Shown here: piece after piece, positions 1-64,000 of the stretch
Numbering within the stretch: the first letter of the stretch is position 1
Layout of the letters: each line of letters opens with the position of its first letter
Source: an uncultured Clostridia bacterium
GTDB lineage: Bacteria > Bacillota > Clostridia > UBA1381
NCBI GenBank assembly: GCA_947631235.1
Contig: CANRKO010000001.1
Location: 496,001 to 560,000, forward strand
Direction: 5' to 3'
Length of the DNA: 64,000 bases
Made by a program: the position numbers and the translations under genes
The notes under the pieces: generated by a model
What the model was told of the DNA's origin: nothing
The model's input: only the letters and a program-made list of their open reading frames with translations
Databases searched by the model: none

Positions 1-1494
1 CGACACCGTTCCCGTCGCGAGCAGAGCGATCACATACGCGGCGCATGATACCGCCGTTACGACAGCCGTGTACGCGAGCGTTCCCAAGCCCGATAGCAGC
101 GGCTGTATTATTTGTATGACGAACAGCATGGCAGCGCCGCAGAATATCGGCTTTACAAGCGTGTCCATAAGGTCTGGGCGTATATTGAGACTTTTTCGGA
201 GCGATACAAAATCGAGCGCCATGACAACGGCGTAGGACACGATCGCGCTTATCGCACTGCCGTATATGTTTATTTCGGGATTGCCTATAAGAATATAGCC
301 GAGAGCAAGCTTTACGCCTATTCCCACAAGAGAGTTGAAAAACGGCGTCATTATCTTTCCCGCCGATTGCAGTACCGCAGCAGACATCTGCGCGGCACAC
401 ATGAGCACGGCGCACGGCGCGACGGTTTTGAGCATGAGCGCGGACGCGTCGTTTTTAAACAGCAATGTAAGTATTTCGCCGCTTAGCGCGTACATGAGCA
501 CGGCGCACGGCACGGACAGCGCCACCGATATTTTTATGCCCATTCCCGCAGCTTTTTGAGCGCTTTTTTCGTTACCCGACGCGTACGCGCCGGCTATTAT
601 GGGAAGTATGCTCACTCCGAGCGTCGCGAGTATTCCGACGGGAAGGTGAAAAACAGTGAGCGCGTAGCCCGTGTATGCGCCGTAGAGGAAACGCGCGTCG
701 TCCGGCGTAAGTCCGGCGTCGAGAAGGCGCACTCTCGTAAGCGTTGTGTCCGCCGTGCCGAGCGCGTTCGAGACCACCGACGCGCACAAAAGCGGCAGCG
801 CGAGCGACATAAGGTCACGCAGTATTTGGCGTCGGCTCGCGTTTTCGGGTTTTATGTAAACCTTTTTTTTGCGGAAAATGTATCCGAACGCGAGTATTGC
901 CGTTGCGACTATCTCCCCCGCCGTCACTCCCATAATCGCGCCGCCCGCCGTTTTCTCCGTGCCGGCGTGTATAAATAAAAGCGCGAGTCCGTAACCGGCG
1001 ATAAGCTTTATAAAGCTCTCGGCGACCTGTGACGCGGCGACGGGCACCATGCGTGAAACGCCCTGAAAGTAGCTTTTATATCCCGTTCCGAGCGCGACGA
1101 AGAACACGGATGGTGAAATCATGCGTATCGCGTACACCGCCTTTTCCTCCTTCATGGCAAGCGCGAAAAACGGCGCGGCAAAGTAGAGTATGACCGACCC
1201 CGCCGCACCTATCGCGATAAGCAGCCACGTTGACAGCGATACTATCCTGCGCTCGCGAAGATGCTGACCGCACGACGCAGCCTCGGCGGACAGCTTTGAT
1301 ATTGCGAACGGCAAGCCCGATATTATGAACGAGAGGAACATTATGTAAACCTCAAAGGCAATGTTGTATACCGCCATGCCCTCCTCGCGCAGTATGTACG
1401 CGAGAGGTATTTTAAGCACCGCGCCGAGTATTTTGGACACCGCGTTCGCAGCCATGAGTATTGCCGCGCCCGTTATTATGCTCCGTTTTTCCAT
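1..1494 (-). CDS. SpoVB/MurJ-like polysaccharide flippase (3' end cut by window edge)
   Basis: Frame is open from an ATG at 1494-1492 down to base 1, giving 498 visible residues without a stop, so only the extreme C-terminus is missing if it has the usual 510-530 residues. The protein is hydrophobic throughout, with about a dozen membrane segments; it opens MEKRSIITGAAILMAANAVS and carries the repeated small-residue/Pro pattern of the MOP superfamily (polysaccharide biosynthesis, SpoVB and MurJ). Such proteins flip lipid-linked saccharides, for example peptidoglycan or spore-cortex precursors, across the cytoplasmic membrane. A weak GGGGTGG ribosome site precedes the ATG. It diverges from aroA. 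SpoVB versus a generic lipid-II or exopolysaccharide flippase cannot be separated here. Confidence 0.8.
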   Translation of the reverse strand, partial: MEKRSIITGAAILMAANAVSKILGAVLKIPLAYILREEGMAVYNIAFEVYIMFLSFIISGLPFAISKLSAEAASCGQHLRERRIVSLSTWLLIAIGAAGSVILYFAAPFFALAMKEEKAVYAIRMISPSVFFVALGTGYKSYFQGVSRMVPVAASQVAESFIKLIAGYGLALLFIHAGTEKTAGGAIMGVTAGEIVATAILAFGYIFRKKKVYIKPENASRRQILRDLMSLALPLLCASVVSNALGTADTTLTRVRLLDAGLTPDDARFLYGAYTGYALTVFHLPVGILATLGVSILPIIAGAYASGNEKSAQKAAGMGIKISVALSVPCAVLMYALSGEILTLLFKNDASALMLKTVAPCAVLMCAAQMSAAVLQSAGKIMTPFFNSLVGIGVKLALGYILIGNPEINIYGSAISAIVSYAVVMALDFVSLRKSLNIRPDLMDTLVKPIFCGAAMLFVIQIIQPLLSGLGTLAYTAVVTAVSCAAYVIALLATGTVS

Positions 1495-1526
1495 ACCGTT
1501 CCACCCCGTTTATTTATATGAAAGTG

Positions 1527-1555
1527 TTGTCTTTTTATTTTATTTGTGGTATAAT
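1527..1555 (+). promoter_or_regulatory. aroA promoter
   Basis: TTGTCT at 1527-1532, a 17-bp spacer and a perfect TATAAT at 1550-1555. A GGAGGA ribosome site and the aroA ATG follow at once. This is a sigma-A-type promoter read directly from the sequence. Confidence 0.75.
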
Positions 1556-1583
1556 TGTTTTAGAATACATCGGAGGAACAAGA

Positions 1584-2846
1584 ATGGAGATTAAAAAGAT
1601 AAAAAGAGCGCGCGGCGTTCTTACCGTGCCGGGCGACAAGTCGATATCGCACCGCGCCGTAATGCTCGGCTCGCTCGCGGACGGCGTTACGGAAATTACG
1701 GGATTTTTGCCCGGGGCTGACTGTCTTTCCACAATAGACTGTTTCCGCAGTATGGGCGTGGAAATAGACGAGCGCGGCGACAGGGTAACTGTGCGCGGCA
1801 ACGGTACGCGCGGTCTTTCAAAGCCCGAAAAAACGCTTTACACGGGTAACAGCGGCACGACTACCCGCCTTTTGTGCGGCATACTGTCGGCGCAGCCGTT
1901 CGACACGGAGATAACGGGCGACGCGTCGATATGCAAACGTCCTATGGGGCGCGTCACAAAGCCGCTTGCGCTGATGGGCGCGAATATCGAGAACGAATAC
2001 TGCCCTCTTTACATACACGGCTCGCGCCTGCACGGCATAGACTACAAAATGCCCGTCGCGTCGGCGCAGGTTAAAACGGCGATTATTCTCGCCGGACTGT
2101 ACGCCGAGGGCGAAACGATTGTGAGAGAAATCGAAAAGTCGCGCAACCATACGGAGCTTATGCTCGGCGCGATGGGCGCGGATATAAGCGTCGACGGTCT
2201 TGATATTACGGTAAAGCCCGCAGACAAGCTGTCGGCGGTAAACGTAGTTGTTCCCGGTGATATTTCGTCGGCGGCGTTTTTTATGGTACTCGGCTCGATC
2301 ATGCCGAATAGTGAAATCACGATTAAAAATGTTGGCACAAATCCGACGAGAACGGGTATTATCGACGTTTTGAAGGATATGGGCGCGGATATAACTGTTG
2401 AAAACGAACGTGTGAGCGCGGGTGAAAGCGCGGCGGATATAACTGTGAGGTCAAGCTCGCTGCGTGCCGTAACGATAGGCGGCGACATTATACCGAGACT
2501 TATCGACGAGCTGCCGATTATCGCCGTTGCGGCTGTTTTTGCGGAGGGTAAAACCGTTATAAAGGACGCGCAGGAATTAAAGGTAAAGGAAACGAACAGG
2601 ATACGCGCCGTAGTTGACGAGTTCAAAAAGTGCGGCGCAGATATTACCGAAACGGACGACGGCATGATCATAAACGGAGACAAGCCCGTTCACGGGGCTG
2701 ACTTTAAGACGTACGGCGACCACAGAATGGCTATGAGTTTAACCGTTTTGTCGCAGCTTGCCGACGGCGTTTCGACGCTTGACGACGAAACGTGCGCAAG
2801 AGTGTCGTACCCGTCGTTCTTTGACGATTTTTACAGTTTGGGATAA
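1584..2846 (+). CDS. aroA: 3-phosphoshikimate 1-carboxyvinyltransferase (EPSP synthase)
   Basis: Joins shikimate-3-phosphate and phosphoenolpyruvate in the sixth step of the chorismate pathway, in the cytoplasm. The 420-residue product has the family length. It shows the N-terminal GDKSISHRA phosphate-binding motif near residue 17 and TGNSGTTTRLL near residue 90, both diagnostic, plus the C-terminal GDHRMAMS motif. The ATG at 1584 was chosen over an in-frame upstream start because GGAGG lies 7 bases before it and the TATAAT promoter would otherwise fall inside the gene. No other aro gene is next to it; the following gene is an unrelated secreted protease only 23 bp away, probably on the same transcript. 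Confidence 0.95.
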   Translation: MEIKKIKRARGVLTVPGDKSISHRAVMLGSLADGVTEITGFLPGADCLSTIDCFRSMGVEIDERGDRVTVRGNGTRGLSKPEKTLYTGNSGTTTRLLCGILSAQPFDTEITGDASICKRPMGRVTKPLALMGANIENEYCPLYIHGSRLHGIDYKMPVASAQVKTAIILAGLYAEGETIVREIEKSRNHTELMLGAMGADISVDGLDITVKPADKLSAVNVVVPGDISSAAFFMVLGSIMPNSEITIKNVGTNPTRTGIIDVLKDMGADITVENERVSAGESAADITVRSSSLRAVTIGGDIIPRLIDELPIIAVAAVFAEGKTVIKDAQELKVKETNRIRAVVDEFKKCGADITETDDGMIINGDKPVHGADFKTYGDHRMAMSLTVLSQLADGVSTLDDETCARVSYPSFFDDFYSLG

Positions 2847-2869
2847 ATATAACACGTGAGGTGAGTGGA

Positions 2870-4831
2870 ATGAATAAGCGCGGTGCTGCAACCATATTTT
2901 CGGCTGTTATTTTTGCGCTGCTTTTTTCGTCTGCGGCAAACGCGGAGAATTTGCCGAAATTCGACGACAGCTCTGTTATGGTTGTCACAAAATCCGAGCG
3001 TTCGTCCATGGAGCTTTTCAGCGTCGGCGAAAGCTTTGACGATGTTCTCGCGAGACTCGGGATAACGGAGACGGAGGAGCTTATGGATTTATCGGGCAGC
3101 ACGAGCGGCATATCGCTGTTTTCCGAGTCGGGCGGAAGTATAATAAAGCTTACGCTGCCAAAAGCCGGCGAGGACAAAGTGCTTGAAACCGTTGACGCGC
3201 TGAACGCGTCCGGCACGGTAAAATACGCCGAGCCGAATTATTATTACTACCTCGACGCCATGCCGGACGACTCGGAATATTTGTCGGAGGACGCGGCTAA
3301 AACATATCGTTTCAGCATAATAAATGCCGAAAAGGTATGGGAGAAGGATATAGACTGCTCGGGCGTAACGGTCGCGGTGATTGACTCGGGTATTTTCGCG
3401 GAGCACGAGGATTTAAAGGATAACATTTGGACAAACCCCAATGAGACCGACAATAATTATGACGACGACAACAACAAGTACAAGGACGACATACACGGCT
3501 GGGATTTTACGGGAAACGGGGACAATATTCCCGATGACGGCTACGATCCCAACTACGGTATGCAGGGACACGGCACGCATGTCTCGGGAATAATAAGCGC
3601 GGTAACGGGTAACGACAAAGGAATCGCGTCGCTCGCGGGAAACATTAATACAGGCAGCGCGAAGATAGTGCCGCTGAAGGTTTTTTATGACTCCGGCACC
3701 GGAAAAGCATCCAGCGCCGATATGATCGTGGACGCTATAAACTATGTAAAACAAATGAATATTCCAATCGCAAACTGCAGTTGGGGCAACAGCAAAGACG
3801 TCGTTTCAATCAACGAGGCGATAAAATCATGTTCCGGCACGCTGTTTGTCGCGGCTGCGGGAAACGGGAACGAAAATAACTCTGGCGGTCTCAACCTTGA
3901 CAAAACCTCGGTTTATCCCGCGAAATACAAATTCGACAACGTTATAGCCGTAGGCGCAAGCACCGCCGACGATAAGCTCGCGGTTTTCTCAAATTACGGT
4001 AATTTGGTGGATATAGCCGCGCCGGGAGTGAAGATATGGAGTACCGCCAATACCAACTTAAAAAAGGACTCATATGAATTTATGTCCGGCACATCTCAGG
4101 CGACTCCGCTTGCAGCAAGCATGGCTGCGGTGTTAAAGGGTAAATATCCGTCGCTTACGCCCGCGGAAATTAAGGATTGTATTATAAACGGCGCGTCGTC
4201 CGTCACCTCGCTTACATATTCAAACCATCACATAAACGGAAACCGCAGGCTCAGCATGGGCGGTGCATTGAAATATGCGGAAGGCAACGTCTGTGAAATA
4301 ACATGGAAGGGCGAAAACGGAAATATAATCAAAACGGACAAGGCATCTTACGGAGAAATACCCGAATACAACGGCTTGTACGAGAAAAAATTCCCCGATG
4401 GGTATTATGCGTACGTTCCCGCTTGGGAACCCGAGATTACGGAAGTTGTCGGCGACGCCGAATACACGATGAAATACGTTTTAGCCGATATGCTCGATAT
4501 GTCGGTGCGCCTTACCGGCGATAACGATACCGCGGTGCAAAAAGGTCATTCGCCGCAGCATGTAACAGCTTATATCGACTTCCCTAACGCTGTCACAGGA
4601 CTTGCGGAGAAGTATGCTCTGCAGGTTGAGCCATTCACATTGATTTTGGCTTTATACGACGAAAACGGCGCGCTCGTAGGTATGGCAGAAAAGACCGTCG
4701 GCGGCGACGATATGCTCGATACCGTAACGCTCAATGCGGATTTGAATAACGCCGTATATTCCGCAAGGATTTACATATGGAACAAAACAGACTCCATGCT
4801 CCCCATAAGGAACGCGAAAGACGTTCTGTAG
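2870..4831 (+). CDS. Secreted subtilisin-family (S8) serine protease with C-terminal accessory domains
   Basis: 653 residues. A signal peptide is clear (MNKRGAATIF, hydrophobic core, cleavage near SANAEN). An inhibitor-I9-like propeptide follows to about residue 140. The S8 catalytic domain has Asp172 (VAVIDSG), His234 (GHGTHVSG), oxyanion Asn332 (AAAGNG) and Ser409 (MSGTSQATP), so it should be active. A beta-rich ITWKGENG...YTMKY repeat of the InlB/Flg_new type spans about 475-540, then a C-terminal domain ending in an IYIWNKTDSM...-like motif that recurs in two other secreted proteins of this window. ATG 2870 is preferred over GTG 2861 because GAGGTG ends 6 bases upstream. Substrate unknown; probably an extracellular or wall-associated protease. 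Confidence 0.9.
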   Translation: MNKRGAATIFSAVIFALLFSSAANAENLPKFDDSSVMVVTKSERSSMELFSVGESFDDVLARLGITETEELMDLSGSTSGISLFSESGGSIIKLTLPKAGEDKVLETVDALNASGTVKYAEPNYYYYLDAMPDDSEYLSEDAAKTYRFSIINAEKVWEKDIDCSGVTVAVIDSGIFAEHEDLKDNIWTNPNETDNNYDDDNNKYKDDIHGWDFTGNGDNIPDDGYDPNYGMQGHGTHVSGIISAVTGNDKGIASLAGNINTGSAKIVPLKVFYDSGTGKASSADMIVDAINYVKQMNIPIANCSWGNSKDVVSINEAIKSCSGTLFVAAAGNGNENNSGGLNLDKTSVYPAKYKFDNVIAVGASTADDKLAVFSNYGNLVDIAAPGVKIWSTANTNLKKDSYEFMSGTSQATPLAASMAAVLKGKYPSLTPAEIKDCIINGASSVTSLTYSNHHINGNRRLSMGGALKYAEGNVCEITWKGENGNIIKTDKASYGEIPEYNGLYEKKFPDGYYAYVPAWEPEITEVVGDAEYTMKYVLADMLDMSVRLTGDNDTAVQKGHSPQHVTAYIDFPNAVTGLAEKYALQVEPFTLILALYDENGALVGMAEKTVGGDDMLDTVTLNADLNNAVYSARIYIWNKTDSMLPIRNAKDVL

Positions 4832-4859
4832 GAGGCATGGAGCCTTCTTTTTATTTTTC
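4831..4859 (+). terminator. Terminator after the subtilase
   Basis: Stem GGAGGC/GCCTTC (one G-U pair) with a 5-base loop, followed by a T-rich run. It begins at the end of the subtilase gene and runs into the 3' end of the convergent HAD-GtrA gene. The stem is short. Confidence 0.5.
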
Positions 4860-5813
4860 TTTCTTTTTCCCGAACGCGAATATTTTCATAAGCACGAACG
4901 TTACGGGTACGCCGATAATCGCCGCTATCGCGTAGGCTATTATCGGGCTGCCGCCGACAAATCGGCTGTAAAGCCATACGATAACGGTCTGGATTATAAA
5001 ATTCGGTATATATGATATGAAGAATTTTATAAATTTCACCGCGCCGAGCTTTTCTTTGAACGTGAGGAAACTGTTTAACAGATACGATACAACGTTCGAC
5101 GTTATATACCCCGGTATGAACGCGAGCGTCGTGTTCGGTATAAAGAGCGAATATATCGTGGAGAAAATCACGTTGCTCAATGTGTTTATGCCGCCGACTA
5201 TCACGAACGACAAAAATTCGCGCGAGAAGAACATACTGAGTTTTGACGGCTTGTACTCGTTCCACGGGATAAGCCTGTCGCCCTTTATTATCATCGCCTT
5301 GTCCGAGATTTCGGCAAGCGGCGCGTCGGACAGCGAGTCGGAGTAAAACTCCTCGCAGTGCGCGTCGGGCATAACCTCGTTAAGACGCGTTACCTTTTCC
5401 GTGTCGTGACAGTTTTTGCCCGTGTACTTCCCCGTTTTCTTGTCCACGCGTGAGCCTATAAGGTGTTTTATACCGAGACGGGCGCATATCGGCGCGAGCA
5501 GGAACTCGGGCGACGCGGAGATTATAACGTCGTCCACGCGTCTCCTGTTTCTGTACCACGGCTTTATTTTATGCTCATTTTTATCCCAGAAGTCCTCTAT
5601 ATCCGCGTCTACGTCGGGAATATGACGCAAAAAGCGGTACATTATTTCCTTTGCGCGCGTTTTTTCTATCGCGCCTATCACGTAAAGAAAAAACCCCAGC
5701 GCCATGTACGGAACGGTGAGAAGTATCGACGGGTGCTTTTTCAGGCTGTAAAAGTAAAAATCCTTTGTGCTGTCGCTGTCGTAAATCGTTTTGTCAAAAT
5801 CGTATATATTCAA
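4851..5813 (-). CDS. HAD phosphatase fused to a GtrA-like membrane domain
   Basis: 320 residues in two parts. Residues 1 to about 190 form a HAD-superfamily hydrolase: motif I is NIYDFDKTIYDSDST, motif II lies at VIISASPE, and a late acidic patch is FYSDSLSDAPL; the segment LLTVPYMALGFFLYVIGAI inside the cap looks membrane-inserting, as in HAD-IB enzymes. Residues about 200-315 hold four hydrophobic helices with the GtrA/DPMS flippase pattern (FVIVGGINTLSNV, LLNSFLTFKE). GtrA proteins move polyprenyl-linked sugars across the membrane, so the fusion may couple dephosphorylation of a lipid or sugar phosphate to transport; that coupling is inference. It follows ispF with 12 bp between them, in line with a polyprenyl-phosphate theme. 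Confidence 0.8.
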   Translation of the reverse strand: MNIYDFDKTIYDSDSTKDFYFYSLKKHPSILLTVPYMALGFFLYVIGAIEKTRAKEIMYRFLRHIPDVDADIEDFWDKNEHKIKPWYRNRRRVDDVIISASPEFLLAPICARLGIKHLIGSRVDKKTGKYTGKNCHDTEKVTRLNEVMPDAHCEEFYSDSLSDAPLAEISDKAMIIKGDRLIPWNEYKPSKLSMFFSREFLSFVIVGGINTLSNVIFSTIYSLFIPNTTLAFIPGYITSNVVSYLLNSFLTFKEKLGAVKFIKFFISYIPNFIIQTVIVWLYSRFVGGSPIIAYAIAAIIGVPVTFVLMKIFAFGKKKEK

Positions 5814-5825
5814 AAGCGTTCCTCC

Positions 5826-6293
5826 TTAATCGAGCAGCACGACCGCCATAGCCGAAATACCCTCGCCGCGTCCCTCAAATCCGAGTTTTTCGGTGGTGGT
5901 CGCCTTGACGCTCACCGCGTCAATGTCAACGCCCAAATCCTCGGCAACGTTTGCGCGCATCTCGTCAATGTACGGCGACATTTTAGGTTTTTGCGCCACT
6001 ATCGTAATATCGGCGTTCGCGACCTTGTATCCCATGTCCCCTACAATTTTCATAACCTCGCGCAGCAATACGCGGCTCGACGCTCCCTTATATTTCGGGT
6101 CTGTGTCGGGGAAATGCTTGCCTATATCGCCCATAGCAGCCGCGCCGAGTATCGCGTCCGACAGCGCGTGGAGCGCAACGTCCGCGTCGCTGTGACCGAG
6201 CAGTCCTTTTTCATACGGTATTTTAACGCCGCATATTATACAGTCGCGTCCTTCGACGAGTTTATGCACGTCATAGCCCTGTCCTATTCTCAT
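5826..6293 (-). CDS. ispF: 2-C-methyl-D-erythritol 2,4-cyclodiphosphate synthase
   Basis: Makes the cyclic diphosphate in the non-mevalonate (MEP) isoprenoid pathway. The 155 residues match the family length. The start [10 protein letters not shown] holds the metal ligands Asp and His, LLGHSDADV is the third ligand region, and [11 protein letters not shown] near the C-terminus is the conserved end. Its ATG overlaps the ispD stop by 4 bp, so the two are translationally coupled. Cytoplasmic homotrimer in the family. Confidence 0.96.
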
Positions 6294-6982
6294 TCTATCT
6301 CTCCCCTGCCTCTTAAAATCTCCTCCGCGATAACCATGTCAATCGGAGTTGTAAGCTTTATATTGTCGTAGCTGCCCTCGCTTATTTTTACCCTTTTACC
6401 GTAATGCTCCGCTATCATGCAGTCGTCGGTCGCATTGAAGTCCTCTTTCGCCGCACTCTCGTGCATGGCGAGTATATCGGCGGTGTAAAATGCCTGCGGG
6501 GTCTGAATTAAATATGTGCTTTCACGGTCGGGCGTACCCGTGATGTACCCCTTTTTGTCGTCGGCAGTTTTGAGCGTGTCTTTGCATTTCACGCCTACGG
6601 CAGCCGCGCCGAAGTGTATACAATCCTCCAAAGCCGCGTTGATTTCCTTATCCGTCACAAGAGCTCGTGCGCCGTCGTGGATAAGCACAATATCGCCCGT
6701 CGCTTTTTTTAGACCGTTATACACGGACTGTTGGCGCGTCCCGCCGCCTTCGGTTATACAGGCGACCTTTTTAAAGCCGCTGTCTCGCACTGTTTCACTG
6801 CACGCGTCAATATCGTCCGCGCCCGTTACGACCACTATTTCGTCTATGTTTTTATTCCATTCAAACGCCGACAATGTGAAATGTATTACCTCGCGTCCGC
6901 CGATTGTGAGAAACACCTTGTTACGTTCCGCGCCCATGCGCGTACCCTTGCCGCCGGCAACGATCACAGCCGTAATTTTCAT
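6290..6982 (-). CDS. ispD: 2-C-methyl-D-erythritol 4-phosphate cytidylyltransferase
   Basis: Transfers CMP from CTP to MEP, one step on from DXR in the isoprenoid pathway. 230 residues, normal length. The N-terminal nucleotide-binding loop is [11 protein letters not shown] (residues 7-17), followed later by [11 protein letters not shown] and a C-terminal [10 protein letters not shown]. It lies between carD and ispF, an order common in Firmicutes; the ispF start overlaps its stop. Upstream carD is 68 bp away, so cotranscription from the carD promoter is likely. Confidence 0.96.
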
Positions 6983-7050
6983 ATTATCCTCCAGTATTTT
7001 ACCGCAACATAAATCAGCACATTTCCGATTAAGAAATGTGCCGAAAATCC

Positions 7051-7536
7051 CTATATAAGCGCCTCAACCGTATCGTTCATAATGCTCTCAATATCGCCCA
7101 TATCGGCGACCTCCGAAAGCACAAGCTCGCTTACGACTATCTGTTTCGCGCTGCCGAGCGTCTTGCGCTCGCTTGTGGAAAGTCCTTTTGTTTTGTCACG
7201 GTACATAAGCTCCTTTACGACCGAAAGCACCTGGTATATATCGCCCGACTTTACCTTTACGAGATTGTCGCGCTGACGCTTGTTCCAGTTGCTGTCGTCC
7301 TCAACGTCCGCGTCGCGGAACGACTGCAAAGCCTTTTTCGCCTCATTCTTGTCAATCACGGGGCGTATACCTATCCCCTCCGCGCTCTCAATGGGTATAT
7401 TTGTCACCATGTTACCGATAGCAAAACGAACAACGTAATACTGACGCTTTACGCCGACAATTTCCATTTCTTTGATTTCTTCAACTGTGCCTGCGCCGTG
7501 CATGGGATGCACGACCTTGTCGCCGACGAAATACAT
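7051..7536 (-). CDS. CarD/CdnL-family transcriptional regulator
   Basis: 161 residues. The N-terminal part, MYFVGDKVVHPMHGAGTVEE, is the RNA-polymerase-interacting (Tudor-like) domain shared by CarD and TRCF; the rest is the helical DNA-binding domain ending in a leucine-rich region. In studied relatives CarD binds the RNA polymerase beta subunit and affects open complex stability at many promoters. The ATG at 7536 is preferred to the in-frame TTG 18 bases upstream because the family starts at exactly this motif. It heads the carD-ispD-ispF-HAD/GtrA run with its own promoter. Confidence 0.88.
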   Translation of the reverse strand: MYFVGDKVVHPMHGAGTVEEIKEMEIVGVKRQYYVVRFAIGNMVTNIPIESAEGIGIRPVIDKNEAKKALQSFRDADVEDDSNWNKRQRDNLVKVKSGDIYQVLSVVKELMYRDKTKGLSTSERKTLGSAKQIVVSELVLSEVADMGDIESIMNDTVEALI

Positions 7537-7581
7537 CCTTTTACCGCCTTTCAATATTAAGCCGAAATTTCCCTTGATTTT

Positions 7582-7610
7582 ATTATATCACCTTTTTCCA
7601 AAAAAGTCAA
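7582..7610 (-). promoter_or_regulatory. carD-ispD-ispF promoter
   Basis: On the minus strand TTGACT (7605-7610), 17-bp spacer, perfect TATAAT (7582-7587), about 45 bp before the carD ATG. Confidence 0.78.
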
Positions 7611-7631
7611 TTTCGACTTTATAAATTTTTC

Positions 7632-7668
7632 CAACAAAAAACCGCCCCGAATTTTCGGGACGGTTTTG
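7632..7668 (-). terminator. Rho-independent terminator of the GH2/lectin operon
   Basis: On the minus strand a 13-bp stem (AAAACCGTCCCGA and its partner, one G-U pair) with a short A/T loop, followed by a T run. It lies just after the stop codon of the 794-residue secreted protein. Confidence 0.85.
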
Positions 7669-7688
7669 TAGGAAGTGAGAGATTTATG

Positions 7689-10073
7689 TTAAAATCTTGT
7701 CCATGTGTATACTCTTATCTTGTCCGTTTCGGGATTGAAGTCCTTCGGCAAATCATATCCCACGGCGACATTGGTTTCACCCATAGCGATCGTGTCGCCG
7801 AAGGTTTGTATCGTTTTAACATCTACAAGCGCGTTGCTGCGATATATGGCAAACACAAATGTAACGTCGTCCTTGTAATTGAACTTCTTTTCGAGATACA
7901 GCTTTTCTATTCTCGTTTTAGCCTCATTTACGCCGATATTCTTTATCTCGAAAATGTCACGCGACAGAACTTCCACATTGGCTGTCCTAGACTCTATCCC
8001 CGAAGTAAGACGTATCTTAATCTTCTGCGCCTGTGCCGTCGGGCTTACGGTAAGAAGACCCTCGCCACTTATTTTAATGGGGGCGTTATCGCCGGTTATT
8101 ACCTTATCGCTGCTGTCAAGAACTTCCCATTTCAGTCCTGCGGCATCCTTTATAGGCAAGCCGTTATATGATACGGTTGCCGTTGCCTGGAGAGTGTCAC
8201 CCGCGTATACGTGGTCGTTTTCCACGGTTAAGGTAAGTTCGTTTGCCGCCGCAACGGACGCCTTAACGTTGTCTATAATTACGCCCGCACTTGCGTCAAT
8301 ACAGCCGTAAGCGTCACCGTTTCTCGTGGTTACGCCGAGAAATGTCTTTTTGTTCTCCGAATCAAGTGTTCCGTCCTCGTTATATTTTGTGATTATACAT
8401 GACGCGTCAACAAGTCCGTCATTCTTATCCTTGTTCAGTACGCCCTTGTACAACACCTCAAAATGAAACCAATCATCGGTTGTAACGGTCAGTCCTTCGC
8501 CGGGCAGCGTACTCCAACTGGAACTGCCCGTTTGTGACTTTATAACGCCGTCTTTTAAGTAGAAACTGGTATTCCATTTCTCGCCACCCGTACCCGACGT
8601 GCCACGTTCAAAATAAATTCCGCTGTCCGCGTTGGCAAAGCACACGTCAAATTCGGTCAGAACATAATCACTCCGCGACGACGGGAAACTGAAATATGTA
8701 TTTGCCGTAGTCTGATATGCGCTCGAGCCGTCTATCGAAGGTACACGCGTAGCCGTCGTTACGGAATCCTCGCACGCGCTATAGGCAAGTACTTCTCCGG
8801 GCTGCGGCTGGGCAAATGTTACGTTAACGGTCTTTGAACCGTAAACCAATCCGCTCTTTGTACTCAATCTTATGTTCATTTTCTGAGCTATAACATTTGC
8901 GCCAACTGATAATGTAGTCGTTTTGCCGCCCGTAAGCGTTATGGCTTGATTGTTATTTTTGTTAAGGTCATCCGTGCTGTAAATGCTCCACTCAAAGTCT
9001 GTGTCGGCAAGGGTACTTGTAACATCGGCGCCGTTCTTCTTCGCGGTAAATGTATACTGCGCCGTTTTTCCCGCCTCTACCTCATCGGGACCTTCCACGG
9101 TAACCTCGTCAAACTTTTCGTTCGAGGTGTCCACGCCGTTAATCGTAAATTGTTTTGTGCCCGTAAGTTCCTTACCCTCAATCGAGGTAGTGGCTCTTAC
9201 CGTTATGGTCTGAGCCGGCGCGGTTAATTTTGTTACAAGAATATGATCCGGCGTGAGATATGCAACATTGTCGGAAATAGGGTTTGTGTTTGACGCATCG
9301 TACAGTGCAAGCGTAACGTCATACGTATTTGTCACCGCTTTGTCATTGCGTGTAAGCGTGTAACTCAGCGGCGCGCTGCTTCCCGCGTCGAGAGTATACT
9401 CGCCAGTTTCGCTTGTTATATCGATTGTATCCGGATGTGTGGACACGAGCTTTACGTTATCGATATTGACGTCGTGTGCGTAAATTCTGCATATATCCTG
9501 CTTATTTGATGTTCCGCTGAAATTACGCAAATTTATACTCTCGGTCTTTTTAACAAGCGTTTTCACGCCGTTATCGTATTTATACAGGCTGCAGTCAACA
9601 CGTGCGCCCGTGCCGAGGAATCTGCCCTCAAATTCTATTGTATACCATGTATCCGGAGTTATCTCACCCAAAGCGTCATAGGAGGATTTGCCTGTCTGAG
9701 TGACAAGGTTGCCTTGATGCTTTTTAGAGTTATCGCTGTCATATGACATTTTGGGACCGATATCCGTACTCGTGTTTCCGAATATCATTTCGCCCGGAAC
9801 AGCACCGTCTACCGTGTAAAGGTTAAAATCATACGACAGGAAGAAATCGGTCGTCAGATAGCCTTTACCGGTAAAATTAAATATATCAGCCTCTGTTGTA
9901 AACTGTTTAGCTTTGGAACTGTCTATGGTGTTTGTTTCCGTTCCGTCCGTATTGTAATCAAGCGACGCACGCTCCACGTCATACTCCGCCTTAGTATAAT
10001 CCGCCGAAACGGGCAGCGTTGCGGCGGAAACGACCATAGCCGCCGTTAATAAAATCGATAATAATTTCTTCAT
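7689..10073 (-). CDS. Secreted multidomain protein with two lectin-like and several Ig-like domains
   Basis: 794 residues starting with a signal peptide (MKKLLSILLTAAMVVSAATL). It is built as a duplication: a concanavalin/LamG-like beta-sandwich at about 30-215 (ending in VNIDNVKLVS), Ig-like domains at about 215-420, a second sandwich at about 430-615 (ending in GVIIDNVKAS), another Ig-like domain to about 700, and a C-terminal domain ending IRVYTWTRF. That last domain resembles the C-termini of the subtilase at 2870 and the CHAP protein at 36159. No catalytic motif is visible, so a glycan-binding or surface-adhesion role is the reasonable inference. It lies 14 bp after the GH2-like gene and is probably cotranscribed with it. 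Specificity unknown. Confidence 0.75.
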   Translation of the reverse strand: MKKLLSILLTAAMVVSAATLPVSADYTKAEYDVERASLDYNTDGTETNTIDSSKAKQFTTEADIFNFTGKGYLTTDFFLSYDFNLYTVDGAVPGEMIFGNTSTDIGPKMSYDSDNSKKHQGNLVTQTGKSSYDALGEITPDTWYTIEFEGRFLGTGARVDCSLYKYDNGVKTLVKKTESINLRNFSGTSNKQDICRIYAHDVNIDNVKLVSTHPDTIDITSETGEYTLDAGSSAPLSYTLTRNDKAVTNTYDVTLALYDASNTNPISDNVAYLTPDHILVTKLTAPAQTITVRATTSIEGKELTGTKQFTINGVDTSNEKFDEVTVEGPDEVEAGKTAQYTFTAKKNGADVTSTLADTDFEWSIYSTDDLNKNNNQAITLTGGKTTTLSVGANVIAQKMNIRLSTKSGLVYGSKTVNVTFAQPQPGEVLAYSACEDSVTTATRVPSIDGSSAYQTTANTYFSFPSSRSDYVLTEFDVCFANADSGIYFERGTSGTGGEKWNTSFYLKDGVIKSQTGSSSWSTLPGEGLTVTTDDWFHFEVLYKGVLNKDKNDGLVDASCIITKYNEDGTLDSENKKTFLGVTTRNGDAYGCIDASAGVIIDNVKASVAAANELTLTVENDHVYAGDTLQATATVSYNGLPIKDAAGLKWEVLDSSDKVITGDNAPIKISGEGLLTVSPTAQAQKIKIRLTSGIESRTANVEVLSRDIFEIKNIGVNEAKTRIEKLYLEKKFNYKDDVTFVFAIYRSNALVDVKTIQTFGDTIAMGETNVAVGYDLPKDFNPETDKIRVYTWTRF

Positions 10074-10087
10074 TTTCTCCGCCTCCT

Positions 10088-13000
10088 TTACTGCGCCTTA
10101 GTGTACGTAACGGTCTTGTTTTCGTCGTCCTGCTGTACGCCCACGCCGATATAACTAAACACAATCGAGTGTACAAAAAACTCTCCGTCAATAACCGATG
10201 CGCCTTGTACCGTTTCGTTTGAATCATTCATATTGCCGTTCTTGTAAAGCTGGTTCTCGCCTTCCTTAATAGTGTAGTAATCGCTGCCGACCGTTATTTT
10301 AAGCGTATGAACTCCATCAGTATCAGTCGTTATCTCATTCTGAATACCAAGCTTGTCAAGTATCGGCTTTGCAGGGCTGTATATTCCCGACGGCGTACCC
10401 TTGCGCGAACGGATATTATCCGCAAGAGTAAGCTTTTCACTGCCTACATATGTGTCGTAGTAAACGTTCGTGTCTACTTCCTTTTCTATTTTTACATTTG
10501 CCCAATCCACATCAAACGCTTTAATGAGCGCCTGCATCGGATTTACGTTCGAACTCACCGGCGCGTTTGCCGAAAGTCCGGGTTTGAGATGCGCCGACAT
10601 TACCTCTGTAAGTCCGTTCTCCGTGGGAGCAGCAACAGACGTGATTGTAACGCTCGCGGGCATCATACCGGCAATATCCATCTTCGCGGTAAGCGTAAAG
10701 TCGCCGGCGTTTCTTGTGGATTTTACGAAAATTCTGTTTGTGCCGTTTTCGGCATATACATAGTCCTTGCGGATTGTCGATGTGTCCGGCGTAAGACCCT
10801 TGAAGTACTTGGAAATCGTACCTGAGGAATTCTGGAAACATCCTGCGCCCGTACCGGAGTTGTAGCCTCCCAGATACGTACCGTTGCCGCTGTACTCAAA
10901 GTTAATTTTATCGTAGTTCAGCACACATACGTTGCCGTCCTTATCCACAACCTCAACGTCGATATACGCTATATCCGAGCCGTCGGCGCGCCAGTCGCTT
11001 ACGGTTTTGCCTTCATCGTCGGTCTTAACCGCCGTGTGCGGAGTAAGTCTGATTTCAACGGGGTCTCCCGTGCGTACCTTTTTATCCGTCGCTTCCTTTA
11101 TCTCGTCGCCGTTTACGTCATACGCTTTCGCGATAACCGCGTCGCCCTGCGTTACGTCGATATTGTCAAACTGATAGATAAACGTGCTGTCAGCCGAGTC
11201 ATCCGTGCCGATAAGAGTTTCCTTATCGCCGTCAACTCTGTAAAGTTCTACCTTTGAAACATCCTTTGAGCCGATTACATAAACGGTTTTCGTCTTCGGA
11301 TCGCGCTTTAATTTCTCTGTTGTGTAATCGTCGTACCAAATTCTGTTACCATTCTTATCGGTTCCGAGATCAACTTCTCTTGTATTGAAATAATTATATG
11401 TGTCGTCGCTTTCCTGCGGGTAACTCCAGTGACCGACGATGTGTACCGCCGGAGTATCGGAGTGTGCGACACGCGTACCCTCGAACATTTCCTTTGTCTG
11501 TCTTACCGGGTCAACACGTCCTGAGGTACGGCAGTTTTCCGAAGCGGAATTACGTCCGTGCATGTTTGAATCAGACCATACCATCATCGCCTCCGCCGAG
11601 TACAGGCTCTGTCCCTGACCGACGCGGTTTGAATAGTAGCCGTTGTATTCGCGGATATTGCTTACGGTGATGCTTTCCTGCGTCTGGTCGTGCGCGTCAT
11701 AGCCGTCCATCTTTGATGTGCCGTGCAGCGCCTTATTTACATAATCATAGTCGGGCGGCGAATAATCGTCCCATACGCGCCTCGGCGACTCTTCGCGGGC
11801 GTACTCGGTTTCCATAATGGGTCCCGGTTTGCCGTTTGTCGTCATTGCGTTCTTCGCGTTTGACGCATAGTTGCCGTACATTGTTCCGGCATAGTTACCG
11901 TCGTAATTGATCTGATTTGCAAGCTGCGTTGAGCGTGCGCCTATAAAGCGCATACCGTATGGGTCAATCGTGTTACGAAGCTGTGCCATCTCATTCGCGT
12001 GAGCCGCGCTTACCGGGCTGTTACCCGTCTCATAGAACAGTACGGAGGGGCTGTTTCTGAAATAAATCATCGCGTCGCGCATTGCCTCGACACGCTGCGA
12101 CCACGCTCTGCCCTCCGCGTCGCCCTCCTTATCGCCCGCCGGACATACGACGATCACGCCGTAGCGGTCCGAGGAGCGGACCTCCGGCGGCTTGGGAGTA
12201 ACGTGCATCCAACGGATGAAGTTTGCGTTGTTCTCCTTTAAGAGAGCCATATCGTAGTCCTGCAGCCAGTCGGGAGCCACGCCGATTACAGCCCATTCGT
12301 TCGTCGAACGCTGAGCGTAGCCCTTGAGCCATACCGGCTTGTCGTTTATAAGCACACCCTGCTGCGGGTCATAGCTTACCTTTCTGAAACCTGTGTCCTT
12401 CTTCTGAACGTCAACGACCTTGCCTGTCGAGTCCTTCAGAATGGTGTAAACCGTGTACAGATACGGGTCTGTATCCGTCCACAAGCGCAAGCCGTCCGCT
12501 GCGTAGCTTGCCTTGATATGCGTAACTTCGGGCGTGTTCACCTTCGTTATGCCGACCGGATTGTCTATATTCTTTTGATTGTATACGTTGTCTTCCGAAA
12601 GCGATTTGTCGGGATTTACGCTGCCTTCAACGGCTGTTTCGAATACAACGCCCTTATCGGTCGCGGCAGCGACGTTTGTCTTTTCGCTCTCGAATGTGTA
12701 CGCAAGATTGCCTTTATTGTCAACAACGTCTACCTGCAGAGTATACTCGCCCGCTGCGCCGCTTTCGTTTCTTACCTCGGCGTCAACGTTGATCGTCGCC
12801 TTGCCCGTGCGGCAGTCCTCAAAATTATCGGCGTATATGTAGTTACCCGTCGTTTTGAGGTTGTTATAGAGTGGTAACGTCTGGTATACTCCGCCCGTCA
12901 CGTGCAGATACGCGTCGTAAACAAGTCCCGCCTGCGTTTCGTTAAAGCTGCGGACGTTCCACTGATAGCCCGTGCCTATTTTACCCGAACCGTTTGTGTC

Positions 13001-13669
13001 GCCGATACTTGTGGTAAAGTTATTCGGCGTGTAGCTCGACGCCCACGCGTCGCCCGGAACCGTTTCATACGCGAAACGCTTAGAGTTTCCGCTCGTCGCG
13101 GAACAGTCGTTAGCGATAGCGATAAGCGCGGTTTCGCCGGACTTTACAAATTTTGTGATGTCAAAGCCCATAGGCGCGATACCCGCCTCGTAGTAGCCTA
13201 CCGGTTCGCCGTTTACCCATACGAAAGCTGCCTGACGGATGCCTTCAAGTTCGAAGAACACCTTTCCGTCCGTCGGCAGTGTCGGTACGGTAAACGTCTT
13301 TCTGTACAGGAACACGCCTAAACGTCCCATACCGCCGCCCGCATCCTTTGTGTTGGACGTGAACGCGTCCTCGCCGTTAATTCCATGAGGAATTGAAACG
13401 GTTTCCCACGAGCTGTCGTCATAGCCGACGTCGTAGAATTGTTTGCCGCCCGCGGCGACCGATTCCCATGCTGCTGTCGCGGATTTTCCCATTCCGTCTA
13501 CAGTCTCCTTGAATTTCCAGTCAAGGTTCATGTTGTACGTAACCGACGGGCTTTCCGGTTCGGTGTACGCCTCGCCGACGCCGCCGTCCGCTTTCGCGGC
13601 TAACGGCAGGGCTGTGAACATTGACGCAATCATAGCAAGAGTTATGATTGCAGAAACAATTTTTTTCAT
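10088..13669 (-). CDS. Secreted glycoside hydrolase family 2-like enzyme with an altered catalytic motif
   Basis: 1193 residues. Signal peptide MKKIVSAIITLAMIASMFTA; the ATG at 13669 is used because AAGGAGG lies just upstream, while the longer frame would add 20 residues before a clear signal peptide. The order is GH2: sugar-binding jelly roll (about 40-260), Ig-like (about 280-430), TIM barrel (about 435-700), then GH2 C-terminal Ig-like domains and a final domain like the N-terminal domain of copper amine oxidase (about 1070-1193). The nucleophile region METEYARE (Glu622) is kept. Where most GH2 enzymes have GNE this one reads YETGNSP, so the usual acid/base Glu is Ser551; Glu547 in the same loop might substitute. 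Specific substrate cannot be assigned. Confidence 0.8.
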   Translation of the reverse strand: MKKIVSAIITLAMIASMFTALPLAAKADGGVGEAYTEPESPSVTYNMNLDWKFKETVDGMGKSATAAWESVAAGGKQFYDVGYDDSSWETVSIPHGINGEDAFTSNTKDAGGGMGRLGVFLYRKTFTVPTLPTDGKVFFELEGIRQAAFVWVNGEPVGYYEAGIAPMGFDITKFVKSGETALIAIANDCSATSGNSKRFAYETVPGDAWASSYTPNNFTTSIGDTNGSGKIGTGYQWNVRSFNETQAGLVYDAYLHVTGGVYQTLPLYNNLKTTGNYIYADNFEDCRTGKATINVDAEVRNESGAAGEYTLQVDVVDNKGNLAYTFESEKTNVAAATDKGVVFETAVEGSVNPDKSLSEDNVYNQKNIDNPVGITKVNTPEVTHIKASYAADGLRLWTDTDPYLYTVYTILKDSTGKVVDVQKKDTGFRKVSYDPQQGVLINDKPVWLKGYAQRSTNEWAVIGVAPDWLQDYDMALLKENNANFIRWMHVTPKPPEVRSSDRYGVIVVCPAGDKEGDAEGRAWSQRVEAMRDAMIYFRNSPSVLFYETGNSPVSAAHANEMAQLRNTIDPYGMRFIGARSTQLANQINYDGNYAGTMYGNYASNAKNAMTTNGKPGPIMETEYAREESPRRVWDDYSPPDYDYVNKALHGTSKMDGYDAHDQTQESITVSNIREYNGYYSNRVGQGQSLYSAEAMMVWSDSNMHGRNSASENCRTSGRVDPVRQTKEMFEGTRVAHSDTPAVHIVGHWSYPQESDDTYNYFNTREVDLGTDKNGNRIWYDDYTTEKLKRDPKTKTVYVIGSKDVSKVELYRVDGDKETLIGTDDSADSTFIYQFDNIDVTQGDAVIAKAYDVNGDEIKEATDKKVRTGDPVEIRLTPHTAVKTDDEGKTVSDWRADGSDIAYIDVEVVDKDGNVCVLNYDKINFEYSGNGTYLGGYNSGTGAGCFQNSSGTISKYFKGLTPDTSTIRKDYVYAENGTNRIFVKSTRNAGDFTLTAKMDIAGMMPASVTITSVAAPTENGLTEVMSAHLKPGLSANAPVSSNVNPMQALIKAFDVDWANVKIEKEVDTNVYYDTYVGSEKLTLADNIRSRKGTPSGIYSPAKPILDKLGIQNEITTDTDGVHTLKITVGSDYYTIKEGENQLYKNGNMNDSNETVQGASVIDGEFFVHSIVFSYIGVGVQQDDENKTVTYTKAQ

Positions 13670-13720
13670 GCTTACTCTCTCCTCCTTGAAATTTTTATCC
13701 GCCTTGTACGTCCGCGGCGG

Positions 13721-13758
13721 ATTATGCACCTTGCATAATTATTCTTTTGAATAATTAT
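13721..13758. promoter_or_regulatory. Overlapping inverted repeats in the GH2/araC divergent region
   Basis: Two palindromes overlap: ATTATGC/GCATAAT (13721-13739, 5-base gap) and a perfect 10-bp repeat ATAATTATTC/GAATAATTAT with a TTTT centre (13735-13758). They lie about 50 bp upstream of the GH2 start and 65 bp upstream of the araC -35. A regulator site is possible, but AT-rich palindromes can also arise as RNA hairpins. Confidence 0.45.
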
Positions 13759-13822
13759 ATATTTCTGTTATAATTATATCACGCCGCAAAAATCTTTTAC
13801 ATGATTATTCTTGCGAAATATA

Positions 13823-13851
13823 TTGCAAATCTTGCTGTTATGTGGTAAAAT
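13823..13851 (+). promoter_or_regulatory. Promoter of the araC-type gene at 13873
   Basis: TTGCAA (13823-13828), 17-bp spacer, TAAAAT (13846-13851), then GGAGG 12 bases further on and the ATG. The leader is very short. Confidence 0.65.
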
Positions 13852-13872
13852 AATATAAAGGAGGCGGTAAAG

Positions 13873-14730
13873 ATGGCTAAGCTGTCTTTTCGGCGCAAAC
13901 ATTTCATGTACAGCTACAACAGGTTCCCGCCGCAAAATCTGACATTCCAGATACATCACTATTACGAGGTTCTGTATTTTGTAAGCGGCAGTGCGCGTTA
14001 TATTATCGACGGCGTTGAATACGACGCCGACGCGGGCGACGTGTTTATCACAAAGCCGAACGAACTCCATTCCATCGTGTTCACCGGCGACGAGATGTAC
14101 GAGCGTCATTTTGTGCAGTTTGATTTAGAGTTTACGGATTTGCTTTCCGCGTCGCTGACGGAAAGGATAGCAACTGCCGCCGGTAAGCATAAAATAGCCG
14201 CCGGCGATGTGAAAAAATACGGCATAGACAAGCTGTTTACGAATATTCAAAGCTGTGTCGCGAACCGTCCGGCGGAGTACGAGATGCTTGTGCAGACGTA
14301 CATATTACAGATGGTCGCCGCGATATGCGAGTGTTTGAGCGTGACGCTGCAAACGCCCGCCGAAAACTCGTCAAAGACGCTGAAAATAAAGGGGTACATA
14401 AACAAAAATTTTACTCGCCCGCTCACGCTTGACGAAATCGCGGACGCGGTGTTTTTCAACAAATACTATATGTGTCATATCTTTAAGTCGGAAACGGGTA
14501 TGACGATAAAGGAGTATATCGAACTTCTGCGGTTCATGTACGCGAGGAAATTGTACCAGGACGGCAAGAAAATGTCGGATATTGCCGCGTTGTGCGGGTA
14601 CAGCGACTATTCCTTGTTCTATAAAAATTTCACAAAGTACAGCGGAGGCGTGTCGCCGAAGGACTTTTTCAGAAATAGCATAAACTACACGACCCCCCCC
14701 CATAAAAATATACGCAAAGAGCCGCTTTAA
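13873..14730 (+). CDS. AraC-family transcriptional regulator
   Basis: 285 residues. The N-terminal cupin-like sensing domain (about 1-150) has the pattern HHYYEVLYFVSG...GDVFITKPNELH found in sugar-responsive AraC proteins. The two helix-turn-helix units lie at about 180-275 (LTLDEIADAVFFNKYYMCHIFK and IAALCGYSDYSLFYKNFTKY). It is divergent from the secreted GH2 operon, which is the likely target. A strong GGAGG site precedes the ATG. Near the end, nine C in a row (14693-14701) encode part of TTPPHK; slippage there would change only the last dozen residues. The stop codon lies inside the terminator hairpin. Confidence 0.9.
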   Translation: MAKLSFRRKHFMYSYNRFPPQNLTFQIHHYYEVLYFVSGSARYIIDGVEYDADAGDVFITKPNELHSIVFTGDEMYERHFVQFDLEFTDLLSASLTERIATAAGKHKIAAGDVKKYGIDKLFTNIQSCVANRPAEYEMLVQTYILQMVAAICECLSVTLQTPAENSSKTLKIKGYINKNFTRPLTLDEIADAVFFNKYYMCHIFKSETGMTIKEYIELLRFMYARKLYQDGKKMSDIAALCGYSDYSLFYKNFTKYSGGVSPKDFFRNSINYTTPPHKNIRKEPL

Positions 14731-14748
14731 CGCGGCTCTTCATTTTTT
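14717..14748. terminator. Terminator between araC-type gene and lepA
   Basis: Perfect 9-bp stem AAGAGCCGC/GCGGCTCTT with a 6-base loop, then TTTTTT on the plus strand. The loop holds the stop codon of the plus-strand regulator. The A-rich 5' flank may also let it work for lepA. Confidence 0.82.
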
Positions 14749-14749
14749 A

Positions 14750-16558
14750 CTATTCATCGAGTTTCAGCACCGACATGAACGCCTCCTGCGGCACTTCCAC
14801 ACTGCCGACCTGGCGCATACGCTTTTTTCCTTCCTTCTGCTTTTCGAGCAGTTTCTTTTTACGCGTTATGTCGCCGCCGTAGCATTTCGCAAGTACGTCC
14901 TTGCGCATGGCGCGAACCGTTTCGCGCGCGATAATTTTTGACCCTATCGCGGCTTGTATCGGCACCTCGAAAAGCTGGCGCGGTATCGCGTCCTTCAGTT
15001 TTTCCGCCATTCGTCTGCCGCGGTTGTACGCTCTGTCCTTATGGACTATGAACGACAGCGCGTCCACCATTTCACCGTTTAGGAGTATGTCAAGCTTTAC
15101 AAGGCTCGACTCGCGGTAGCCGCACAGCTCGTAGTCAAACGACGCGTAGCCTTTTGTGCGGGATTTCAGCGCGTCGAAAAAGTCGTATATTATCTCGTTC
15201 AGCGGCAACTCGTAAAATATCTCCGCGCGGCTCTCGTCCATGTACGTCATATCCTTGTATATGCCGCGCCGTTCCTGACAAAGCTCCATGACGTTGCCGA
15301 CGTAATCCTTCGGCACCATTATCGACGCCTTTACCATCGGTTCTTCCATGTACTCTATCTCGCCGGCAGGCGGCAGGTTTGCGGGGTTGTCCACCCATAC
15401 CATTTCGCCGTCGGTTTTGTAGACCTTGTATATAACGCTCGGCGCGGTCGTCACGAGGTCGAGGTTGTATTCGCGTTCAAGGCGTTCCTGTATTATCTCC
15501 ATGTGCAGAAGTCCCAGAAAACCGCATCTGAACCCAAACCCGAGCGCGACCGACGTTTCCGGCTCGAACATGAGAGCCGCGTCGTTAAGCTGCAGCTTTG
15601 ACAGCGCATCCTTCAAGTCCTCGTACTGCGCGCCGTCGGCGGGGTAAATGCCGCAGTAAACCATAGGATTTACCTTTTTGTAGCCCGGCAGCGGTTCGGA
15701 CGCGGGGTTGTTTACGGTCGTAACCGTATCTCCGACGCGTGTGTCCTGTATGTTTTTTATACTTGCCGCGATGTAACCTACGTCGCCCGCGCACAGTTCC
15801 TTTGCGGGGATAAGACCGTTCGGATGCATTATTCCGACCTCTACAACGTCAAATTCAGCGTTCGTAGCCATCATGCGTATTCTGTCGCCCGCGCGGAGCG
15901 AGCCTTCCTTGACGCGCACATATACGATTACCCCTCGGTAGCTGTCGTAGTAGCTGTCGAAAATAAGCGCTTTAAGCGGCGCGTTCGCGTCGCCCGACGG
16001 CGCGGGTATCTTTTCGACTATTTCTTCAAGCACCTCGGCTACGTTCTGACCCGTTTTAGCCGACACTCTCGGCGCGTCCTCGGCGGGTATGCCGATTACG
16101 TCCTCGATTTCGCGTATAACCATGTCGGGGTTCGCCGAGGGCAGGTCGATTTTGTTTATCACCGGCACGACTTCAAGGTCGTGGTCGATCGCGAGATATG
16201 TGTTCGCTAGCGTCTGTGCCTCTATTCCCTGCGATGCGTCCACGATAAGAATTGCTCCCTCACACGCGGCGAGCGAGCGCGATACCTCATAGTTAAAGTC
16301 CACGTGACCCGGAGTGTCGATGAGGTTGAGCGTGTATATGCCGTCCGCGCGCTCGTATTTGAGCGTTACGGCGTGCGCCTTTATCGTTATGCCGCGCTCG
16401 CGCTCAAGATCCATGTTGTCCAAAAGCTGCTCTTCCATGTCGCGCTCGCTGACCTCGCCCGTAAGTTCCAGAAGTCTGTCGGCAAGCGTGGACTTTCCGT
16501 GGTCGATATGCGCTATTATGCAAAAATTTCTTATCTTTTCCTGTCTCTTATCCGGCAT
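14750..16558 (-). CDS. lepA: Elongation factor 4 (LepA) GTPase
   Basis: 602 residues, exactly the family size. G1 is [14 protein letters not shown] (residues 16-29), the switch II motif is [14 protein letters not shown] is G4, and the C-terminal LepA-specific domain includes [19 protein letters not shown]. LepA acts on the ribosome during elongation or initiation stress. It is the last gene of the minus-strand run, 25 bp after ftsY, which suggests cotranscription with smc and ftsY. Confidence 0.97.
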
Positions 16559-16583
16559 TTGTCCGTTCTCCAGTCTGTATTAT

Positions 16584-17495
16584 TTAATCCTCGAAAAGCG
16601 CTTTCGCAAAGTCCGCGCTGTCAAATTCGCGCAGGTCGTCTATACCCTCGCCCACGCCGATAAACTTGACGGGCAGCGACTGCTCCTTCGATATTGTTAT
16701 CACTATGCCGCCCTTTGCCGTGCCGTCGAGTTTTGTCAGGATTATACCCGTTATGTTCGCCGCCTCGGAGAACAGTTTCGCCTGACTTACGGCGTTCTGT
16801 CCCGTTGACGCGTCAAGCACGAGCAGCGTCTCCTTCGCGCAGCCGCCGAGTTCACGCTCTATCACGCGGTTTATCTTTTCAAGTTCAGCCATGAGATTTT
16901 TCTTGTTGTGCAAGCGTCCTGCGGTGTCGCATATAAGCAAGTCAGCGCCGCGTGCCTTTGCCGCGCCGCACGCGTCAAACACAACAGCGGCGGGGTCGGT
17001 GCCTTCCGTGTTCTTTATTATGTCCACGCCCGCGCGTTTCGCCCATATGTCAAGCTGGTCGATCGCGGCGGCTCGGAACGTGTCGGCAGCGGCGAGCATT
17101 ACCTTCTTGCCCGTACCCGCATAGTACGCGGCTATTTTGCCTATGCTCGTCGTCTTGCCCACGCCGTTTACGCCGATTATAAGCATCACCGACGGCTTTG
17201 TAGACACGTTGACGCTTGTGTCGCGCTCGGAAAGTATCTCGCTTATAATGTCTTTAAGCTCCTCTTTTACGACGTTGCCGTCAGTTATGCGCTTGTACGT
17301 TACGCGGTCGCGCAGCTCGTCTATTATATACTCGGTCGTTTCAACGCCGATGTCAGCCATAATAAGCGCCTCTTCAAGACTGTCGAACAAGTCCTCGTCA
17401 ACCTTGACGAAGTTGCTGAACACATTGTTGAACTGATCCGAAAGGCTTTCGCGTGTTTTCGTAAGACCCTGTTTCAGCTTGTCAAAAAATCCCAT
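16584..17495 (-). CDS. ftsY: Signal recognition particle receptor FtsY
   Basis: 303 residues, a short FtsY with only a brief N-terminal region before the NG domain. The GTPase motifs are GVNGVGKTTSIGKIA (about residue 106), DTAGRLHNKKNLM and TKLDGTAKGG; the last is typical of SRP GTPases. It docks ribosome-SRP complexes to the membrane translocon. The gene follows smc closely, a linkage kept across many Firmicutes. Ffh, its partner, is not in the window. Confidence 0.96.
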   Translation of the reverse strand: MGFFDKLKQGLTKTRESLSDQFNNVFSNFVKVDEDLFDSLEEALIMADIGVETTEYIIDELRDRVTYKRITDGNVVKEELKDIISEILSERDTSVNVSTKPSVMLIIGVNGVGKTTSIGKIAAYYAGTGKKVMLAAADTFRAAAIDQLDIWAKRAGVDIIKNTEGTDPAAVVFDACGAAKARGADLLICDTAGRLHNKKNLMAELEKINRVIERELGGCAKETLLVLDASTGQNAVSQAKLFSEAANITGIILTKLDGTAKGGIVITISKEQSLPVKFIGVGEGIDDLREFDSADFAKALFED

Positions 17496-17522
17496 GATTT
17501 ACCGTTCCTTTCATGTATGTTG

Positions 17523-20500
17523 TCAGCTTGCCATTTCCTCGCTCACGTCGTCTATGTGCAGCGACAAAAGCTTTGAAACGCCCTTTTCCTGCATCGTTAC
17601 GCCGTAAAGAATGTTAGCCGCCTCCATTGTGCCGCGGCGGTGCGTTATCACTATAAACTGCGTGCGTTCGGTGTAGTTTTTGAGGTATGTTGCGAAACGC
17701 GACACATTTACGTCGTCGAGCGCCGCGTCTATCTCGTCGAGTATGCAGAACGGCGCGGGCTTTACCCTAAGTATCGCGAACAGCAGCGCGATAGCGATAA
17801 ACGACTTTTCGCCGCCGGAGTAGAGGTTCAAATTCTGTAAGCCCTTGCCGGGTAACTGTACCTCGATTTCTATACCGCTTTCAAGCATATCGTCCGGCTC
17901 GGACAGGTACAGTCTGCCGCGTCCGCCGCCGAACAGCTCGCGGAACACCTCGCCGAAGCTCTTGTTAATCTCCGCGAATTGCTTTTCAAAATGCTCGCGC
18001 ATAAGTTCCTCCATCGAGGTTATTATGCCCGTAAGGTCTGACTTCGATTTTTCCAGATCCGCCTTCTGCTCAGACAGGAATTTAAAGCGTTCCTCGACGG
18101 CTATGTATTCCTCTATGGAGTCCACGTTTACGCTGCCGAGGGCTTTGATTGCGTTTTTAAGTTCGTTAAGCCGTGCCGCCGCCGCTTTCTCGTTCTCCAC
18201 CTCGGTGCGGATTTCCTCCGCGTCCGACACGGTAAGCTCGTAGTTGTCCCAAAGGCGCGATATAATGCTGTCGTTGTCGGTTTCGAGTTTTTCTGCGCGG
18301 TTTTCGAGACGCGTAAGCTCCTGCTGCAAATTCAAAAGCTTGTCCGTCAAATCCTTGTTGCTGCTCTGTATTTCTTTCAGCGTGTCGGTTATGGACTGTC
18401 TGCGTTTTTCCGTTTCGGCTATGTCCGCACGTATTTCCTCCGACCTCGCTTTAAGCTCGTCCGAAAGGGCGTTCGCGTCGGCTATGGCTTTGTATAAATC
18501 GTCGTTCGATTTGTGTATGCGCGTAAGTTCGTCCTCGGCGGATTTTATCTGCGTCTCGGTTTCCTTTATCTCGTTTTCAGCCGCCTGCGCGGCGTTTTCT
18601 ATCACGTTTATATCCTTTTGCAGCGCACCCAGCGACATCATTTTTTCGGTCACGCTCTGCGCGTTTTCTTCGCTTTCGGCGTTTACGCGGTCGTACTCAT
18701 CGGTAAGCGTTTCCGTCTGCTCCTGCAGCGCGGCGGCTGCGTTTTCGAGCGACCGCACCTCGCCGAGCAGCGACGCTATGCCGTCGGACGACTCCTTTAA
18801 CCGTTCCTCTATGCTCAAAAGCTCCGTTTCGTAGCCCTGCTGCGTGCCGCCGCCCGCGTCGAGCGTTTCTTCGAGGTGAGCCTTGGTCGCCTCAAGGCGC
18901 AAAAGCTCGTCCTCGTACTCTCTCACCAGCGGCACGTAGGACGACATCTGATTGTCTATGCGCCTTATATCCTCCTCTTTACCGCTTTTTTCCTCGTTAA
19001 GAGCGCGTATATCGTTTGTGAGAGCGCGTATTTCGGCTGTGAGCGTCTTTATCTCCGACGCGCGCGATAAAAATCCGCTCTGCTTGTTGACGCTGCCGCC
19101 CGAGATTGAGCCGCCCGCGTTCAGTATATCGCCCTCCAAAGTTACGGTCTTGAATTTATAGCCGTACTCGCGGCTTAACGCTATGGCGTTATCAATGGCG
19201 TCAGCGACAACGACGCGTCCGAGAAGATTTTTCATAACGCCGTCGTATCGTCTGTCGTATTTTACGAGTTCGCTCGCGATACCAATTACGCCGCTGTGGT
19301 TCATAATTTCCTTTGCGTTGTCAAGTTCTCTGCCCTTTACCGAACTTATCGGGAGGAATGTGGCTCTGCCGCCGCCGGTGCGTCTTAGATATTCAATCGC
19401 CGCCTTCGCGTCCTCCTCATTCTCGACGACTATGTTCTGCATCGCTCCGCCGAGCGCGCTCTCTATCGCGGTTACGTACTTTTTATCCGTTTCGACAAGC
19501 CCCGACACCGTGCCGTATATCGCCGCACGCTTTAATGCGTCGGCTTTCAGTACGGCTTTTACGCTTTTCGCATAGCCGGCGTAGTCGTTTTCCATACCTT
19601 CAAGGATTTTCTTCTTTGAGGTTTTTGCCTGACAGTCCGCGTTTTTCCGCGACAGCTTTTCGTTTATCGCATCGTAATCACGCTTTAGCGTTTCCATATT
19701 GCGCGTGTGTTTTTCGACCGTCGAGCGCATTTTTTCCAGCTTTACGCTTTTTTCCGCAATATCCTTTTCGCAGTCCTCGATGCTCTTTTTTGTATCGGAC
19801 ACGTTTTCCTTAAAACTCTTTATTTCGTCCTCTATGACCTCGCGGCGTTCGATAAAGCTGCGGCGCAGCGTTTCCATGCCCTCTATCTGCGCCCTCTTTG
19901 CCGCCACGTCGTTAAGCTTTTCAACAGCTTCGGCGCGTTTGCTTTCTATCTCGGCTGTCAGCGAGTCCTTTTTCATGCTCAAATCGGTCTGAACGCTCTG
20001 AACGCTGTCAAACTCTTTGAGTATATCCTGCGCTTCGGCTTCCTTCGCCCGGATTTCGGCTTTGTATTTTTCGATATTTGCGGCGCGTTCCGCGTTCTTG
20101 TCTTTGAGCGCTTTTATATCGTCCTGCACCCTGCCTATCATGCGGCTGTTGTTTTTTATGTTGTTTTCGGCTATGGTAATCTCGTTTTTCGCAGCCATTT
20201 CCGAACTTTCGTTATCTCTTAAAAGCACGTTCTTTTCGGCTATCAAATCATCGGTTGCGCGGCTTTCGTCGTAGAGCGCGGTGATTTTCTTTTCCGTCTC
20301 GCTTTCCGCGCTGCGCTGTGCGTCCAGTTCCGCCTTTACGCCCTCATACAGTTCTTTGGTTTCCTCGGCGCGGCGGTTGTTGTTTTCAATCGTTATAAGG
20401 CTTAGATTTACGTCGAGACGCTTAAACTCGTCGTACAGTCCGAGATATTTACGCGCCTTTTCCGACTGCCTTTTTAGCGGAGCGCGCTGTGATTCGAGTT

Positions 20501-21089
20501 CAGCAGTTATGTCGCCTATTCGCACAAGGTTCTCGTCCACGCCGCGCAGCTTTCTTTCCGCGTCCTCGCGGCGGTACTTGTACTTTGACACGCCCGCCGC
20601 CTCCTCAAAAAGACTGCGCCTGTCCTCGGCTTTTGTGGAAAGTATCTGCGCGACGTTGCCCTGACCGATGATAGAATAACCGTCGCGTCCGAGACCCGTG
20701 TCCATAAAAAGCTCATGCACGTCTTTAAGGCGGCACGGAGCGCGGTTTATTTTGTACACGCTCTCGCCGCTGCGGAAAAGCTGACGCGTTACCACAACCT
20801 CGTCAAAATCTATGTCAAAAATACGCGAACTGTTGTCAAGCACAAGGCTGACCTCCGCGTAATTTACCCGGTTTCTGTCCTCTGTTCCGGCGAAAATAAC
20901 GTCCTGCATATTAGAACCTCTAAGCTGCTTGGCGCTCATTTCGCCTATTACCCAGCGTATCGCGTCGGAGATATTGCTCTTACCGCTGCCGTTGGGTCCT
21001 ACGACCGCTGTCGAACCGTCCGTAAAGTCAAGCACGGTTTTATCCGCAAACGATTTAAAACCCTGCAGTTCAAGTCTTTTTAACAGCAA
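17523..21089 (-). CDS. smc: Chromosome segregation ATPase SMC
   Basis: 1188 residues. Walker A is GPNGSGKSNISDAIRW (residues 31-46); the signature LYSGGEKSFIAIALLFA and Walker B with CILDEIDAALDD lie near the C-terminus. Two long coiled coils flank a hinge at about 500-660 that includes VSGLVETDKKYVTAIE. SMC forms the condensin-like complex with ScpA and ScpB that loads at parS. The start is a TTG at 21089 inside the end of the radical SAM gene (10-bp overlap); GAGAGGTGAG lies just upstream and the next residues LLKRLELQGFKSF are the canonical SMC beginning. Confidence 0.97.
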   Translation of the reverse strand: MLLKRLELQGFKSFADKTVLDFTDGSTAVVGPNGSGKSNISDAIRWVIGEMSAKQLRGSNMQDVIFAGTEDRNRVNYAEVSLVLDNSSRIFDIDFDEVVVTRQLFRSGESVYKINRAPCRLKDVHELFMDTGLGRDGYSIIGQGNVAQILSTKAEDRRSLFEEAAGVSKYKYRREDAERKLRGVDENLVRIGDITAELESQRAPLKRQSEKARKYLGLYDEFKRLDVNLSLITIENNNRRAEETKELYEGVKAELDAQRSAESETEKKITALYDESRATDDLIAEKNVLLRDNESSEMAAKNEITIAENNIKNNSRMIGRVQDDIKALKDKNAERAANIEKYKAEIRAKEAEAQDILKEFDSVQSVQTDLSMKKDSLTAEIESKRAEAVEKLNDVAAKRAQIEGMETLRRSFIERREVIEDEIKSFKENVSDTKKSIEDCEKDIAEKSVKLEKMRSTVEKHTRNMETLKRDYDAINEKLSRKNADCQAKTSKKKILEGMENDYAGYAKSVKAVLKADALKRAAIYGTVSGLVETDKKYVTAIESALGGAMQNIVVENEEDAKAAIEYLRRTGGGRATFLPISSVKGRELDNAKEIMNHSGVIGIASELVKYDRRYDGVMKNLLGRVVVADAIDNAIALSREYGYKFKTVTLEGDILNAGGSISGGSVNKQSGFLSRASEIKTLTAEIRALTNDIRALNEEKSGKEEDIRRIDNQMSSYVPLVREYEDELLRLEATKAHLEETLDAGGGTQQGYETELLSIEERLKESSDGIASLLGEVRSLENAAAALQEQTETLTDEYDRVNAESEENAQSVTEKMMSLGALQKDINVIENAAQAAENEIKETETQIKSAEDELTRIHKSNDDLYKAIADANALSDELKARSEEIRADIAETEKRRQSITDTLKEIQSSNKDLTDKLLNLQQELTRLENRAEKLETDNDSIISRLWDNYELTVSDAEEIRTEVENEKAAAARLNELKNAIKALGSVNVDSIEEYIAVEERFKFLSEQKADLEKSKSDLTGIITSMEELMREHFEKQFAEINKSFGEVFRELFGGGRGRLYLSEPDDMLESGIEIEVQLPGKGLQNLNLYSGGEKSFIAIALLFAILRVKPAPFCILDEIDAALDDVNVSRFATYLKNYTERTQFIVITHRRGTMEAANILYGVTMQEKGVSKLLSLHIDDVSEEMAS

Positions 21090-22081
21090 TCGTATCTCAC
21101 CTCTCTTTTTCTGAGTCTGTCGTCGGGAAGGATTTTTATGTCTCTGCCCGTTTCTTTCTTAATTCGTATTATATTTCGTCTTTTGTTACCCACCGCTTTT
21201 GACATTTCGCGCGGGTTTACGTATATTACGCCGTCTCTGCCGCCCATGGCGTCCATGATAAGACCGTAATATATTTCGTTTTCCACAAGTTCGCCGAACG
21301 CGCTGTGTACAGGCCCCGCGACGACGCTTTCGCCGTTCTCGCTTATTTCGTCCGTGGACTGCAGTCCGACGCGGATAACCGTTATATCAGCCGACTCGAA
21401 CTTCAAAACAAGCTCGGCGCAAAGCTGTGCCGCATCGTCGAGCGTTTCGGGCGTGTAGCTGCCGTCACGGTACATTTCTTCAAGTTTGGTGTCCTTTATC
21501 GTAAGCGTCGGGTATATGCGAACCATGTCGGGCTGTAACGCGATAATCGCGTCGGCGGTGCGCAGTGATTTTGTTTTACTGTCCCCCGGAAGTCCGGTCA
21601 TCATCTGCAACCCCAAAGCGAACGGGTATTTTCTGATTAACTTCACTGCGGCGGTCACGTCGGAGCTTTTGTGTCCTCTGTTTGACTTTAAAAGCACCTC
21701 GTCGTCCATCGACTGCACGCCGAGTTCTATCGTTGTTACGCCGTATTTTTGAAGGTTGTCCAGTATATCTTTGCTGATGTAGTCGGGGCGCGTCGAAAGG
21801 CGTATGCCGTCTGTGCGTCCGTCCTTAACATACTCGTACGCCGCGCTTAAAAGTTCCGTCTGTTCCTCAATCGGTATACCCGTAAAGCTGCCGCCGAAAA
21901 ATGCGGTTTCGATGTGCGCGTCCTTTTTCGGGAGCGTCGCGAGGTATTTTTCAATCGTTTCCCTTACGTCCGCCGGAGTGACGTTCTTTTGCGAGCCTGT
22001 AATGCGTTTCTGGTTGCAGAACACGCAGTCGTAGGGGCAGCCGCGGTGCGGTACGAATATCGGTATGTTATATGTTTTCAT
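21080..22081 (-). CDS. Radical SAM protein, Elp3-like family
   Basis: 333 residues. The CX3CX2C cluster motif is GCPYDCVFCNQ (residues 14-24), followed by FFGGSFTG, the glycine-rich SAM contact, and GVQSMDDEVL, typical of the Elp3-like/HemN-related group. In Clostridia a gene of this type commonly sits between rnc and smc, as here. No GNAT acetyltransferase domain is present, so it is not a full Elp3; the substrate (possibly a tRNA base) is not established from sequence. It overlaps the rnc stop by 4 bp and the smc start by 10 bp, so all three are tightly coupled. Confidence 0.88.
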   Translation of the reverse strand: MKTYNIPIFVPHRGCPYDCVFCNQKRITGSQKNVTPADVRETIEKYLATLPKKDAHIETAFFGGSFTGIPIEEQTELLSAAYEYVKDGRTDGIRLSTRPDYISKDILDNLQKYGVTTIELGVQSMDDEVLLKSNRGHKSSDVTAAVKLIRKYPFALGLQMMTGLPGDSKTKSLRTADAIIALQPDMVRIYPTLTIKDTKLEEMYRDGSYTPETLDDAAQLCAELVLKFESADITVIRVGLQSTDEISENGESVVAGPVHSAFGELVENEIYYGLIMDAMGGRDGVIYVNPREMSKAVGNKRRNIIRIKKETGRDIKILPDDRLRKREVRYDCC

Positions 22082-22755
22082 GCTTTTTTGCCGAGGGAAA
22101 CGTAGAGCTTGTGCGCCGCGTCCTGCTCCGCCTCTTTTTTGCTGTGACCCTTACCTCTTTCACGCGGCAGACCGTTTACGAGAACCTCAACATCAAACGT
22201 CTTGTCGTGATCCATGCCGTTCTCGGCTATTGTGCGGTATGTCACCTTACCTACTCCGTCCTTCTGGAACACTTCCTGGAGCATGGTCTTATAGTCATTA
22301 CTTCTGTGACCTGCGGCTGCGTCCTCGATTGAGTCGCGCATAAGATCGATTACCCATTTCCTCGCCGTTTCCATACCGCCGTCGAGATATATGGCCGCGA
22401 TCAACGCCTCAAACGCGTCGGAAACAATCGAGTGGCGTTGTCTGCCGCCCGTCATTTCCTCGCCCCTGCCGAGATAAATAAGCTCGCTTAAATTTATCTG
22501 TTTAGATATTTCGTAAAGCGACTGTTCGCACACAAGCGATGCGCGGTATTTTGAAAGCTTGCCCTCGTTTACGCCTTTAAGGCGTTTAAACAGGTAATCG
22601 CTCACAATAACGCCGAGTACCGAGTCGCCGAGAAATTCAAGGCGTTCGTTGCTTTCCGTTCTCGTTTCGTTTGCGTACGAGCTGTGCGTAAGCGCCGTTT
22701 TAAGCAGTTTCGCGTTTTTAAATTTGTAGCCGATTTTAGTCTCAATCTCTTTCAT
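22078..22755 (-). CDS. rnc: Ribonuclease III
   Basis: 225 residues. The catalytic signature NERLEFLGDSVLGV is near residue 37, with downstream acidic ligands, and a double-stranded RNA-binding domain covers about 155-225. It processes rRNA precursors and structured RNAs. ATG 22755 is chosen over an in-frame TTG at 22779: GTGAGG lies 6 bases before the ATG, and the TTG would fall in the upstream terminator's T-run. Confidence 0.96.
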   Translation of the reverse strand: MKEIETKIGYKFKNAKLLKTALTHSSYANETRTESNERLEFLGDSVLGVIVSDYLFKRLKGVNEGKLSKYRASLVCEQSLYEISKQINLSELIYLGRGEEMTGGRQRHSIVSDAFEALIAAIYLDGGMETARKWVIDLMRDSIEDAAAGHRSNDYKTMLQEVFQKDGVGKVTYRTIAENGMDHDKTFDVEVLVNGLPRERGKGHSKKEAEQDAAHKLYVSLGKKA

Positions 22756-22769
22756 AGTCAACCTCACCG

Positions 22770-22802
22770 AAAAAAGCAAGGAGCGGGAGCGCGCACGCTC
22801 CC
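22770..22802 (-). terminator. Terminator after fabF
   Basis: On the minus strand the stem GGGAGCG/CGCTCCC with a 4-base loop is followed by a short spacer and six T. It separates the fab operon from rnc-radical SAM-smc-ftsY; the T-run ends only 15 bp before the rnc ATG. Confidence 0.75.
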
Positions 22803-22821
22803 TACTCCCATATACATTGGT

Positions 22822-24060
22822 TTAACCTTCGTACTTCTTCAATACAACCGACGCGTTGTGACCGCCGAAACCGAGAGAATTGGACATCGCGGCCTTAACC
22901 TCCTGCTCTCTGCCCTTATTCGGCACAATGTCGAGGTCGCAGTCGGGGTCGGGTGTTTCGTAATTTATTGTGGCGGGAATGTAGCCGTCCTTTATCGCGA
23001 GCGCGCATACTATCGTTTCAACGCCGCCCGCAGCGCCCAAAAGGTGACCCGTCATGGACTTTGTGGAACTTACGGCAACGCTCTTCGCCGCGTCGCCGAA
23101 CACCTTCTTTATCGCGTCCGTTTCAAAGTGGTCGTTGTACTTCGTGGACGTACCGTGCGCGTTGATGTAAGTTATATCCCCGGGCGTAAGTCCGGCATCC
23201 TTTATTGCAAGCTCCATAGCCTTCGCGCCGCCTTCGCCGCCCGGTACGGGGCTGGTGATGTGGTAAGCGTCGTCGGTCGCGCCGTAACCCGCGAGTTCGG
23301 CGTATATCTTCGCGCCGCGCTTTTTGGCGTGTTCAAGTTCTTCAAGCACAACAAAGCCCGCGCCCTCGCTGAGTACAAAGCCGTCTCTGTCAGCGTCAAA
23401 CGGTCTCGACGCGTGAGCGGGGTCGTCGTTACGCGTCGACATGGCTTTCATGTTGCAGAAACCCGCGAACGCGAGACGCGTACAAGCCGCCTCGCAGCCG
23501 CCCGCGATTATAACGTCGTTCGCGCCGTACTGTATGTGGCGGAACGCGTCGCCTATCGCGTTCGTACCCGACGCGCAGGCGGTTACTATGTTTTCGTTAA
23601 TACCCTTCGCACCGAATTTAATCGCAATCTGCGCCGGAGCGATATTGCCTATCATCATCGGGATAAAGAACGGACTGATGCGTCCGGGGCCTTTTTCGGC
23701 AAGGTTTGTGTGCTGTTCTTCGAGAGTGCTTATGCCGCCTATGCCGCTGCCCGTGATAACGCCGACGCGCCACGCGTCCTCTTTCTCCATGTCAAGCCCG
23801 CTGTCCCTGACCGCCTCGCTTGCCGCGACCATCGCAAACTGCGTAAAACGATCCATTTTACGCGCTTCCTTTTTTTCGATAAACTCGGTGGGGTCGAAAT
23901 TCTTGACCTCGCCCGCTATCTGTGTTTTAAGGTCGGACACGTCGAACATGGTAACGGTGTCTATACCGTTTCTGCCCTCTCTGATGCCTTCCCAGAAGGA
24001 TTTTACATCATTACCGATAGGCGTTACCGCGCCCAGACCGGTTATAACTACTCTTCTCAT
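22822..24060 (-). CDS. fabF: Beta-ketoacyl-ACP synthase II
   Basis: 412 residues. Condenses malonyl-ACP with growing acyl-ACP. The active-site Cys is in [14 protein letters not shown] (about residue 165), and the two His are in [11 protein letters not shown] and [13 protein letters not shown]. The start [18 protein letters not shown] is typical. It is the last gene of the fab operon and is followed by a terminator. Confidence 0.97.
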
Positions 24061-24157
24061 AATTGCCTCCAGTATATATAAAAACTATGTTTTTTCTTCC
24101 TTTGACAAAAGCCGTGTATCCCCGCGCCCGAAGGCGCGGAGACATGCGCCTTTATAA

Positions 24158-24388
24158 TTACGAATGGCTCTTGATATACTCAACAGCGTCGCCTACGGTG
24201 CTGATTTTTTCAGCCTCCTCATCCGGTATCTCAATGTCAAATGCCGTTTCAAGACCCATGATGAGTTCAACAACGTCAAGAGAATCCGCGCCCAAATCGT
24301 CTACGAACGATGACTCCATTGTAACCTCGTTCTCTTCAACGCTGAGCTGGTCTACAATGACCGCCTTTACCTTTTCAAAATCCTCCAT
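24158..24388 (-). CDS. acpP: Acyl carrier protein
   Basis: 76 residues, very acidic. The phosphopantetheine site is Ser36 in [10 protein letters not shown]. It carries the growing acyl chain for the neighbouring Fab enzymes. A strong purine-rich ribosome site (AAAGGGGG) lies before the ATG, fitting high expression. A 97-bp gap separates it from fabF; that gap holds a GC hairpin (CCGCGCC/GGCGCGG, 24122-24139) without a following T-run. Confidence 0.97.
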
Positions 24389-24474
24389 TGATTTACTGCA
24401 CCCCCTTTCGGTGAAATATTATTGGTTTTCTTTTTATATGTGTAAGGCTTTTTGAGCCGTACATCCGTATTGTA

Positions 24475-25215
24475 TTACATTACGAGTCCGCCGTCAACAT
24501 TTATTACCTGACCCGTCACGTACGACGACATATCCGACGCGAGGAAAGCCACAACGTCTGCTATCTGCTCCGTCTCACCGAATTTCGCGAGCGGGATCGC
24601 GTCGAGGTATTTCTGCTTAACGTCGTCCGCGAGAACATCGGTCATCGCGCTCCTTATAAATCCGGGCGCAACGGCGTTGCAGCGTATGCCGCGTGAGGAA
24701 AGTTCCTTCGCGGTCGTTTTCGTAAGACCGATAAGTCCGGCTTTTGACGCGACGTAGTTCGCCTGTCCGGGGTTGCCCATAACGCCGACTATCGACGCTA
24801 TGTTTACAATCACGCCGCTCCTTTGTTTCATCATCGGTCTCGCGACTGCCTTAATGCAGTTGAACGCGCCTTTAAGATTTATGTCGAGCACGAGATCCCA
24901 GTCCTCCTCGGACATTCTTATCATCAGACCGTCGCGCGTGATACCGGCGTTGTTTACGAATATGTCTATTTTGCCGAATTTGTCGAGCGTGCCTTTTATG
25001 AGCGCGTCAACGTCGTCCTTATTTCTCACGTCGCCCTTTATCACTATGCTGTCAACGCCGAGAGCCTTGATTTCCTCGCACGTGTCGTCCGCGTAGTCCG
25101 ACTGCGGTATATCGTTTATTACGATGTTCGCGCCGTATGACGCAAGCTTTAACGCTATCGCCTTGCCTATGCCGCGTCCCGAGCCTGTTATTATCGCCGT
25201 CTTTCCCTTTAACAT
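24475..25215 (-). CDS. fabG: 3-oxoacyl-ACP reductase
   Basis: 246 residues, short-chain dehydrogenase. The NADPH-binding loop is TGSGRGIGKAIA (residues 9-20), NNAG near 88, and the catalytic Ser...YxxxK is in NYVASKAG. Reduces 3-ketoacyl-ACP in fatty-acid elongation. The ATG at 25215 starts MLKGKTAIITG; AAGGAGG 7 bases upstream supports it over the 27-residue longer frame, which would overlap fabD. Confidence 0.96.
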   Translation of the reverse strand: MLKGKTAIITGSGRGIGKAIALKLASYGANIVINDIPQSDYADDTCEEIKALGVDSIVIKGDVRNKDDVDALIKGTLDKFGKIDIFVNNAGITRDGLMIRMSEEDWDLVLDINLKGAFNCIKAVARPMMKQRSGVIVNIASIVGVMGNPGQANYVASKAGLIGLTKTTAKELSSRGIRCNAVAPGFIRSAMTDVLADDVKQKYLDAIPLAKFGETEQIADVVAFLASDMSSYVTGQVINVDGGLVM

Positions 25216-25228
25216 TTCCTTATCCTCC

Positions 25229-26164
25229 TTACGCGCTAAGTCCCGCGAGAGTTTTTTCGAGCGACGCCATGTCCTCGACGTTATACACTCCCGCATCCTT
25301 TGTAATCTTCTTTATAAAACCGCTTAAAGCCTTGCCCGGTCCGACCTCGACGAATGTGTCAACGCCGTCCGAAATCATTCTGCGTATCGAGTCCTCCCAC
25401 CTTACGGAGTTCGATACCTGCTCTATAAGCAGCGGCTTAATGTCGTCCTTCGAGGGTACGTAGTCGGCTGTGACGTTTGTTATCACGGGTATGTTCATGT
25501 CCTTTACCTCTACGTTTTCAAGCTCATTCGCAAGTTTTTCACCCGCGCCTGTGAGCATCGAGCAGTGGAACGGCGCGCTTACGTCAAGCTTTAACGCTCT
25601 TTTCGCACCCTTCGCCTTTGCAAGCTCGCAGCACTTTTCAACGGCGGCAACCTCTCCCGACACGACTATCTGACCGGGGCAGTTGAAGTTTGCCGGCGAG
25701 CATACGCCTATCTTCGACGCCTCCTCGCAGCAGTTTATGACCTCCTGTGTGTCAAGCGCGATTATAGCAGCCATTGCGCCCACGCCTACGGGTACTTCCT
25801 CCTGCATATACTTGCCGCGCTTTTTTACAAGACGCACGCCGTCGGCGTAGTTCATTGAACCCGACGCTATGTGCGCCGTGTATTCGCCGAGACTCAGTCC
25901 TGCGACCACGTCGGGCTTTATGCCCTTTTCTTCAAGCACTCGCAGCGCGGCGACGCTCATCGTCACGATAGTGGGCTGCGTGTTTTCCGTTATCATCAGC
26001 GTTTCCTTGTCGCCGTTCCATATCATGTCCTTTATGTCGAAACCGAGAGCCTCGCTCGCCTCGTCGAACGCCTTGTCCGCGACGGGGAAGTTTTCCGCAA
26101 GTTCCCTGCCCATTCCGACAGCCTGCGCTCCCTGTCCGGCAAATACAAATGCTAATTTACCCAT
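25229..26164 (-). CDS. fabD: Malonyl-CoA:ACP transacylase
   Basis: 311 residues. The start AFVFAGQGAQAVGMGREL is diagnostic and the nucleophile Ser is in GLSLGEYTAH (about residue 91), with the catalytic His in SAPFHCSM. Loads malonyl groups onto ACP. It lies 12 bp after fabK and 13 bp before fabG in the operon. Confidence 0.96.
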   Translation of the reverse strand: MGKLAFVFAGQGAQAVGMGRELAENFPVADKAFDEASEALGFDIKDMIWNGDKETLMITENTQPTIVTMSVAALRVLEEKGIKPDVVAGLSLGEYTAHIASGSMNYADGVRLVKKRGKYMQEEVPVGVGAMAAIIALDTQEVINCCEEASKIGVCSPANFNCPGQIVVSGEVAAVEKCCELAKAKGAKRALKLDVSAPFHCSMLTGAGEKLANELENVEVKDMNIPVITNVTADYVPSKDDIKPLLIEQVSNSVRWEDSIRRMISDGVDTFVEVGPGKALSGFIKKITKDAGVYNVEDMASLEKTLAGLSA

Positions 26165-26176
26165 TGTTTTCTTCTC

Positions 26177-27118
26177 CTATTTTAATTGGTTTGAAATATT
26201 GTCCAGTATTTCGTCTGTGCCGTCAAAGTAGCTCCTTATTATGTCCGCCGCCGGTTCGATTTTCGTTACCATAGCCGCCGACTGTCCCGCCATGAGCGAA
26301 CCTGTCTGAACGTCGCCCTCCTGAAACGCGCGTCTTAAACCGCCCACGCCGAGCTGCTCGATTTCCTCAAACGACGCGCCCGACTTTTCAAGTCTGTCGT
26401 ACTCACGCGTAAGCTTGTTTTTAAGCGCTCTTACGGGCGCGCCGGTCGTTCTGCCGGTAACTACCGCGTCGCGGTCTTTAGCCTTTATTACGGCTTGCTT
26501 GTAGTTGTCGTGAGCGATACATTCCTCCGCGCAGATAAAGCGTGTGCCTACCTGTATGCCGTCCGCGCCGAGAGCGAACGCCGCGACGGCGCCGCGCTTG
26601 TCGGCTATGCCGCCCGCCGCTACGACGGGGATTTCAACCGCGTCGGCGACCTGCGGCACGAGTACCATTGTAGTAAGCTCGCCTATATGTCCGCCCGCCT
26701 CAGTGCCTTCGGCTATTACCGCGTCAGCGCCGTCCTTTTCCATTTTCTTCGCCATGGCAACGCTCGCGATTACGGGCATAATCTTTATACCCGCCGCCTT
26801 GAGGTCAGCCATGTACTTTCCGGGATTGCCCGCGCCCGTTATAACAACGTCGGGCTTTTCCTCGATTACCACGTTCATTACCTCGTCGGCGAACGGTGAC
26901 ATGAGCATCACGTTTACGCCGAAAGGCTTGTCGGTAAGAGTGCGCGCCTTTTTGATCTGTTCGCGCACAACGTCCGCGGGCGCGCCGCCGGCGGCTATTA
27001 TTCCGATACCGCCGCCGTTCGATACAGCCGCGGCAAGCTCGGCTGTGGCGACCCATGCCATGCCACCCTGTATTATCGGGTATTCTATTCCGAGCAGGTC
27101 TGTTAATCTTGTTTTCAT
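26177..27118 (-). CDS. fabK: Enoyl-ACP reductase II (FMN-dependent)
   Basis: 313 residues, nitronate-monooxygenase-like TIM barrel. The start is TRLTDLLGIEYPIIQGGMAW; IAEGTEAGGHIG and PVVAAGGI...GAD are FMN/phosphate loops. Family members of this length in a fab operon reduce enoyl-ACP and replace FabI. No fabI was seen in the window. The palindromic repeat array separates it from fabH upstream. Confidence 0.94.
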   Translation of the reverse strand: MKTRLTDLLGIEYPIIQGGMAWVATAELAAAVSNGGGIGIIAAGGAPADVVREQIKKARTLTDKPFGVNVMLMSPFADEVMNVVIEEKPDVVITGAGNPGKYMADLKAAGIKIMPVIASVAMAKKMEKDGADAVIAEGTEAGGHIGELTTMVLVPQVADAVEIPVVAAGGIADKRGAVAAFALGADGIQVGTRFICAEECIAHDNYKQAVIKAKDRDAVVTGRTTGAPVRALKNKLTREYDRLEKSGASFEEIEQLGVGGLRRAFQEGDVQTGSLMAGQSAAMVTKIEPAADIIRSYFDGTDEILDNISNQLK

Positions 27119-27147
27119 GTTTATTCTCCCTTCGTTATGATTATTGA

Positions 27148-27298
27148 ACAGGCGACCGCATGGGTCGCCCCTACGGAGTTGTTTTTTTCACGGGCGGCCG
27201 ATGACCGCCCCTACGATGTTTTTGTTTTATGCGGGCGAACACGGTTCGCCCCTACGGAATTATTTTTTCCACGGTCGGATAATATCCGCCCCTACGAT
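27148..27298. repeat. Array of four related palindromic units
   Basis: Four successive hairpin units between fabH and fabK, each shaped like (G)GGCGACCG...GGTCGCCCCTACG with its own loop and partly changed arms: GGCGACC/GGTCGCC, GGGCGG/CCGCCC, GGGCGAAC/GTTCGCCC, and a decayed GGTCGGATA/TATCCGCC. Each ends in CCCCTACG and is joined by T-rich linkers. The same core occurs at 45580 and 54742. Confidence 0.8.
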
Positions 27299-27299
27299 G

Positions 27300-28277
27300 T
27301 CACCACTCCAGAAGTGCCGCGCCCCAGGTGAGACCGCCGCCGAAACCGACGAGTATAAGCTTGTCGCCCTTTTTAATTCTGCCTTCCTCTACCGCCTGCG
27401 CGAGTGACGAGGGTATGCACGACGCGGAGGTGTTGCCGTATTTCTCGAGATTTAAGAACACCTTGTCCTCGGTTATGCCCATACGCTTTATCGCCGCGTC
27501 CACTATTCTGTAATTCGCCTGGTGCGGTATCACAAGCGCGACGTCGTCATATGTAAGACCCGCCTTTTCAAGCACTCTGCCGCTTGCGTCAGCCATTGCC
27601 TTTACCGCGAATTTCATAACGGTCTGACCCGCCATCCATATCGAACTTTTATTATGGCTCACGCGCTTTTCCGTTTCTTCCGCGTCCTCTCTGTACGCAA
27701 GCTGCGTTATCGCGGTCGCGCCCGTGCCGTCCGCACCGATGTCAACGGCTATAATGCCCGTTTCCTCGCTTGCCGAAACGACAGCCGCGCCTGCCGCGTC
27801 GCCGAACAGTATGCAGGTCGAACGGTCGGCGTAATCGGTAGCCTTTGTGAGAACGTCCGCGCACACAACGAGGACGTGCTTATACATTCCGTTTTCTATA
27901 AACTGTTTCGCTATCGTAAGTCCCGTTATAAATCCCGAACAAGCCGCATTATAGTCGAACGCCGCCGCGTTTACCGCGCCGAGAGCCGCCTGTACGACGC
28001 ACGCGCCAGCAGGTGTGAAATAGTCGGGCGTAACCGAACCCAATATTATAAGGTCAAGTTCTTCAGCCGTAATTCCCGCGTTCTCGACAGCCTTTTTCGC
28101 GGCTTTTATCGCCATATCGGTCGTAAACTCATCGGGGGCGGAAACGTGTCTTTCCTTTATTCCCGTGCGGCGCGTTATCCATTCGTCGTTGGTATCGACT
28201 ATGCTCTCAAAATACGCGTTGTCGTACACCTTTTCGGGAATGTATCTGCCTACGCCCGTTATTTTCGCATTAATCAT
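27300..28277 (-). CDS. fabH: Beta-ketoacyl-ACP synthase III
   Basis: 325 residues. Starts fatty-acid synthesis from acetyl- or branched acyl-CoA and malonyl-ACP. The catalytic Cys is in YNAACSGFITGL (about residue 113); His is in VIPHQANYRI, and Asn in EKYGNTSASC. The ATG overlaps the plsX stop by 8 bp. Its stop codon touches the edge of the palindromic array. Confidence 0.96.
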   Translation of the reverse strand: MINAKITGVGRYIPEKVYDNAYFESIVDTNDEWITRRTGIKERHVSAPDEFTTDMAIKAAKKAVENAGITAEELDLIILGSVTPDYFTPAGACVVQAALGAVNAAAFDYNAACSGFITGLTIAKQFIENGMYKHVLVVCADVLTKATDYADRSTCILFGDAAGAAVVSASEETGIIAVDIGADGTGATAITQLAYREDAEETEKRVSHNKSSIWMAGQTVMKFAVKAMADASGRVLEKAGLTYDDVALVIPHQANYRIVDAAIKRMGITEDKVFLNLEKYGNTSASCIPSSLAQAVEEGRIKKGDKLILVGFGGGLTWGAALLEW

Positions 28278-29274
28278 CTGTTTCTTCCTCCATACTGTCT
28301 ATATTATTTTTTATACTCTGTATAACGTCGGTGTCAACAAATTTTATCGCCTGCTTTATCGCCGAGAACGCCGCCTTCGCGTCGGACGAGCCGTGACCCT
28401 TTATCACAGGTCTGCGCGTACCCAAAAGCGGCGCGCCGCCGTATTCGCGGTAGTCCATTTTCTGTCTGAAATTCTTTATTCCGTTAAGTACGAACAGCGC
28501 TCCTATCTTATGAAGAACGCCGGAGAATATTTCCTTCACGCCGTCGCTTACGACGTGACCCATACCCTCGATCGTTTTAAGTATCACGTTGCCTGTAAAG
28601 CCGTCCGTTACCATTACGTCAGCCGTACCCTCCATTATGTCTCTGCCCTCTATGTTGCCGATAAAGTTGAGGTTTGACGCTTTCAAAACGGGGTAAGTTT
28701 CCTTGCAAAGTTCGTCTCCCTTGCCCTCCTCCTCGCCGTTCGATATAAGTCCGACGGTGGGGTTTTCTATACCGATCACGTTTTTCATGTATATGCTGCC
28801 CATAATGCCGAATTGAAGGAGATATTCCTTTTTGCATTTCGTGTTCGCGCCCGCGTCTATAAGCATTTTCGCACCCTTCGCGCTCGGAAGGAGTGTTGCC
28901 AATGCCGGACGGTGAATACCCCTTATGCGTCCGACTATCAGGAGTCCGGACGTTAAAAGCGCGCCCGTGCTGCCCATTGACAGCATCGCGTCGCCCTCGC
29001 CGCGTTTTAGCATATTCGCCGCCACTACGACCGACGCGTTCTTCTTTGTCTTTACCGCCTTTACGGGTTCTTCGGTATTCTCTATTACCTCGTCGGCGTT
29101 GACTATCTCTATTTTTGACCTGTCGCACTTGTATTTCGCAAGTTCTTTTTCGACTACGTCACGCTTTCCCACAAGCACTATGTTTGCGTTAAGTTCCGTC
29201 GTCGCCCGCGCGGCTGCCGCGACGGGCGCGGCGGGAGCGTGGTCGCCGCCCATGGCGTCAATTATGATTTTCAT
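28270..29274 (-). CDS. plsX: Phosphate acyltransferase PlsX
   Basis: 334 residues. Converts acyl-ACP to acyl-phosphate, the first step to phosphatidic acid with PlsY. The start IIIDAMGGDHAPAAPV is diagnostic; SMGSTGALL and DGFTGNVILKTIEG follow. Between fapR and fabH, as in Bacillus and Clostridia. PlsY is not in the window. Confidence 0.97.
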   Translation of the reverse strand: MKIIIDAMGGDHAPAAPVAAAARATTELNANIVLVGKRDVVEKELAKYKCDRSKIEIVNADEVIENTEEPVKAVKTKKNASVVVAANMLKRGEGDAMLSMGSTGALLTSGLLIVGRIRGIHRPALATLLPSAKGAKMLIDAGANTKCKKEYLLQFGIMGSIYMKNVIGIENPTVGLISNGEEEGKGDELCKETYPVLKASNLNFIGNIEGRDIMEGTADVMVTDGFTGNVILKTIEGMGHVVSDGVKEIFSGVLHKIGALFVLNGIKNFRQKMDYREYGGAPLLGTRRPVIKGHGSSDAKAAFSAIKQAIKFVDTDVIQSIKNNIDSMEEETDD

Positions 29275-29289
29275 ATATAATCCCCTTTG

Positions 29290-29826
29290 TCAGCAAGTTA
29301 CTATAAGGCTGAATTTACCTCGGAACACCTCGTTCATGTTAGCCTTTATCACGACGCGCACGACGTACTCGTTTTCCTCGACGCGCATAACGTCCGACTT
29401 CGCGATAAGTCTTTCGCCGGAGTGCGCCTCGTGGCTGTACTTTACGTTCGCGACCTTCACGAGCGCGGCTTTTGCGTCTATAACGCTCAGCGCGAGATCC
29501 TCGGCAAACGCGTATATATACTGCCCCTTAACGATGTCCGTGCCTTCAAACGTCATCGACGAGTCGGTTTTAAGCACCGATATGCCGTCTCGGTAAAGGT
29601 TTATGTCGAGAACCTCGCCGGTGCTTTGCGCGTTCATGACTTCCTCCGCAGCCGACTTTACACGCTCGCGGTACTCCGCTATACCGAGCTCCGCCCTGTC
29701 GAAGCGTATGGTCGAAACGCTCACATGACACGCTTTCGCAAGTTCCTCATCCTTCCAGAACGGGTTTTGCTTTATCTGTTCGAGCAAAAAATCCTGACGC
29801 TGTTTTTTCAGCGCTGTTCTCGTCAT
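29290..29826 (-). CDS. fapR: Fatty acid and phospholipid biosynthesis regulator FapR
   Basis: 178 residues. An N-terminal helix-turn-helix (DEELAKACHVSVSTIRFDRAELGI split over residues 26-49) is joined to a hot-dog fold effector domain (about 70-178) that binds malonyl-CoA in characterised FapR; VLKTDSSMTFEGTDIVKGQY is the typical ligand-domain stretch. Malonyl-CoA binding releases DNA. First gene of the fab operon, 15 bp before plsX, and a matching palindrome lies 45 bp upstream, so autoregulation is likely. Confidence 0.92.
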   Translation of the reverse strand: MTRTALKKQRQDFLLEQIKQNPFWKDEELAKACHVSVSTIRFDRAELGIAEYRERVKSAAEEVMNAQSTGEVLDINLYRDGISVLKTDSSMTFEGTDIVKGQYIYAFAEDLALSVIDAKAALVKVANVKYSHEAHSGERLIAKSDVMRVEENEYVVRVVIKANMNEVFRGKFSLIVTC

Positions 29827-29871
29827 TTTTGAGCGCTCCTTTCCGCGGTTTTACTGTTTTGACAATTATTA

Positions 29872-29908
29872 TTGGTATCTGGTACTAAATCACTTTACAA
29901 AAATTATA
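29872..29908 (-). promoter_or_regulatory. FapR operator and -10 of the fab operon
   Basis: A 17-bp palindrome at 29872-29888 reads TTAGTACCAGATACCAA on the minus strand; the halves TTAGTACC and TTGGTATC match at 6 of 8 bases and resemble the known FapR box. A perfect minus-strand TATAAT lies at 29903-29908, so the box would overlap the start of transcription. No good -35 at the right distance was found. Confidence 0.7.
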
Positions 29909-30030
29909 TAACACGCTCACCGTCAATGCAATATATATTTATGTTTTGGGAAAAACATTGTATAAATTGTAGAAAATATTGTGTTAAAGTTTGTACAAAA
30001 TATGGTTATATTTACCTTCAACAATACAAA

Positions 30031-30076
30031 ATATGGTGTCGATATTTGTCTTTACGACCTCATATCAACACCATAT
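30031..30076 (-). terminator. Inverted repeat after iscU, probable terminator
   Basis: 15-bp arms ATATGGTGTTGATAT/ATATCGACACCATAT on the minus strand, with a 16-base loop, then a T-rich tail. The single non-Watson-Crick position is G-U in minus-strand RNA but A-C in plus-strand RNA, which supports minus-strand use. The rest of the 29909-30030 gap is AT-rich with nothing recognised. Confidence 0.65.
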
Positions 30077-30081
30077 AGTAT

Positions 30082-30489
30082 TTAATGCTCACAAGTGTAT
30101 TCCTTATCCTCCGGCACGTCCTCGCCGTTGCGGCGGCGGTAGTCGTTTATCGCCGACTGTATAGCCTCCTCGGCAAGCACCGAGCAGTGTATCTTTTCCT
30201 TCGGAAGTCCGTCGAGAGCCTCCATAACGGCTTTGTTCGTAAGCTTTAACGCCTCGTCAACCGTCTTGCCCTTTACCATTTCGGTAGCCATTGAACTTGT
30301 GGCGATCGCCGCGCCGCAGCCGAAGGTCTTGAATTTAACGTCCTTTATAACGTTATCCTCTATCTTCATATACATTTTCATTATATCGCCGCACTTCGCG
30401 TTGCCGACCTGTCCGACGGCGTTCGCGTCGGGTATCTCGCCGACGTTCCTCGGATTTGCGAAATGCTCCATTACCTTTTCACTGTACAT
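30082..30489 (-). CDS. iscU: Iron-sulfur cluster scaffold, IscU/NifU-like
   Basis: 135 residues. The three cluster-ligand Cys are in NAKCGDIM, FGCGAAIA and KIHCSVLAE, with the conserved Asp after the first. Receives sulfur from the cysteine desulfurase encoded 19 bp upstream. Length and motifs fit the stand-alone U-type scaffold, not the three-domain NifU of diazotrophs. Confidence 0.94.
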   Translation of the reverse strand: MYSEKVMEHFANPRNVGEIPDANAVGQVGNAKCGDIMKMYMKIEDNVIKDVKFKTFGCGAAIATSSMATEMVKGKTVDEALKLTNKAVMEALDGLPKEKIHCSVLAEEAIQSAINDYRRRNGEDVPEDKEYTCEH

Positions 30490-30508
30490 TATAAAAACAC
30501 CCTTTCTG

Positions 30509-31687
30509 TTATTCTACGCCCTCGTAAAGCGGCGACATGTCGCGCAGTCTTTGTATTACAGACGGCAGCACGCTCACCACGTAATCAACGTCCTCCTCCG
30601 TCGTGTCCTCGCCGACGCTCAGCCTTAACGAGCCGTGCGCTATTTCGTGAGGAAGTCCTATCGCCATAAGAACGTGCGACGGGTCGAGCGAACCGGACGC
30701 GCACGCGCTGCCCGACGAGGCGGCTATTCCGTTCATGTCGAGCATCATAAGGATAGATTCGCCCTCGACGTATTGGAACGAAAAGTTTGCGTTATTGCAC
30801 ATTCTTCCCTCGTCCTCGGGGCCGTTCAGACGGCAGTACGGGATATTGTCACGTATGCCCTTAATCAGCCTGTCGCGCATTTTTTTACAGTGCGCGACGT
30901 TTTTGTCAAGGTCGGTAACGGCGATTTCGAGAGCCTTCGCAAGTCCCGCGATACCGGCGAGATTTTCGGTCGCGGCTCTTTTGCCGCGCTCCTGTCCGCC
31001 GCCGTGGATTAGGTTGTCTATGCGTATGCCGTTCCGTATATACAGCATGCCTACGCCCTTCGGGCCGTGGAACTTGTGCGCCGACAGCGACAGCATGTCC
31101 ACGCCGAGGTCTTTAACGTCTATCTTCATATGACCTATCGCCTGTACCGCGTCGGTGTGGAAAATAACCTTGTGCCTTTTCGCGACCTCGGCTATTTCCT
31201 TTATAGGCTCTATCGTGCCTATTTCGTTGTTCGCGGTCATTATCGTTATAAGGATCGTAGTGTCCTTGATTGCCGACTCGACCTGCTCCGGCGTTACAAA
31301 GCCATATTCGTCAATGTCAAGATACGTCACCTCGAAACCGTGTCTTTCAAGGTATTCGCACGTGTTTAAAATCGCGTGGTGCTCTATCTTTGTCGTTATA
31401 ATGTGGTTGCCCTTTTTGCGGTTAGCCATAGCCGCGCCCTTAACAGCCCAGTTGTCAGCCTCGCAGCCCGAACCCGTAAAATATATCTCGTTCACGTTCG
31501 GAGCGTTTATGCTTTTCGCAACGCTCTCGCGCATTTTGTAAAGAGCCTGCTCCGCGTCTCTGCCGACCTTGTAAAACTTTGATGAGGCGTTGCCGTATAT
31601 GTCAGTGTAATACGGAATCATCGCGTCCAACACTTCTTTTTTAAGCGAAGTCGTCGCGTTATTGTCCATATATACGGATTTTGTCAA
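30509..31687 (-). CDS. iscS: Cysteine desulfurase
   Basis: 392 residues, PLP enzyme that releases sulfur from cysteine for Fe-S assembly. The PLP Lys is in SLSAHKFHGPKG and the active Cys is in SGSACASGSLDPSHV. The start is a TTG at 31687 with AAAGGG 9 bases upstream; the alternative ATG 18 bases later has no site at proper spacing. Paired with iscU. No IscR-type (Rrf2) gene lies beside it. Confidence 0.95.
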   Translation of the reverse strand: MTKSVYMDNNATTSLKKEVLDAMIPYYTDIYGNASSKFYKVGRDAEQALYKMRESVAKSINAPNVNEIYFTGSGCEADNWAVKGAAMANRKKGNHIITTKIEHHAILNTCEYLERHGFEVTYLDIDEYGFVTPEQVESAIKDTTILITIMTANNEIGTIEPIKEIAEVAKRHKVIFHTDAVQAIGHMKIDVKDLGVDMLSLSAHKFHGPKGVGMLYIRNGIRIDNLIHGGGQERGKRAATENLAGIAGLAKALEIAVTDLDKNVAHCKKMRDRLIKGIRDNIPYCRLNGPEDEGRMCNNANFSFQYVEGESILMMLDMNGIAASSGSACASGSLDPSHVLMAIGLPHEIAHGSLRLSVGEDTTEEDVDYVVSVLPSVIQRLRDMSPLYEGVE

Positions 31688-31776
31688 TTAAATCATCCCT
31701 TTCGGTTGTATGTTAAAGCGCGTTTTGCGCCGTTTTGTTTGAACGATTGAATAACTGTTCATGTATTGTCTTATAT

Positions 31777-31810
31777 ATTTTACTACCTATTTCCCACTTT
31801 GTCAATAGGT
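31777..31810 (-). promoter_or_regulatory. iscS-iscU promoter with an overlapping inverted repeat
   Basis: Minus-strand TTGACA (31800-31805), 17-bp spacer, TAAAAT (31777-31782). A perfect 7-bp inverted repeat ACCTATT/AATAGGT (31785-31810) covers the -35 and the spacer, as expected of a repressor site. Which regulator binds is unknown. Confidence 0.7.
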
Positions 31811-31869
31811 GTTATTCGTTTATTTTATACTTTTTCGGTATGGATTTACGCACCGCCGCACCGTCACGC

Positions 31870-31898
31870 TTTACTTTTCCCGAAATGTGTGATAAAAT
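31870..31898 (+). promoter_or_regulatory. tmcAL promoter
   Basis: TTTACT (31870-31875), 17-bp spacer, TAAAAT (31893-31898), then GGGAGAG and the ATG at 31931. Confidence 0.6.
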
Positions 31899-31930
31899 TA
31901 CTTAAAATAATATATTTGGGAGAGATAACA

Positions 31931-33079
31931 ATGGTCGGCGGCGTAATAGCTGAATTTAACATATTCCATAACGGTCACAAATACCTTGTTGACGCGGCGC
32001 GCAAGGATGCGGACGCGGTGGTTGCCGTAATGAGCGGCTCGTTCGTTCAGCGCGGCGACGCGGCTGCTGCGGATAAGTGGTCGCGTGCGAAAGCCGCGCT
32101 CATTTGCGGCGTTGACCTTGTGCTGGAACTGCCCGTGTGTTACGCGCTCAACGCCGCGCCGCGTTTTGCCGAAGGCGGCGTCAACACGCTTGCCGCGCTC
32201 GGCGTTACGGACACGCTCTATTTCGGCAGCGAGTGCGGCGACACGGAAACGCTTGCGCACGCGGCGGATATGCTTGAAAACGAAAGTGCGGAAACGTCCG
32301 GCAAAATTAAAGCGTTTATGGCGGAGGGTATAAGTTACCCGTCGGCAGTAAGCAAAGCTTACGGCGGTAAAATACACGAGGAATTGCTGAATAAGCCCAA
32401 CAACATTCTCGCGCTCGAATATATAAGAGCCGTTACGCGGTCGGGCTGCAGAATGAACGTAAAGACGGTCAAACGCGTCGGCACTGAGCATGACGGCGCG
32501 GGTGTAAAGGACGGTTTCGCGAGCGCGTCGGTGATACGTGATATGCTCGCGCGCGGAGAGGACATTTCGGGACTTATCCCCTACCCGCCCGACATTATAA
32601 GCGAAACGCCTTATCTGCTGTCACGGTTGGACAGCGCGTTCGCGGCAAAGCTGCGCTCTATGAGTACGCGGGAAATGCGCGAAATAAGCGAGGTGAGCGA
32701 GGGTATCGAAAACAGAATACTCTCGTCGGCTATGGAGGAAAGCACGTTTGACGCGACAGCCGAAAAGGTAAAAAGCAAGCGTTATACCATGAGCCGTATA
32801 CGGCGCATACTTATCGCGTCGCTTATCGGGTTCACGAAGGATATTTACTCGCCCGCGCCCGAATATATACGCGTTCTCGGCATGAACAAAACGGGCGCGG
32901 CGCTGCTCAAAAAAGCGAAAAAAAACTGCCCCGTACCGATTATCACAAAGACAGCCGATTTTAAGGGCGACAGTAAAATGCTGCGTCTCGATTTACGCGC
33001 CACCGATATGCACGCGCTGTGCGCGCCCGTAAACAGGCGGGGCGGCGCGGATTTTACACGCTCGCCGGTTATTATATAA
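31931..33079 (+). CDS. tmcAL: tRNA(Met) cytidine acetate ligase
   Basis: 382 residues. HIGH-type nucleotidyltransferase: VGGVIAEFNIFHNGHKYLV at the start holds the HNGH motif, and VAVMSGSFVQRGDAA is the family signature. TmcAL uses ATP and acetate to make N4-acetylcytidine at position 34 of elongator tRNA-Met. The ATG at 31931 follows GGGAGAG; the longer frame upstream has no support and contains the promoter. A barnase-like gene begins 14 bp later. Confidence 0.93.
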   Translation: MVGGVIAEFNIFHNGHKYLVDAARKDADAVVAVMSGSFVQRGDAAAADKWSRAKAALICGVDLVLELPVCYALNAAPRFAEGGVNTLAALGVTDTLYFGSECGDTETLAHAADMLENESAETSGKIKAFMAEGISYPSAVSKAYGGKIHEELLNKPNNILALEYIRAVTRSGCRMNVKTVKRVGTEHDGAGVKDGFASASVIRDMLARGEDISGLIPYPPDIISETPYLLSRLDSAFAAKLRSMSTREMREISEVSEGIENRILSSAMEESTFDATAEKVKSKRYTMSRIRRILIASLIGFTKDIYSPAPEYIRVLGMNKTGAALLKKAKKNCPVPIITKTADFKGDSKMLRLDLRATDMHALCAPVNRRGGADFTRSPVII

Positions 33080-33092
33080 GGAGTGATTTTAT

Positions 33093-33602
33093 ATGAAGAG
33101 ATTTCTGTCATTTTTATGCGTACTTCTCACGGCGTTTACGCTGATTGCAGGATGCGGCGCGGATATAACGGTCGGCGATACGTCAAGTGCGCAGTCAGCC
33201 ATGACCGACCCCGCGGAGATAGGCAAGCATGACGTGTCGCCAAGCGCGCTCAAAAAAGCGAAGGAACTTGTGGACGAAAACGGCGTGTACGTCACTCCGG
33301 CGATGGTGGCGGCGTATATTGCCACGTTTAACAAGCTGCCGCAAAATTTCATTACGAAAAAAGAGGCGCAGCAACTCGGCTGGAACAGCAGCAAAAACCA
33401 CGTTTCGGACGTTGCGCCCGACAAGTCGATTGGCGGCGACAGGTTCGGCAATTACGAGAACAAGCTGCCCAAAGGGAATTACCGCGAATGTGATATTAAC
33501 TACACCGGCGGCAAGCGCGGAGCGGAGCGCATTATTTTTGACAACGACGGCGACGTGTACTACACAAACGACCATTACGACACATTCACACAGCTTTTTT
33601 AG
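33093..33602 (+). CDS. Barnase-like ribonuclease carried as a lipoprotein
   Basis: 169 residues. A lipobox LIAGC puts the lipidated Cys at residue 21. The C-terminal 100 residues match barnase: KLPQNFITKKEAQQLGW (Lys81 for K27), YRECDINYTGG (Glu132 for E73), KRGAERIIF (Arg142 and Arg146 for R83 and R87) and NDHYDTF (His161 for H102), so all catalytic residues are kept. It should cut RNA outside the producing cell or in a target. Membrane anchoring is unlike secreted barnase. It is 14 bp after tmcAL and 12 bp before barstar, whose presence supports an active enzyme. Confidence 0.93.
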   Translation: MKRFLSFLCVLLTAFTLIAGCGADITVGDTSSAQSAMTDPAEIGKHDVSPSALKKAKELVDENGVYVTPAMVAAYIATFNKLPQNFITKKEAQQLGWNSSKNHVSDVAPDKSIGGDRFGNYENKLPKGNYRECDINYTGGKRGAERIIFDNDGDVYYTNDHYDTFTQLF

Positions 33603-33614
33603 GGGTGATATATT

Positions 33615-33890
33615 ATGAAGATAAGTAATATAAGAAGAATTGACATTGACGGAGAAGAAATAAAGAGCGCAAACGATTTCCACGACGCGATAAGTGAAAT
33701 ATCAAAAATCGACGGCTACGGAAGAAACCTCGACGCGCTCTACGACGCGCTCACCGCGTCTGACGATTTAATCGTTATACACAGCGCCGACTTGCTCAAA
33801 AAAAATCTCGGCGCGTACGCCGAGAAGATTTTTGAAGTGCTGGGCGACGCGTCAAAAGCAAACGACGCGCTCGCTGTAATTTATATGTGA
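33615..33890 (+). CDS. Barstar-family ribonuclease inhibitor
   Basis: 91 residues, cytoplasmic. The pattern IDGEEIKSANDFHDAISE, GYGRNLDALYDAL and a C-terminal AL-rich helix/strand matches barstar; the GYGRNLDALYD stretch corresponds to the helix that plugs the barnase active site through an Asp. It binds the ribonuclease encoded just before it and protects the cell before export. GGGGTGA precedes the ATG. Confidence 0.93.
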   Translation: MKISNIRRIDIDGEEIKSANDFHDAISEISKIDGYGRNLDALYDALTASDDLIVIHSADLLKKNLGAYAEKIFEVLGDASKANDALAVIYM

Positions 33891-34754
33891 TTACACGCCC
33901 GCAAAGTCGCGGCGGTATTGCAGCGGCTTTTGCGACGTATGCTTTTTAAACTGCACAATAAAGTTGCTCGCGTCCTGGAAACCGCACAACGACGATATTT
34001 CGCCTACCGTGAGATTGGTGGTGCGAAGGTAAATTTTCGCGTTGTTTATGCGGCAGTTTGTGAGATAATTGTACGGCGTTGTACCCATGATACGCTTGAA
34101 TACGCGTATGAAATGGTATTTCGACAGCGGCACGTTTTCCGTAATGTCGTCAATCGCAATCGGCTCGCAGAAACGTTTATGTATTGTTTCCACGGCGGAC
34201 TCCACATACATACTGTGCAGTCCGTTATTTTTTTCACGTTCGTTCTCGTACCCGTTTTTAAAGAGTATGCAGAAAAGATCATGAATTTCCGATGATGTGT
34301 TGAGAGCGTTCATCATTCCGTTTCCTTCAGCCTTTTTTATAATGCTTTCGGACTTCAGGATAATCGGCTGCTTGTCGTAAATCTTAACCGAGAAAATTCC
34401 GTTCGGGTAGAGCATATCAAAAAAGGCGGGTACACTCTCACCGTTCATATGAATCCAGACAAATTCCCACTCGCCGCCCGACGTAAAATATTTGTGATTT
34501 TTGTGGCAGTCAATGACAGCCGCGCAGCCCTCGCCGAGTTCCACGCGCTCTCCGTCGCTCACAATACGTCCGCAGCCTTTTACGGTATACATAAAAAGAT
34601 AGCTGTCATGTTCTCTGCGGCTGACTTCATAATCGGGTTTGGCGTAAAAATGTCCTGCCTCCATTACGCAAAAAGGGAGCGCACGAATATTCTGCGCCGG
34701 CGTCGCAGTAACCCACACAGACTCATCGCTGATGCTCTCGTTATATTTCCCCAT
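33891..34754 (-). CDS. AraC-family transcriptional regulator
   Basis: 287 residues with an N-terminal cupin-like sensor (GHFYAKPDYEVSRREH, residues about 30-130) and a C-terminal pair of helix-turn-helix units (IDDITENVPLSKYHFIRVFK and VGEISSLCGFQDASNFIVQF). ATG 34754 is used: AGAGAGG is directly against the upstream ATG at 34763 but 9 bases from this one. It ends right against the barstar stop, convergent. No sugar or transport gene is adjacent, so the target cannot be guessed. Confidence 0.88.
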   Translation of the reverse strand: MGKYNESISDESVWVTATPAQNIRALPFCVMEAGHFYAKPDYEVSRREHDSYLFMYTVKGCGRIVSDGERVELGEGCAAVIDCHKNHKYFTSGGEWEFVWIHMNGESVPAFFDMLYPNGIFSVKIYDKQPIILKSESIIKKAEGNGMMNALNTSSEIHDLFCILFKNGYENEREKNNGLHSMYVESAVETIHKRFCEPIAIDDITENVPLSKYHFIRVFKRIMGTTPYNYLTNCRINNAKIYLRTTNLTVGEISSLCGFQDASNFIVQFKKHTSQKPLQYRRDFAGV

Positions 34755-34781
34755 TATTATCATCCTCTCTTATTTCATAAT

Positions 34782-34810
34782 ATTATACCACATTTGTATA
34801 AAAAAATCAA
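34782..34810 (-). promoter_or_regulatory. Promoter of the araC-type gene at 33891
   Basis: Minus-strand TTGATT (34805-34810), 17-bp spacer, TATAAT (34782-34787). The remaining gap up to 35013 is AT-rich, with no gene and no clear structure. Confidence 0.7.
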
Positions 34811-35013
34811 TCAGTTAATATTTTATAGCAATTATACATGATACTCGTTGTCAAAACATGATATATCACGGTGTGTTCAACAAAAGAAATTTATATTATG
34901 TAAAATTTGCACGAAAAAAAGCACAATTTTGCGCGGACGGTCGGTAAGACGGCAAGAATGTTTATATAATAGTTTTTACGATTTATGTTTTTGTATTGCA
35001 ACGAAAATTTAAC

Positions 35014-35042
35014 TTGTCTGCCCGCGTGTTTGGGAGTATAAT
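35014..35042 (+). promoter_or_regulatory. Promoter of the tyrosine recombinase
   Basis: TTGTCT (35014-35019), 17-bp spacer, TATAAT (35037-35042). The -10 context TTTGGGAGTATAAT is also found before ruvX. Confidence 0.72.
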
Positions 35043-35066
35043 TATATTTGAAACGGAGATGTTATT

Positions 35067-36113
35067 ATGAGCAAGCACGCGAGACTTATGAATTTTTTGT
35101 CGAACCTGCCCGATTTCGTTTTTGACTACATAGAGATTTCGTACAGCGGCGAGAGCATTAACACGCAAATCGGTTACAGCATTGATATAAAAACGTTTCT
35201 CGAGTACCTCAAACAGTTCAAATTCAAGGACGTTGAGCATCTCGAGGACTTTACTCTTGCGCACATGGAGCAGGTCACGCTCAGGGATTTAAATGCGTTC
35301 ACCGCGTACCTAAAGGAATATGAGACGGACACGGTGACGATTGACGGCAGGCACGTGAAGCGCGTGCGCAAAAACAGCGCGTACGGCATTAACCGCAAGC
35401 TTTCGGGTATACGCGGTCTGTTCGCGTACCTGTATAAAAACGATTTAATTTCGCAGAATGTGACGGACAAACTCGATTTTAAGAAGATACATCAGAAGAT
35501 GAAGCGTCCGCTGACGACGCAGGAAACGATTGATTTGCTCGACGTTATTTACAACGGCGAGAAGTATTACGAGGGGCGCGACCTCACCGAGTACAACAAC
35601 CGCAAGCTGCGCGACATCGCGCTGTTTACGGCGTACCTCGGCACGGGCTGCCGTGTCAGCGAGCTTATAAACCTCGACGTAAAGGATGTGAGCTTTGATA
35701 CCTCGTCGTTCGTCGTAACGCGCAAGGGCGGCGACGAGCAGGAAATATTTATGCCGGTGCAGGTGGAGAACGAACTCTATAATTACATGCAGGAACGGGC
35801 TGAAAACAAGAACGCAAAGGACGATGCGCTGTTTTTGAGCCGTCTCGGCAAGCGCATGACGGCGCAGGGCGTGGAAAAGCTTTTAAAAAAATACTGCGCG
35901 ACGGTCGGCATATACGACAGCGACAAGGCGCGTCCGCACGCTCTCAGACGCACGTTCGCGTGCAACCTTATCGCCGACGGCGTGGATATAAAAATGGTAG
36001 CCGAGCTTATGGGACATAAAAATATCGAGGTCACGCACCGCTACTACACACAGTATGCCGTTGAAAAACGCAAAGAGGTCATGCGCGGATTTGATATTAA
36101 GGGAAAGAGGTAA
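35067..36113 (+). CDS. Tyrosine recombinase, Xer-like
   Basis: 348 residues. An N-terminal SAM-like DNA-binding domain (about 15-125) precedes the catalytic domain. Active-site residues are Arg196 (GTGCRVSELINL), Lys220 (TRKGGDE), His291/Arg294 (PHALRRTF), His317 (LMGHKN) and Tyr326 (THRYYTQY), all present. Size and pattern are close to the XerS-type recombinases of Firmicutes that resolve chromosome dimers, but a phage or element integrase is not excluded. It is a single gene between its own promoter and terminator; no excisionase, att repeats or other mobile genes were seen. Confidence 0.88.
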   Translation: MSKHARLMNFLSNLPDFVFDYIEISYSGESINTQIGYSIDIKTFLEYLKQFKFKDVEHLEDFTLAHMEQVTLRDLNAFTAYLKEYETDTVTIDGRHVKRVRKNSAYGINRKLSGIRGLFAYLYKNDLISQNVTDKLDFKKIHQKMKRPLTTQETIDLLDVIYNGEKYYEGRDLTEYNNRKLRDIALFTAYLGTGCRVSELINLDVKDVSFDTSSFVVTRKGGDEQEIFMPVQVENELYNYMQERAENKNAKDDALFLSRLGKRMTAQGVEKLLKKYCATVGIYDSDKARPHALRRTFACNLIADGVDIKMVAELMGHKNIEVTHRYYTQYAVEKRKEVMRGFDIKGKR

Positions 36114-36139
36114 AAAGCGTATCTTGCGATACGCTTTTT
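36112..36139. terminator. Bidirectional terminator
   Basis: Perfect 12-bp stem AAAAAGCGTATC/GATACGCTTTTT with a TTGC loop, directly after the recombinase stop and before the end of the convergent CHAP gene. A and T runs on both sides suit both strands. Confidence 0.88.
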
Positions 36140-36158
36140 CTGATATAAGATATTTCTG

Positions 36159-37619
36159 CTACCATGTCAGCGGTTTCATATCCGTAAGGCTGTCCCATAC
36201 GAATACTCTCGCGTTCGCACCATGGGAGTAGGTTTTTGTTTCCCGTGCAGCAAATATTTCATTTTTTATATTAATATCCTTTATTGTTCCATTCATATAC
36301 CGGGCAATAATTACTACCACGGACCGTTGATGATCAGTGTTGTTGCGAACAATCGATTGGCTATTTTCATAAATGACATTAAAATCGGTAGTTGGTCTGT
36401 CACTATTTGGAATTGAGAAGGAAATAGTGTTGCTAAATGTATAATTTCTAAAATTGTCGTTAATTCCCGCTACATTTGCTGTATAATTTCCTGCAGGCAA
36501 ATTAACATTGTAGTATGTATCTTTTGTCGCCCATATAGTTTTGATTATATTTCCGTTTTCCATTATTCTTAAATCATAATAGTGAGCATTATCTACGGGT
36601 TCCCACGAAAATACAGCATTATTTATATAATTATTATCTATGGCAACCTTTAATGTAGGTTTTGGAATTGTCGGTAAGGATAATTTCCAAATTTGAAATT
36701 TTTGTGCCGGAGTATCATTGCTTGTCCACATTTGAATATTTGCACCTTCCGCAGATGAATTGTCGGCTAAATCAAGTACACAATCTGTACATTTTGCTCT
36801 TAATTTGTAAGCTCCGCTTTTTCCATACACATACCATAATTGGGCGCTGTTACCGCTATAATCATTCATATGTACATTCGTACCTGCCTCTTTCCCAAAA
36901 TCATGCACTTCCATACAGCGCCCGTCCTTTACTGACGTTATTTTATATGAGTTGTCACTTTGTTTACTAAAATACCATATTTGATTTGCCTTTCCTGTTT
37001 CCGTTCTGCTTGTTATATTCCAGTCATTATCATATGTCAAATGTTTCCATGCTGCGGTATTAATTATATATGCGTAAAAGCTATCACCAAGATTTACGGG
37101 CTGCTCATCTCCGTCCCAATTTCCGATATAAATATATCCCAAAAAGCGCAAACTGCTATCGTATGAACCGTTTTTCGGTATAGTTACTCTGCGCCAATTA
37201 ACACCGCCGTAATTGGACTCTGAAATTGTAACGTTATTTCCACTTATTGCCTCAACAACCGCTACATGTCCAGTATTATTGTCATAATGATCCCAACAAG
37301 CTATTGCTCCCAATTTCGGTTCAGAGCCATATGAATAATACCCGTGTGATTTGTTATAACTATACCATTGTCCGGCATTTCCCGTACACAACGACGGTTT
37401 TGTCCCCAACAACTCATACGCTCTGCCCCAAGCATATGCCGTGCAGTTTGGCATACCGTATCCGCTTTGATAGAAAATATTGTCTGAATAATAATGATAA
37501 TCACTGCTGCTCGGAGCGCTTGTCCTCGGTGAAAAACTCGCGGCCTGCACGGTAAATCCGCCAAAACACACAAATATAATTCCAAACAGCATTATCCACA
37601 ACAAAATTCTTTTTTTCAT
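36159..37619 (-). CDS. Secreted CHAP-domain amidase/endopeptidase with ricin-type lectin domain
   Basis: 486 residues. Signal peptide MKKRILLWIMLFGIIFVCFG. The CHAP cysteine peptidase/amidase domain (about 35-170) has Cys59 in PNCTAYAWGRAY and His118 in NTGHVAVVEA. A ricin B-type beta-trefoil follows (about 175-310, with repeated QxW motifs such as NQIWYF, AQLWYV, FQIWKL), then an Fn3-like segment (about 315-400) and a C-terminal domain ending RVFVWDSLTDMKPL, shared in type with two other secreted proteins here. It probably cuts peptidoglycan and binds sugar. Codons are clearly AT-richer than in flanking genes, which suggests transfer. The divergent Xre gene and two operators indicate tight control. 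Confidence 0.85.
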   Translation of the reverse strand: MKKRILLWIMLFGIIFVCFGGFTVQAASFSPRTSAPSSSDYHYYSDNIFYQSGYGMPNCTAYAWGRAYELLGTKPSLCTGNAGQWYSYNKSHGYYSYGSEPKLGAIACWDHYDNNTGHVAVVEAISGNNVTISESNYGGVNWRRVTIPKNGSYDSSLRFLGYIYIGNWDGDEQPVNLGDSFYAYIINTAAWKHLTYDNDWNITSRTETGKANQIWYFSKQSDNSYKITSVKDGRCMEVHDFGKEAGTNVHMNDYSGNSAQLWYVYGKSGAYKLRAKCTDCVLDLADNSSAEGANIQMWTSNDTPAQKFQIWKLSLPTIPKPTLKVAIDNNYINNAVFSWEPVDNAHYYDLRIMENGNIIKTIWATKDTYYNVNLPAGNYTANVAGINDNFRNYTFSNTISFSIPNSDRPTTDFNVIYENSQSIVRNNTDHQRSVVVIIARYMNGTIKDINIKNEIFAARETKTYSHGANARVFVWDSLTDMKPLTW

Positions 37620-37636
37620 AAAAGCACCTCCTGTTT

Positions 37637-37655
37637 TGACATTTACTGAATGTCA
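37637..37655. promoter_or_regulatory. Operator 1 of the CHAP/Xre switch
   Basis: 19-bp palindrome TGACATTTACTGAATGTCA, immediately downstream of the CHAP-gene promoter and covering the likely -35 (TTGACA, 37636-37641) for the Xre gene. Matches operator 2 at the outer TGACA/TGTCA arms and much of the core. Confidence 0.75.
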
Positions 37656-37666
37656 ATATTATATGT

Positions 37667-37695
37667 ATTATAGCATATAATAAAGCAAATGACAA
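37667..37695 (-). promoter_or_regulatory. Promoter of the CHAP gene
   Basis: Minus-strand TTGTCA (37690-37695) with a 17-bp spacer to a perfect TATAAT (37667-37672). The -35 lies inside operator 2. A plus-strand TATAAT at 37676-37681 may serve the Xre gene. Confidence 0.7.
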
Positions 37696-37708
37696 GTACT
37701 AAATGTCA
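37690..37708. promoter_or_regulatory. Operator 2 of the CHAP/Xre switch
   Basis: 19-bp palindrome TGACAAGTACTAAATGTCA, 53 bp centre-to-centre from operator 1 (about five helical turns). It covers the -35 of the CHAP promoter and lies just before the Xre ribosome site (ACGGAGG). Confidence 0.75.
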
Positions 37709-37722
37709 AAACGGAGGTATTT

Positions 37723-37971
37723 ATGTTTAAAAATAAGTCAGAAAACGGGAAATTAAATATCTGCGGTGAAAATGTTGCCAAATACAGACTTCTTATGCAG
37801 CCCAGAATGTCGCAGCGCGCACTCGCGGATAAACTGCAAATTTTGGGTATTGATGTTGATAAAAACGCGATACAACGAATTGAATGCGGAAAGCGATTTG
37901 TTACAGATATTGAAATAGTCGCTTTGGCAAAAGCTTTGAATGTTGATATTCACAGTTTGCTGACAAAATGA
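37723..37971 (+). CDS. Small Xre/Cro-type helix-turn-helix regulator
   Basis: 82 residues, single HTH domain: RLLMQPRMSQRALADKLQ is the first helix pair and KNAIQRIECGKRFVTDIEIV the recognition region. It closely resembles phage-type repressors. Divergent from the CHAP gene and AT-rich like it. The two 19-bp palindromes between them are the obvious binding sites and predict repression of both genes. CGGAGG precedes the ATG. Confidence 0.88.
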   Translation: MFKNKSENGKLNICGENVAKYRLLMQPRMSQRALADKLQILGIDVDKNAIQRIECGKRFVTDIEIVALAKALNVDIHSLLTK

Positions 37972-38000
37972 AAAACGGCGCGGTATTCCGTGCCGTTTTT
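37971..38000. terminator. Bidirectional terminator, Xre gene and gltD
   Basis: 12-bp stem AAAACGGCGCGG/CCGTGCCGTTTT (one mismatch or wobble) with a 4-base loop, flanked by A and T runs, between the convergent ends of the Xre gene and gltD. Confidence 0.85.
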
Positions 38001-38008
38001 ATATTGTT

Positions 38009-39463
38009 TTATTTCATCAAATATTCGTCCACCGCGGCGGCAGTCTCTCTGCCCTCGCGTATTGCCCAGACGACAAGGCTCTGTCCTCTGCGGCAGTCGC
38101 CCGCCGCGAACACTCCCCGAAGGCTCGTCTTGTGGTCGGTTTCCTTCGCGCTTATATTGCTCCTCGCGTCGGTTTCGAGCGTGAGTTGACGGAGTAAGTC
38201 CTGCTCGGGTCCCAAAAAGCCCATCGCGATAAGCACAAGTTCGCAGTCGCGCACCTGTTCCGTACCCTTTACAGGCACGGGCGCGCCCGTTGACCAGTCG
38301 ACCTGCACGGTATGCACCGCCTTGACGCGTCCTTTTTCGTCGCCCTCGATTTTCGTTACCGTGGTGGTGTACTCGCGCGGGTCGTGTCCGTAAAACTCTA
38401 TCGCCTCTTCCTGACCGTAATCCGTCTTTTTAACTCTGGGCCATTCGGGCCACGGGTTATTCGGAAGTCTGTCCTCCGACATTTCGGGCATGATTTCAAG
38501 CTGCGTGACGCTCTTGCAGCCGTGACGGATCGACGTTCCCACGCAGTCCGTACCCGTGTCGCCGCCGCCTATCACGATAACGTTCTTACCCTCCGCGCTT
38601 ATGTATTTTCTGTCCTCAAGCTTGCTGTCCAAAAGGCTCTTTGTGTTGGCTTTCAGAAAGTCAACGGCGTAATGCACTCCCTTTAAGTCCGCGCCATCCA
38701 CGGTAAGCGGTCTCGGGTTTGCCGCGCCGGTGCAAAGCACTACCGCGTCAAATTCGTTTACAAGCTTTACAGCCGGATAGTTCTTGCCTATTTCGGTGTT
38801 AAGGCGGAACGTTACGCCCTCCTTCTGCATGAGGTCTACGCGCCTTTGTACCACGGATTTGTCGAGTTTCATATTCGGTATGCCGTACATCAGAAGTCCG
38901 CCGGCTCTGTCCTCGCGCTCGAACACCGTTACGCGGTGTCCCATTTGGTTGAGCATATCGGCAGCCGCAAGACCCGAAGGTCCGCTGCCGACTACCGCGA
39001 CGCGCTTTTCCGTCGATTTCTCGGGTATGCGCGGCACGACCTTACCCTCGGCAAACATTGTGTCTATTATGTGGCACTCGATGTTCCTCACCGTTACGGC
39101 GGGGTCGTGCATACCGAGCGTACACGAGCCTTCGCAAAGCGCGGGGCATACGCGTCCCGTAAATTCGGGGAAACTGCTCGTCAGCGACAAGCGTCTGTAC
39201 GCTTCCTCGATATTGCCTTGGTACACGAGGTCGTTCCACTCGGGTATGAGGTTATTCAGCGGGCAGCCTATCGACGTGCGTCCGACCTGCACGCCCGCGT
39301 GACAGAACGGTATTCCGCAGTCCATGCAGCGCGCGCCCTGCAAACGCAGCTTTTCTATGTCAAAATGCGTGTGAAACTCGTCCCAGTCCTTTATTCTCTC
39401 CTTCGGAGGTCTGTCCGCCGGGAGCTGTCTTTCATATTCCAAAAATCCTGTCGGTTTTCCCAT
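38009..39463 (-). CDS. gltD: Glutamate synthase small subunit
   Basis: 484 residues. The N-terminal two [4Fe-4S] clusters use ARCMDCGIPFCHAG and CPALCEGSCTLG. The FAD-binding motif is VAVVGSGPSGLAAADML (about residue 153) and the NAD(P)H site is VIVIGGGDTGTDC. It passes electrons from NADPH to the large subunit. It follows gltB by 18 bp, as in most bacteria. Confidence 0.96.
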   Translation of the reverse strand: MGKPTGFLEYERQLPADRPPKERIKDWDEFHTHFDIEKLRLQGARCMDCGIPFCHAGVQVGRTSIGCPLNNLIPEWNDLVYQGNIEEAYRRLSLTSSFPEFTGRVCPALCEGSCTLGMHDPAVTVRNIECHIIDTMFAEGKVVPRIPEKSTEKRVAVVGSGPSGLAAADMLNQMGHRVTVFEREDRAGGLLMYGIPNMKLDKSVVQRRVDLMQKEGVTFRLNTEIGKNYPAVKLVNEFDAVVLCTGAANPRPLTVDGADLKGVHYAVDFLKANTKSLLDSKLEDRKYISAEGKNVIVIGGGDTGTDCVGTSIRHGCKSVTQLEIMPEMSEDRLPNNPWPEWPRVKKTDYGQEEAIEFYGHDPREYTTTVTKIEGDEKGRVKAVHTVQVDWSTGAPVPVKGTEQVRDCELVLIAMGFLGPEQDLLRQLTLETDARSNISAKETDHKTSLRGVFAAGDCRRGQSLVVWAIREGRETAAAVDEYLMK

Positions 39464-39481
39464 TGTAATCAGCCTCCTTCC

Positions 39482-42400
39482 TTACGCAACTTCTATCTTC
39501 TTGCCGGTCACGTTCTCGAATGCCATAAGCATTGCCGTGTCGCGGTCTGTGCCTTTTGAGAGCTCGTCGTTAAGCACGGTTATGACCTTCTTGTAATCTC
39601 TCGGTATTACCTTTACAAAACGCTTTAATTCGCTCTCCCAGTTGTCGAGAATGAATTTTGCGGCGTCGCTTTCGGTGTACTCGTAATGCTTTTCTATCAT
39701 CGTACGGAGCGTTTCCTCGTCCTTTTTGCCGAGTTTTTCAAGCAGCACAAGTTCCTTATTGCAGTTTTTGTCAAGACTCTTGTTTTTGTCATACACGTAA
39801 GCCGTACCGCCCGACATACCGGCTGCGAAATTCCTGCCCGTCTCGCCTATCACCGCGACGCATCCGCCGGTCATGTACTCGCAGCCGTGGTCGCCTATGC
39901 CTTCTACCACCGCCGTCATGCCGCTGTTGCGCACGCAGAAACGTTCGCCGGCTATGCCACGTATGTACGCCTCGCCCTTTATCGCGCCGTAGAACGCGAC
40001 GTTGCCGATGATTACGTTCTCGCTCGGATTAAACCGCGAGTCGGCGGGAGGTACGACTATGATTTTACCGCCCGACAAGCCCTTTCCTATGTAGTCGTTG
40101 CTGTCGCCCTCAAGCTTAAGCGTCACGCCCGACGCGAGGAACGCGCCGAAACTCTGACCCGCGCTGCCTACAAAGTGCAGCTTTATGCTGTCGTCGGGAA
40201 GTCCTTCCTCGCCGTGAACACGCGTTATTTCGGACGACAGTATCGTTCCCGTAACGCGGTCGATATTTGTTATTTCAAGCTTAGCCTCGATCTTTTTACC
40301 GTCGTACACCGCACCTCGGCATATACGCAGAAGGGTGTTCGCGTCAAGCGTTTTGCCGAGTTCGTGATCCTGGTCGAGATTGTGGTAACGCTCGAAGTCG
40401 TTGGAGCAGATTTTGGGCTGGTACAGGAGCGACGACAAATCGACCTCCTTAGCCTTCCAGTTGTCCTCTATCTTCTTCTGGTTCAGTCGCTCGACGTGAC
40501 CTATCATCTCGTTCACGGTCTTTACGCCGATTTTCGCCATCCACTCTCTCAAATCCTGCGCGATAAAGCGCATGAAGTTCTCGACGTACTCCGGCTTACC
40601 CGCGAAACGCTTACGAAGTTTCGGGTTCTGCGTCGCAACGCCGACAGGGCATGTGTCGAGGTTACATACTCTCATCATTACGCAGCCTATTGCAATCAGC
40701 GGGCCTGTCGCGAAGCCGAATTCCTCCGCGCCGAGCAGCGCGGCAACGGCTACGTCGCGTCCCGTAAGCAGCTTACCGTCCGTTTCTATAACGACCCTGT
40801 TGCGGAGATTGTTCATAAGGAGCGCCTGGTGCGTTTCGGCAACGCCGAGTTCCCACGGAAGTCCGGCGTGTCTCACGCTCGTTCTCGGAGCCGCGCCCGT
40901 GCCGCCGTCGTAGCCCGACACGAGTATTACGTCGGCGCGTCCTTTCGCAACGCCGACGGCAATCGTGCCTACGCCGGCTTCGGAGACAAGCTTTACAGTT
41001 ACTCTCGCGTCACGGTTCGCGTTTTTAAGGTCGTGGATAAGCTGCGCCAAATCCTCTATCGAATATATGTCGTGGTGCGGCGGGGGTGAAATAAGTCCCA
41101 CGCCAGGCGTGGAGTGACGCGTTTTAGCTATCCACGGATAGACCTTCGCGCCCGGAAGGTGTCCGCCCTCGCCCGGCTTTGCGCCCTGCGCCATTTTTAT
41201 CTGTATTTCTTTCGCGTTGTTCAGGTAGTTTATATGTACTCCGAATCTTCCCGACGCGACCTGTTTTATCGCGGAGCAGCGCAGATCGCCGTTTTCGTCG
41301 GGGGTAAAGCGTTCTCTGTCCTCGCCGCCCTCGCCGCTGTTCGACTTGCCGCCGAGACGGTTCATCGCTATGGCGAGACACTCGTGCGCTTCCTTACTGA
41401 TTGAGCCGTAGGACATCGCGCCCGTCTTAAAGCGTTTTACTATGCTCTCTACGCTCTCGACCTCGTCGATCGCGATAGGCTTGTCGATCGTGCTTATATC
41501 GAGCATACCGCGTATCGTACATTGGTGCTGTCTGTGCGAGTCCATTTCGGCTGCGTATTCCTTGTACAGCTTGTAGTCGCCGGTGCGGCACGCTCTCTGC
41601 AGCTTGTATATGCTTTCGGGGTTGAACATATGGTACTCGCCCTTTGCGCGCCACTTATGCTCGCCGCCCGTTTTAAGCGCCTTTTTGCCCGTAACCTTGT
41701 CAAACGCTTCCTTGTGGCGCAGCAGCGCTTCTTTCTGTATATGACCGAGACCTATGCCGCCTATACGCGTCGTGGTGCCGGTAAAGTACTTTTCAACCAC
41801 GCTCTCCGTAATGCCGAGCGCTTCAAATATCTGCGCGCCCTGGTACGACTGGATCGTGGATATGCCCATTTTCGACATTACCTTTACTATGCCGTGAGTG
41901 CAAGCGTCGTTAAACCGCTTTACGCCCTCGTCGTACGATACGCTTATAAGTTTCTGCTCGCAAAGCTCCTCTATCGCTTCATACGCCATGTACGGGTTCA
42001 CGCCGTTTACGCCGTAGCCTATGAGACACGCGAAATGATGCACCTCGCGCGGCTCGCCCGTTTCGAGTACGATCGACGTTTTAATGCGCGTACCCCTGCG
42101 GATAAGGTGGTGGTGAAGTCCCGACGCGGCAAGCAGCGCGGGTATCGGGGCTTTGTCCTTGCTCACGCCCTTGTCGGACAGGATTATTATGTTGTAGCCG
42201 TTCTCTATCGCGATGTCGGCAGCTTCGAATATTGTTTCGAGCGCGGCTTCCATATCGTCCTCGCGGCGCGTGCTGAACAGCATCGGTATCGTTATCGACT
42301 TAAAGCCTTCAAGGTCTATCGCGCGGAGCTTTTGAAGTTCCTCGTTCGTGAGTATAGGGCTTAACGCTCTCACCTTGCGGCAGTTAAGCTCCGACGATGT

Positions 42401-44179
42401 GAGAAGATTCTGCTCGCAGCCGAAAAGCGTGTAGGTGGACGTTACGATCTGCTCTCTTATCGCGTCGATAGGCGGGTTTGTGACCTGCGCGAAAAGCTGC
42501 TTGAAATAGTTGTACAAAAGCTGCGGCTTTTCGGACAGTACCGCGAGCGGTATATCCGTACCCATCGCGCCTATCGGGTCGTCCGATTTTTCGACCATTT
42601 GACGCACGGTCGCGTTGATTTCCTCCCAAGTGTAGCCGAACGCCTTCTGACGCGTCAAAAGCGGCAGTTCGTCCTCGCCGTTCTCACGGTTCACGAACAT
42701 ATTTTCGAGCGCGATGAAGTTGCGGAGCATTAAGTCCTCGTTCATACTGCCCTTGGTGGTCGCCTTCAGATTGTTTACAAGGTCGTGCCACGTGTCGCCC
42801 TTTTTCGATGTTTCGGCGGGCAGCTTGTCAAGCTCGGTAAGCGTCTGTTTTACCCACTTGCCGTAGGGCTTGTGCTGCGCTTCGTACTTTTTGATTTCCT
42901 CGTCGGAAATAATTTTACCTTCCTTTGTGTCTATAAGGAGCATCTTCGCGGGGCGGAGTCTCTCCTTCTTTATGATTTTCGCGCTGTCAATGTCTGTTAC
43001 GCCGACCTCGGACGAGAGTATTATCATATCGTCGTCCGTAAGGTAGTAACGCGCGGGGCGAAGTCCGTTTCTGTCGAGCGTCGCGCCGACGTAGCGTCCG
43101 TCGGTAAACGCGACCGCAGCCGGCCCGTCCCACGGCTCGGTTATGCAGGAATGGTACTCGTAGAACGACCTCATGTCCTTATCCATTTCGGTGTTGTTCT
43201 CCCACGGTTCGGGTATCGTCATCATCACCGCGCGCGGAAGTGAAAATCCCGAGAGGTGGAGGAACTGAAGGTAGTTGTCGAGCATCGCGCTGTCCGAACC
43301 GTCCTCGTTTATTACGGGCAGGATTTTATCCATTTCGCCCTCAAACTCCGGCGTCGCGAACATTCTTTCACGCGCCTTTACCCAGTTGACGTTGCCGCGT
43401 ATGGTGTTTATCTCGCCGTTGTGGATTATGTACCTGTTCGGGTGCGCCCTTTCCCACGACGGGAACGTGTTTGTCGAGAAACGCGAATGTACGAGCGCGA
43501 TCGCCGTTTCCATGTCCGCGTCCTTTAAGTCGAGGTAAAACTCGTTTACCTGGTCGGGCGTGAGCATGCCCTTGTACACGATCGTGCGCGACGAGAGCGA
43601 CGCGAAATAGAAGTAACGGTCCGCGCCCGTTTTTCTTATGCGCTTTTCCGCGATTTTGCCGATGATGTAGAGCTTTCTTTCAAAGTCCTCCTCGGTCATT
43701 TTATTCGTTTCCTTGCCGATGAATATCTGCAATATATGCGGCTTTGCCTCACGCGCGGTCTTGCCGATGCACTCGCCGTAAACCGGCACTTCGCGCACGC
43801 CGAGCAGCTTTTGACCCTCGCCCTCGATTATTTCGGCAAGCGTTTTGACGCTTTCGCTCCTTGTGTCCGCGTCGGGCGACAAAAACAGCATACCCACGCC
43901 GTAATCGTCCTTTTCGGGAAGGTCGATGTCCTCGTTGCGGCACACCTTTTTAAAGAATGTGTGCGGAAGCTGTATAAGTATGCCCGCGCCGTCGCCGGTG
44001 TCGGGCTCGCTGCCGACGCCGCCCCTGTGCGCGAGGTTCTTCAAAATCTGTATCGCCTGGTTTATTATCTTGTGAGAGGTCTTACCCTTGATATTTGCGA
44101 TAAAGCCTATGCCGCACGCGTCATGCTCAAACTGCGGGTCGTACATTCCCTGTTTTTCGGGCAGTCCGTTATACTCCAT
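39482..44179 (-). CDS. gltB: Glutamate synthase large subunit
   Basis: 1565 residues. The glutaminase (Ntn) domain starts at Cys22 in FEHDACGIGF, so the first 21 residues are a propeptide. The central and FMN-binding synthase domains follow (SNSGEGGED, AKPGEGGHLPG, VSGYDGGTGAAPRTS), then the Fe-S motif CVMMRVCNLDTC and the C-terminal beta-helix with SGGTAYVYD-type repeats. Together with GltD it makes two glutamates from glutamine and 2-oxoglutarate. The leader carries a promoter, a hairpin and a terminator of the same design as glnA. Confidence 0.97.
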   Translation of the reverse strand: MEYNGLPEKQGMYDPQFEHDACGIGFIANIKGKTSHKIINQAIQILKNLAHRGGVGSEPDTGDGAGILIQLPHTFFKKVCRNEDIDLPEKDDYGVGMLFLSPDADTRSESVKTLAEIIEGEGQKLLGVREVPVYGECIGKTAREAKPHILQIFIGKETNKMTEEDFERKLYIIGKIAEKRIRKTGADRYFYFASLSSRTIVYKGMLTPDQVNEFYLDLKDADMETAIALVHSRFSTNTFPSWERAHPNRYIIHNGEINTIRGNVNWVKARERMFATPEFEGEMDKILPVINEDGSDSAMLDNYLQFLHLSGFSLPRAVMMTIPEPWENNTEMDKDMRSFYEYHSCITEPWDGPAAVAFTDGRYVGATLDRNGLRPARYYLTDDDMIILSSEVGVTDIDSAKIIKKERLRPAKMLLIDTKEGKIISDEEIKKYEAQHKPYGKWVKQTLTELDKLPAETSKKGDTWHDLVNNLKATTKGSMNEDLMLRNFIALENMFVNRENGEDELPLLTRQKAFGYTWEEINATVRQMVEKSDDPIGAMGTDIPLAVLSEKPQLLYNYFKQLFAQVTNPPIDAIREQIVTSTYTLFGCEQNLLTSSELNCRKVRALSPILTNEELQKLRAIDLEGFKSITIPMLFSTRREDDMEAALETIFEAADIAIENGYNIIILSDKGVSKDKAPIPALLAASGLHHHLIRRGTRIKTSIVLETGEPREVHHFACLIGYGVNGVNPYMAYEAIEELCEQKLISVSYDEGVKRFNDACTHGIVKVMSKMGISTIQSYQGAQIFEALGITESVVEKYFTGTTTRIGGIGLGHIQKEALLRHKEAFDKVTGKKALKTGGEHKWRAKGEYHMFNPESIYKLQRACRTGDYKLYKEYAAEMDSHRQHQCTIRGMLDISTIDKPIAIDEVESVESIVKRFKTGAMSYGSISKEAHECLAIAMNRLGGKSNSGEGGEDRERFTPDENGDLRCSAIKQVASGRFGVHINYLNNAKEIQIKMAQGAKPGEGGHLPGAKVYPWIAKTRHSTPGVGLISPPPHHDIYSIEDLAQLIHDLKNANRDARVTVKLVSEAGVGTIAVGVAKGRADVILVSGYDGGTGAAPRTSVRHAGLPWELGVAETHQALLMNNLRNRVVIETDGKLLTGRDVAVAALLGAEEFGFATGPLIAIGCVMMRVCNLDTCPVGVATQNPKLRKRFAGKPEYVENFMRFIAQDLREWMAKIGVKTVNEMIGHVERLNQKKIEDNWKAKEVDLSSLLYQPKICSNDFERYHNLDQDHELGKTLDANTLLRICRGAVYDGKKIEAKLEITNIDRVTGTILSSEITRVHGEEGLPDDSIKLHFVGSAGQSFGAFLASGVTLKLEGDSNDYIGKGLSGGKIIVVPPADSRFNPSENVIIGNVAFYGAIKGEAYIRGIAGERFCVRNSGMTAVVEGIGDHGCEYMTGGCVAVIGETGRNFAAGMSGGTAYVYDKNKSLDKNCNKELVLLEKLGKKDEETLRTMIEKHYEYTESDAAKFILDNWESELKRFVKVIPRDYKKVITVLNDELSKGTDRDTAMLMAFENVTGKKIEVA

Positions 44180-44195
44180 TTACCTCAATCCTTTC

Positions 44196-44255
44196 AAAAA
44201 ATAAGGCGCTCCAACAAACACGTATATATGTGCTTATTGAAACGCCATTGTTTCA
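44196..44255 (-). promoter_or_regulatory. gltB leader: ANTAR-type hairpin overlapping a terminator
   Basis: Minus-strand RNA. Hairpin P1 (44238-44255) is TGAAAC-AATGGC-GTTTCA with a 6-base loop having A1 and G4. A second, longer hairpin (44205-44246) has 17 paired positions including G-U pairs and is followed by TTATTTTTT (44196-44204). The 3' arm of P1 lies in the 5' arm of the terminator, so only one can form. The gltB ATG is 17 bp further on. No second ANTAR hairpin was found. Confidence 0.72.
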
Positions 44256-44263
44256 TCATATCA

Positions 44264-44292
44264 ATTATACCACCGTAATACGATTATGTCTA
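44264..44292 (-). promoter_or_regulatory. gltBD promoter
   Basis: Minus-strand TAGACA (44287-44292), 17-bp spacer, TATAAT (44264-44269). The predicted start of RNA is near 44257, directly before the P1 hairpin. Confidence 0.75.
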
Positions 44293-44302
44293 CTGAGATA
44301 TT

Positions 44303-45514
44303 TTACAAAATTGCCTTGATTTTTTCCATAGCTTTTATGGTATTTTCCTTTGTCGAGAACGCCGTCAGTCTCACAAATCCCTCGCCGCTCGGTCCGAAAC
44401 CGCTGCCCGGAGTCGTTACAACGCCGGCTTCGTCGAGGATTTTGTCGAAGAATTCCCACGACTTTAAGCCGTCAGGCGTTTTTGCCCATATGTAAGGCGC
44501 GTTCTCGCCGCCGTATACGGTAAGACCCGCTTCGGTGAGCGCCGCGCGGATAATCTTCGCGTTTTCGAGGTAGTAAGCGATCGCCGCCTTTGTCTCGCGC
44601 CGGCCGTCCTCGCTGTACACAGCCTCAGCTGCGCGCTGGATCACGTAAGGCACGCCGTTAAACTTTGTGCACTGACGGCGGTTCCAAAGCGAGTTGAGCT
44701 CCGTGCCGTCAATTTTAAGCGTGTGCGGCACAACGGTATACGCGCAGCGCGTACCGGTAAAGCCCGCAGTCTTGGAAAAACTCCTAAACTCGATCGCTAC
44801 TTCCTTCGCGCCCTCGATCTCGTATATGCTGTGGGGAACGTCGGGGTTTGTGATAAACGCCTCGTACGCGCTGTCGTAAAGAATTACCGCGCCGTTCTCC
44901 TTCGCGTACTCGACCCACGGCTTTAACTGCTCTCTCGTCGCCGCCACGCCCGTGGGGTTGTTCGGGAAACAAAGGTAAATTATGTCAACCTTTTCCTTTG
45001 GGAGCTCCGGCATAAAGCCGTTTTCCTCGGTGCAGGGCATGTAGTAAAGGTTCGTCCAATGCTCACCCACGTAGTCGCCCGCGCGTCCCGCCATCGCGTT
45101 TGTGTCAACGTACACGGGGTATACGGGGTCGCACACCGCGACCTTGTTGTCTACCGAAAATATGTCGCCGATGTTGCCGCAGTCCGATTTCGCGCCGTCG
45201 GAAACGAATATTTCGCTGATGTCTATGTCGATGCCGCGTGATTTGTAGTCGCACTCGGCTATCTTCGAGCGCAGGAAGTCGTAGCCCTGCTCGGGGCCGT
45301 AGCCGTGGAAACCTTCGGCTGTACCCATTTCGTCAGCGGCAGCCTTCATAGCCTTTATGACCGCGGGCGCGAGCGGCTTTGTAACGTCGCCTATGCTCAT
45401 TTTGATAAGCTCTCTGTCGGGGTGCGCGGCGGCGAATTCCTCCGCCTTGCGCGCTACCGTTGAAAAAAGATACGCTCCCGGGAGCTTTAAGTAATTGTCG
45501 TTTATCTTTGCCAT
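44303..45514 (-). CDS. dapL: LL-diaminopimelate aminotransferase
   Basis: 403 residues, PLP-dependent class I/II aminotransferase. It converts tetrahydrodipicolinate directly to LL-diaminopimelate for lysine and peptidoglycan. The start [20 protein letters not shown] is characteristic; CFPNNPTGV and [13 protein letters not shown] (PLP Lys) follow. ATG 45514 with AAGGAG 8 bases upstream is preferred over the longer frame. dapF, the next enzyme, is encoded just upstream of it on the same strand, but a repeat element lies between them. Confidence 0.95.
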
Positions 45515-45579
45515 TGTTATGTCTCCTTTTTTATATTTCATATTATGTTTATATAATTTTAATATCGTGGTATGTTGTC

Positions 45580-45806
45580 GTAGGGGCGACCCTCGCGGTC
45601 GCCCGTTAGCCTCCCTTGTTAAAGGGAGGGGGACCGCCGAAGGCGGTGGAGGGATTCATTGCGAAAATACCAGAAAAGGAATCCCCCAGTCGCGCTACGC
45701 GCGCCAGCCCCCTTCACTACGGCGTTTGTTGCTTCGCAACACGCCTACAACACGCTATGCGTGTTGTTCACTTTGACAAGGGGGCCTTTCGTGGGTTCTC
45801 CCCTAC
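45580..45806. repeat. Mosaic palindromic repeat element between dapF and dapL
   Basis: Begins with GTAGGGGCGACC...GGTCGCCCG (45580-45605), the same unit as at 54742. It continues with hairpins CCTCCCTT/AAGGGAGG, ACCGCC/GGCGGT, and AACACGC/GCGTGTT, and ends in CCCCTAC (45800-45806), the mirror of its start. Non-coding and MITE-like. It fills most of the 302-bp gap. Confidence 0.75.
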
Positions 45807-45816
45807 GACGGCAATA

Positions 45817-46659
45817 TTACACCTCAATTTCCCCGTCGAACACAAACGCGGCGGGACCGGTCATATACACGGCGTTTTCCTGTTCGTCGTACTTTATATG
45901 CAGCGTGCCGCCCAGAAGAACGAGGTCTGCCTCATTATCGGTAAGACCGTTTAAGTACGCCGCGACGAGCGTTGCGCACGCACCCGTGCCGCAGGCGAGC
46001 GTCTCGCCCGCGCCGCGCTCCCACACGCGCATTTTTATTGTGCGCCTGTCAACTATCTGTGCAAACTCGGTGTTGATGCGTTTCGGGAACAGCTTGTGGT
46101 TTTCAAAATGCGGTCCGATTTTCTCTATTTCAAGGCTGTCCGTATCGTCTATAAAAGTCACGGCGTGAGGGTTGCCCATTGACACGCCCGTCACCTTGTA
46201 CGTCTTACCGAGAACCTCCACGTCCTCGCTTATAAAGCGTTCCTTGTCGGAGTCGATCGGTATGTTCTTCGGCACAAGCTCGGGACTTCCCATATTCACC
46301 GTCACGCTCTCCACCCTGCCGTCCTTTACGTTCAGGTCGAGGATTTTTATTCCCGCGAGCGTTTCAAGCGTCACGCGCGTCTTATCGGTAAGCCCTCTGT
46401 CGTACACGTACTTACCCACGCAGCGCGTCGCGTTGCCGCACATTTCAGCCTGCGAGCCGTCACTGTTATACATGTCCATACGGAAATCCGCCTTGTCGGA
46501 CGGGCAAATCAAAACAAGACCGTCAGAGCCTATTCCGAAATGGCGGTCGCTTACCTTTTTCGCGGTCGCGTTTATGTCCTCCACTTTTTCCTCAAAGCAG
46601 TTGACGTATATGTAGTCGTTGCCCGCGCCGTGCATCTTTGTGAATTTGAATTTATTCAT
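45817..46659 (-). CDS. dapF: Diaminopimelate epimerase
   Basis: 280 residues. Interconverts LL- and meso-diaminopimelate. The start FKFTKMHGAGNDYIYVN is diagnostic. The two catalytic Cys are in SQAEMCGNATRCVG and TLACGTGACATL. Adjacent to dapL, it completes the aminotransferase route to meso-DAP. It lies 21 bp after the ANTAR gene and may be read from the glnA promoter. Confidence 0.97.
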   Translation of the reverse strand: MNKFKFTKMHGAGNDYIYVNCFEEKVEDINATAKKVSDRHFGIGSDGLVLICPSDKADFRMDMYNSDGSQAEMCGNATRCVGKYVYDRGLTDKTRVTLETLAGIKILDLNVKDGRVESVTVNMGSPELVPKNIPIDSDKERFISEDVEVLGKTYKVTGVSMGNPHAVTFIDDTDSLEIEKIGPHFENHKLFPKRINTEFAQIVDRRTIKMRVWERGAGETLACGTGACATLVAAYLNGLTDNEADLVLLGGTLHIKYDEQENAVYMTGPAAFVFDGEIEV

Positions 46660-46680
46660 ATAACCACCCCTGTGAATTTT

Positions 46681-47205
46681 TTATATGCCCAATATTTGTC
46701 TCGCCGTATCTATAAATTTCGCGCCGGTGTCCATACTTCGCTTTTGTATAAAGCGGTGTGCCGCCTCCTCCGTCATGGCATGGTTTTCCATCAGATACGC
46801 CTTCGCGCTGTCTATTATCTGCTTTTCCTCGTCGGTTCGCTGTCTGCGGTGCTTTGTCCGCTCTATCATTCCGACGAAAGTTTCTATCGCGTTTAAAAGT
46901 ATCTGTCGGTTTATCGGCAGCGTCACGACAAATATGTCCTGATTGTATATGTCTGAGCTGTGCTCGGCTTTTACTATGCTTATCAGCTTGTGTCTGCCCT
47001 CTATATCCTCATACACCTCGTCAGCCACGCCGTCGGGCAGCTTGTAGCCCATGATTATAAGCGTTTCGTCCATGCCTGACAATGTACGTATCAGCTCTGC
47101 TCTCGACCGGCACACGGCGCATACGTCGTAGCCGCTCGCGTCGAGCATTCTTCTTATTTTTTCCGCCGTTTCGACGCGCGAAAAGGCGAGCGCTATACGC
47201 CTCAC
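46681..47205 (-). CDS. ANTAR-domain RNA-binding antiterminator with a pseudo-receiver domain
   Basis: 174 residues. A receiver-like fold covers about 3-115, but the position of the phospho-acceptor Asp reads LIIMGYKLPDG, with Gly53 in its place, so classical phosphorylation is unlikely. The C-terminal ANTAR helices (about 120-174) hold DEEKQIIDSAKAYLMENHAM and EEAAHRFIQKRSMD. ANTAR proteins bind hairpins with A1/G4 hexaloops and prevent termination. The gene is 32 bp after glnA; such proteins near glnA in clostridia are called NitR or GlnR-like. The start is GTG, with GGAGGTGG upstream. Target leaders at glnA and gltB are listed separately. Confidence 0.87.
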   Translation of the reverse strand: MRRIALAFSRVETAEKIRRMLDASGYDVCAVCRSRAELIRTLSGMDETLIIMGYKLPDGVADEVYEDIEGRHKLISIVKAEHSSDIYNQDIFVVTLPINRQILLNAIETFVGMIERTKHRRQRTDEEKQIIDSAKAYLMENHAMTEEAAHRFIQKRSMDTGAKFIDTARQILGI

Positions 47206-47237
47206 CGTATACCACCTCCATTACAATATTATTTTAA

Positions 47238-48554
47238 TCAATATTGTATGAGGTAATTTTCCACTTCCCAACTGTTTATCGTGCGGCGGTACGCGTCGTA
47301 CTCCTTAGCCTTGGCGTTGAGGTAGCTCGTCACAAATCTCGCGCCCAAAAGCTCGGTCATAAACGCTGACTGTTTCGCAATTCTTATCGCCTCGTTAAGG
47401 CTTATCGGCAGCTTTCTTATGCCGAGAGCCTCGCGTTCCCTGTCGGACAGCGTGTAGATGTTCACGTCTATTCCCGACTGCAGCTTTTCGCTGTTCTTTA
47501 TGCCCTCAATACCCGCCTTTAAGCACGCGGCAATTGCAAGGTACGGGTTTGCCGTGGAGTCGGGCGAGCGCAGTTCAACGTACGGCGCGCCTGTTTTCGC
47601 GGCTCTCGGTACGCGCACGAGCAGACTTCTGTTGTTTTCCGACCACGAAATGTAGCACGGCGCCTGAAAACCCGGTATGAAACGCTTGTAGGAATTTACG
47701 GTCGGGTTTGTAAGACACGCCATGTCGGGCGTGTATTTTAAAAGTCCGGCTATAAACTGCTTTGCCGTTTCGGACAGCTTTTCGTTTTCGGCGAACACGT
47801 TTTCCCCGTCCTTCATCAGAGCCATTTTAAGGTGCATACCGCTGCCCGCGACGCCCTCTATGGGTTTCGGCATAAACGTCGCGTGAAGTCCGTTGCGTTT
47901 CGCAATCGTCTTTACGACGGTGCGGAAGGTGACGAGACGGTCGGCTGTTACGAGCGCGTCGTCGTGACGGAACGCTATCTCGTGCTGTCCGGGCGCTTTC
48001 TCGTGGTGCGACGTTTCTATTTTGTAACCCATCTCTTCAAGAGTAAGGCATATCTCACGGCGGCAGTTCTCGCCGTTGTCAAGCGGCGCAAGGTCGAGGT
48101 AGCCGGCGTTGTCGTGCGGTTCAAGCGTCGGCACGCCGCGCTCGTCGGTGTTGAACAGGAAAAACTCGCACTCGGGTCCTATTTCGAGCGTATACCCCAT
48201 ATCCGCGGCTTCCTTTATAACCTTTTGCAGAATGTAGCGGGGGTCGCTTTCAAGGCGCGTGCCGTCCGGCTTGTACACGTCGCATATGAAACGCGCAACC
48301 TTGCCCTGATGCGGTCTCCATGGGAAAATCGTAAACGTGTCAAGGCACGGGCGCAGATAAAGGTCGCTCTCCTCGACCGTGACAAAGCCGTCGATAAGAG
48401 AGCCGTCAAACATACAGCGTCCGTCGAGCGCGTCCTCGAGCGCGGACGTGGTAATGGCGAGATTGCGCATATTGCCGAGTATGTCGGTAAACTGGAGACG
48501 GACAAATCGCACGTCCTCTTCGTCTATCAGCCTCAAAATATCCTGTTTATTCAT
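47238..48554 (-). CDS. glnA: Glutamine synthetase, type I
   Basis: 438 residues, the size of the GSI-alpha form without the adenylylation insert. Makes glutamine from glutamate, ammonia and ATP. Motifs are FDGSLIDGFVTVEESDLYLRP (split here only by position, about residues 49-69), the ATP-binding KPIEGVAGSGMHLKMAL and ENNRSLLVRVPRA. Its C-terminus ends in the family pattern SWEVENYLIQY. It has its own promoter and a leader terminator, and the ANTAR gene follows it. Confidence 0.97.
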   Translation of the reverse strand: MNKQDILRLIDEEDVRFVRLQFTDILGNMRNLAITTSALEDALDGRCMFDGSLIDGFVTVEESDLYLRPCLDTFTIFPWRPHQGKVARFICDVYKPDGTRLESDPRYILQKVIKEAADMGYTLEIGPECEFFLFNTDERGVPTLEPHDNAGYLDLAPLDNGENCRREICLTLEEMGYKIETSHHEKAPGQHEIAFRHDDALVTADRLVTFRTVVKTIAKRNGLHATFMPKPIEGVAGSGMHLKMALMKDGENVFAENEKLSETAKQFIAGLLKYTPDMACLTNPTVNSYKRFIPGFQAPCYISWSENNRSLLVRVPRAAKTGAPYVELRSPDSTANPYLAIAACLKAGIEGIKNSEKLQSGIDVNIYTLSDREREALGIRKLPISLNEAIRIAKQSAFMTELLGARFVTSYLNAKAKEYDAYRRTINSWEVENYLIQY

Positions 48555-48584
48555 GACAGCACGTTCCTTTCTTTCCCGTTCTTC

Positions 48585-48626
48585 AAAAAAAGCGCTTCTT
48601 CACCACCGAAGAAACACCTTTGTCTC
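48585..48626 (-). promoter_or_regulatory. glnA leader: ANTAR-type hairpin overlapping a terminator
   Basis: Minus-strand RNA. P1 (48611-48626) is GAGAC-AAAGGT-GTTTC with A1 and G4 in a 6-base loop. The terminator (48585-48615) is GTTTCTTC/GAAGAAGC with a GGTGGT loop, then GC and seven T. The GTTTC arm is shared, so the two structures exclude each other. The start codon is 31 bp past the T-run. The layout matches the gltB leader. Confidence 0.75.
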
Positions 48627-48633
48627 GCATTTA

Positions 48634-48662
48634 ATTTTAGCATAGGGGGATTTATTTGTCAA
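48634..48662 (-). promoter_or_regulatory. glnA promoter
   Basis: Minus-strand perfect TTGACA (48657-48662), 17-bp spacer, TAAAAT (48634-48639). RNA would start at about 48627, one base before P1. Confidence 0.82.
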
Positions 48663-48737
48663 GGCTTTTTTGTACGGGAGAGGGATGTGTGTCCGATATG
48701 TAAAAGTATTTTCGTTGAATTGTAAAATAAAACAAAT

Positions 48738-48771
48738 AAGCCGCCCCACAATTCCACAAATAGGGCGGCTT
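48738..48771 (-). terminator. Terminator after the GH36 gene
   Basis: Perfect 9-bp stem AAGCCGCCC/GGGCGGCTT with a 16-base loop, then a T-rich tail on the minus strand. A second, smaller hairpin (GGAGCGG/CCGTTCC) lies closer to the gene. Confidence 0.75.
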
Positions 48772-48846
48772 TAAAGTTGTTCTTTTGGCGGAACGGTCAA
48801 AACCGCTCCCTTGTTATTTTTACTATATCATATGATTTTAATTTTG

Positions 48847-50916
48847 TCAATATTTCTTTTTGAGAAGTATGCCTATGCCGCAGGAATCGCCGTTTGGGCA
48901 AACGGTGAGAACGCCGTCGTTTACTTCCGCTTTAACGTCCGTATCAGAATACACGTCCGTAATATCACACTCCCCTACCGGCACGGATATTTTACTCGGC
49001 GCGTTTTTGAATGTGTGTATTACGCAAATCGCGGCGTTGTCGTTTACGCGGACGACCGCCTGATACCCTTCGGGGTGGCGGTACGACGTCAGATTTTCGC
49101 GGTAAATACGCGTAAAGCCGTTTTTGATTACGGGCGCGGCTTTTTTGTAAAACGCTATGCCGCCGTCTATCGCTTTCCACTGCGCGTCCGACAAATCGGT
49201 TACGTCGCCCGACAGACACATTCTGCCCAAAAACGCAGCCGACACGCTGTAGGCAATCCTTTTCACGGTGTCGCTTTTTCTTATAACGCACCATATCTGA
49301 CTTTGACGCGGCAGTATCGCGCGGTGCAGATTTGCGGCGATTATCGGTATTTCAACGCACTCGTGCGCGTCCGAAAACGACGCCATTGACGAGAGCGCCA
49401 TAAACGACGGTTCGAGCCTTCCGCCGCCCGACGCGCAGTTTTCAATCACAATTCCGTCGATTTCACGTTTCATTTTTTTGAAAAATTCCTGCCCCGCGAG
49501 CTGGTTAAGGCGCAGCCCCTCGCCGAGACTGTCATCGTTATCCACGCCTATGCCTATCGTTTCGTTGTGGTCGACCTTTATGTACTCAAACCCGTTTTTC
49601 TTCATAAAATCTATGACGCGCTCCGTGAGATACGACTTCACCCACTCGTCGTTCATATTCCAGAAACGGCGGTTCACGGTCGTGAGCGTCACGCCGTCGC
49701 GCTTTAAGAGATGCTCCTCGTTACGGTACGCACGCGACCTCTCGCCCACGTTCTCAATCTCAAACCATATGCCCGCCTTCATGCCGTGCGACTTTATAAG
49801 GTCGGCGGTCGCTTTTATCCCGTCGGGAAAAAGCGTCGCGGACGGAACGTAGTCGCCCATGCTTATGTCCCACCTCACGCCGTCCTCCTTGAACCAGCCG
49901 CAGTCAATCACAAAATAGTCTATTCCTTTTCCGTTTATTGCGTCAAGTATAGCGGCGATATTTTCGTGCGACGGGCTGCCCCATGTGGTGCAGTACTCGT
50001 TAAATATCACGGGCAGACTTTCCTCGCTTTCGGGAACGTCGAGCGCATCCTCCTGCGCCTCGTTAAGACACGCGGCTATATCGTCAATATTGCCCTTGCA
50101 AACGCTTATAACCGCGTCGGGCGCGGTGAACGTTTCACCCGCTTTTACTGTTTTCATCCAGTGTCCGAACTCACGGTCGGCAAGTCCGCCCGATATGCCC
50201 ACGCCGTCGTCGGCGCGTGTAATTTCTGTCTGCCACGACGACGGACAGCCTATCCTCGCGCCCCAAATCAAGCCGTTTTGAGTGTCCTCGACGGCTATGA
50301 ACGGTATGTAATTCTTCGCGGGCATCGAGCCAACCTGCCCGAAACGCACACTTTTATAATGCCCCATTGTCCAGCTGTCCTCAAGCAGCAAATCCTCAAG
50401 CGATTCCGTTACAAGCCGCGCCTCCATGCTCCATTTTGAGCGCAGACGGTGGAACTTCAGCGTGTTTTCTCCCGCGCCCTCGATATACGGCGATATGCCG
50501 CACAGCGCGAACGACGACAGCATTTCAAGCTTTACGTCGTTTCCCGAATTGTTTGTAAGTTCGGTACGTACTGTAAGGTAACGTCTGCCCTCTTTGTGCG
50601 CGAGCGTGTGTTTGATTTCTATACCGTTTTCGGATTTCAGATATGTCACAACCGCGCTGTCCGAAACCTCGCGGCGATCAAATTTCACGGCGTACGAGTC
50701 GGGGCTTAACTTCATGCTCTCACCGCCGAGGTAGCTGCCGCCGTACACGCTCCCCGCTATCTTTACCTCCGCAAGCGGCATTACCCGTGCGCGGCGGTTT
50801 TTAAGCGTCGCGTCCGTGTCGGGCAGTATGCAAAGTCCCACCGCGCCGCTTTCCTCGTCAGTTATGTAGCGCGCCGTTACCGCGCCGAATTTCTTTTCAA
50901 AAATATTTTCTTTCAT
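48847..50916 (-). CDS. Alpha-galactosidase, glycoside hydrolase family 36
   Basis: 689 residues, no signal peptide, so cytoplasmic. An N-terminal beta-supersandwich (about 1-300) is followed by the TIM barrel; the nucleophile is Asp449 in YIKVDHNETIG and the acid/base is Asp516 in SFSDAHECVE; FVIDCGWFKEDG and GIWFEIENVG are further family motifs. A C-terminal beta domain closes the protein. It should hydrolyse alpha-galactosides such as raffinose or melibiose after uptake. No transporter or sugar regulator is next to it; a small membrane protein gene lies 4 bp upstream. Confidence 0.9.
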   Translation of the reverse strand: MKENIFEKKFGAVTARYITDEESGAVGLCILPDTDATLKNRRARVMPLAEVKIAGSVYGGSYLGGESMKLSPDSYAVKFDRREVSDSAVVTYLKSENGIEIKHTLAHKEGRRYLTVRTELTNNSGNDVKLEMLSSFALCGISPYIEGAGENTLKFHRLRSKWSMEARLVTESLEDLLLEDSWTMGHYKSVRFGQVGSMPAKNYIPFIAVEDTQNGLIWGARIGCPSSWQTEITRADDGVGISGGLADREFGHWMKTVKAGETFTAPDAVISVCKGNIDDIAACLNEAQEDALDVPESEESLPVIFNEYCTTWGSPSHENIAAILDAINGKGIDYFVIDCGWFKEDGVRWDISMGDYVPSATLFPDGIKATADLIKSHGMKAGIWFEIENVGERSRAYRNEEHLLKRDGVTLTTVNRRFWNMNDEWVKSYLTERVIDFMKKNGFEYIKVDHNETIGIGVDNDDSLGEGLRLNQLAGQEFFKKMKREIDGIVIENCASGGGRLEPSFMALSSMASFSDAHECVEIPIIAANLHRAILPRQSQIWCVIRKSDTVKRIAYSVSAAFLGRMCLSGDVTDLSDAQWKAIDGGIAFYKKAAPVIKNGFTRIYRENLTSYRHPEGYQAVVRVNDNAAICVIHTFKNAPSKISVPVGECDITDVYSDTDVKAEVNDGVLTVCPNGDSCGIGILLKKKY

Positions 50917-50920
50917 AATT

Positions 50921-51433
50921 TTACCTGAACAAATTTACTATATTATTTAACGCTCCGAATGAAATGAGCGACATTATAAGTCCGGCTGTCATTACGCCGA
51001 GCGCAATAAACAGGAATGATTTTTTCGGTTTGAGTCCGAACATCACGGCAAGCAGGCTGCCCGTCCACGCGCCCGTTCCGGGAAGCGGTATCGCAACGAA
51101 CAGAAACAGTCCGAGGTAGCCGTATTTTTCTATCTGCTCCGAATGTTTCATCGCCTTGTTTTTCATCCACTCGGGGAATTTTTTAAGGTGTTTCGTCTTA
51201 CCCATCCACTCGAATATACGTTCTATAAACAGCAGTATGAACGGTATCGGCAGAAGGTTTCCGAGTACAGCCGCGATATACGTCGGCACAAGGCTTGTGT
51301 GCAGCAAAAGCGGCGCGATAAGTATACTGCCCCTCAGTTCCAAGATAGGTATCATTGAAATTATAAATATTATAAACTCGCCCGACAGCGAATTTTTAAG
51401 TCCGTCAACTATTACGTTTACCAAGCCGTCCAT
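50921..51433 (-). CDS. Small multidrug export-type membrane protein (COG2426)
   Basis: 170 residues with about five hydrophobic segments: IIFIISMIPILELRGSILIA near the N-terminus, a charged loop FEWMGKTKHLKKFPEWMKNK, and GLFLFVAIPLPGTGAW. This is the pattern of the small multidrug export protein family (PF06695). The name of that family is not backed by much function, so the role is open. GGAGG precedes the ATG, and the promoter lies 45 bp upstream. Likely cotranscribed with the GH36 gene (4-bp gap). Confidence 0.82.
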   Translation of the reverse strand: MDGLVNVIVDGLKNSLSGEFIIFIISMIPILELRGSILIAPLLLHTSLVPTYIAAVLGNLLPIPFILLFIERIFEWMGKTKHLKKFPEWMKNKAMKHSEQIEKYGYLGLFLFVAIPLPGTGAWTGSLLAVMFGLKPKKSFLFIALGVMTAGLIMSLISFGALNNIVNLFR

Positions 51434-51475
51434 CGGTTGTCCTCCTTTAATTATGTGATTAACATATCATATTGA

Positions 51476-51504
51476 ATTATACAATTTTACAGACCGTTCG
51501 TCAA
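51476..51504 (-). promoter_or_regulatory. Promoter for the COG2426-GH36 pair
   Basis: Minus-strand TTGACG (51499-51504), 17-bp spacer, TATAAT (51476-51481). Confidence 0.75.
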
Positions 51505-51633
51505 GTAAAAGTATTGCATCCTATAACTCTAATTTTGTGTGGAAAAGATTTTGATGTTGAAATTTCTCAAAAAGATTGGGTTTGAACATTGGCAAAACGG
51601 GCAAAGTTGGTGATTTGAAAGTGCGTTTTTTAC

Positions 51634-51693
51634 TGCACTGTTTTATAAAACTTTACACTTCTTTTATAAAAATCTGCACATTGTTTATAAAAC
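51634..51693. repeat. Three short direct repeats, about 21-bp period
   Basis: Units TGCAC-N2-TTTTATAAAAC, TACAC-N3-TTTTATAAAAA and TGCAC-N2-TGTTTATAAAAC repeat at about two helical turns. They lie in a 360-bp AT-rich gap between the COG2426 gene and the end of the MFS gene. No gene was recognised in this gap. Confidence 0.5.
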
Positions 51694-51792
51694 ATTATGG
51701 TAAATTGCTATAAAATCACTTCCTTTCTACACTGCGCAAAACTACGTTTTGCTATGCTCCAACTTTCAAACAAGTTGTTCATTTTCAGACGC

Positions 51793-51827
51793 AAAAAGAG
51801 CAGGTAATCTTTTCAGACTATCTGCTC
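51793..51827 (-). terminator. Terminator after the MFS gene
   Basis: Minus-strand stem GAGCAGATA/TACCTGCTC (one G-U pair) with a 12-base loop, then TTTTT. It is 45 bp past the MFS stop. Confidence 0.75.
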
Positions 51828-51871
51828 GGTGATGCCGCCGATGGGCGGTGGGTATTAAGTTGTAGCTTACA

Positions 51872-53176
51872 TCATCTTTTCACAGTCGATTCCGTAAATT
51901 CGTATTTCCTGAGAATTCTTCCAAATATCAAGCATACGGTAATGCCCGCAATACCCAGAATAAACATAACAAGGGCAGCACCGAAGCCTTTTCTCACTCC
52001 AAATATCCTTGCCAACAATCCGGCCGAATTTGTTTGTGCCATCAACGGCTCACAAACTTTATCCACCATGAATCCGCCAACAAAAGTACCGATAGGAATG
52101 GTAAAAAACTGCATTGTGTTCCGACAGGAATAAACTCGCCCCTGCATTTCCGCCGGAATGGTATTGCGCAGGATTACATCGAGGTTGGCACTCATTATGG
52201 GAACAACCGACCACCCAATGATTTGAGCAATACACCATCATATTGGCGTCCGTGTAAATGCAAGAATGAAATTTTCTGTACCCAGAGAAAACAACATTGT
52301 CAGAAAAATAACCCGAATGCGATTTTTAGGTGCAGGAAGTATAGTTGCCGCTAAACTTCCCATTAACGTTGCGATTCCAGCGCACGACGTGACGATACCT
52401 AACACTGCTTTTCCACCATTTTCACGAGAAAGCACATAAGGGGGAAGCGCAGCGTCAAACGCAGAAGCTACAAAGTTTACTCCTGCAAGAAACAGTATCA
52501 GCCAAAGGATCAGACCATTTTGACGCAGATAAGATAGACCGGCTTTTGCGCTCGATAAAACGGTCTCCTTTGAACCGTCTAAGCGTTGCGTTTCCAATGA
52601 TGGAATATGCACACAGACCGCCAATGCCACAAAAGCTACAATAAAGGTCGCAAGATCCACGCCGATTACGCCGTCCATTCCTATAACCGCATAAAGTGAT
52701 GTTGCAATTACAGGATGTAAAATCGTGACAAGTGAGTTTGAAAACGAGCGCAGACCACTTGTCCTTTGATATTGCTCTTTAGGTGTGATTAGTGTCATTG
52801 TTACTTCGCCGGCGGGTTGCTGTACCGTATTCATCAGGCCACTCACCACATTCAACACATACATATGAATGGGTAACAACGAATTCGTTTTTAATAAAAC
52901 AAGAACCAGAACGGAACAACCGGCAGCGAATGTATCACAGACAAGCATTGTTCGTTTTTTATCCCATCGATCAGAAAGAGTTCCGGCAAAAATGCTCAGC
53001 AATACATATGGTGTATAGGAACATATGGACAGAAGCGCTGTTTGCAAAGCTGAGCCGTGTTTTTCGTATAACCATAATGTCAGTGCGAAACCTGTCATGG
53101 CACTGCCAAGCTGGGAAAGAGACTGCGTTGACCATAGGATTAAAAATGTTTTCATTTGTTTATAGTTATTCTTCAT
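51872..53176 (-). pseudogene. MFS efflux transporter interrupted by one in-frame TGA
   Basis: The frame from ATG 53176 runs 312 codons to TGA at 52240-52238. It then continues in the same frame, without other stops, through WCIAQIIGWSVVPIMSANLD to 51872, for about 434 codons in all, a normal MFS length. The N-terminal part has the first transmembrane helices and the loop GTLSDRWDKKRTML typical of MFS drug or macrolide exporters (Mef-like); the C-terminal part has VILRNTIPAEMQGRVYSCRN. The TGA stands where relatives have a hydrophobic residue. No other gene here reads TGA as sense, so a nonsense mutation or sequence error is most likely. Codon use is AT-richer than in neighbours, which suggests transfer. 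Control region is listed separately. Confidence 0.82.
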
Positions 53177-53179
53177 TTT

Positions 53180-53279
53180 GACTTTGCTCCTTTGATTTAT
53201 TGTCGTTTATCAAAATTGCAAAGTCTGAGGATGCGGGATTAAATCCCATTTCGCTCCATACAGTATCCTCAAACCTTGC
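53180..53279 (-). promoter_or_regulatory. Attenuator-like RNA structures before the MFS gene
   Basis: Minus-strand RNA. Arms GCAAGGTTTGAGGAT (53265-53279) and ATCCTCAGACTTTGC (53218-53232) pair over 15 positions including two G-U. Alternatives compete: GCTCCAT (in the leader ORF) with ATGGAGC, and GACTTTGC of the right arm with GCAAAGTC (53180-53187), which overlaps the MFS ribosome site. A small GGGAT/ATCCC hairpin sits inside. The first arm overlaps the last codons and stop of the leader ORF. Confidence 0.65.
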
Positions 53280-53307
53280 ATGGAGCAAAAGCAATCGCTA
53301 AAAACAT
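53269..53307 (-). CDS. 12-residue leader peptide
   Basis: ATG at 53307 preceded by a strong GGGAGG with 5-base spacing; encodes MFLAIAFAPCKV, then TGA. It starts about 40 nt after the predicted RNA start. Its 3' end overlaps the first arm of the large hairpin, the arrangement expected where a ribosome stalled on the leader changes the RNA fold, as for several drug-resistance genes. Function inferred from position only. Confidence 0.65.
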   Translation of the reverse strand: MFLAIAFAPCKV

Positions 53308-53353
53308 AGTTACCTCCCTAACCTAATTTATCGTTCTGTCCGCTTATGGAAAG

Positions 53354-53382
53354 ATTGTATCATACTCACCGCAAAAAATCAA
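53354..53382 (-). promoter_or_regulatory. MFS operon promoter
   Basis: Minus-strand TTGATT (53377-53382), 17-bp spacer, TACAAT (53354-53359). RNA would start near 53347 and include the leader ORF. Confidence 0.65.
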
Positions 53383-53501
53383 TACGGCGGTCAATTTTTG
53401 CGCTTGCCGCTTGTTAGCGATTTTTTGATATTTTTCAATTCAATTTCGTCGCGAAATTTCAATATTATGATACATTCAACACAATTTAAGAGTTATAGGT
53501 A

Positions 53502-53530
53502 TTGCATTGATTTCATTTTGGGAGTATAAT
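53502..53530 (+). promoter_or_regulatory. ruvX promoter
   Basis: TTGCAT (53502-53507), 17-bp spacer, TATAAT (53525-53530), followed by GGAGGG and the ATG. Confidence 0.7.
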
Positions 53531-53549
53531 AAAAATACGGAGGGATATT

Positions 53550-53963
53550 ATGAGAATTATCGGTATAGATTACGGCGACGCGCGCGTCGGCATAGCGGTG
53601 AGCGACCTGCTCGGCATTACGGCGCAGGGCGTTAAGACGGTAAAAAACACGGGTATAAAACATCTTCTCGGCGAGATCGGAGCCGTTATAAACGAGTACA
53701 AGCCCGAAAAAATAGTGATAGGTCTGCCGAAAAACATGGACGGCAGTGAAGGTTTCCGCGTAGACGCCACACGCGATTTCGCGGAAAAGCTAAAAACGAT
53801 ATACAAAGGTGAAATCGTGTTCTGGGACGAGCGTCTTTCGTCAATGGGCGCGGAGAGATACTTAAACGAAACAAACACACGCGGCAAAAAGCGCAAGGCG
53901 GTGCTTGACACTGTTGCCGCGTGTATAATTCTTGAGGGTTATCTTTCGGCGCATCCAATCTGA
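53550..53963 (+). CDS. ruvX: Holliday junction resolvase-like RNase H fold protein (YqgF/RuvX)
   Basis: 137 residues, family length. The start RIIGIDYGDARVGIAVSD carries the first catalytic Asp; IVIGLPKNMDGSEG and FWDERLSS hold further conserved acidic residues. Members act in pre-16S rRNA 5'-end processing and possibly recombination. It ends directly against the stop of convergent pflA. In many Firmicutes it sits with alaS and other genes; here it is alone. Confidence 0.94.
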   Translation: MRIIGIDYGDARVGIAVSDLLGITAQGVKTVKNTGIKHLLGEIGAVINEYKPEKIVIGLPKNMDGSEGFRVDATRDFAEKLKTIYKGEIVFWDERLSSMGAERYLNETNTRGKKRKAVLDTVAACIILEGYLSAHPI

Positions 53964-54692
53964 TTACCTGTGTGCGCCGAGTATTTTTTCCGCGTTTTCC
54001 ACGCGCTCCTTTGTCGGCGGGGCGACGCCCGTAAGCGGGTACGGTATGCCGAGCGACTTCCATTTCGCTGCGCCGAGCGTGTGATACGGCAGTACCTCCA
54101 CCCTTTCGACATTACCGAGCGTGTCTATAAATTCACGGAGTTTTTTCAAATAATAATCGTCGTCGGTTTTGTCCGGCACAAGCACGTGTCTTATCCACAC
54201 GGGCTTTTTTATTTCCGACAAATATCTTAGCATATCGCGTATGTTTTCGTTGCCCCTGCCGGTAAGCTCTTTGTGGCGGTCACTGTCGATATGCTTTATA
54301 TCAACAAGAAAAAGATCTGTTAAGTCCGCAAGACGGCGAAATTTTGAAAAGAACGGTTCTTCACGCGTAAACGGCGCGCCGCTTGTGTCAACGCAGGTGT
54401 GGACGTTTTCCTTTTTCAGCTTTTCAAAAAACTCGATTAGAAAGTCAATCTGCATAAGCGGCTCGCCGCCGCTTACCGTAACGCCGCCCTCGCGTTTCCA
54501 GTACGGGCGGTAACGCAGCGCTTTTTTCACAAGCTCGTCCGCGTCGGTAAGCGTTCCCGCCGTCATGTTCCATGTATCGGGGTTGTGGCAGTACACGCAG
54601 CGCATGGGACAGCCCGAGAAGAATATTACGTACCGTATGCCGGGCCCGTCGACCGAGCCGAAACTTTCGAGAGAGTGAATGTATCCTTTCAT
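53964..54692 (-). CDS. pflA: Pyruvate formate-lyase activating enzyme
   Basis: 242 residues, radical SAM enzyme that forms the glycyl radical on PflB. The cluster motif is SGCPMRCVYCHNPDTW (residues 27-42); VSGGEPLMQ follows. ATG 54692 with GAAAGGA 6 bases upstream starts MKGYIHSLESFGSVDGPG, the family beginning; the longer frame has no support. It lies downstream of pflB, with a palindromic element between them. Confidence 0.95.
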   Translation of the reverse strand: MKGYIHSLESFGSVDGPGIRYVIFFSGCPMRCVYCHNPDTWNMTAGTLTDADELVKKALRYRPYWKREGGVTVSGGEPLMQIDFLIEFFEKLKKENVHTCVDTSGAPFTREEPFFSKFRRLADLTDLFLVDIKHIDSDRHKELTGRGNENIRDMLRYLSEIKKPVWIRHVLVPDKTDDDYYLKKLREFIDTLGNVERVEVLPYHTLGAAKWKSLGIPYPLTGVAPPTKERVENAEKILGAHR

Positions 54693-54741
54693 TGTTGTTC
54701 CTTTCACTGTGTAAAAATAAAAAGCCGCATATTGCAGCATT

Positions 54742-54925
54742 GTAGGGGCGACCCTTGCGGTCGCCCGCTATGTATGGCTCCCCTTGAGGGGAGCTGTCGC
54801 CATAGGCGACTGAGAGGTGGCTTTTTAATTTTCATTGCCACCTCTCCGTCATCGCTCTGCGATGCCACCTCTCCTCAAGGAGAGGCTTACTTAATGCAAC
54901 GGGCGACCGCAAGGGTCGCCCCTAC
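54742..54925. mobile_element. 184-bp MITE-like element with 26-bp perfect inverted ends
   Basis: Left end 54742-54767 and right end 54900-54925 are exact reverse complements, of form GTAGGGGCGACCC...GGTCGCCCG and mirror. Each end is itself a hairpin. Inside are GCTCCCC/GGGGAGC, GTCGCC/GGCGAC, CCACCTCTC copies in both directions, and CCTCTCCT/AGGAGAGG. No coding capacity. A further related unit (GGGCGAAC/GTTCGCCCCTACG) follows at 54944-54970. No clear target-site duplication was seen. Confidence 0.7.
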
Positions 54926-54972
54926 GTTCTCGTTATTGTCACAGGCGGGCGAACACAGTTCGCCCCTACGTT

Positions 54973-57231
54973 TTACAATGTTTTATGGCATGTTCTCGCG
55001 ATAACGTCGCGCTGCTGTTCCTCGGTGAGATCGATAAATTTAACGGCGTAGCCCGACACGCGAATCGTGAAATTCGCGTACTCCTCTTTTTCGGGATGCT
55101 CCATCGCGTCTATCAGCTTTTCCGTGCCGAACACGTTCACGTTGAGGTGATGCGCGCCCTGGTCGAAATATCCGTCGAGCACGTCCACAAGCTTTAACTT
55201 TCTCTCGTCGTCGCTGTGACCGAGCGCGTCGGGCGAGATGGTCTGCGTGTTCGATATGCCGTCGAGCGCAAACTCGTAGGGCAGCTTTGCGACCGAATTG
55301 AGCGACGCCAGAAGTCCGTTTTTCTCCGCGCCGTAAGACGGATTCGCGCCCGGTGAGAGCGGCTCGCCGTCCTTTCTGCCGTCGGGCATACTCGCGGTAG
55401 CCTTACCGTACACAACGTTCGACGTGATTGTCAGTATCGAGGTCGTCGGCTCGCTGTTGCGGTAGGTGCGGTAATGCTTTATCTTTTCTATAAATGTCTT
55501 TAAAAGCCACACTGCTATATCGTCGGCTCTGTCGTCGTCGTTGCCGTAACGCGGGAAGTCGCCCTCGGTCACGAAGTCGCAGATTATACCGTCCTCGTTT
55601 CTCACGGGTTTTACCTTCGCGTACTTTATAGCGCTCAGCGAATCAACAACGTGCGAAAAGCCCGCTATACCCGTGGCGAACGTGCGCCTTACGTCGGTGT
55701 CGATGAGCGCCATCTGCGCAGCCTCGTAGTAGTATTTGTCGTGCATATAGTGAATTACGTTAAGCGTGTTCACGTACGTTTTCGCGAGCCACTCCATCAT
55801 GTCGCAGTAACGCTCTATAACCTCGTCGTAGTCGAGTACGTCCGACGTTACCGGTCTGTACGCCGGCGCGACCTGCTGACCCGTTTTCGCGTCGCGTCCG
55901 CCGTTTAACGCGTAAAGCAGACACTTCGCGAGGTTTGCTCTCGCGCCGAAGAACTGCATTTCCTTGCCCGTTTCCGTCGCGGACACGCAGCAGCAGATAG
56001 AATAGTCGTCGCCCCATACCGGACGCATAACGTCGTCGTTCTCGTACTGAACGGAGCTTGTCTTTACCGAAATGTACGCGGCGTATTGCTTGAACGTTTC
56101 GGGTAATTTGGACGAGTACAGCACGGTGAGGTTCGGTTCGGGCGACGGACCCATGTTCTCCAGCGTGTGGAGGAAACGGAAGTCGGTCTTTGTCACCATA
56201 TGTCTGCCGTCCTGTCCTATGCCGCCCATTTCGAGCGTCGCCCATACGGGGTCGCCGGAAAAAAGCTGATTGTAGGAGTCGGGACGCGCGAATTTAACCA
56301 TACGGAACTTCATTACGAGGTGGTCGATAAGTTCCTGCGCCTCCTGCTCGGTGAGTATGCCGCGCTTTAAATCGCGCTGAATGTATATGTCCAAAAATGT
56401 CGATACTCTGCCGACGCTCATCGCCGCGCCGTTCTGCGTCTTTATCGCCGCGAGGTAGCCGAAGTAGAGCCACTGCACCGCTTCCTTCGCGTTCGTCGCC
56501 GGCTTTGAAATGTCGTAGCCGTAGATTGCAGCCATTTCCTTCATCTGACCGAGCGCTCTGTGCTGCATCGTGATTTCCTCGCGCAGACGGATTATGCCGT
56601 CGGTCATAACGCCGAAACCGCAGTCGTTAAAGTCACGCGTCTTCATTTCCATGAGGTAGTCGACGCCGTAAAGCGCGACGCGCCTGTAATCGCCGACGAT
56701 ACGACCCCTGCCGTACGTGTCGGGAAGTCCCGTTATTATCTTGTTTTTTCTGACCGCGCGCATCTCGGGCGTGTACACGTCGAACACGCCTTGATTGTGG
56801 GTTTTGTGGTAATCGTTAAATATCTTGTGCAAATCCTCCGAAGGCGTGTAGCCGTACATTTTGAGCGACTCCTCAGCCATTCGTATACCGCCGTACGGCA
56901 TGAAGGCACGCTTTAAAGGCTTGTCCGTCTGCAAGCCGACTATCTGCTCCAAATCCTTCATACTCTCGTCGATGTAGCCCGGTCCGTAAGCCGTGAGCGA
57001 CGATACGACGCTTGTCTCCATATCGAGTACGCCGCCCTTCGCGCGTTCCTCCTTCTGGAGTTCTTTCAGCTTTCCCCAAAGCTTATTTGTCGCGTCGGTC
57101 GGGGGCGCGAGAAAGCTCTCGTCACCGTCGTAACGCTCGTAATTTTTCTGAATGAAACTGCGGACGTTTATCTCCTGCGTCCACTTACCGTCCTTAAACC
57201 CTTCCCATGCGGGCTGCAATTTTTCTGACAT
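54973..57231 (-). CDS. pflB: Formate acetyltransferase (pyruvate formate-lyase)
   Basis: 752 residues. Converts pyruvate and CoA to acetyl-CoA and formate in anaerobic cells. The active-site Cys pair is in [13 protein letters not shown] (near 410-420), and the glycyl radical site is Gly727 in [28 protein letters not shown] and [24 protein letters not shown] are family motifs (given in part). Oxygen-sensitive once activated by PflA, encoded downstream. Confidence 0.96.
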
Positions 57232-57329
57232 GGCACTTTCCCTCCGCTTTTTTTATAACCACCGTATATAGCGGTTTGCACCGCCGATTTCTCTCGTTTT
57301 ATCCAATATATTGATAATTATTCCTTTTG

Positions 57330-57361
57330 ATTATACTAACATTATTGTCGCCAAAAGTCAA
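57330..57361 (-). promoter_or_regulatory. Possible pflB promoter
   Basis: Minus-strand TTGACT (57356-57361); TAGTAT at 17-bp spacing or TATAAT (57330-57335) at 20-bp spacing. A small hairpin (GCGGT/ACCGC, 57271-57284) lies in the leader. No clear Rex or FNR site was seen. Confidence 0.45.
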
Positions 57362-57427
57362 GATTATTCCAGAAATATATGCCCGCGTTTTCGTAGAATT
57401 TACACGGATAAATTTGTCTTTTATTGG

Positions 57428-57604
57428 TCAGTTTTGCTTTCGCACAATCGTGTAGTCGTCGCCGCGCCGGTAATACGGACACGCGTCGTTTTTGCCGTAC
57501 ACAAAACGGTACATCTCGTCCTCGTCGAGATCCATCGCGCACGCATAGTACTCGTATTCATCGTCGTAGTAATAGTTCATGCAGTCCTCGCAGTTTGTTT
57601 GCAT
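57428..57604 (-). CDS. Small acidic Cys-rich protein (DUF6472-like)
   Basis: 58 residues, MQTNCEDCMNYYYDDEYEYY and on to KQN. Four Cys (5, 8, 22, 42) fit a metal site: CEDC near the start, YACAMD and DACPYY. It is rich in Asp, Glu and Tyr. GAGGTG lies 8 bases before the ATG. I recall a short clostridial family annotated DUF6472 with the same spacing; function unknown. Divergent from mntP and alone between pflB and mntP. Confidence 0.75.
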   Translation of the reverse strand: MQTNCEDCMNYYYDDEYEYYACAMDLDEDEMYRFVYGKNDACPYYRRGDDYTIVRKQN

Positions 57605-57699
57605 AGCTTAACACCTCGCGGTTATTGTAACATATTTCCATACGCAAAACAACACATAAAGAATAAATAAGCAATTTTTTGATTTTGCCGCGCGCGGTA

Positions 57700-57728
57700 T
57701 TGACTTGACGGTCGTAATGCTGTACAAT
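57700..57728 (+). promoter_or_regulatory. mntP promoter
   Basis: TTGACT (57700-57705), 17-bp spacer, TACAAT (57723-57728). The leader of about 60 nt is too short for a yybP-ykoY manganese riboswitch. Confidence 0.72.
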
Positions 57729-57795
57729 ACATAAGCGGCATACGCGGCAAAAAATACGCATAAAATAAACTATGATTTTCGGAAGGAACGGAAGA

Positions 57796-58356
57796 ATGGG
57801 AATTTTTGAATTGTTCGTGCTGGCGGTCGGTCTGTCGATGGACGCTTTCGCGGTGTCCGTCTGCAAGGGGCTGTCGCTCGGCAAAATAAACATAAAGCAT
57901 ATGCTTACGGCGGGCGCGTGGTTCGGCGGTTTTCAGGCGTTGATGCCGCTTGCGGGCTATCTGCTCGGAACGCGTTTCGCGGGATTTGTCGATATGTACG
58001 ACCACTGGATCGCGTTCGCGCTGCTCGCGATAATCGGTCTTAACATGATACGCGAGGCGATTTGGGGCGGCGATGAGGACGTTGACGCGTCAATGGGCAT
58101 TAAAACGATGTTCCTTATGGCTGTCGCGACGAGCATTGACGCGCTCGCGGTCGGCGTGACGTTCGCGTTTCTGGACGTGGCTATCGTTCCCGCGATACTG
58201 TTTATCGGCTGCGTCACGTTTGTACTCAGCGCCGTCGGCGTTAAGGTCGGCAGCGCGTTCGGCTACCGCTACAAAAATAAAGCCGAGATTTGTGGCGGCG
58301 CGATACTCGTACTGCTCGGCGTGAAGATTCTGCTCGAAGGTCTCGGCGTGTTTTAA
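57796..58356 (+). CDS. mntP: Manganese efflux pump MntP
   Basis: 186 residues, six membrane helices in two related halves. The conserved acidic motifs are [15 protein letters not shown] (about residue 12) and [15 protein letters not shown] (about 111), the pattern of MntP (DUF204). It exports Mn2+ across the cytoplasmic membrane. ATG 57796 follows AAGGAACGGAAG; the longer frame (8 more residues) lacks a site. A perfect terminator follows. Confidence 0.9.
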
Positions 58357-58361
58357 AATTT

Positions 58362-58391
58362 AAAAACGTACCCTCGCGGGTACGTTTTTTT
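58362..58391. terminator. Bidirectional terminator, mntP and histidine kinase
   Basis: Perfect 12-bp stem AAAAACGTACCC/GGGTACGTTTTT with a TCGC loop and extra T, between the two convergent genes. Confidence 0.9.
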
Positions 58392-60471
58392 ATTCGTTTA
58401 TTTTTTTGAGCAGTTCGTCTATGTTTATCGGTTTTTCAAAAAATCCGTTCATTTCACATTCAACCGTTTTCCTGCGTTCCTCGGACAGCAAATTCGCGCT
58501 GCAGGCGAAGATTTTAACCGTTTTCGCGTCGCTCCTGTCGAGTGCGCGTATCGTCTCCGCAGCCTCGAAACCGTCCATTTCCGGCATCAGCAAATCCATA
58601 AGTATAATACCGAACTCTCCGACCGAAGAGTTTTTGAACTTTTCGAGCGCGACTTTGCCGTTTTCGGCAAGCTCCGTTTCAAAGCCGTTTTCACGCAGCA
58701 GCTCCGTTATGATTTCGCCGTTAAGCTCGTTGTCCTCAGCTACAAGTATTTTCGGTCTGACGCTCCCCGTCTCTTCTTCAAGAATATTTTTCGTCTCGCT
58801 CTTGTCGGTGACGGACGCGGCAAACGTAAACTTAAACACGCTGCCCTCGCCCTTACGGCTCTCAAACGTCAAATCGCCGCCCATAAGCATTGCCAGCCGA
58901 CGGCTTATCGGCAAGCCGAGACCCGTACCCTGGTTACCCTTGGAAACGGTGTCAAGTTCCTGCGCGAACGCGTCGAAAATATGCTTTTGAAATTCCTCGC
59001 TCATACCCTTTCCGTTATCCGTCACCGTCACGGACGTGAGCGCCTTGCCGTCCTTCGTCATTTCCTGCGTCACACCAAGCGTCACGCTGCCGCCGTTTTT
59101 CGTGAATTTGCGGGAATTGTCGAGAAGATTTAGGACAACCTGCTGAATACGTACCTCGTCGCATATTACATACGGATATTTCAAATCACAGTCGGAGGTG
59201 TATTTTATGCCCTTATCGGACATCGCGCTTTCGGCTATCGAACTGACCGTTCCGAACACAAGCTGCAAATCCACGGGACGCAGCACAAGTTCGAGATTAT
59301 CGTTTTGCAGGTTCGACATATCAAGCATATCGTTCACGAGCGACAGAAGATACTTCGCGGTCATTGTCGATTGCTTTAAGTAGTCGCGCATACGCTCCGT
59401 GTCGTCCGCGGTACGCGACATGAGATAGTTAAGACCGATAAGACCGTTTAAGGGCGTTCTGATTTCATGGCTCATGGTGGACAAAAACTGCTTTTTAACC
59501 TTCGCGTCCGCCTTGCTTTCGGCTATGCGTATGTGCTGCCGTATAAGCAGCGCGCCGAGAACGAGTATAATCGCCATAAGCGCCGCAAGCGCGCTCGCTG
59601 CGTAGCGGTAACGGTAGAGAACGTCGGAAATCGTGTATTTGTACTGATTTTCCATTATGCCCTGTATCGTAAAGCTGCCCACCTCGTCGCCTGTCATATT
59701 GTCTATAGCCTTATCCAAAATATTTATAAGCACGCGTCCCTCCTCGGGCGGCGTACCCTCGCCCCCTCCGAATGCGACAACAGCCGAAAAACAAAGCTGG
59801 TCGTCAAGTCCGAGAACGGGAATGACCTTCATCTTCTCGTATATGGGCTTTGACATCCAATATTCCGCGACGTACTGATTTTGTATCATAAGATCAGCCC
59901 CGCCCTCGTTTACCGCGTCAAAGCACGCCGAGGTCGAAGGGTAGTCCACTATTTTAAAATTCGGGTACGCCTCGCCCAGCACCTTCTTTATGGTCTGCGA
60001 GCCGGTGGAAATCGCTATGGAAAGCTCCGCGTCGTATCTGAATTCAAGTCCGTTACGCGCAACGACGACTTTCCGCGACGAAAGGTAAGGGTTGCTCATC
60101 AGTATACCGCGGGCGGCTTGATTTTCCTTATTGTATTCGACGCTCGACACGAGGTCGAAACCGCCGTTTAAAAGATAGTCGTATGTAACGTCGCCGGTCG
60201 GGAGTGGCACGTAGTCAAAATTCAGTCCTGTAACGGAGCTTATATGGTCGAATATGTGGCGCGATATACCGCCGAACTCTCCGTTGTCGGTCTCGAACGA
60301 AATCGGGATCCTGTCACGGACGTAACCTATTTTGACAGACCGGTGAGAGGATATGTACTCCTCTTCCTCGGGAGTGAGCTCTATGCCTTCGGCAAAGCAC
60401 ACCGACCGCAGTGAAAAAAGCGCGGCGAAAATAATACATACCGCCGACACAAGTCTCAACAGCTTTTTCAT
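58390..60471 (-). CDS. Hybrid sensor histidine kinase with an extracellular solute-binding domain
   Basis: 693 residues. Signal or first membrane segment (about 5-25), SBP_bac_3-like sensor (about 40-270, VKIGYVRDRIPISFET), membrane helix (about 289-311), HisKA with His335 in STMSHEIRTPLNGL, HATPase with DNSRKF, DNGKGM and GTGLGLPISRR, and a C-terminal receiver with Asp626 in IILMDLLMPEMDG. It senses a small molecule, perhaps an amino acid, outside the cell. No separate response regulator or HPt gene is beside it, so its output is unknown. Own promoter and terminator. Confidence 0.92.
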   Translation of the reverse strand: MKKLLRLVSAVCIIFAALFSLRSVCFAEGIELTPEEEEYISSHRSVKIGYVRDRIPISFETDNGEFGGISRHIFDHISSVTGLNFDYVPLPTGDVTYDYLLNGGFDLVSSVEYNKENQAARGILMSNPYLSSRKVVVARNGLEFRYDAELSIAISTGSQTIKKVLGEAYPNFKIVDYPSTSACFDAVNEGGADLMIQNQYVAEYWMSKPIYEKMKVIPVLGLDDQLCFSAVVAFGGGEGTPPEEGRVLINILDKAIDNMTGDEVGSFTIQGIMENQYKYTISDVLYRYRYAASALAALMAIILVLGALLIRQHIRIAESKADAKVKKQFLSTMSHEIRTPLNGLIGLNYLMSRTADDTERMRDYLKQSTMTAKYLLSLVNDMLDMSNLQNDNLELVLRPVDLQLVFGTVSSIAESAMSDKGIKYTSDCDLKYPYVICDEVRIQQVVLNLLDNSRKFTKNGGSVTLGVTQEMTKDGKALTSVTVTDNGKGMSEEFQKHIFDAFAQELDTVSKGNQGTGLGLPISRRLAMLMGGDLTFESRKGEGSVFKFTFAASVTDKSETKNILEEETGSVRPKILVAEDNELNGEIITELLRENGFETELAENGKVALEKFKNSSVGEFGIILMDLLMPEMDGFEAAETIRALDRSDAKTVKIFACSANLLSEERRKTVECEMNGFFEKPINIDELLKKINE

Positions 60472-60520
60472 GCTTTTACCCTCCCGTTTACCCGTTTCAT
60501 TCGTATAATATCATAATTAC

Positions 60521-60550
60521 AGTATAGACCGCTTATCGCGTATTTGTCAA
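60521..60550 (-). promoter_or_regulatory. Promoter of the hybrid histidine kinase
   Basis: Minus-strand perfect TTGACA (60545-60550), 18-bp spacer, TATACT (60521-60526). Confidence 0.72.
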
Positions 60551-60576
60551 GAGTATACCGATAATTTTACGAGTTT

Positions 60577-60610
60577 AAAAAAAGAAAAACGCGGCACAAA
60601 CGCGCCGCGT
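60577..60610 (-). terminator. Terminator after the aldolase-fold gene
   Basis: Minus-strand stem ACGCGGC/GCCGCGT with an 8-base loop, then TTTTCTTTTTTT, just after the stop of the gene at 60617. Confidence 0.85.
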
Positions 60611-60616
60611 ATAATT

Positions 60617-61594
60617 TTATTCTCTTGTCCAAAGCTCCTGGAACAGCGTCGAGTAATCGGTGTCGCCCTCTTTTATGAAGTTTATCGCCGTTCGGGGGTG
60701 CATGTTCAGAAGTCCCGTTATAAGATAGGGAACGTCGTAGCCCCATACCGTCGTTTCGCGGAGCTTAAGCATCTCCGTCTGGATAAAGCGAAGTATCGGG
60801 TCGAGTCTGTAACGCGGGTTTTTAAGAAAACCGATAAGCGCCTCCATAGCGCAGTTACCTGCTCCGCGTCCGAGAGAGCAGACGGTCGCGTCAAGCATAC
60901 TCGCTCCGCGTGACACAGCCTCGATCGTGTTCGCGAACGCAAGCTTTTGATTGTCGTGCGCGTGAACGCCTATAATCTTGCCGTACTTCTGACCGTACTC
61001 GTAGAACATATCACAAAGCTCGCGCATTTCCTCGGGGTAAATCGCGCCGTAGCTGTCTACCATATAAATCATATCCACGCCCTCGCTCTTGCCGATAAGG
61101 TCGAGAGCCTGACGCACGTCGCTTTCGCTTGCCGTCGAGATAGCCATGATGTTTATGCTCGTCTCGTAGCCCTTGTTATGGCAGTATTCAGCCATATCAA
61201 TCGCTGCGGGAATTGTGTTTATGTACGTCGCGACGCGAACAACGTCTATGACGCTGTCCTTCTTGTCGATAACGTCGCGTTCGAGATTTGTTCTGCCCAC
61301 GTCAGCCATGACGGATATTTTAAGACCCGTGTCGTTGTCGCCGACGATCGCGCGTATATCCTCTTCCTTGCAGAACTTCCACTTTCCGAACTTGCTCTCG
61401 TCGAAAATGTCGTTCGACGCCTTGTAGCCGAATTCCATGTAATCAACTCCGGCTTTTACGTTCGTCTCGTAGAGTTTTTTCACGAACTCGTCCGTGAAAT
61501 AAAAATCGTTGACCAGTCCGCCGTCGCGGATAGTCGCGTCCATGACCTTTATGTCGGGTCTGTAGGACATAATGTTTCCTTGTTTCGGTGCCAT
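60617..61594 (-). CDS. HMGL/DRE-TIM-like aldolase-domain protein
   Basis: 325 residues, a TIM barrel of the pyruvate carboxyltransferase family (HMGL-like). DATIRDGGLVNDF (about residue 19) is the metal and catalytic DxxxRDG motif; IGVHAHDNQKLAFANT carries the HxH metal ligands. Related to 4-hydroxy-2-oxovalerate aldolases (DmpG), but no dehydrogenase partner (DmpF) is beside it, and the C-terminal region lacks the usual DmpG communication domain. The ATG follows AGGAGG. A single-gene unit with promoter and terminator. Substrate unknown. Confidence 0.75.
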   Translation of the reverse strand: MAPKQGNIMSYRPDIKVMDATIRDGGLVNDFYFTDEFVKKLYETNVKAGVDYMEFGYKASNDIFDESKFGKWKFCKEEDIRAIVGDNDTGLKISVMADVGRTNLERDVIDKKDSVIDVVRVATYINTIPAAIDMAEYCHNKGYETSINIMAISTASESDVRQALDLIGKSEGVDMIYMVDSYGAIYPEEMRELCDMFYEYGQKYGKIIGVHAHDNQKLAFANTIEAVSRGASMLDATVCSLGRGAGNCAMEALIGFLKNPRYRLDPILRFIQTEMLKLRETTVWGYDVPYLITGLLNMHPRTAINFIKEGDTDYSTLFQELWTRE

Positions 61595-61669
61595 TTTAAA
61601 ATTCCTCCTACCGTACTACATTTTACCGCTTACCGCGGCAATTCCTTGCAACGCGCAAAGACAATCAGT

Positions 61670-61698
61670 ATTATAGCACACGCAAACAAAAAAATCAA
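61670..61698 (-). promoter_or_regulatory. Promoter of the aldolase-fold gene
   Basis: Minus-strand TTGATT (61693-61698), 17-bp spacer, TATAAT (61670-61675). Confidence 0.72.
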
Positions 61699-61726
61699 GC
61701 CCCGTCACAATTTTATTTTATCCGAT

Positions 61727-61753
61727 AAAAAACGGCGTTTTCACGCCGTTTTT
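61727..61753 (-). terminator. Terminator after the GH43-like gene
   Basis: Perfect 11-bp stem AAAAACGGCGT/ACGCCGTTTTT with a 4-base loop and T-rich end, directly after the GH43 stop. Confidence 0.85.
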
Positions 61754-61754
61754 G

Positions 61755-62669
61755 TCAATATTTTTCAACAAGTCTTTTGTATTCCTCATCCGTAATCGGC
61801 ATCACCGTGCCGTGGCGGTAAATCATGTCAAAATCCATAGGCGGCGGCGACATAAAAACGCCGCGCGCTATATCGTCCGTCACGAACGGCTTGTAGCCCT
61901 CTTTCCTCGCGTAATTGTCGAGCATAAGGCACCACTTGTTTTCGCCGTGGTACTTGAATATCGTCGGACCTTCAAAGCCGAACACCGACGCGCCGTTCTC
62001 GCCGTTTATCGTGTACGTCTCAACGTCCTCCCAGCCCTGTGAGAGCGACGCGCTTTTCATCATCGTTACCGCCTTGTGCGTCTCGTCCTTCGTGAAACGG
62101 TAGTAAACGCCGTCATGCTCCGTTATGCAGGTGTCGATCGCGCTTTCGGGGTTGTCTATGTAAATTTCGGGGTCGGTGAAGGTCTTGAAGTCCTTCGTGT
62201 ACGACCTGTATACGCGCTCCTTCGCGTAGCCGTCAAACTCCGCCTGCGACGCCCAGTATACCATATACATACACTTTTCGCCGTCGTATATGCTCTCGGG
62301 AGCCCACGCGCAGCCCGCGTCGGGCGCGGCAATTTCCGTAAGACGCGCATCGCTCCAATTCACGAGGTCATCGCTCTCCCATACAACAATACTTCTCGAA
62401 CCGTTTTGCTGACAGTTTATCCAGCAGTCGGGGTCGTCCTTTCTGTGGTAGATGCTGAGATCCGTGGCGATTATAAAGAATTTTCCGTCCGCGCCGCGCA
62501 GTATGAACGGGTCGCGCACGCCCTTTTCGCCTATATTGCTCGTTAAAACAGGCTTTTTGCCGTTGAGCGTTTTCCATGTTTTTCCGTCGGCTGACACGGA
62601 AAAATAAATCTGCTCCTCGTCAGCCGTCCGTTCCCTGCCGGAAAAATGCACAAACAAATATGCTCCCAA
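61755..62669 (-). CDS. Glycoside hydrolase family 43-like protein
   Basis: 304 residues, no signal peptide. A five-bladed propeller pattern is visible: GVRDPFILRGADGKFFIIATD, IVVWESDDLVNW, CAWAPESIYDGEKCMYMVYW (parts) and GFEGPTIFKY, as in GH43 arabinofuranosidases and xylosidases; the acid/base Glu is probably in APES. The start is TTG at 62669 with GGAGG 8 bases upstream, and that GGAGG lies inside the last codons of the GH30 gene, so the two are coupled. It probably removes arabinose or xylose side chains. A cytoplasmic form would need uptake of oligosaccharides. Confidence 0.83.
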   Translation of the reverse strand: MGAYLFVHFSGRERTADEEQIYFSVSADGKTWKTLNGKKPVLTSNIGEKGVRDPFILRGADGKFFIIATDLSIYHRKDDPDCWINCQQNGSRSIVVWESDDLVNWSDARLTEIAAPDAGCAWAPESIYDGEKCMYMVYWASQAEFDGYAKERVYRSYTKDFKTFTDPEIYIDNPESAIDTCITEHDGVYYRFTKDETHKAVTMMKSASLSQGWEDVETYTINGENGASVFGFEGPTIFKYHGENKWCLMLDNYARKEGYKPFVTDDIARGVFMSPPPMDFDMIYRHGTVMPITDEEYKRLVEKY

Positions 62670-62672
62670 TTT

Positions 62673-64000
62673 CTATTCCTCCAATATGTCGGTAGTGAGA
62701 TTATCGACGTACATCGGCTTTGCCCACGTTGTGTAGTCGGCTTTAAATTCAAGCCCCGTAAGCGTTTTAACGTCCTTCGCCGTGCCTTCGTAAACCTTCG
62801 TTTCCTCGTCGTTCGTGTTATTCTTTACCGTGACCTTTATTTTACCCGTCGAGGGCGTGAAGTAAATACCGATGTGCGCGCCGTTCGATATAAGCTGATT
62901 TTCGAGCTTGTCGTTTACGTAGTTGCGGAGATATATCTTCGCCGCGCCCGCATCGCTCGTCAGTCTGCCGCCGACGGTTATCTCGTAGTTATCCCAGTCA
63001 AGGTAGTGCAGTTTGACCGTTTCCTTGCCGTTATCGCCGTAAAGCGCGAGGTCGGCAGTGCCGCCGGAGTTTGACGCGTAGAGGTCGAATGAAATATATA
63101 TCGTTTGGTTGTCGGCGCACGTAAGCTTATTAAGATCGAGGTACGCCGCACCGCTTTTCGCGACGCTGTCCTTGTTCTCGTAGTCGGGCTGCACGCCCAG
63201 CACGTTATTGCCCGCGCCGTCCTTTGTGAGCGCGGCGTCGCCGCTGAGTTTAAACTTACCCGCGTCCTTTTCAAAATCGTTTGTCGCGTCCGCGACACTT
63301 GACACGAGCGTGTACGCTTTGCCGTCGTATTTTTCAGTTTCATCGGTTACGTGAACGCGCTTTTCGGCGGTGTGGTTAAGGCTCGGTGAGTGCGCATAAA
63401 CCGTTACGTCTCCCCTTTCGCGAGCCGTCAGCGTACCGTTTTCGTCAACAGCCGCGACGCTTTCGTCCGACACGCTCCACTCGATCTCGCCGTTTAAGTC
63501 GGTTTCGCCCGTGTCTGTGTGGTACGCTGCCGTTTCACCGGCGGTCACAATGTCGTTTCCCGTGACCGTCATGTAAGAAACGTCAGCCGCTTTTAGCAGC
63601 TTTGCGGTATATCCCGCCGCGCTTTCGTCGAATTTACCCGACGCGTTCGTCTTAACGGCTTTGAGCGCGCCGTTTTCGTCGTAGAGCGCGACAACCGCGC
63701 CGACACACCTCTTTGCCGCCGCGTCGGAGTAACTGTACTCGCCCGTCGCCGCGTCGAATTTAAAATCGTCGTCCGCGCCCTTTATCACGTAGGTCGTAAG
63801 TGTGCCGGCTTTGAGCGTCGTTTTGAGCGTCGTGCCGCTAATTTCGGTCTCGCCCTTTATTTCCTTCCAATGCTCCGCCTTGTCGCCCGTTTCGTTGTTA
63901 GTGCGTATCTCGGTAACGTCGTTTCCGACATTGAGGAACGCCGACAGGTCGAACTCGTAATCAAAATCCTCCGTTCCTCGGTTTATCGCGACGATTTTTA
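62673..64000 (-). CDS. Secreted glycoside hydrolase family 30-like protein, C-terminal part
   Basis: Frame is open from base 64000 to the TAG at 62673, 442 residues; the catalytic barrel and start lie outside the window. The first 70 residues match the GH30 C-terminal beta-sandwich (IVAINRGTEDFDYEFDLSAF, then a Thr-rich strand and LTTYVIKG). A segment with ALYDENGALKAV follows, then a bacterial Ig (Big2-like) domain (GEIEWSVSDESVAAVDENG) and a C-terminal lectin-like domain ending MYVDNLTTDILEE. Likely a secreted xylan or beta-glucan hydrolase; family assignment rests on the C-terminal sandwich only. Translationally coupled to the GH43 gene. Confidence 0.7.
   Translation of the reverse strand, partial: KIVAINRGTEDFDYEFDLSAFLNVGNDVTEIRTNNETGDKAEHWKEIKGETEISGTTLKTTLKAGTLTTYVIKGADDDFKFDAATGEYSYSDAAAKRCVGAVVALYDENGALKAVKTNASGKFDESAAGYTAKLLKAADVSYMTVTGNDIVTAGETAAYHTDTGETDLNGEIEWSVSDESVAAVDENGTLTARERGDVTVYAHSPSLNHTAEKRVHVTDETEKYDGKAYTLVSSVADATNDFEKDAGKFKLSGDAALTKDGAGNNVLGVQPDYENKDSVAKSGAAYLDLNKLTCADNQTIYISFDLYASNSGGTADLALYGDNGKETVKLHYLDWDNYEITVGGRLTSDAGAAKIYLRNYVNDKLENQLISNGAHIGIYFTPSTGKIKVTVKNNTNDEETKVYEGTAKDVKTLTGLEFKADYTTWAKPMYVDNLTTDILEE

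Follow-up and report, generated by a model that had tools for sequence, protein, structure and literature searches.

The glnA and gltB leaders

The window analysed here, a stretch of 64,000 nucleotides from an uncultured Clostridia bacterium, carries on its minus strand glnA, encoding a type I glutamine synthetase (47238..48554, ATG at 48554; TIGR00653 above cut-off), and gltB and gltD, encoding the large (39482..44179, ATG at 44179) and small (38009..39463; TIGR01317 above cut-off) subunits of glutamate synthase. A gene for a 174-residue protein formed by a pseudo-receiver, a long helix and an ANTAR domain (46681..47205, same strand) begins 32 nt past glnA and, therefore, probably shares its operon. 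The presence of an ANTAR gene after glnA, recognized in a first-pass annotation of this DNA, was confirmed by the match to PF03861 (E 6.5e-14; 51.9 bits versus a curated cut-off of 27.3), the only ANTAR match in the genome (86% complete); NCBIfam provided no name for the protein.

As the same annotation had proposed, both glnA and gltB are preceded by a promoter, a 5′ hairpin and an intrinsic terminator that ends before the ATG, all on the minus strand, with the GTTTC arm of the hairpin lying in the 5′ arm of the terminator. For glnA, the promoter (TTGACA-17-TAAAAT, 48634..48662, with TG preceding the −10 box) is followed by the predicted antiterminator hairpin GAGAC-AAAGGT-GTTTC (48611..48626, as originally placed), a hexaloop with A1 and G4 that scores 21.0 bits with the hairpin model R1. 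From the position of the −10 box the RNA would start at approximately 48628–48626, so that the distance to the predicted promoter supports the earlier placement of this hairpin at the extreme 5′ end of the transcript. The terminator (48585..48621; 15-bp stem 48621–48588, U7 tract 48591–48585) includes in its 5′ arm the hairpin loop, from A1, and the hairpin 3′ arm: all of AAAGGTGTTTC pairs with the terminator 3′ arm, and the hexaloop doubles as the 5′ base of the terminator, with AAAGG pairing to CYUUU. Conservation of the glnA hexaloop could thus be explained by the terminator alone. The calculated folding energies are −17.2 kcal/mol for the terminator (z −4.2) versus −3.6 kcal/mol for the hairpin.

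The gltB promoter (TAGACA-17-TATAAT, 44264..44292), identified from sequence, is followed by the predicted antiterminator hairpin TGAAAC-AATGGC-GTTTCA, also an A1/G4 hexaloop, which covaries in relatives and scores 27.0 bits with R1; it had initially been placed at 44238–44255 and actually occupies 44239..44256. The terminator (44196..44246; 17-bp stem 44246–44205, followed by a U-rich tract) holds in its 5′ arm the GTTTC arm and the loop from G4 on, leaving A1 and A2 outside, and is calculated at −25.9 kcal/mol (z −6.3) versus −2.5 kcal/mol for the hairpin. When the glnA, gltB and glnN hairpins are folded in isolation, those of glnA and glnN pair loop A1 with U6 to give a four-base loop, and only that of gltB presents an open hexaloop.

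Specificity of the motif

Both strands of the window were scanned for A1/G4 hexaloop hairpins of at least 4 pairs within a terminator arm, by a rule fixed after both sites were known; this returned exactly two sites, namely the glnA and gltB leaders. Ten dinucleotide shuffles of the window in 2-kb blocks gave 0, 0, 0, 0, 0, 0, 0, 1, 0 and 0 matches, and the overlap of hairpin and terminator at glnA and gltB exceeds chance. The bare pattern RRRCAANGGYGTTT is instead unspecific, with 4 matches in the genome versus 5 for the reversed control; therefore, reliance was placed on terminator overlap, position before a gene, covariation and co-occurrence. No Rfam family reached its gathering score over the window. 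The hairpin model gave a third, weak match in the window (8456–8433, minus strand, 16.2 bits, E 0.25). Of its matches elsewhere in the genome beyond the three leaders, the three that were checked (C2:31718, C9:28053 and C5:148605), all stronger than the rest, fall within long open frames and were rejected; the first of them, at 22.4 bits, scores above the glnA leader.

Conservation and covariation in relatives

Among the loci of this family of gut Clostridia with a strong ANTAR match, most of them from incomplete metagenome-assembled genomes, glnA lies upstream of the ANTAR gene in 49/51, the other two (L135, L145) being cut by contig ends, and the same order was found at all 20 loci of the class that were fetched. 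After removal of the two loci with no glnA on the contig and of one leader cut short, 48 glnA leaders were readable, of which 41 meet the hairpin rule, including those of all 16 genomes of the genus (the present one counted). Of the seven failures, four retain the loop with pairing of 2 bp or poorer, one has its site past the scanned 200 nt, one carries G at loop position 1 and one has no such element. The rule is met by 28/38 readable gltB leaders (29 before removal of L123, whose match lies inside dapL and which was also withdrawn from the alignments); among the ten failures, the L030 site is past the scanned 360 nt and the L024 leader is cut short. The hairpins span 3–10 pairs with a loop that is mostly A1-A-N-G4-G-Y, and the 3′ arm, usually with part of the loop, opens a strong terminator, so that the two folds are mutually exclusive. 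By a strict rule the terminator overlap is found in 33/41 glnA, 20/28 gltB and 34/39 glnN hairpin leaders, and no terminator in the remaining 8, 8 and 5, respectively. Loop A1 and G4 are invariant in alignments A3, A4 and A5; however, the search rule demanded A1, G4 and G5.

Covariation in relatives, set beforehand as one of the tests of the initial proposal, is strong in gltB and less so in glnA. In gltB (25 distinct rows), 92.0% of the cells are paired versus 79.6% in shuffles, five of the six pairs are changed on both sides, and such doubly changed cells number 27 versus 5.8 in shuffled alignments (0/500); alignments slid out of register gave 28–59% paired cells. In glnA (45 rows), the corresponding values are 90.6% and 80.4% (0/500), but two of five covariation measures are no higher than in shuffles (166/500 and 459/500). 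Since rows were picked with at least 3 pairs, pairs 1–3 are partly set by selection. The 5′ arm of the hairpin lies outside the terminator and still covaries with the 3′ arm.

glnN and purF as additional predicted targets

A third predicted target is glnN, which is unlinked to the glnA-ANTAR locus. Its leader carries the hairpin in 38/44 genomes with the ANTAR gene versus 1/16 with none or only a remote ANTAR protein (Fisher 1.4e-8), in a sample from which 2/70 matches, both devoid of the N-terminus, and L255, L249 and L251, whose start was not re-found, were left out. The same association is seen within genera g9, g6 and g11, where the ANTAR-less genomes G035, G025 and G052 lack the glnN hairpin and at least one ANTAR-bearing sister has it. 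Among genomes with the ANTAR gene, 10/48 glnN leaders, including that of G065, fail the hairpin rule. By eye, several genomes lacking this ANTAR protein have other terminator-like leaders before glnN.

Model R1, although built without purF, assigns 28.6 bits to the purF leaders of four congeners, level with the top gltB sites. Visual inspection of purF leaders of congeners showed the same hexaloop hairpin and no terminator. The predicted regulon, thus, takes in glnN and, in some congeners, purF.

The ANTAR protein and known systems

The top fold match of the ANTAR protein is RNA-bound EutV (6ww6; E 5e-10, TM 0.59). Of the EutV residues contacting the loop, K149, E160 and M172 are retained in 44/44 sequences and Y164 is replaced by His in 44/44; R168 is changed to Q and R175 to G (44/44), N173 to D (43/44), and R142 and K147 vary. 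In the receiver, Leu or Met precedes the invariant Pro97, and the phospho-acceptor Asp is missing in 44/44, the aligned position being occupied by Gly (41), Ser (2) or Glu (1), which makes control by a kinase unlikely.

ANTAR control of GS/GOGAT genes has already been published. NitR of Clostridium saccharobutylicum is described, in a review (PMC6316151) and a further report (PMC4676874), as an ANTAR antiterminator inducing these genes under nitrogen limitation, and antisense RNA control has also been reported for that system; as far as these accounts go, NitR of C. saccharobutylicum and C. acetobutylicum shares with the circuit proposed here the type of protein, the GS/GOGAT targets and the nitrogen signal. 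Ramesh 2012 predicted ANTAR target RNAs ahead of GOGAT and GS genes, for example in Desulfotomaculum, using a two-hairpin model that leaders with one hairpin would probably escape. With the ANTAR gene directly 3′ of glnA, the window matches the NitR group. At locus L307, very probably from C. saccharobutylicum, the order is glnA, ANTAR gene and glutamate synthase gene, and the glnA leader contains the hexaloop hairpin GAGC-AAAGGC-GTTC and a terminator; the ANTAR protein is approximately 33% identical to that of the window, and the glutamate synthase 47–51% over its N-terminal part. The glutamate synthase leaders of L306 and L307 show no such hairpin by the rule. Remote ANTAR proteins (25–31% identity) are encoded near a different kind of glnA (47–51%), and inspection by eye of nine such leaders, one of which had hardly any upstream sequence, revealed no hexaloop hairpin with an overlapping terminator.

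With EutV, acting on the eut leaders of Enterococcus faecalis, the system shares the A1/G4 hexaloop, the overlap of the 3′ arm with the terminator and a receiver-like domain; however, EutV reportedly requires two hexaloops, is phosphorylated on Asp54 and has other target genes, whereas here one hexaloop and a Gly are found. AmiR of Pseudomonas aeruginosa is similar in antitermination, in the pseudo-receiver and in the His at the position of EutV Tyr164, and NasR of Klebsiella oxytoca in ANTAR antitermination; the former senses its signal via AmiC and the latter nitrate via a NIT domain, and the targets of both are dual hairpins rather than a single one. The overlap with the terminator identifies the hairpin, labelled P1 in the first-pass annotation, as the equivalent of the antitermination hairpin P2 of EutV and NasR, and the missing one as the 'recruitment' hairpin P1.

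Proposed mechanism and alternative explanations

That both leaders are under ANTAR regulation is supported by the covariation of the hairpin in relatives and by the way its presence at glnN, an unlinked locus, tracks that of the ANTAR gene. We consider it very likely that the genes form a NitR-like ANTAR antitermination circuit with a single hexaloop hairpin per target leader. In this genome the terminators, at −15 to −26 kcal/mol, would outcompete the unaided hairpins (about −2.5 to −4 kcal/mol), and, therefore, most transcripts would stop ahead of the ATG without the protein. Under nitrogen shortage, the ANTAR protein would bind the hexaloop as it emerges from the polymerase and stabilize the hairpin, allowing transcription to continue into glnA and the ANTAR gene itself, with positive feedback; the same readthrough would serve gltB-gltD and the unlinked glnN. 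The signal would enter through the pseudo-receiver, by protein contact or a ligand rather than by phosphorylation. The genome also contains a gene for P-II.

The hairpin might instead only reflect a terminator whose A-rich 5′ base is conserved, with no protein-bound antiterminator and attenuation achieved otherwise. At glnA, where AAAGGTGTTTC is wholly within the terminator pairing, no protein would be required for the loop and the 3′ arm to stay conserved, and the other glnN leaders of ANTAR-less genomes could be taken to point the same way. This explanation is improbable, as it does not account for a 5′ arm that pairs and covaries from outside the terminator, for A1 and A2 of the gltB loop beyond the terminator, for a terminator-free purF hairpin, or for a glnN hairpin that tracks an unlinked ANTAR gene. 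It is similarly improbable that the protein binds the 5′-terminal hairpin to act on RNA stability, initiation or translation and not on the terminator. The purF sites would fit such a role, as would glnA leaders of another family (L300, L302 and L303) that seemingly lack a terminator, two of the three with a second hairpin near the ribosome site, and the statement in PMC8164766 that few predicted ANTAR RNAs of actinobacteria precede a terminator; however, the terminator overlaps the hairpin in the window and in most glnA leaders of the family, as it does at P2 in EutV and NasR targets. Least probable is an ordinary dual-hexaloop target, like those of AmiR, NasR and EutV with two hairpins each, in which the second, upstream hairpin is poorly recognized: an upstream A1/G4 hairpin of at least 3 bp is present in 6/28 gltB and 2/39 glnN leaders, but in 0/41 glnA leaders, where in 35 of the 39 with a recognized promoter A1 lies 9–17 nt past the −10 box, which leaves no room for it, and of the eight only that of L128 gltB (4 nt) is nearer than 21 nt, against linkers of 5–12 nt between the hexaloops of E. 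faecalis eut.

Implications of the single-hexaloop layout

The novelty with respect to the published ANTAR control of GS/GOGAT genes is the single-hexaloop layout, at glnA at the extreme 5′ end of the predicted RNA. For EutV and NasR, single hairpins were reported to be bound weakly, by NasR at about 12 µM, and two to be needed for full function; EutV antitermination reportedly needs both hexaloops, and structural work leaves the role of a single hexaloop unsettled. That a widespread class of single-hexaloop ANTAR antiterminators functions in Clostridia with no recruitment hairpin is a tentative proposal, of which we are slightly more doubtful than confident. If correct, the glnA hexaloop would be the first RNA made, with synthesis of only about 10 nt between its emergence and the termination decision, thus calling for very fast ANTAR binding, tethering near the polymerase or promoter, or a promoter-proximal pause, and loading would differ from the stepwise P1-to-P2 transfer proposed for EutV.

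The leaders described here form a conserved, natural single-hexaloop set preceding central nitrogen genes, with the hairpins of glnA, gltB and glnN at different distances from the promoter, and they allow the part played by the recruitment hairpin to be tested directly. The findings also suggest that motif searches based on two hairpins overlook ANTAR targets in Clostridia, and they would extend the NitR-like circuit to type III glutamine synthetase and perhaps, in some species, to purine synthesis.

The glnA and gltB leaders

The minus strand of the window carries, in this order, glnA, the ANTAR gene (46681..47205), dapF, dapL, gltB and gltD. Both glnA and gltB have their own predicted promoter and a leader of approximately 75 nt. 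The RNA is predicted to start at most about 2 nt from the hairpin GAGAC-AAAGGU-GUUUC in glnA, and a few nt from (U)GAAAC-AAUGGC-GUUUC(A) in gltB; an intrinsic terminator follows in both, and its stem takes in the GUUUC arm together with some of the loop. The terminator is clearly favoured over the hairpin by calculated energy in glnA (−17.2 versus −3.6 kcal/mol), gltB (−25.9 versus −2.5 kcal/mol) and the third target described below, glnN (−15.4 versus −3.7 kcal/mol). Folding of the isolated hairpins joins A1 to U6 across the loop in glnA and glnN and leaves the gltB hexaloop open. A combined rule for hairpin plus terminator returned two sites on both strands of the window, the glnA and gltB leaders, and one site in total in 10 shuffles; it was set after both sites were known and, as such, backs the observation rather than being a blind test. 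The hairpin and terminator that the first-pass annotation had described in these leaders are thus both present.

The dapF and dapL genes of lysine and peptidoglycan synthesis lie between the ANTAR gene and gltB (46659-44303), separated by GC-rich dispersed repeats (45570-45815). A gap of 21 nt separates the ANTAR gene from dapF, which may be carried on the glnA transcript and would in that case be coupled to the nitrogen state.

Conservation and covariation

The ANTAR gene is found in 16/16 genomes of the genus, the present one included. Across the family, the protein has matches in 59 of 70 genomes, 51 of them strong and 8 only remote (25-31% identity). The leader survey covered the 51 strong loci, of which glnA was off the contig in two and its leader cut in one. 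A hairpin with a closing C-G pair, A1, G4, G5 and at least three pairs within 200 nt was present in 41 of the 48 readable glnA leaders; among the other seven, four retain the loop but form fewer pairs, in one the site lies farther from the gene, one carries G as its first loop base and one has nothing. For gltB, 29 of 38 readable leaders passed, including a false match inside dapL (locus L123). By eye, a dispersed repeat seems to lie between the two arms of the gltB terminator, which remain, at four loci (L021, L026, L119 and L030), and looks similar to the repeats between dapF and dapL of the window.

No match to the ANTAR protein at 1e-20 was found in 25 genomes of the order outside the family. 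In a sample of the class, 46 of 245 genomes matched at 1e-12, eight of them from the family; of the 38 others, 20 were fetched, and glnA is upstream of the ANTAR gene in all 20. Sorted by eye, 13 of these glnA leaders have a hairpin of this type, none with a second hexaloop hairpin upstream and four (L300, L303, L306, L308) with a further A1/G4 hairpin downstream; no hairpin of this type is seen in L301, L304, L309, L310, L312, L314 and L319. In one other family of the class (L300, L302, L303), a hexaloop GGC-AAUGGG-GYC comes soon after the glnA promoter with no terminator recognized by eye, and in L300 and L303 the second A1/G4 hairpin directly precedes the ribosome site, so that leaders of this sort are perhaps translational ANTAR switches.

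Because the 5′ arm lies outside the terminator, its pairing tests the hairpin by itself. Covariation in relatives holds for gltB: among 25 non-identical rows, both partners vary at five of six pairs, as in GAAAC/GUUUC, GGGGC/GUCCC and AAAGC/GCUUU, the outer pair alternates between U-A and C-G, and 92.0% of cells are paired, compared with 79.6% after shuffling and 28-59% when the arms are slid. For glnA (45 rows) it holds in part: the four inner pairs are 90.6% paired versus 80.4% when shuffled, but double-change pairs and pair types do not exceed shuffles (166/500 and 459/500). The long glnN stems vary little (124/125 cells paired; 7/5000 shuffles as high). Rows were chosen with at least three pairs, and kinship of the sequences inflates these shuffle tests. 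The glnA/gltB hairpin-terminator arrangement is real and conserved.

The ANTAR protein and a predicted third target

The ANTAR domain of the protein encoded after glnA is clear from domain searches, as the first-pass annotation had it, and the protein is the sole match in its own, 86%-complete genome. Its predicted fold (pLDDT 83.6) best matches EutV bound to RNA (E 5e-10, TM 0.59), followed by Rv1626 and AmiR. Of the residues with which EutV touches the loop, K149, E160 and M172 are conserved in 44/44 aligned relatives; Y164, the residue stacking on G4, is replaced by His in every one of the 44, and the other contacts are replaced or variable. The position of the phosphorylated Asp of EutV is Gly in 41, Ser in two and Glu in one; since the phospho-acceptor is thus replaced throughout, kinase control is not expected from the alignment. 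AmiR, which likewise has a pseudo-receiver, is under the control of a partner protein (PMC8934654).

A third hairpin of this kind, again with a terminator (G000:C1:412287-412310, in the same genome), precedes glnN, encoding a type III glutamine synthetase (Pfam GSIII_N). The family has 70 glnN matches, of which 68 were fetched and 65 had the start placed. The hairpin is present in 38/48 leaders from genomes with the ANTAR protein, 0/8 with only a remote one and 1/9 without; by genome, in 38/44 versus 1/16 without it or with a remote one only (Fisher 1.4e-8, the genomes not being independent). The sole exception without ANTAR is a 69%-complete genome (G017); conversely, G065 has the ANTAR protein and no hairpin before glnN. 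In three genera (g9, g6, g11) an ANTAR-less genome (G035, G025 and G052, respectively) lacks the hairpin and at least one ANTAR-bearing sister has it. Ten of the 11 ANTAR-less genomes have no type I glnA (weak matches inside 530-730 aa frames, or none) and one has another kind at 51%; therefore, the linked glnA and ANTAR genes seem to have disappeared jointly, and with them the distant glnN site. This co-occurrence is the best tie between hairpin and ANTAR protein among the evidence here.

In the glnN leader of this genome (L063:2760-2880, G000:C1), a 12 bp outer helix, in which GCAGGUUUUUGA pairs with UCAAAAGCCUGC, surrounds both the hairpin and the terminator; because its 3′ strand follows the U tract, readthrough RNA alone would be able to form it. 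Most of the glnN leaders in the genus have helices of 9-16 bp, differing in sequence, some maybe by chance in AT-rich DNA. In genus g15, three glnN leaders (L239, L241, L260) show by eye a different A1/G4 hexaloop, AGGC-AAUGAG-GCCU, overlapping the terminator, and their genomes have a remote ANTAR protein near glnA and glnN, possibly a second, diverged ANTAR circuit.

Other candidate sites

The search model R1, built without purF leaders, scored gltB at 27.0, glnN at 26.7 and glnA at 21.0 bits in the organism's genome. Three non-leader matches were rejected as lying inside open frames; since one of them scores 22.4 bits, the score alone cannot define the regulon. Four congener purF leaders reach 28.6 bits, level with the best gltB sites. 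A hexaloop lies at most 140 nt before purF in 9/16 genomes of the genus, mostly without a terminator by eye; none was found within that distance in the present genome. The hairpin at purF or purF-like loci (L205-L208, L210, L212-L214, L220, L357) is, in congeners, often ACAAAGC-AAAGGC-GTTTTGT, mostly near the ribosome site, and may allow the ANTAR protein to control translation or RNA stability.

Precedents and the single hexaloop

The circuit itself has precedents. The ANTAR protein NitR from C. saccharobutylicum is described as inducing GS/GOGAT genes by antitermination when nitrogen is limiting (PMC6316151, PMC4676874), and Ramesh 2012 (PMC3369931; summed up in the commentary PMC3369936) predicted targets with dual hairpins upstream of genes for glutamate and glutamine synthases. 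A class locus very probably from C. saccharobutylicum (L307) has the same kind of hairpin in its glnA leader. Thus, the first-pass annotation was correct on the arrangement, but the control it proposed was already known. A literature search short on subscription papers found no description of ANTAR antiterminators with a single hexaloop as a conserved set, nor of ANTAR control of type III GS.

The proposal of one hairpin per leader at the very 5′ end fits glnA, where no second hexaloop lies upstream in 41 leaders and, in the 39 with a recognized promoter, the −10 box is 9-17 nt (35 leaders) or 54-55 nt (four) from loop position 1. For glnN, the gap is longer (28-115 nt), but an A1/G4 hairpin precedes the site in only 2/39 leaders, neither at the known spacing; for gltB, this is so in 6/28 leaders, one of them with the hairpin close. 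According to Walshe 2022 (PMC8934654), EutV antitermination in vivo requires both hexaloops, one loop can be bound on its own, and sites with a single loop may occur where transcription sets no time limit; a lone hairpin is bound more weakly according to Ramesh 2012 (PMC3369931) and the NasR study (PMC7496416). The present leaders are subject to that time limit: the glnA hairpin ends at about +17 and the U tract starts at about +37, so that, assuming some 14 nt inside the polymerase, approximately 10 nt of synthesis would remain after the hairpin emerges. The single-hexaloop layout runs counter to the two-hairpin rule and opens that rule to testing.
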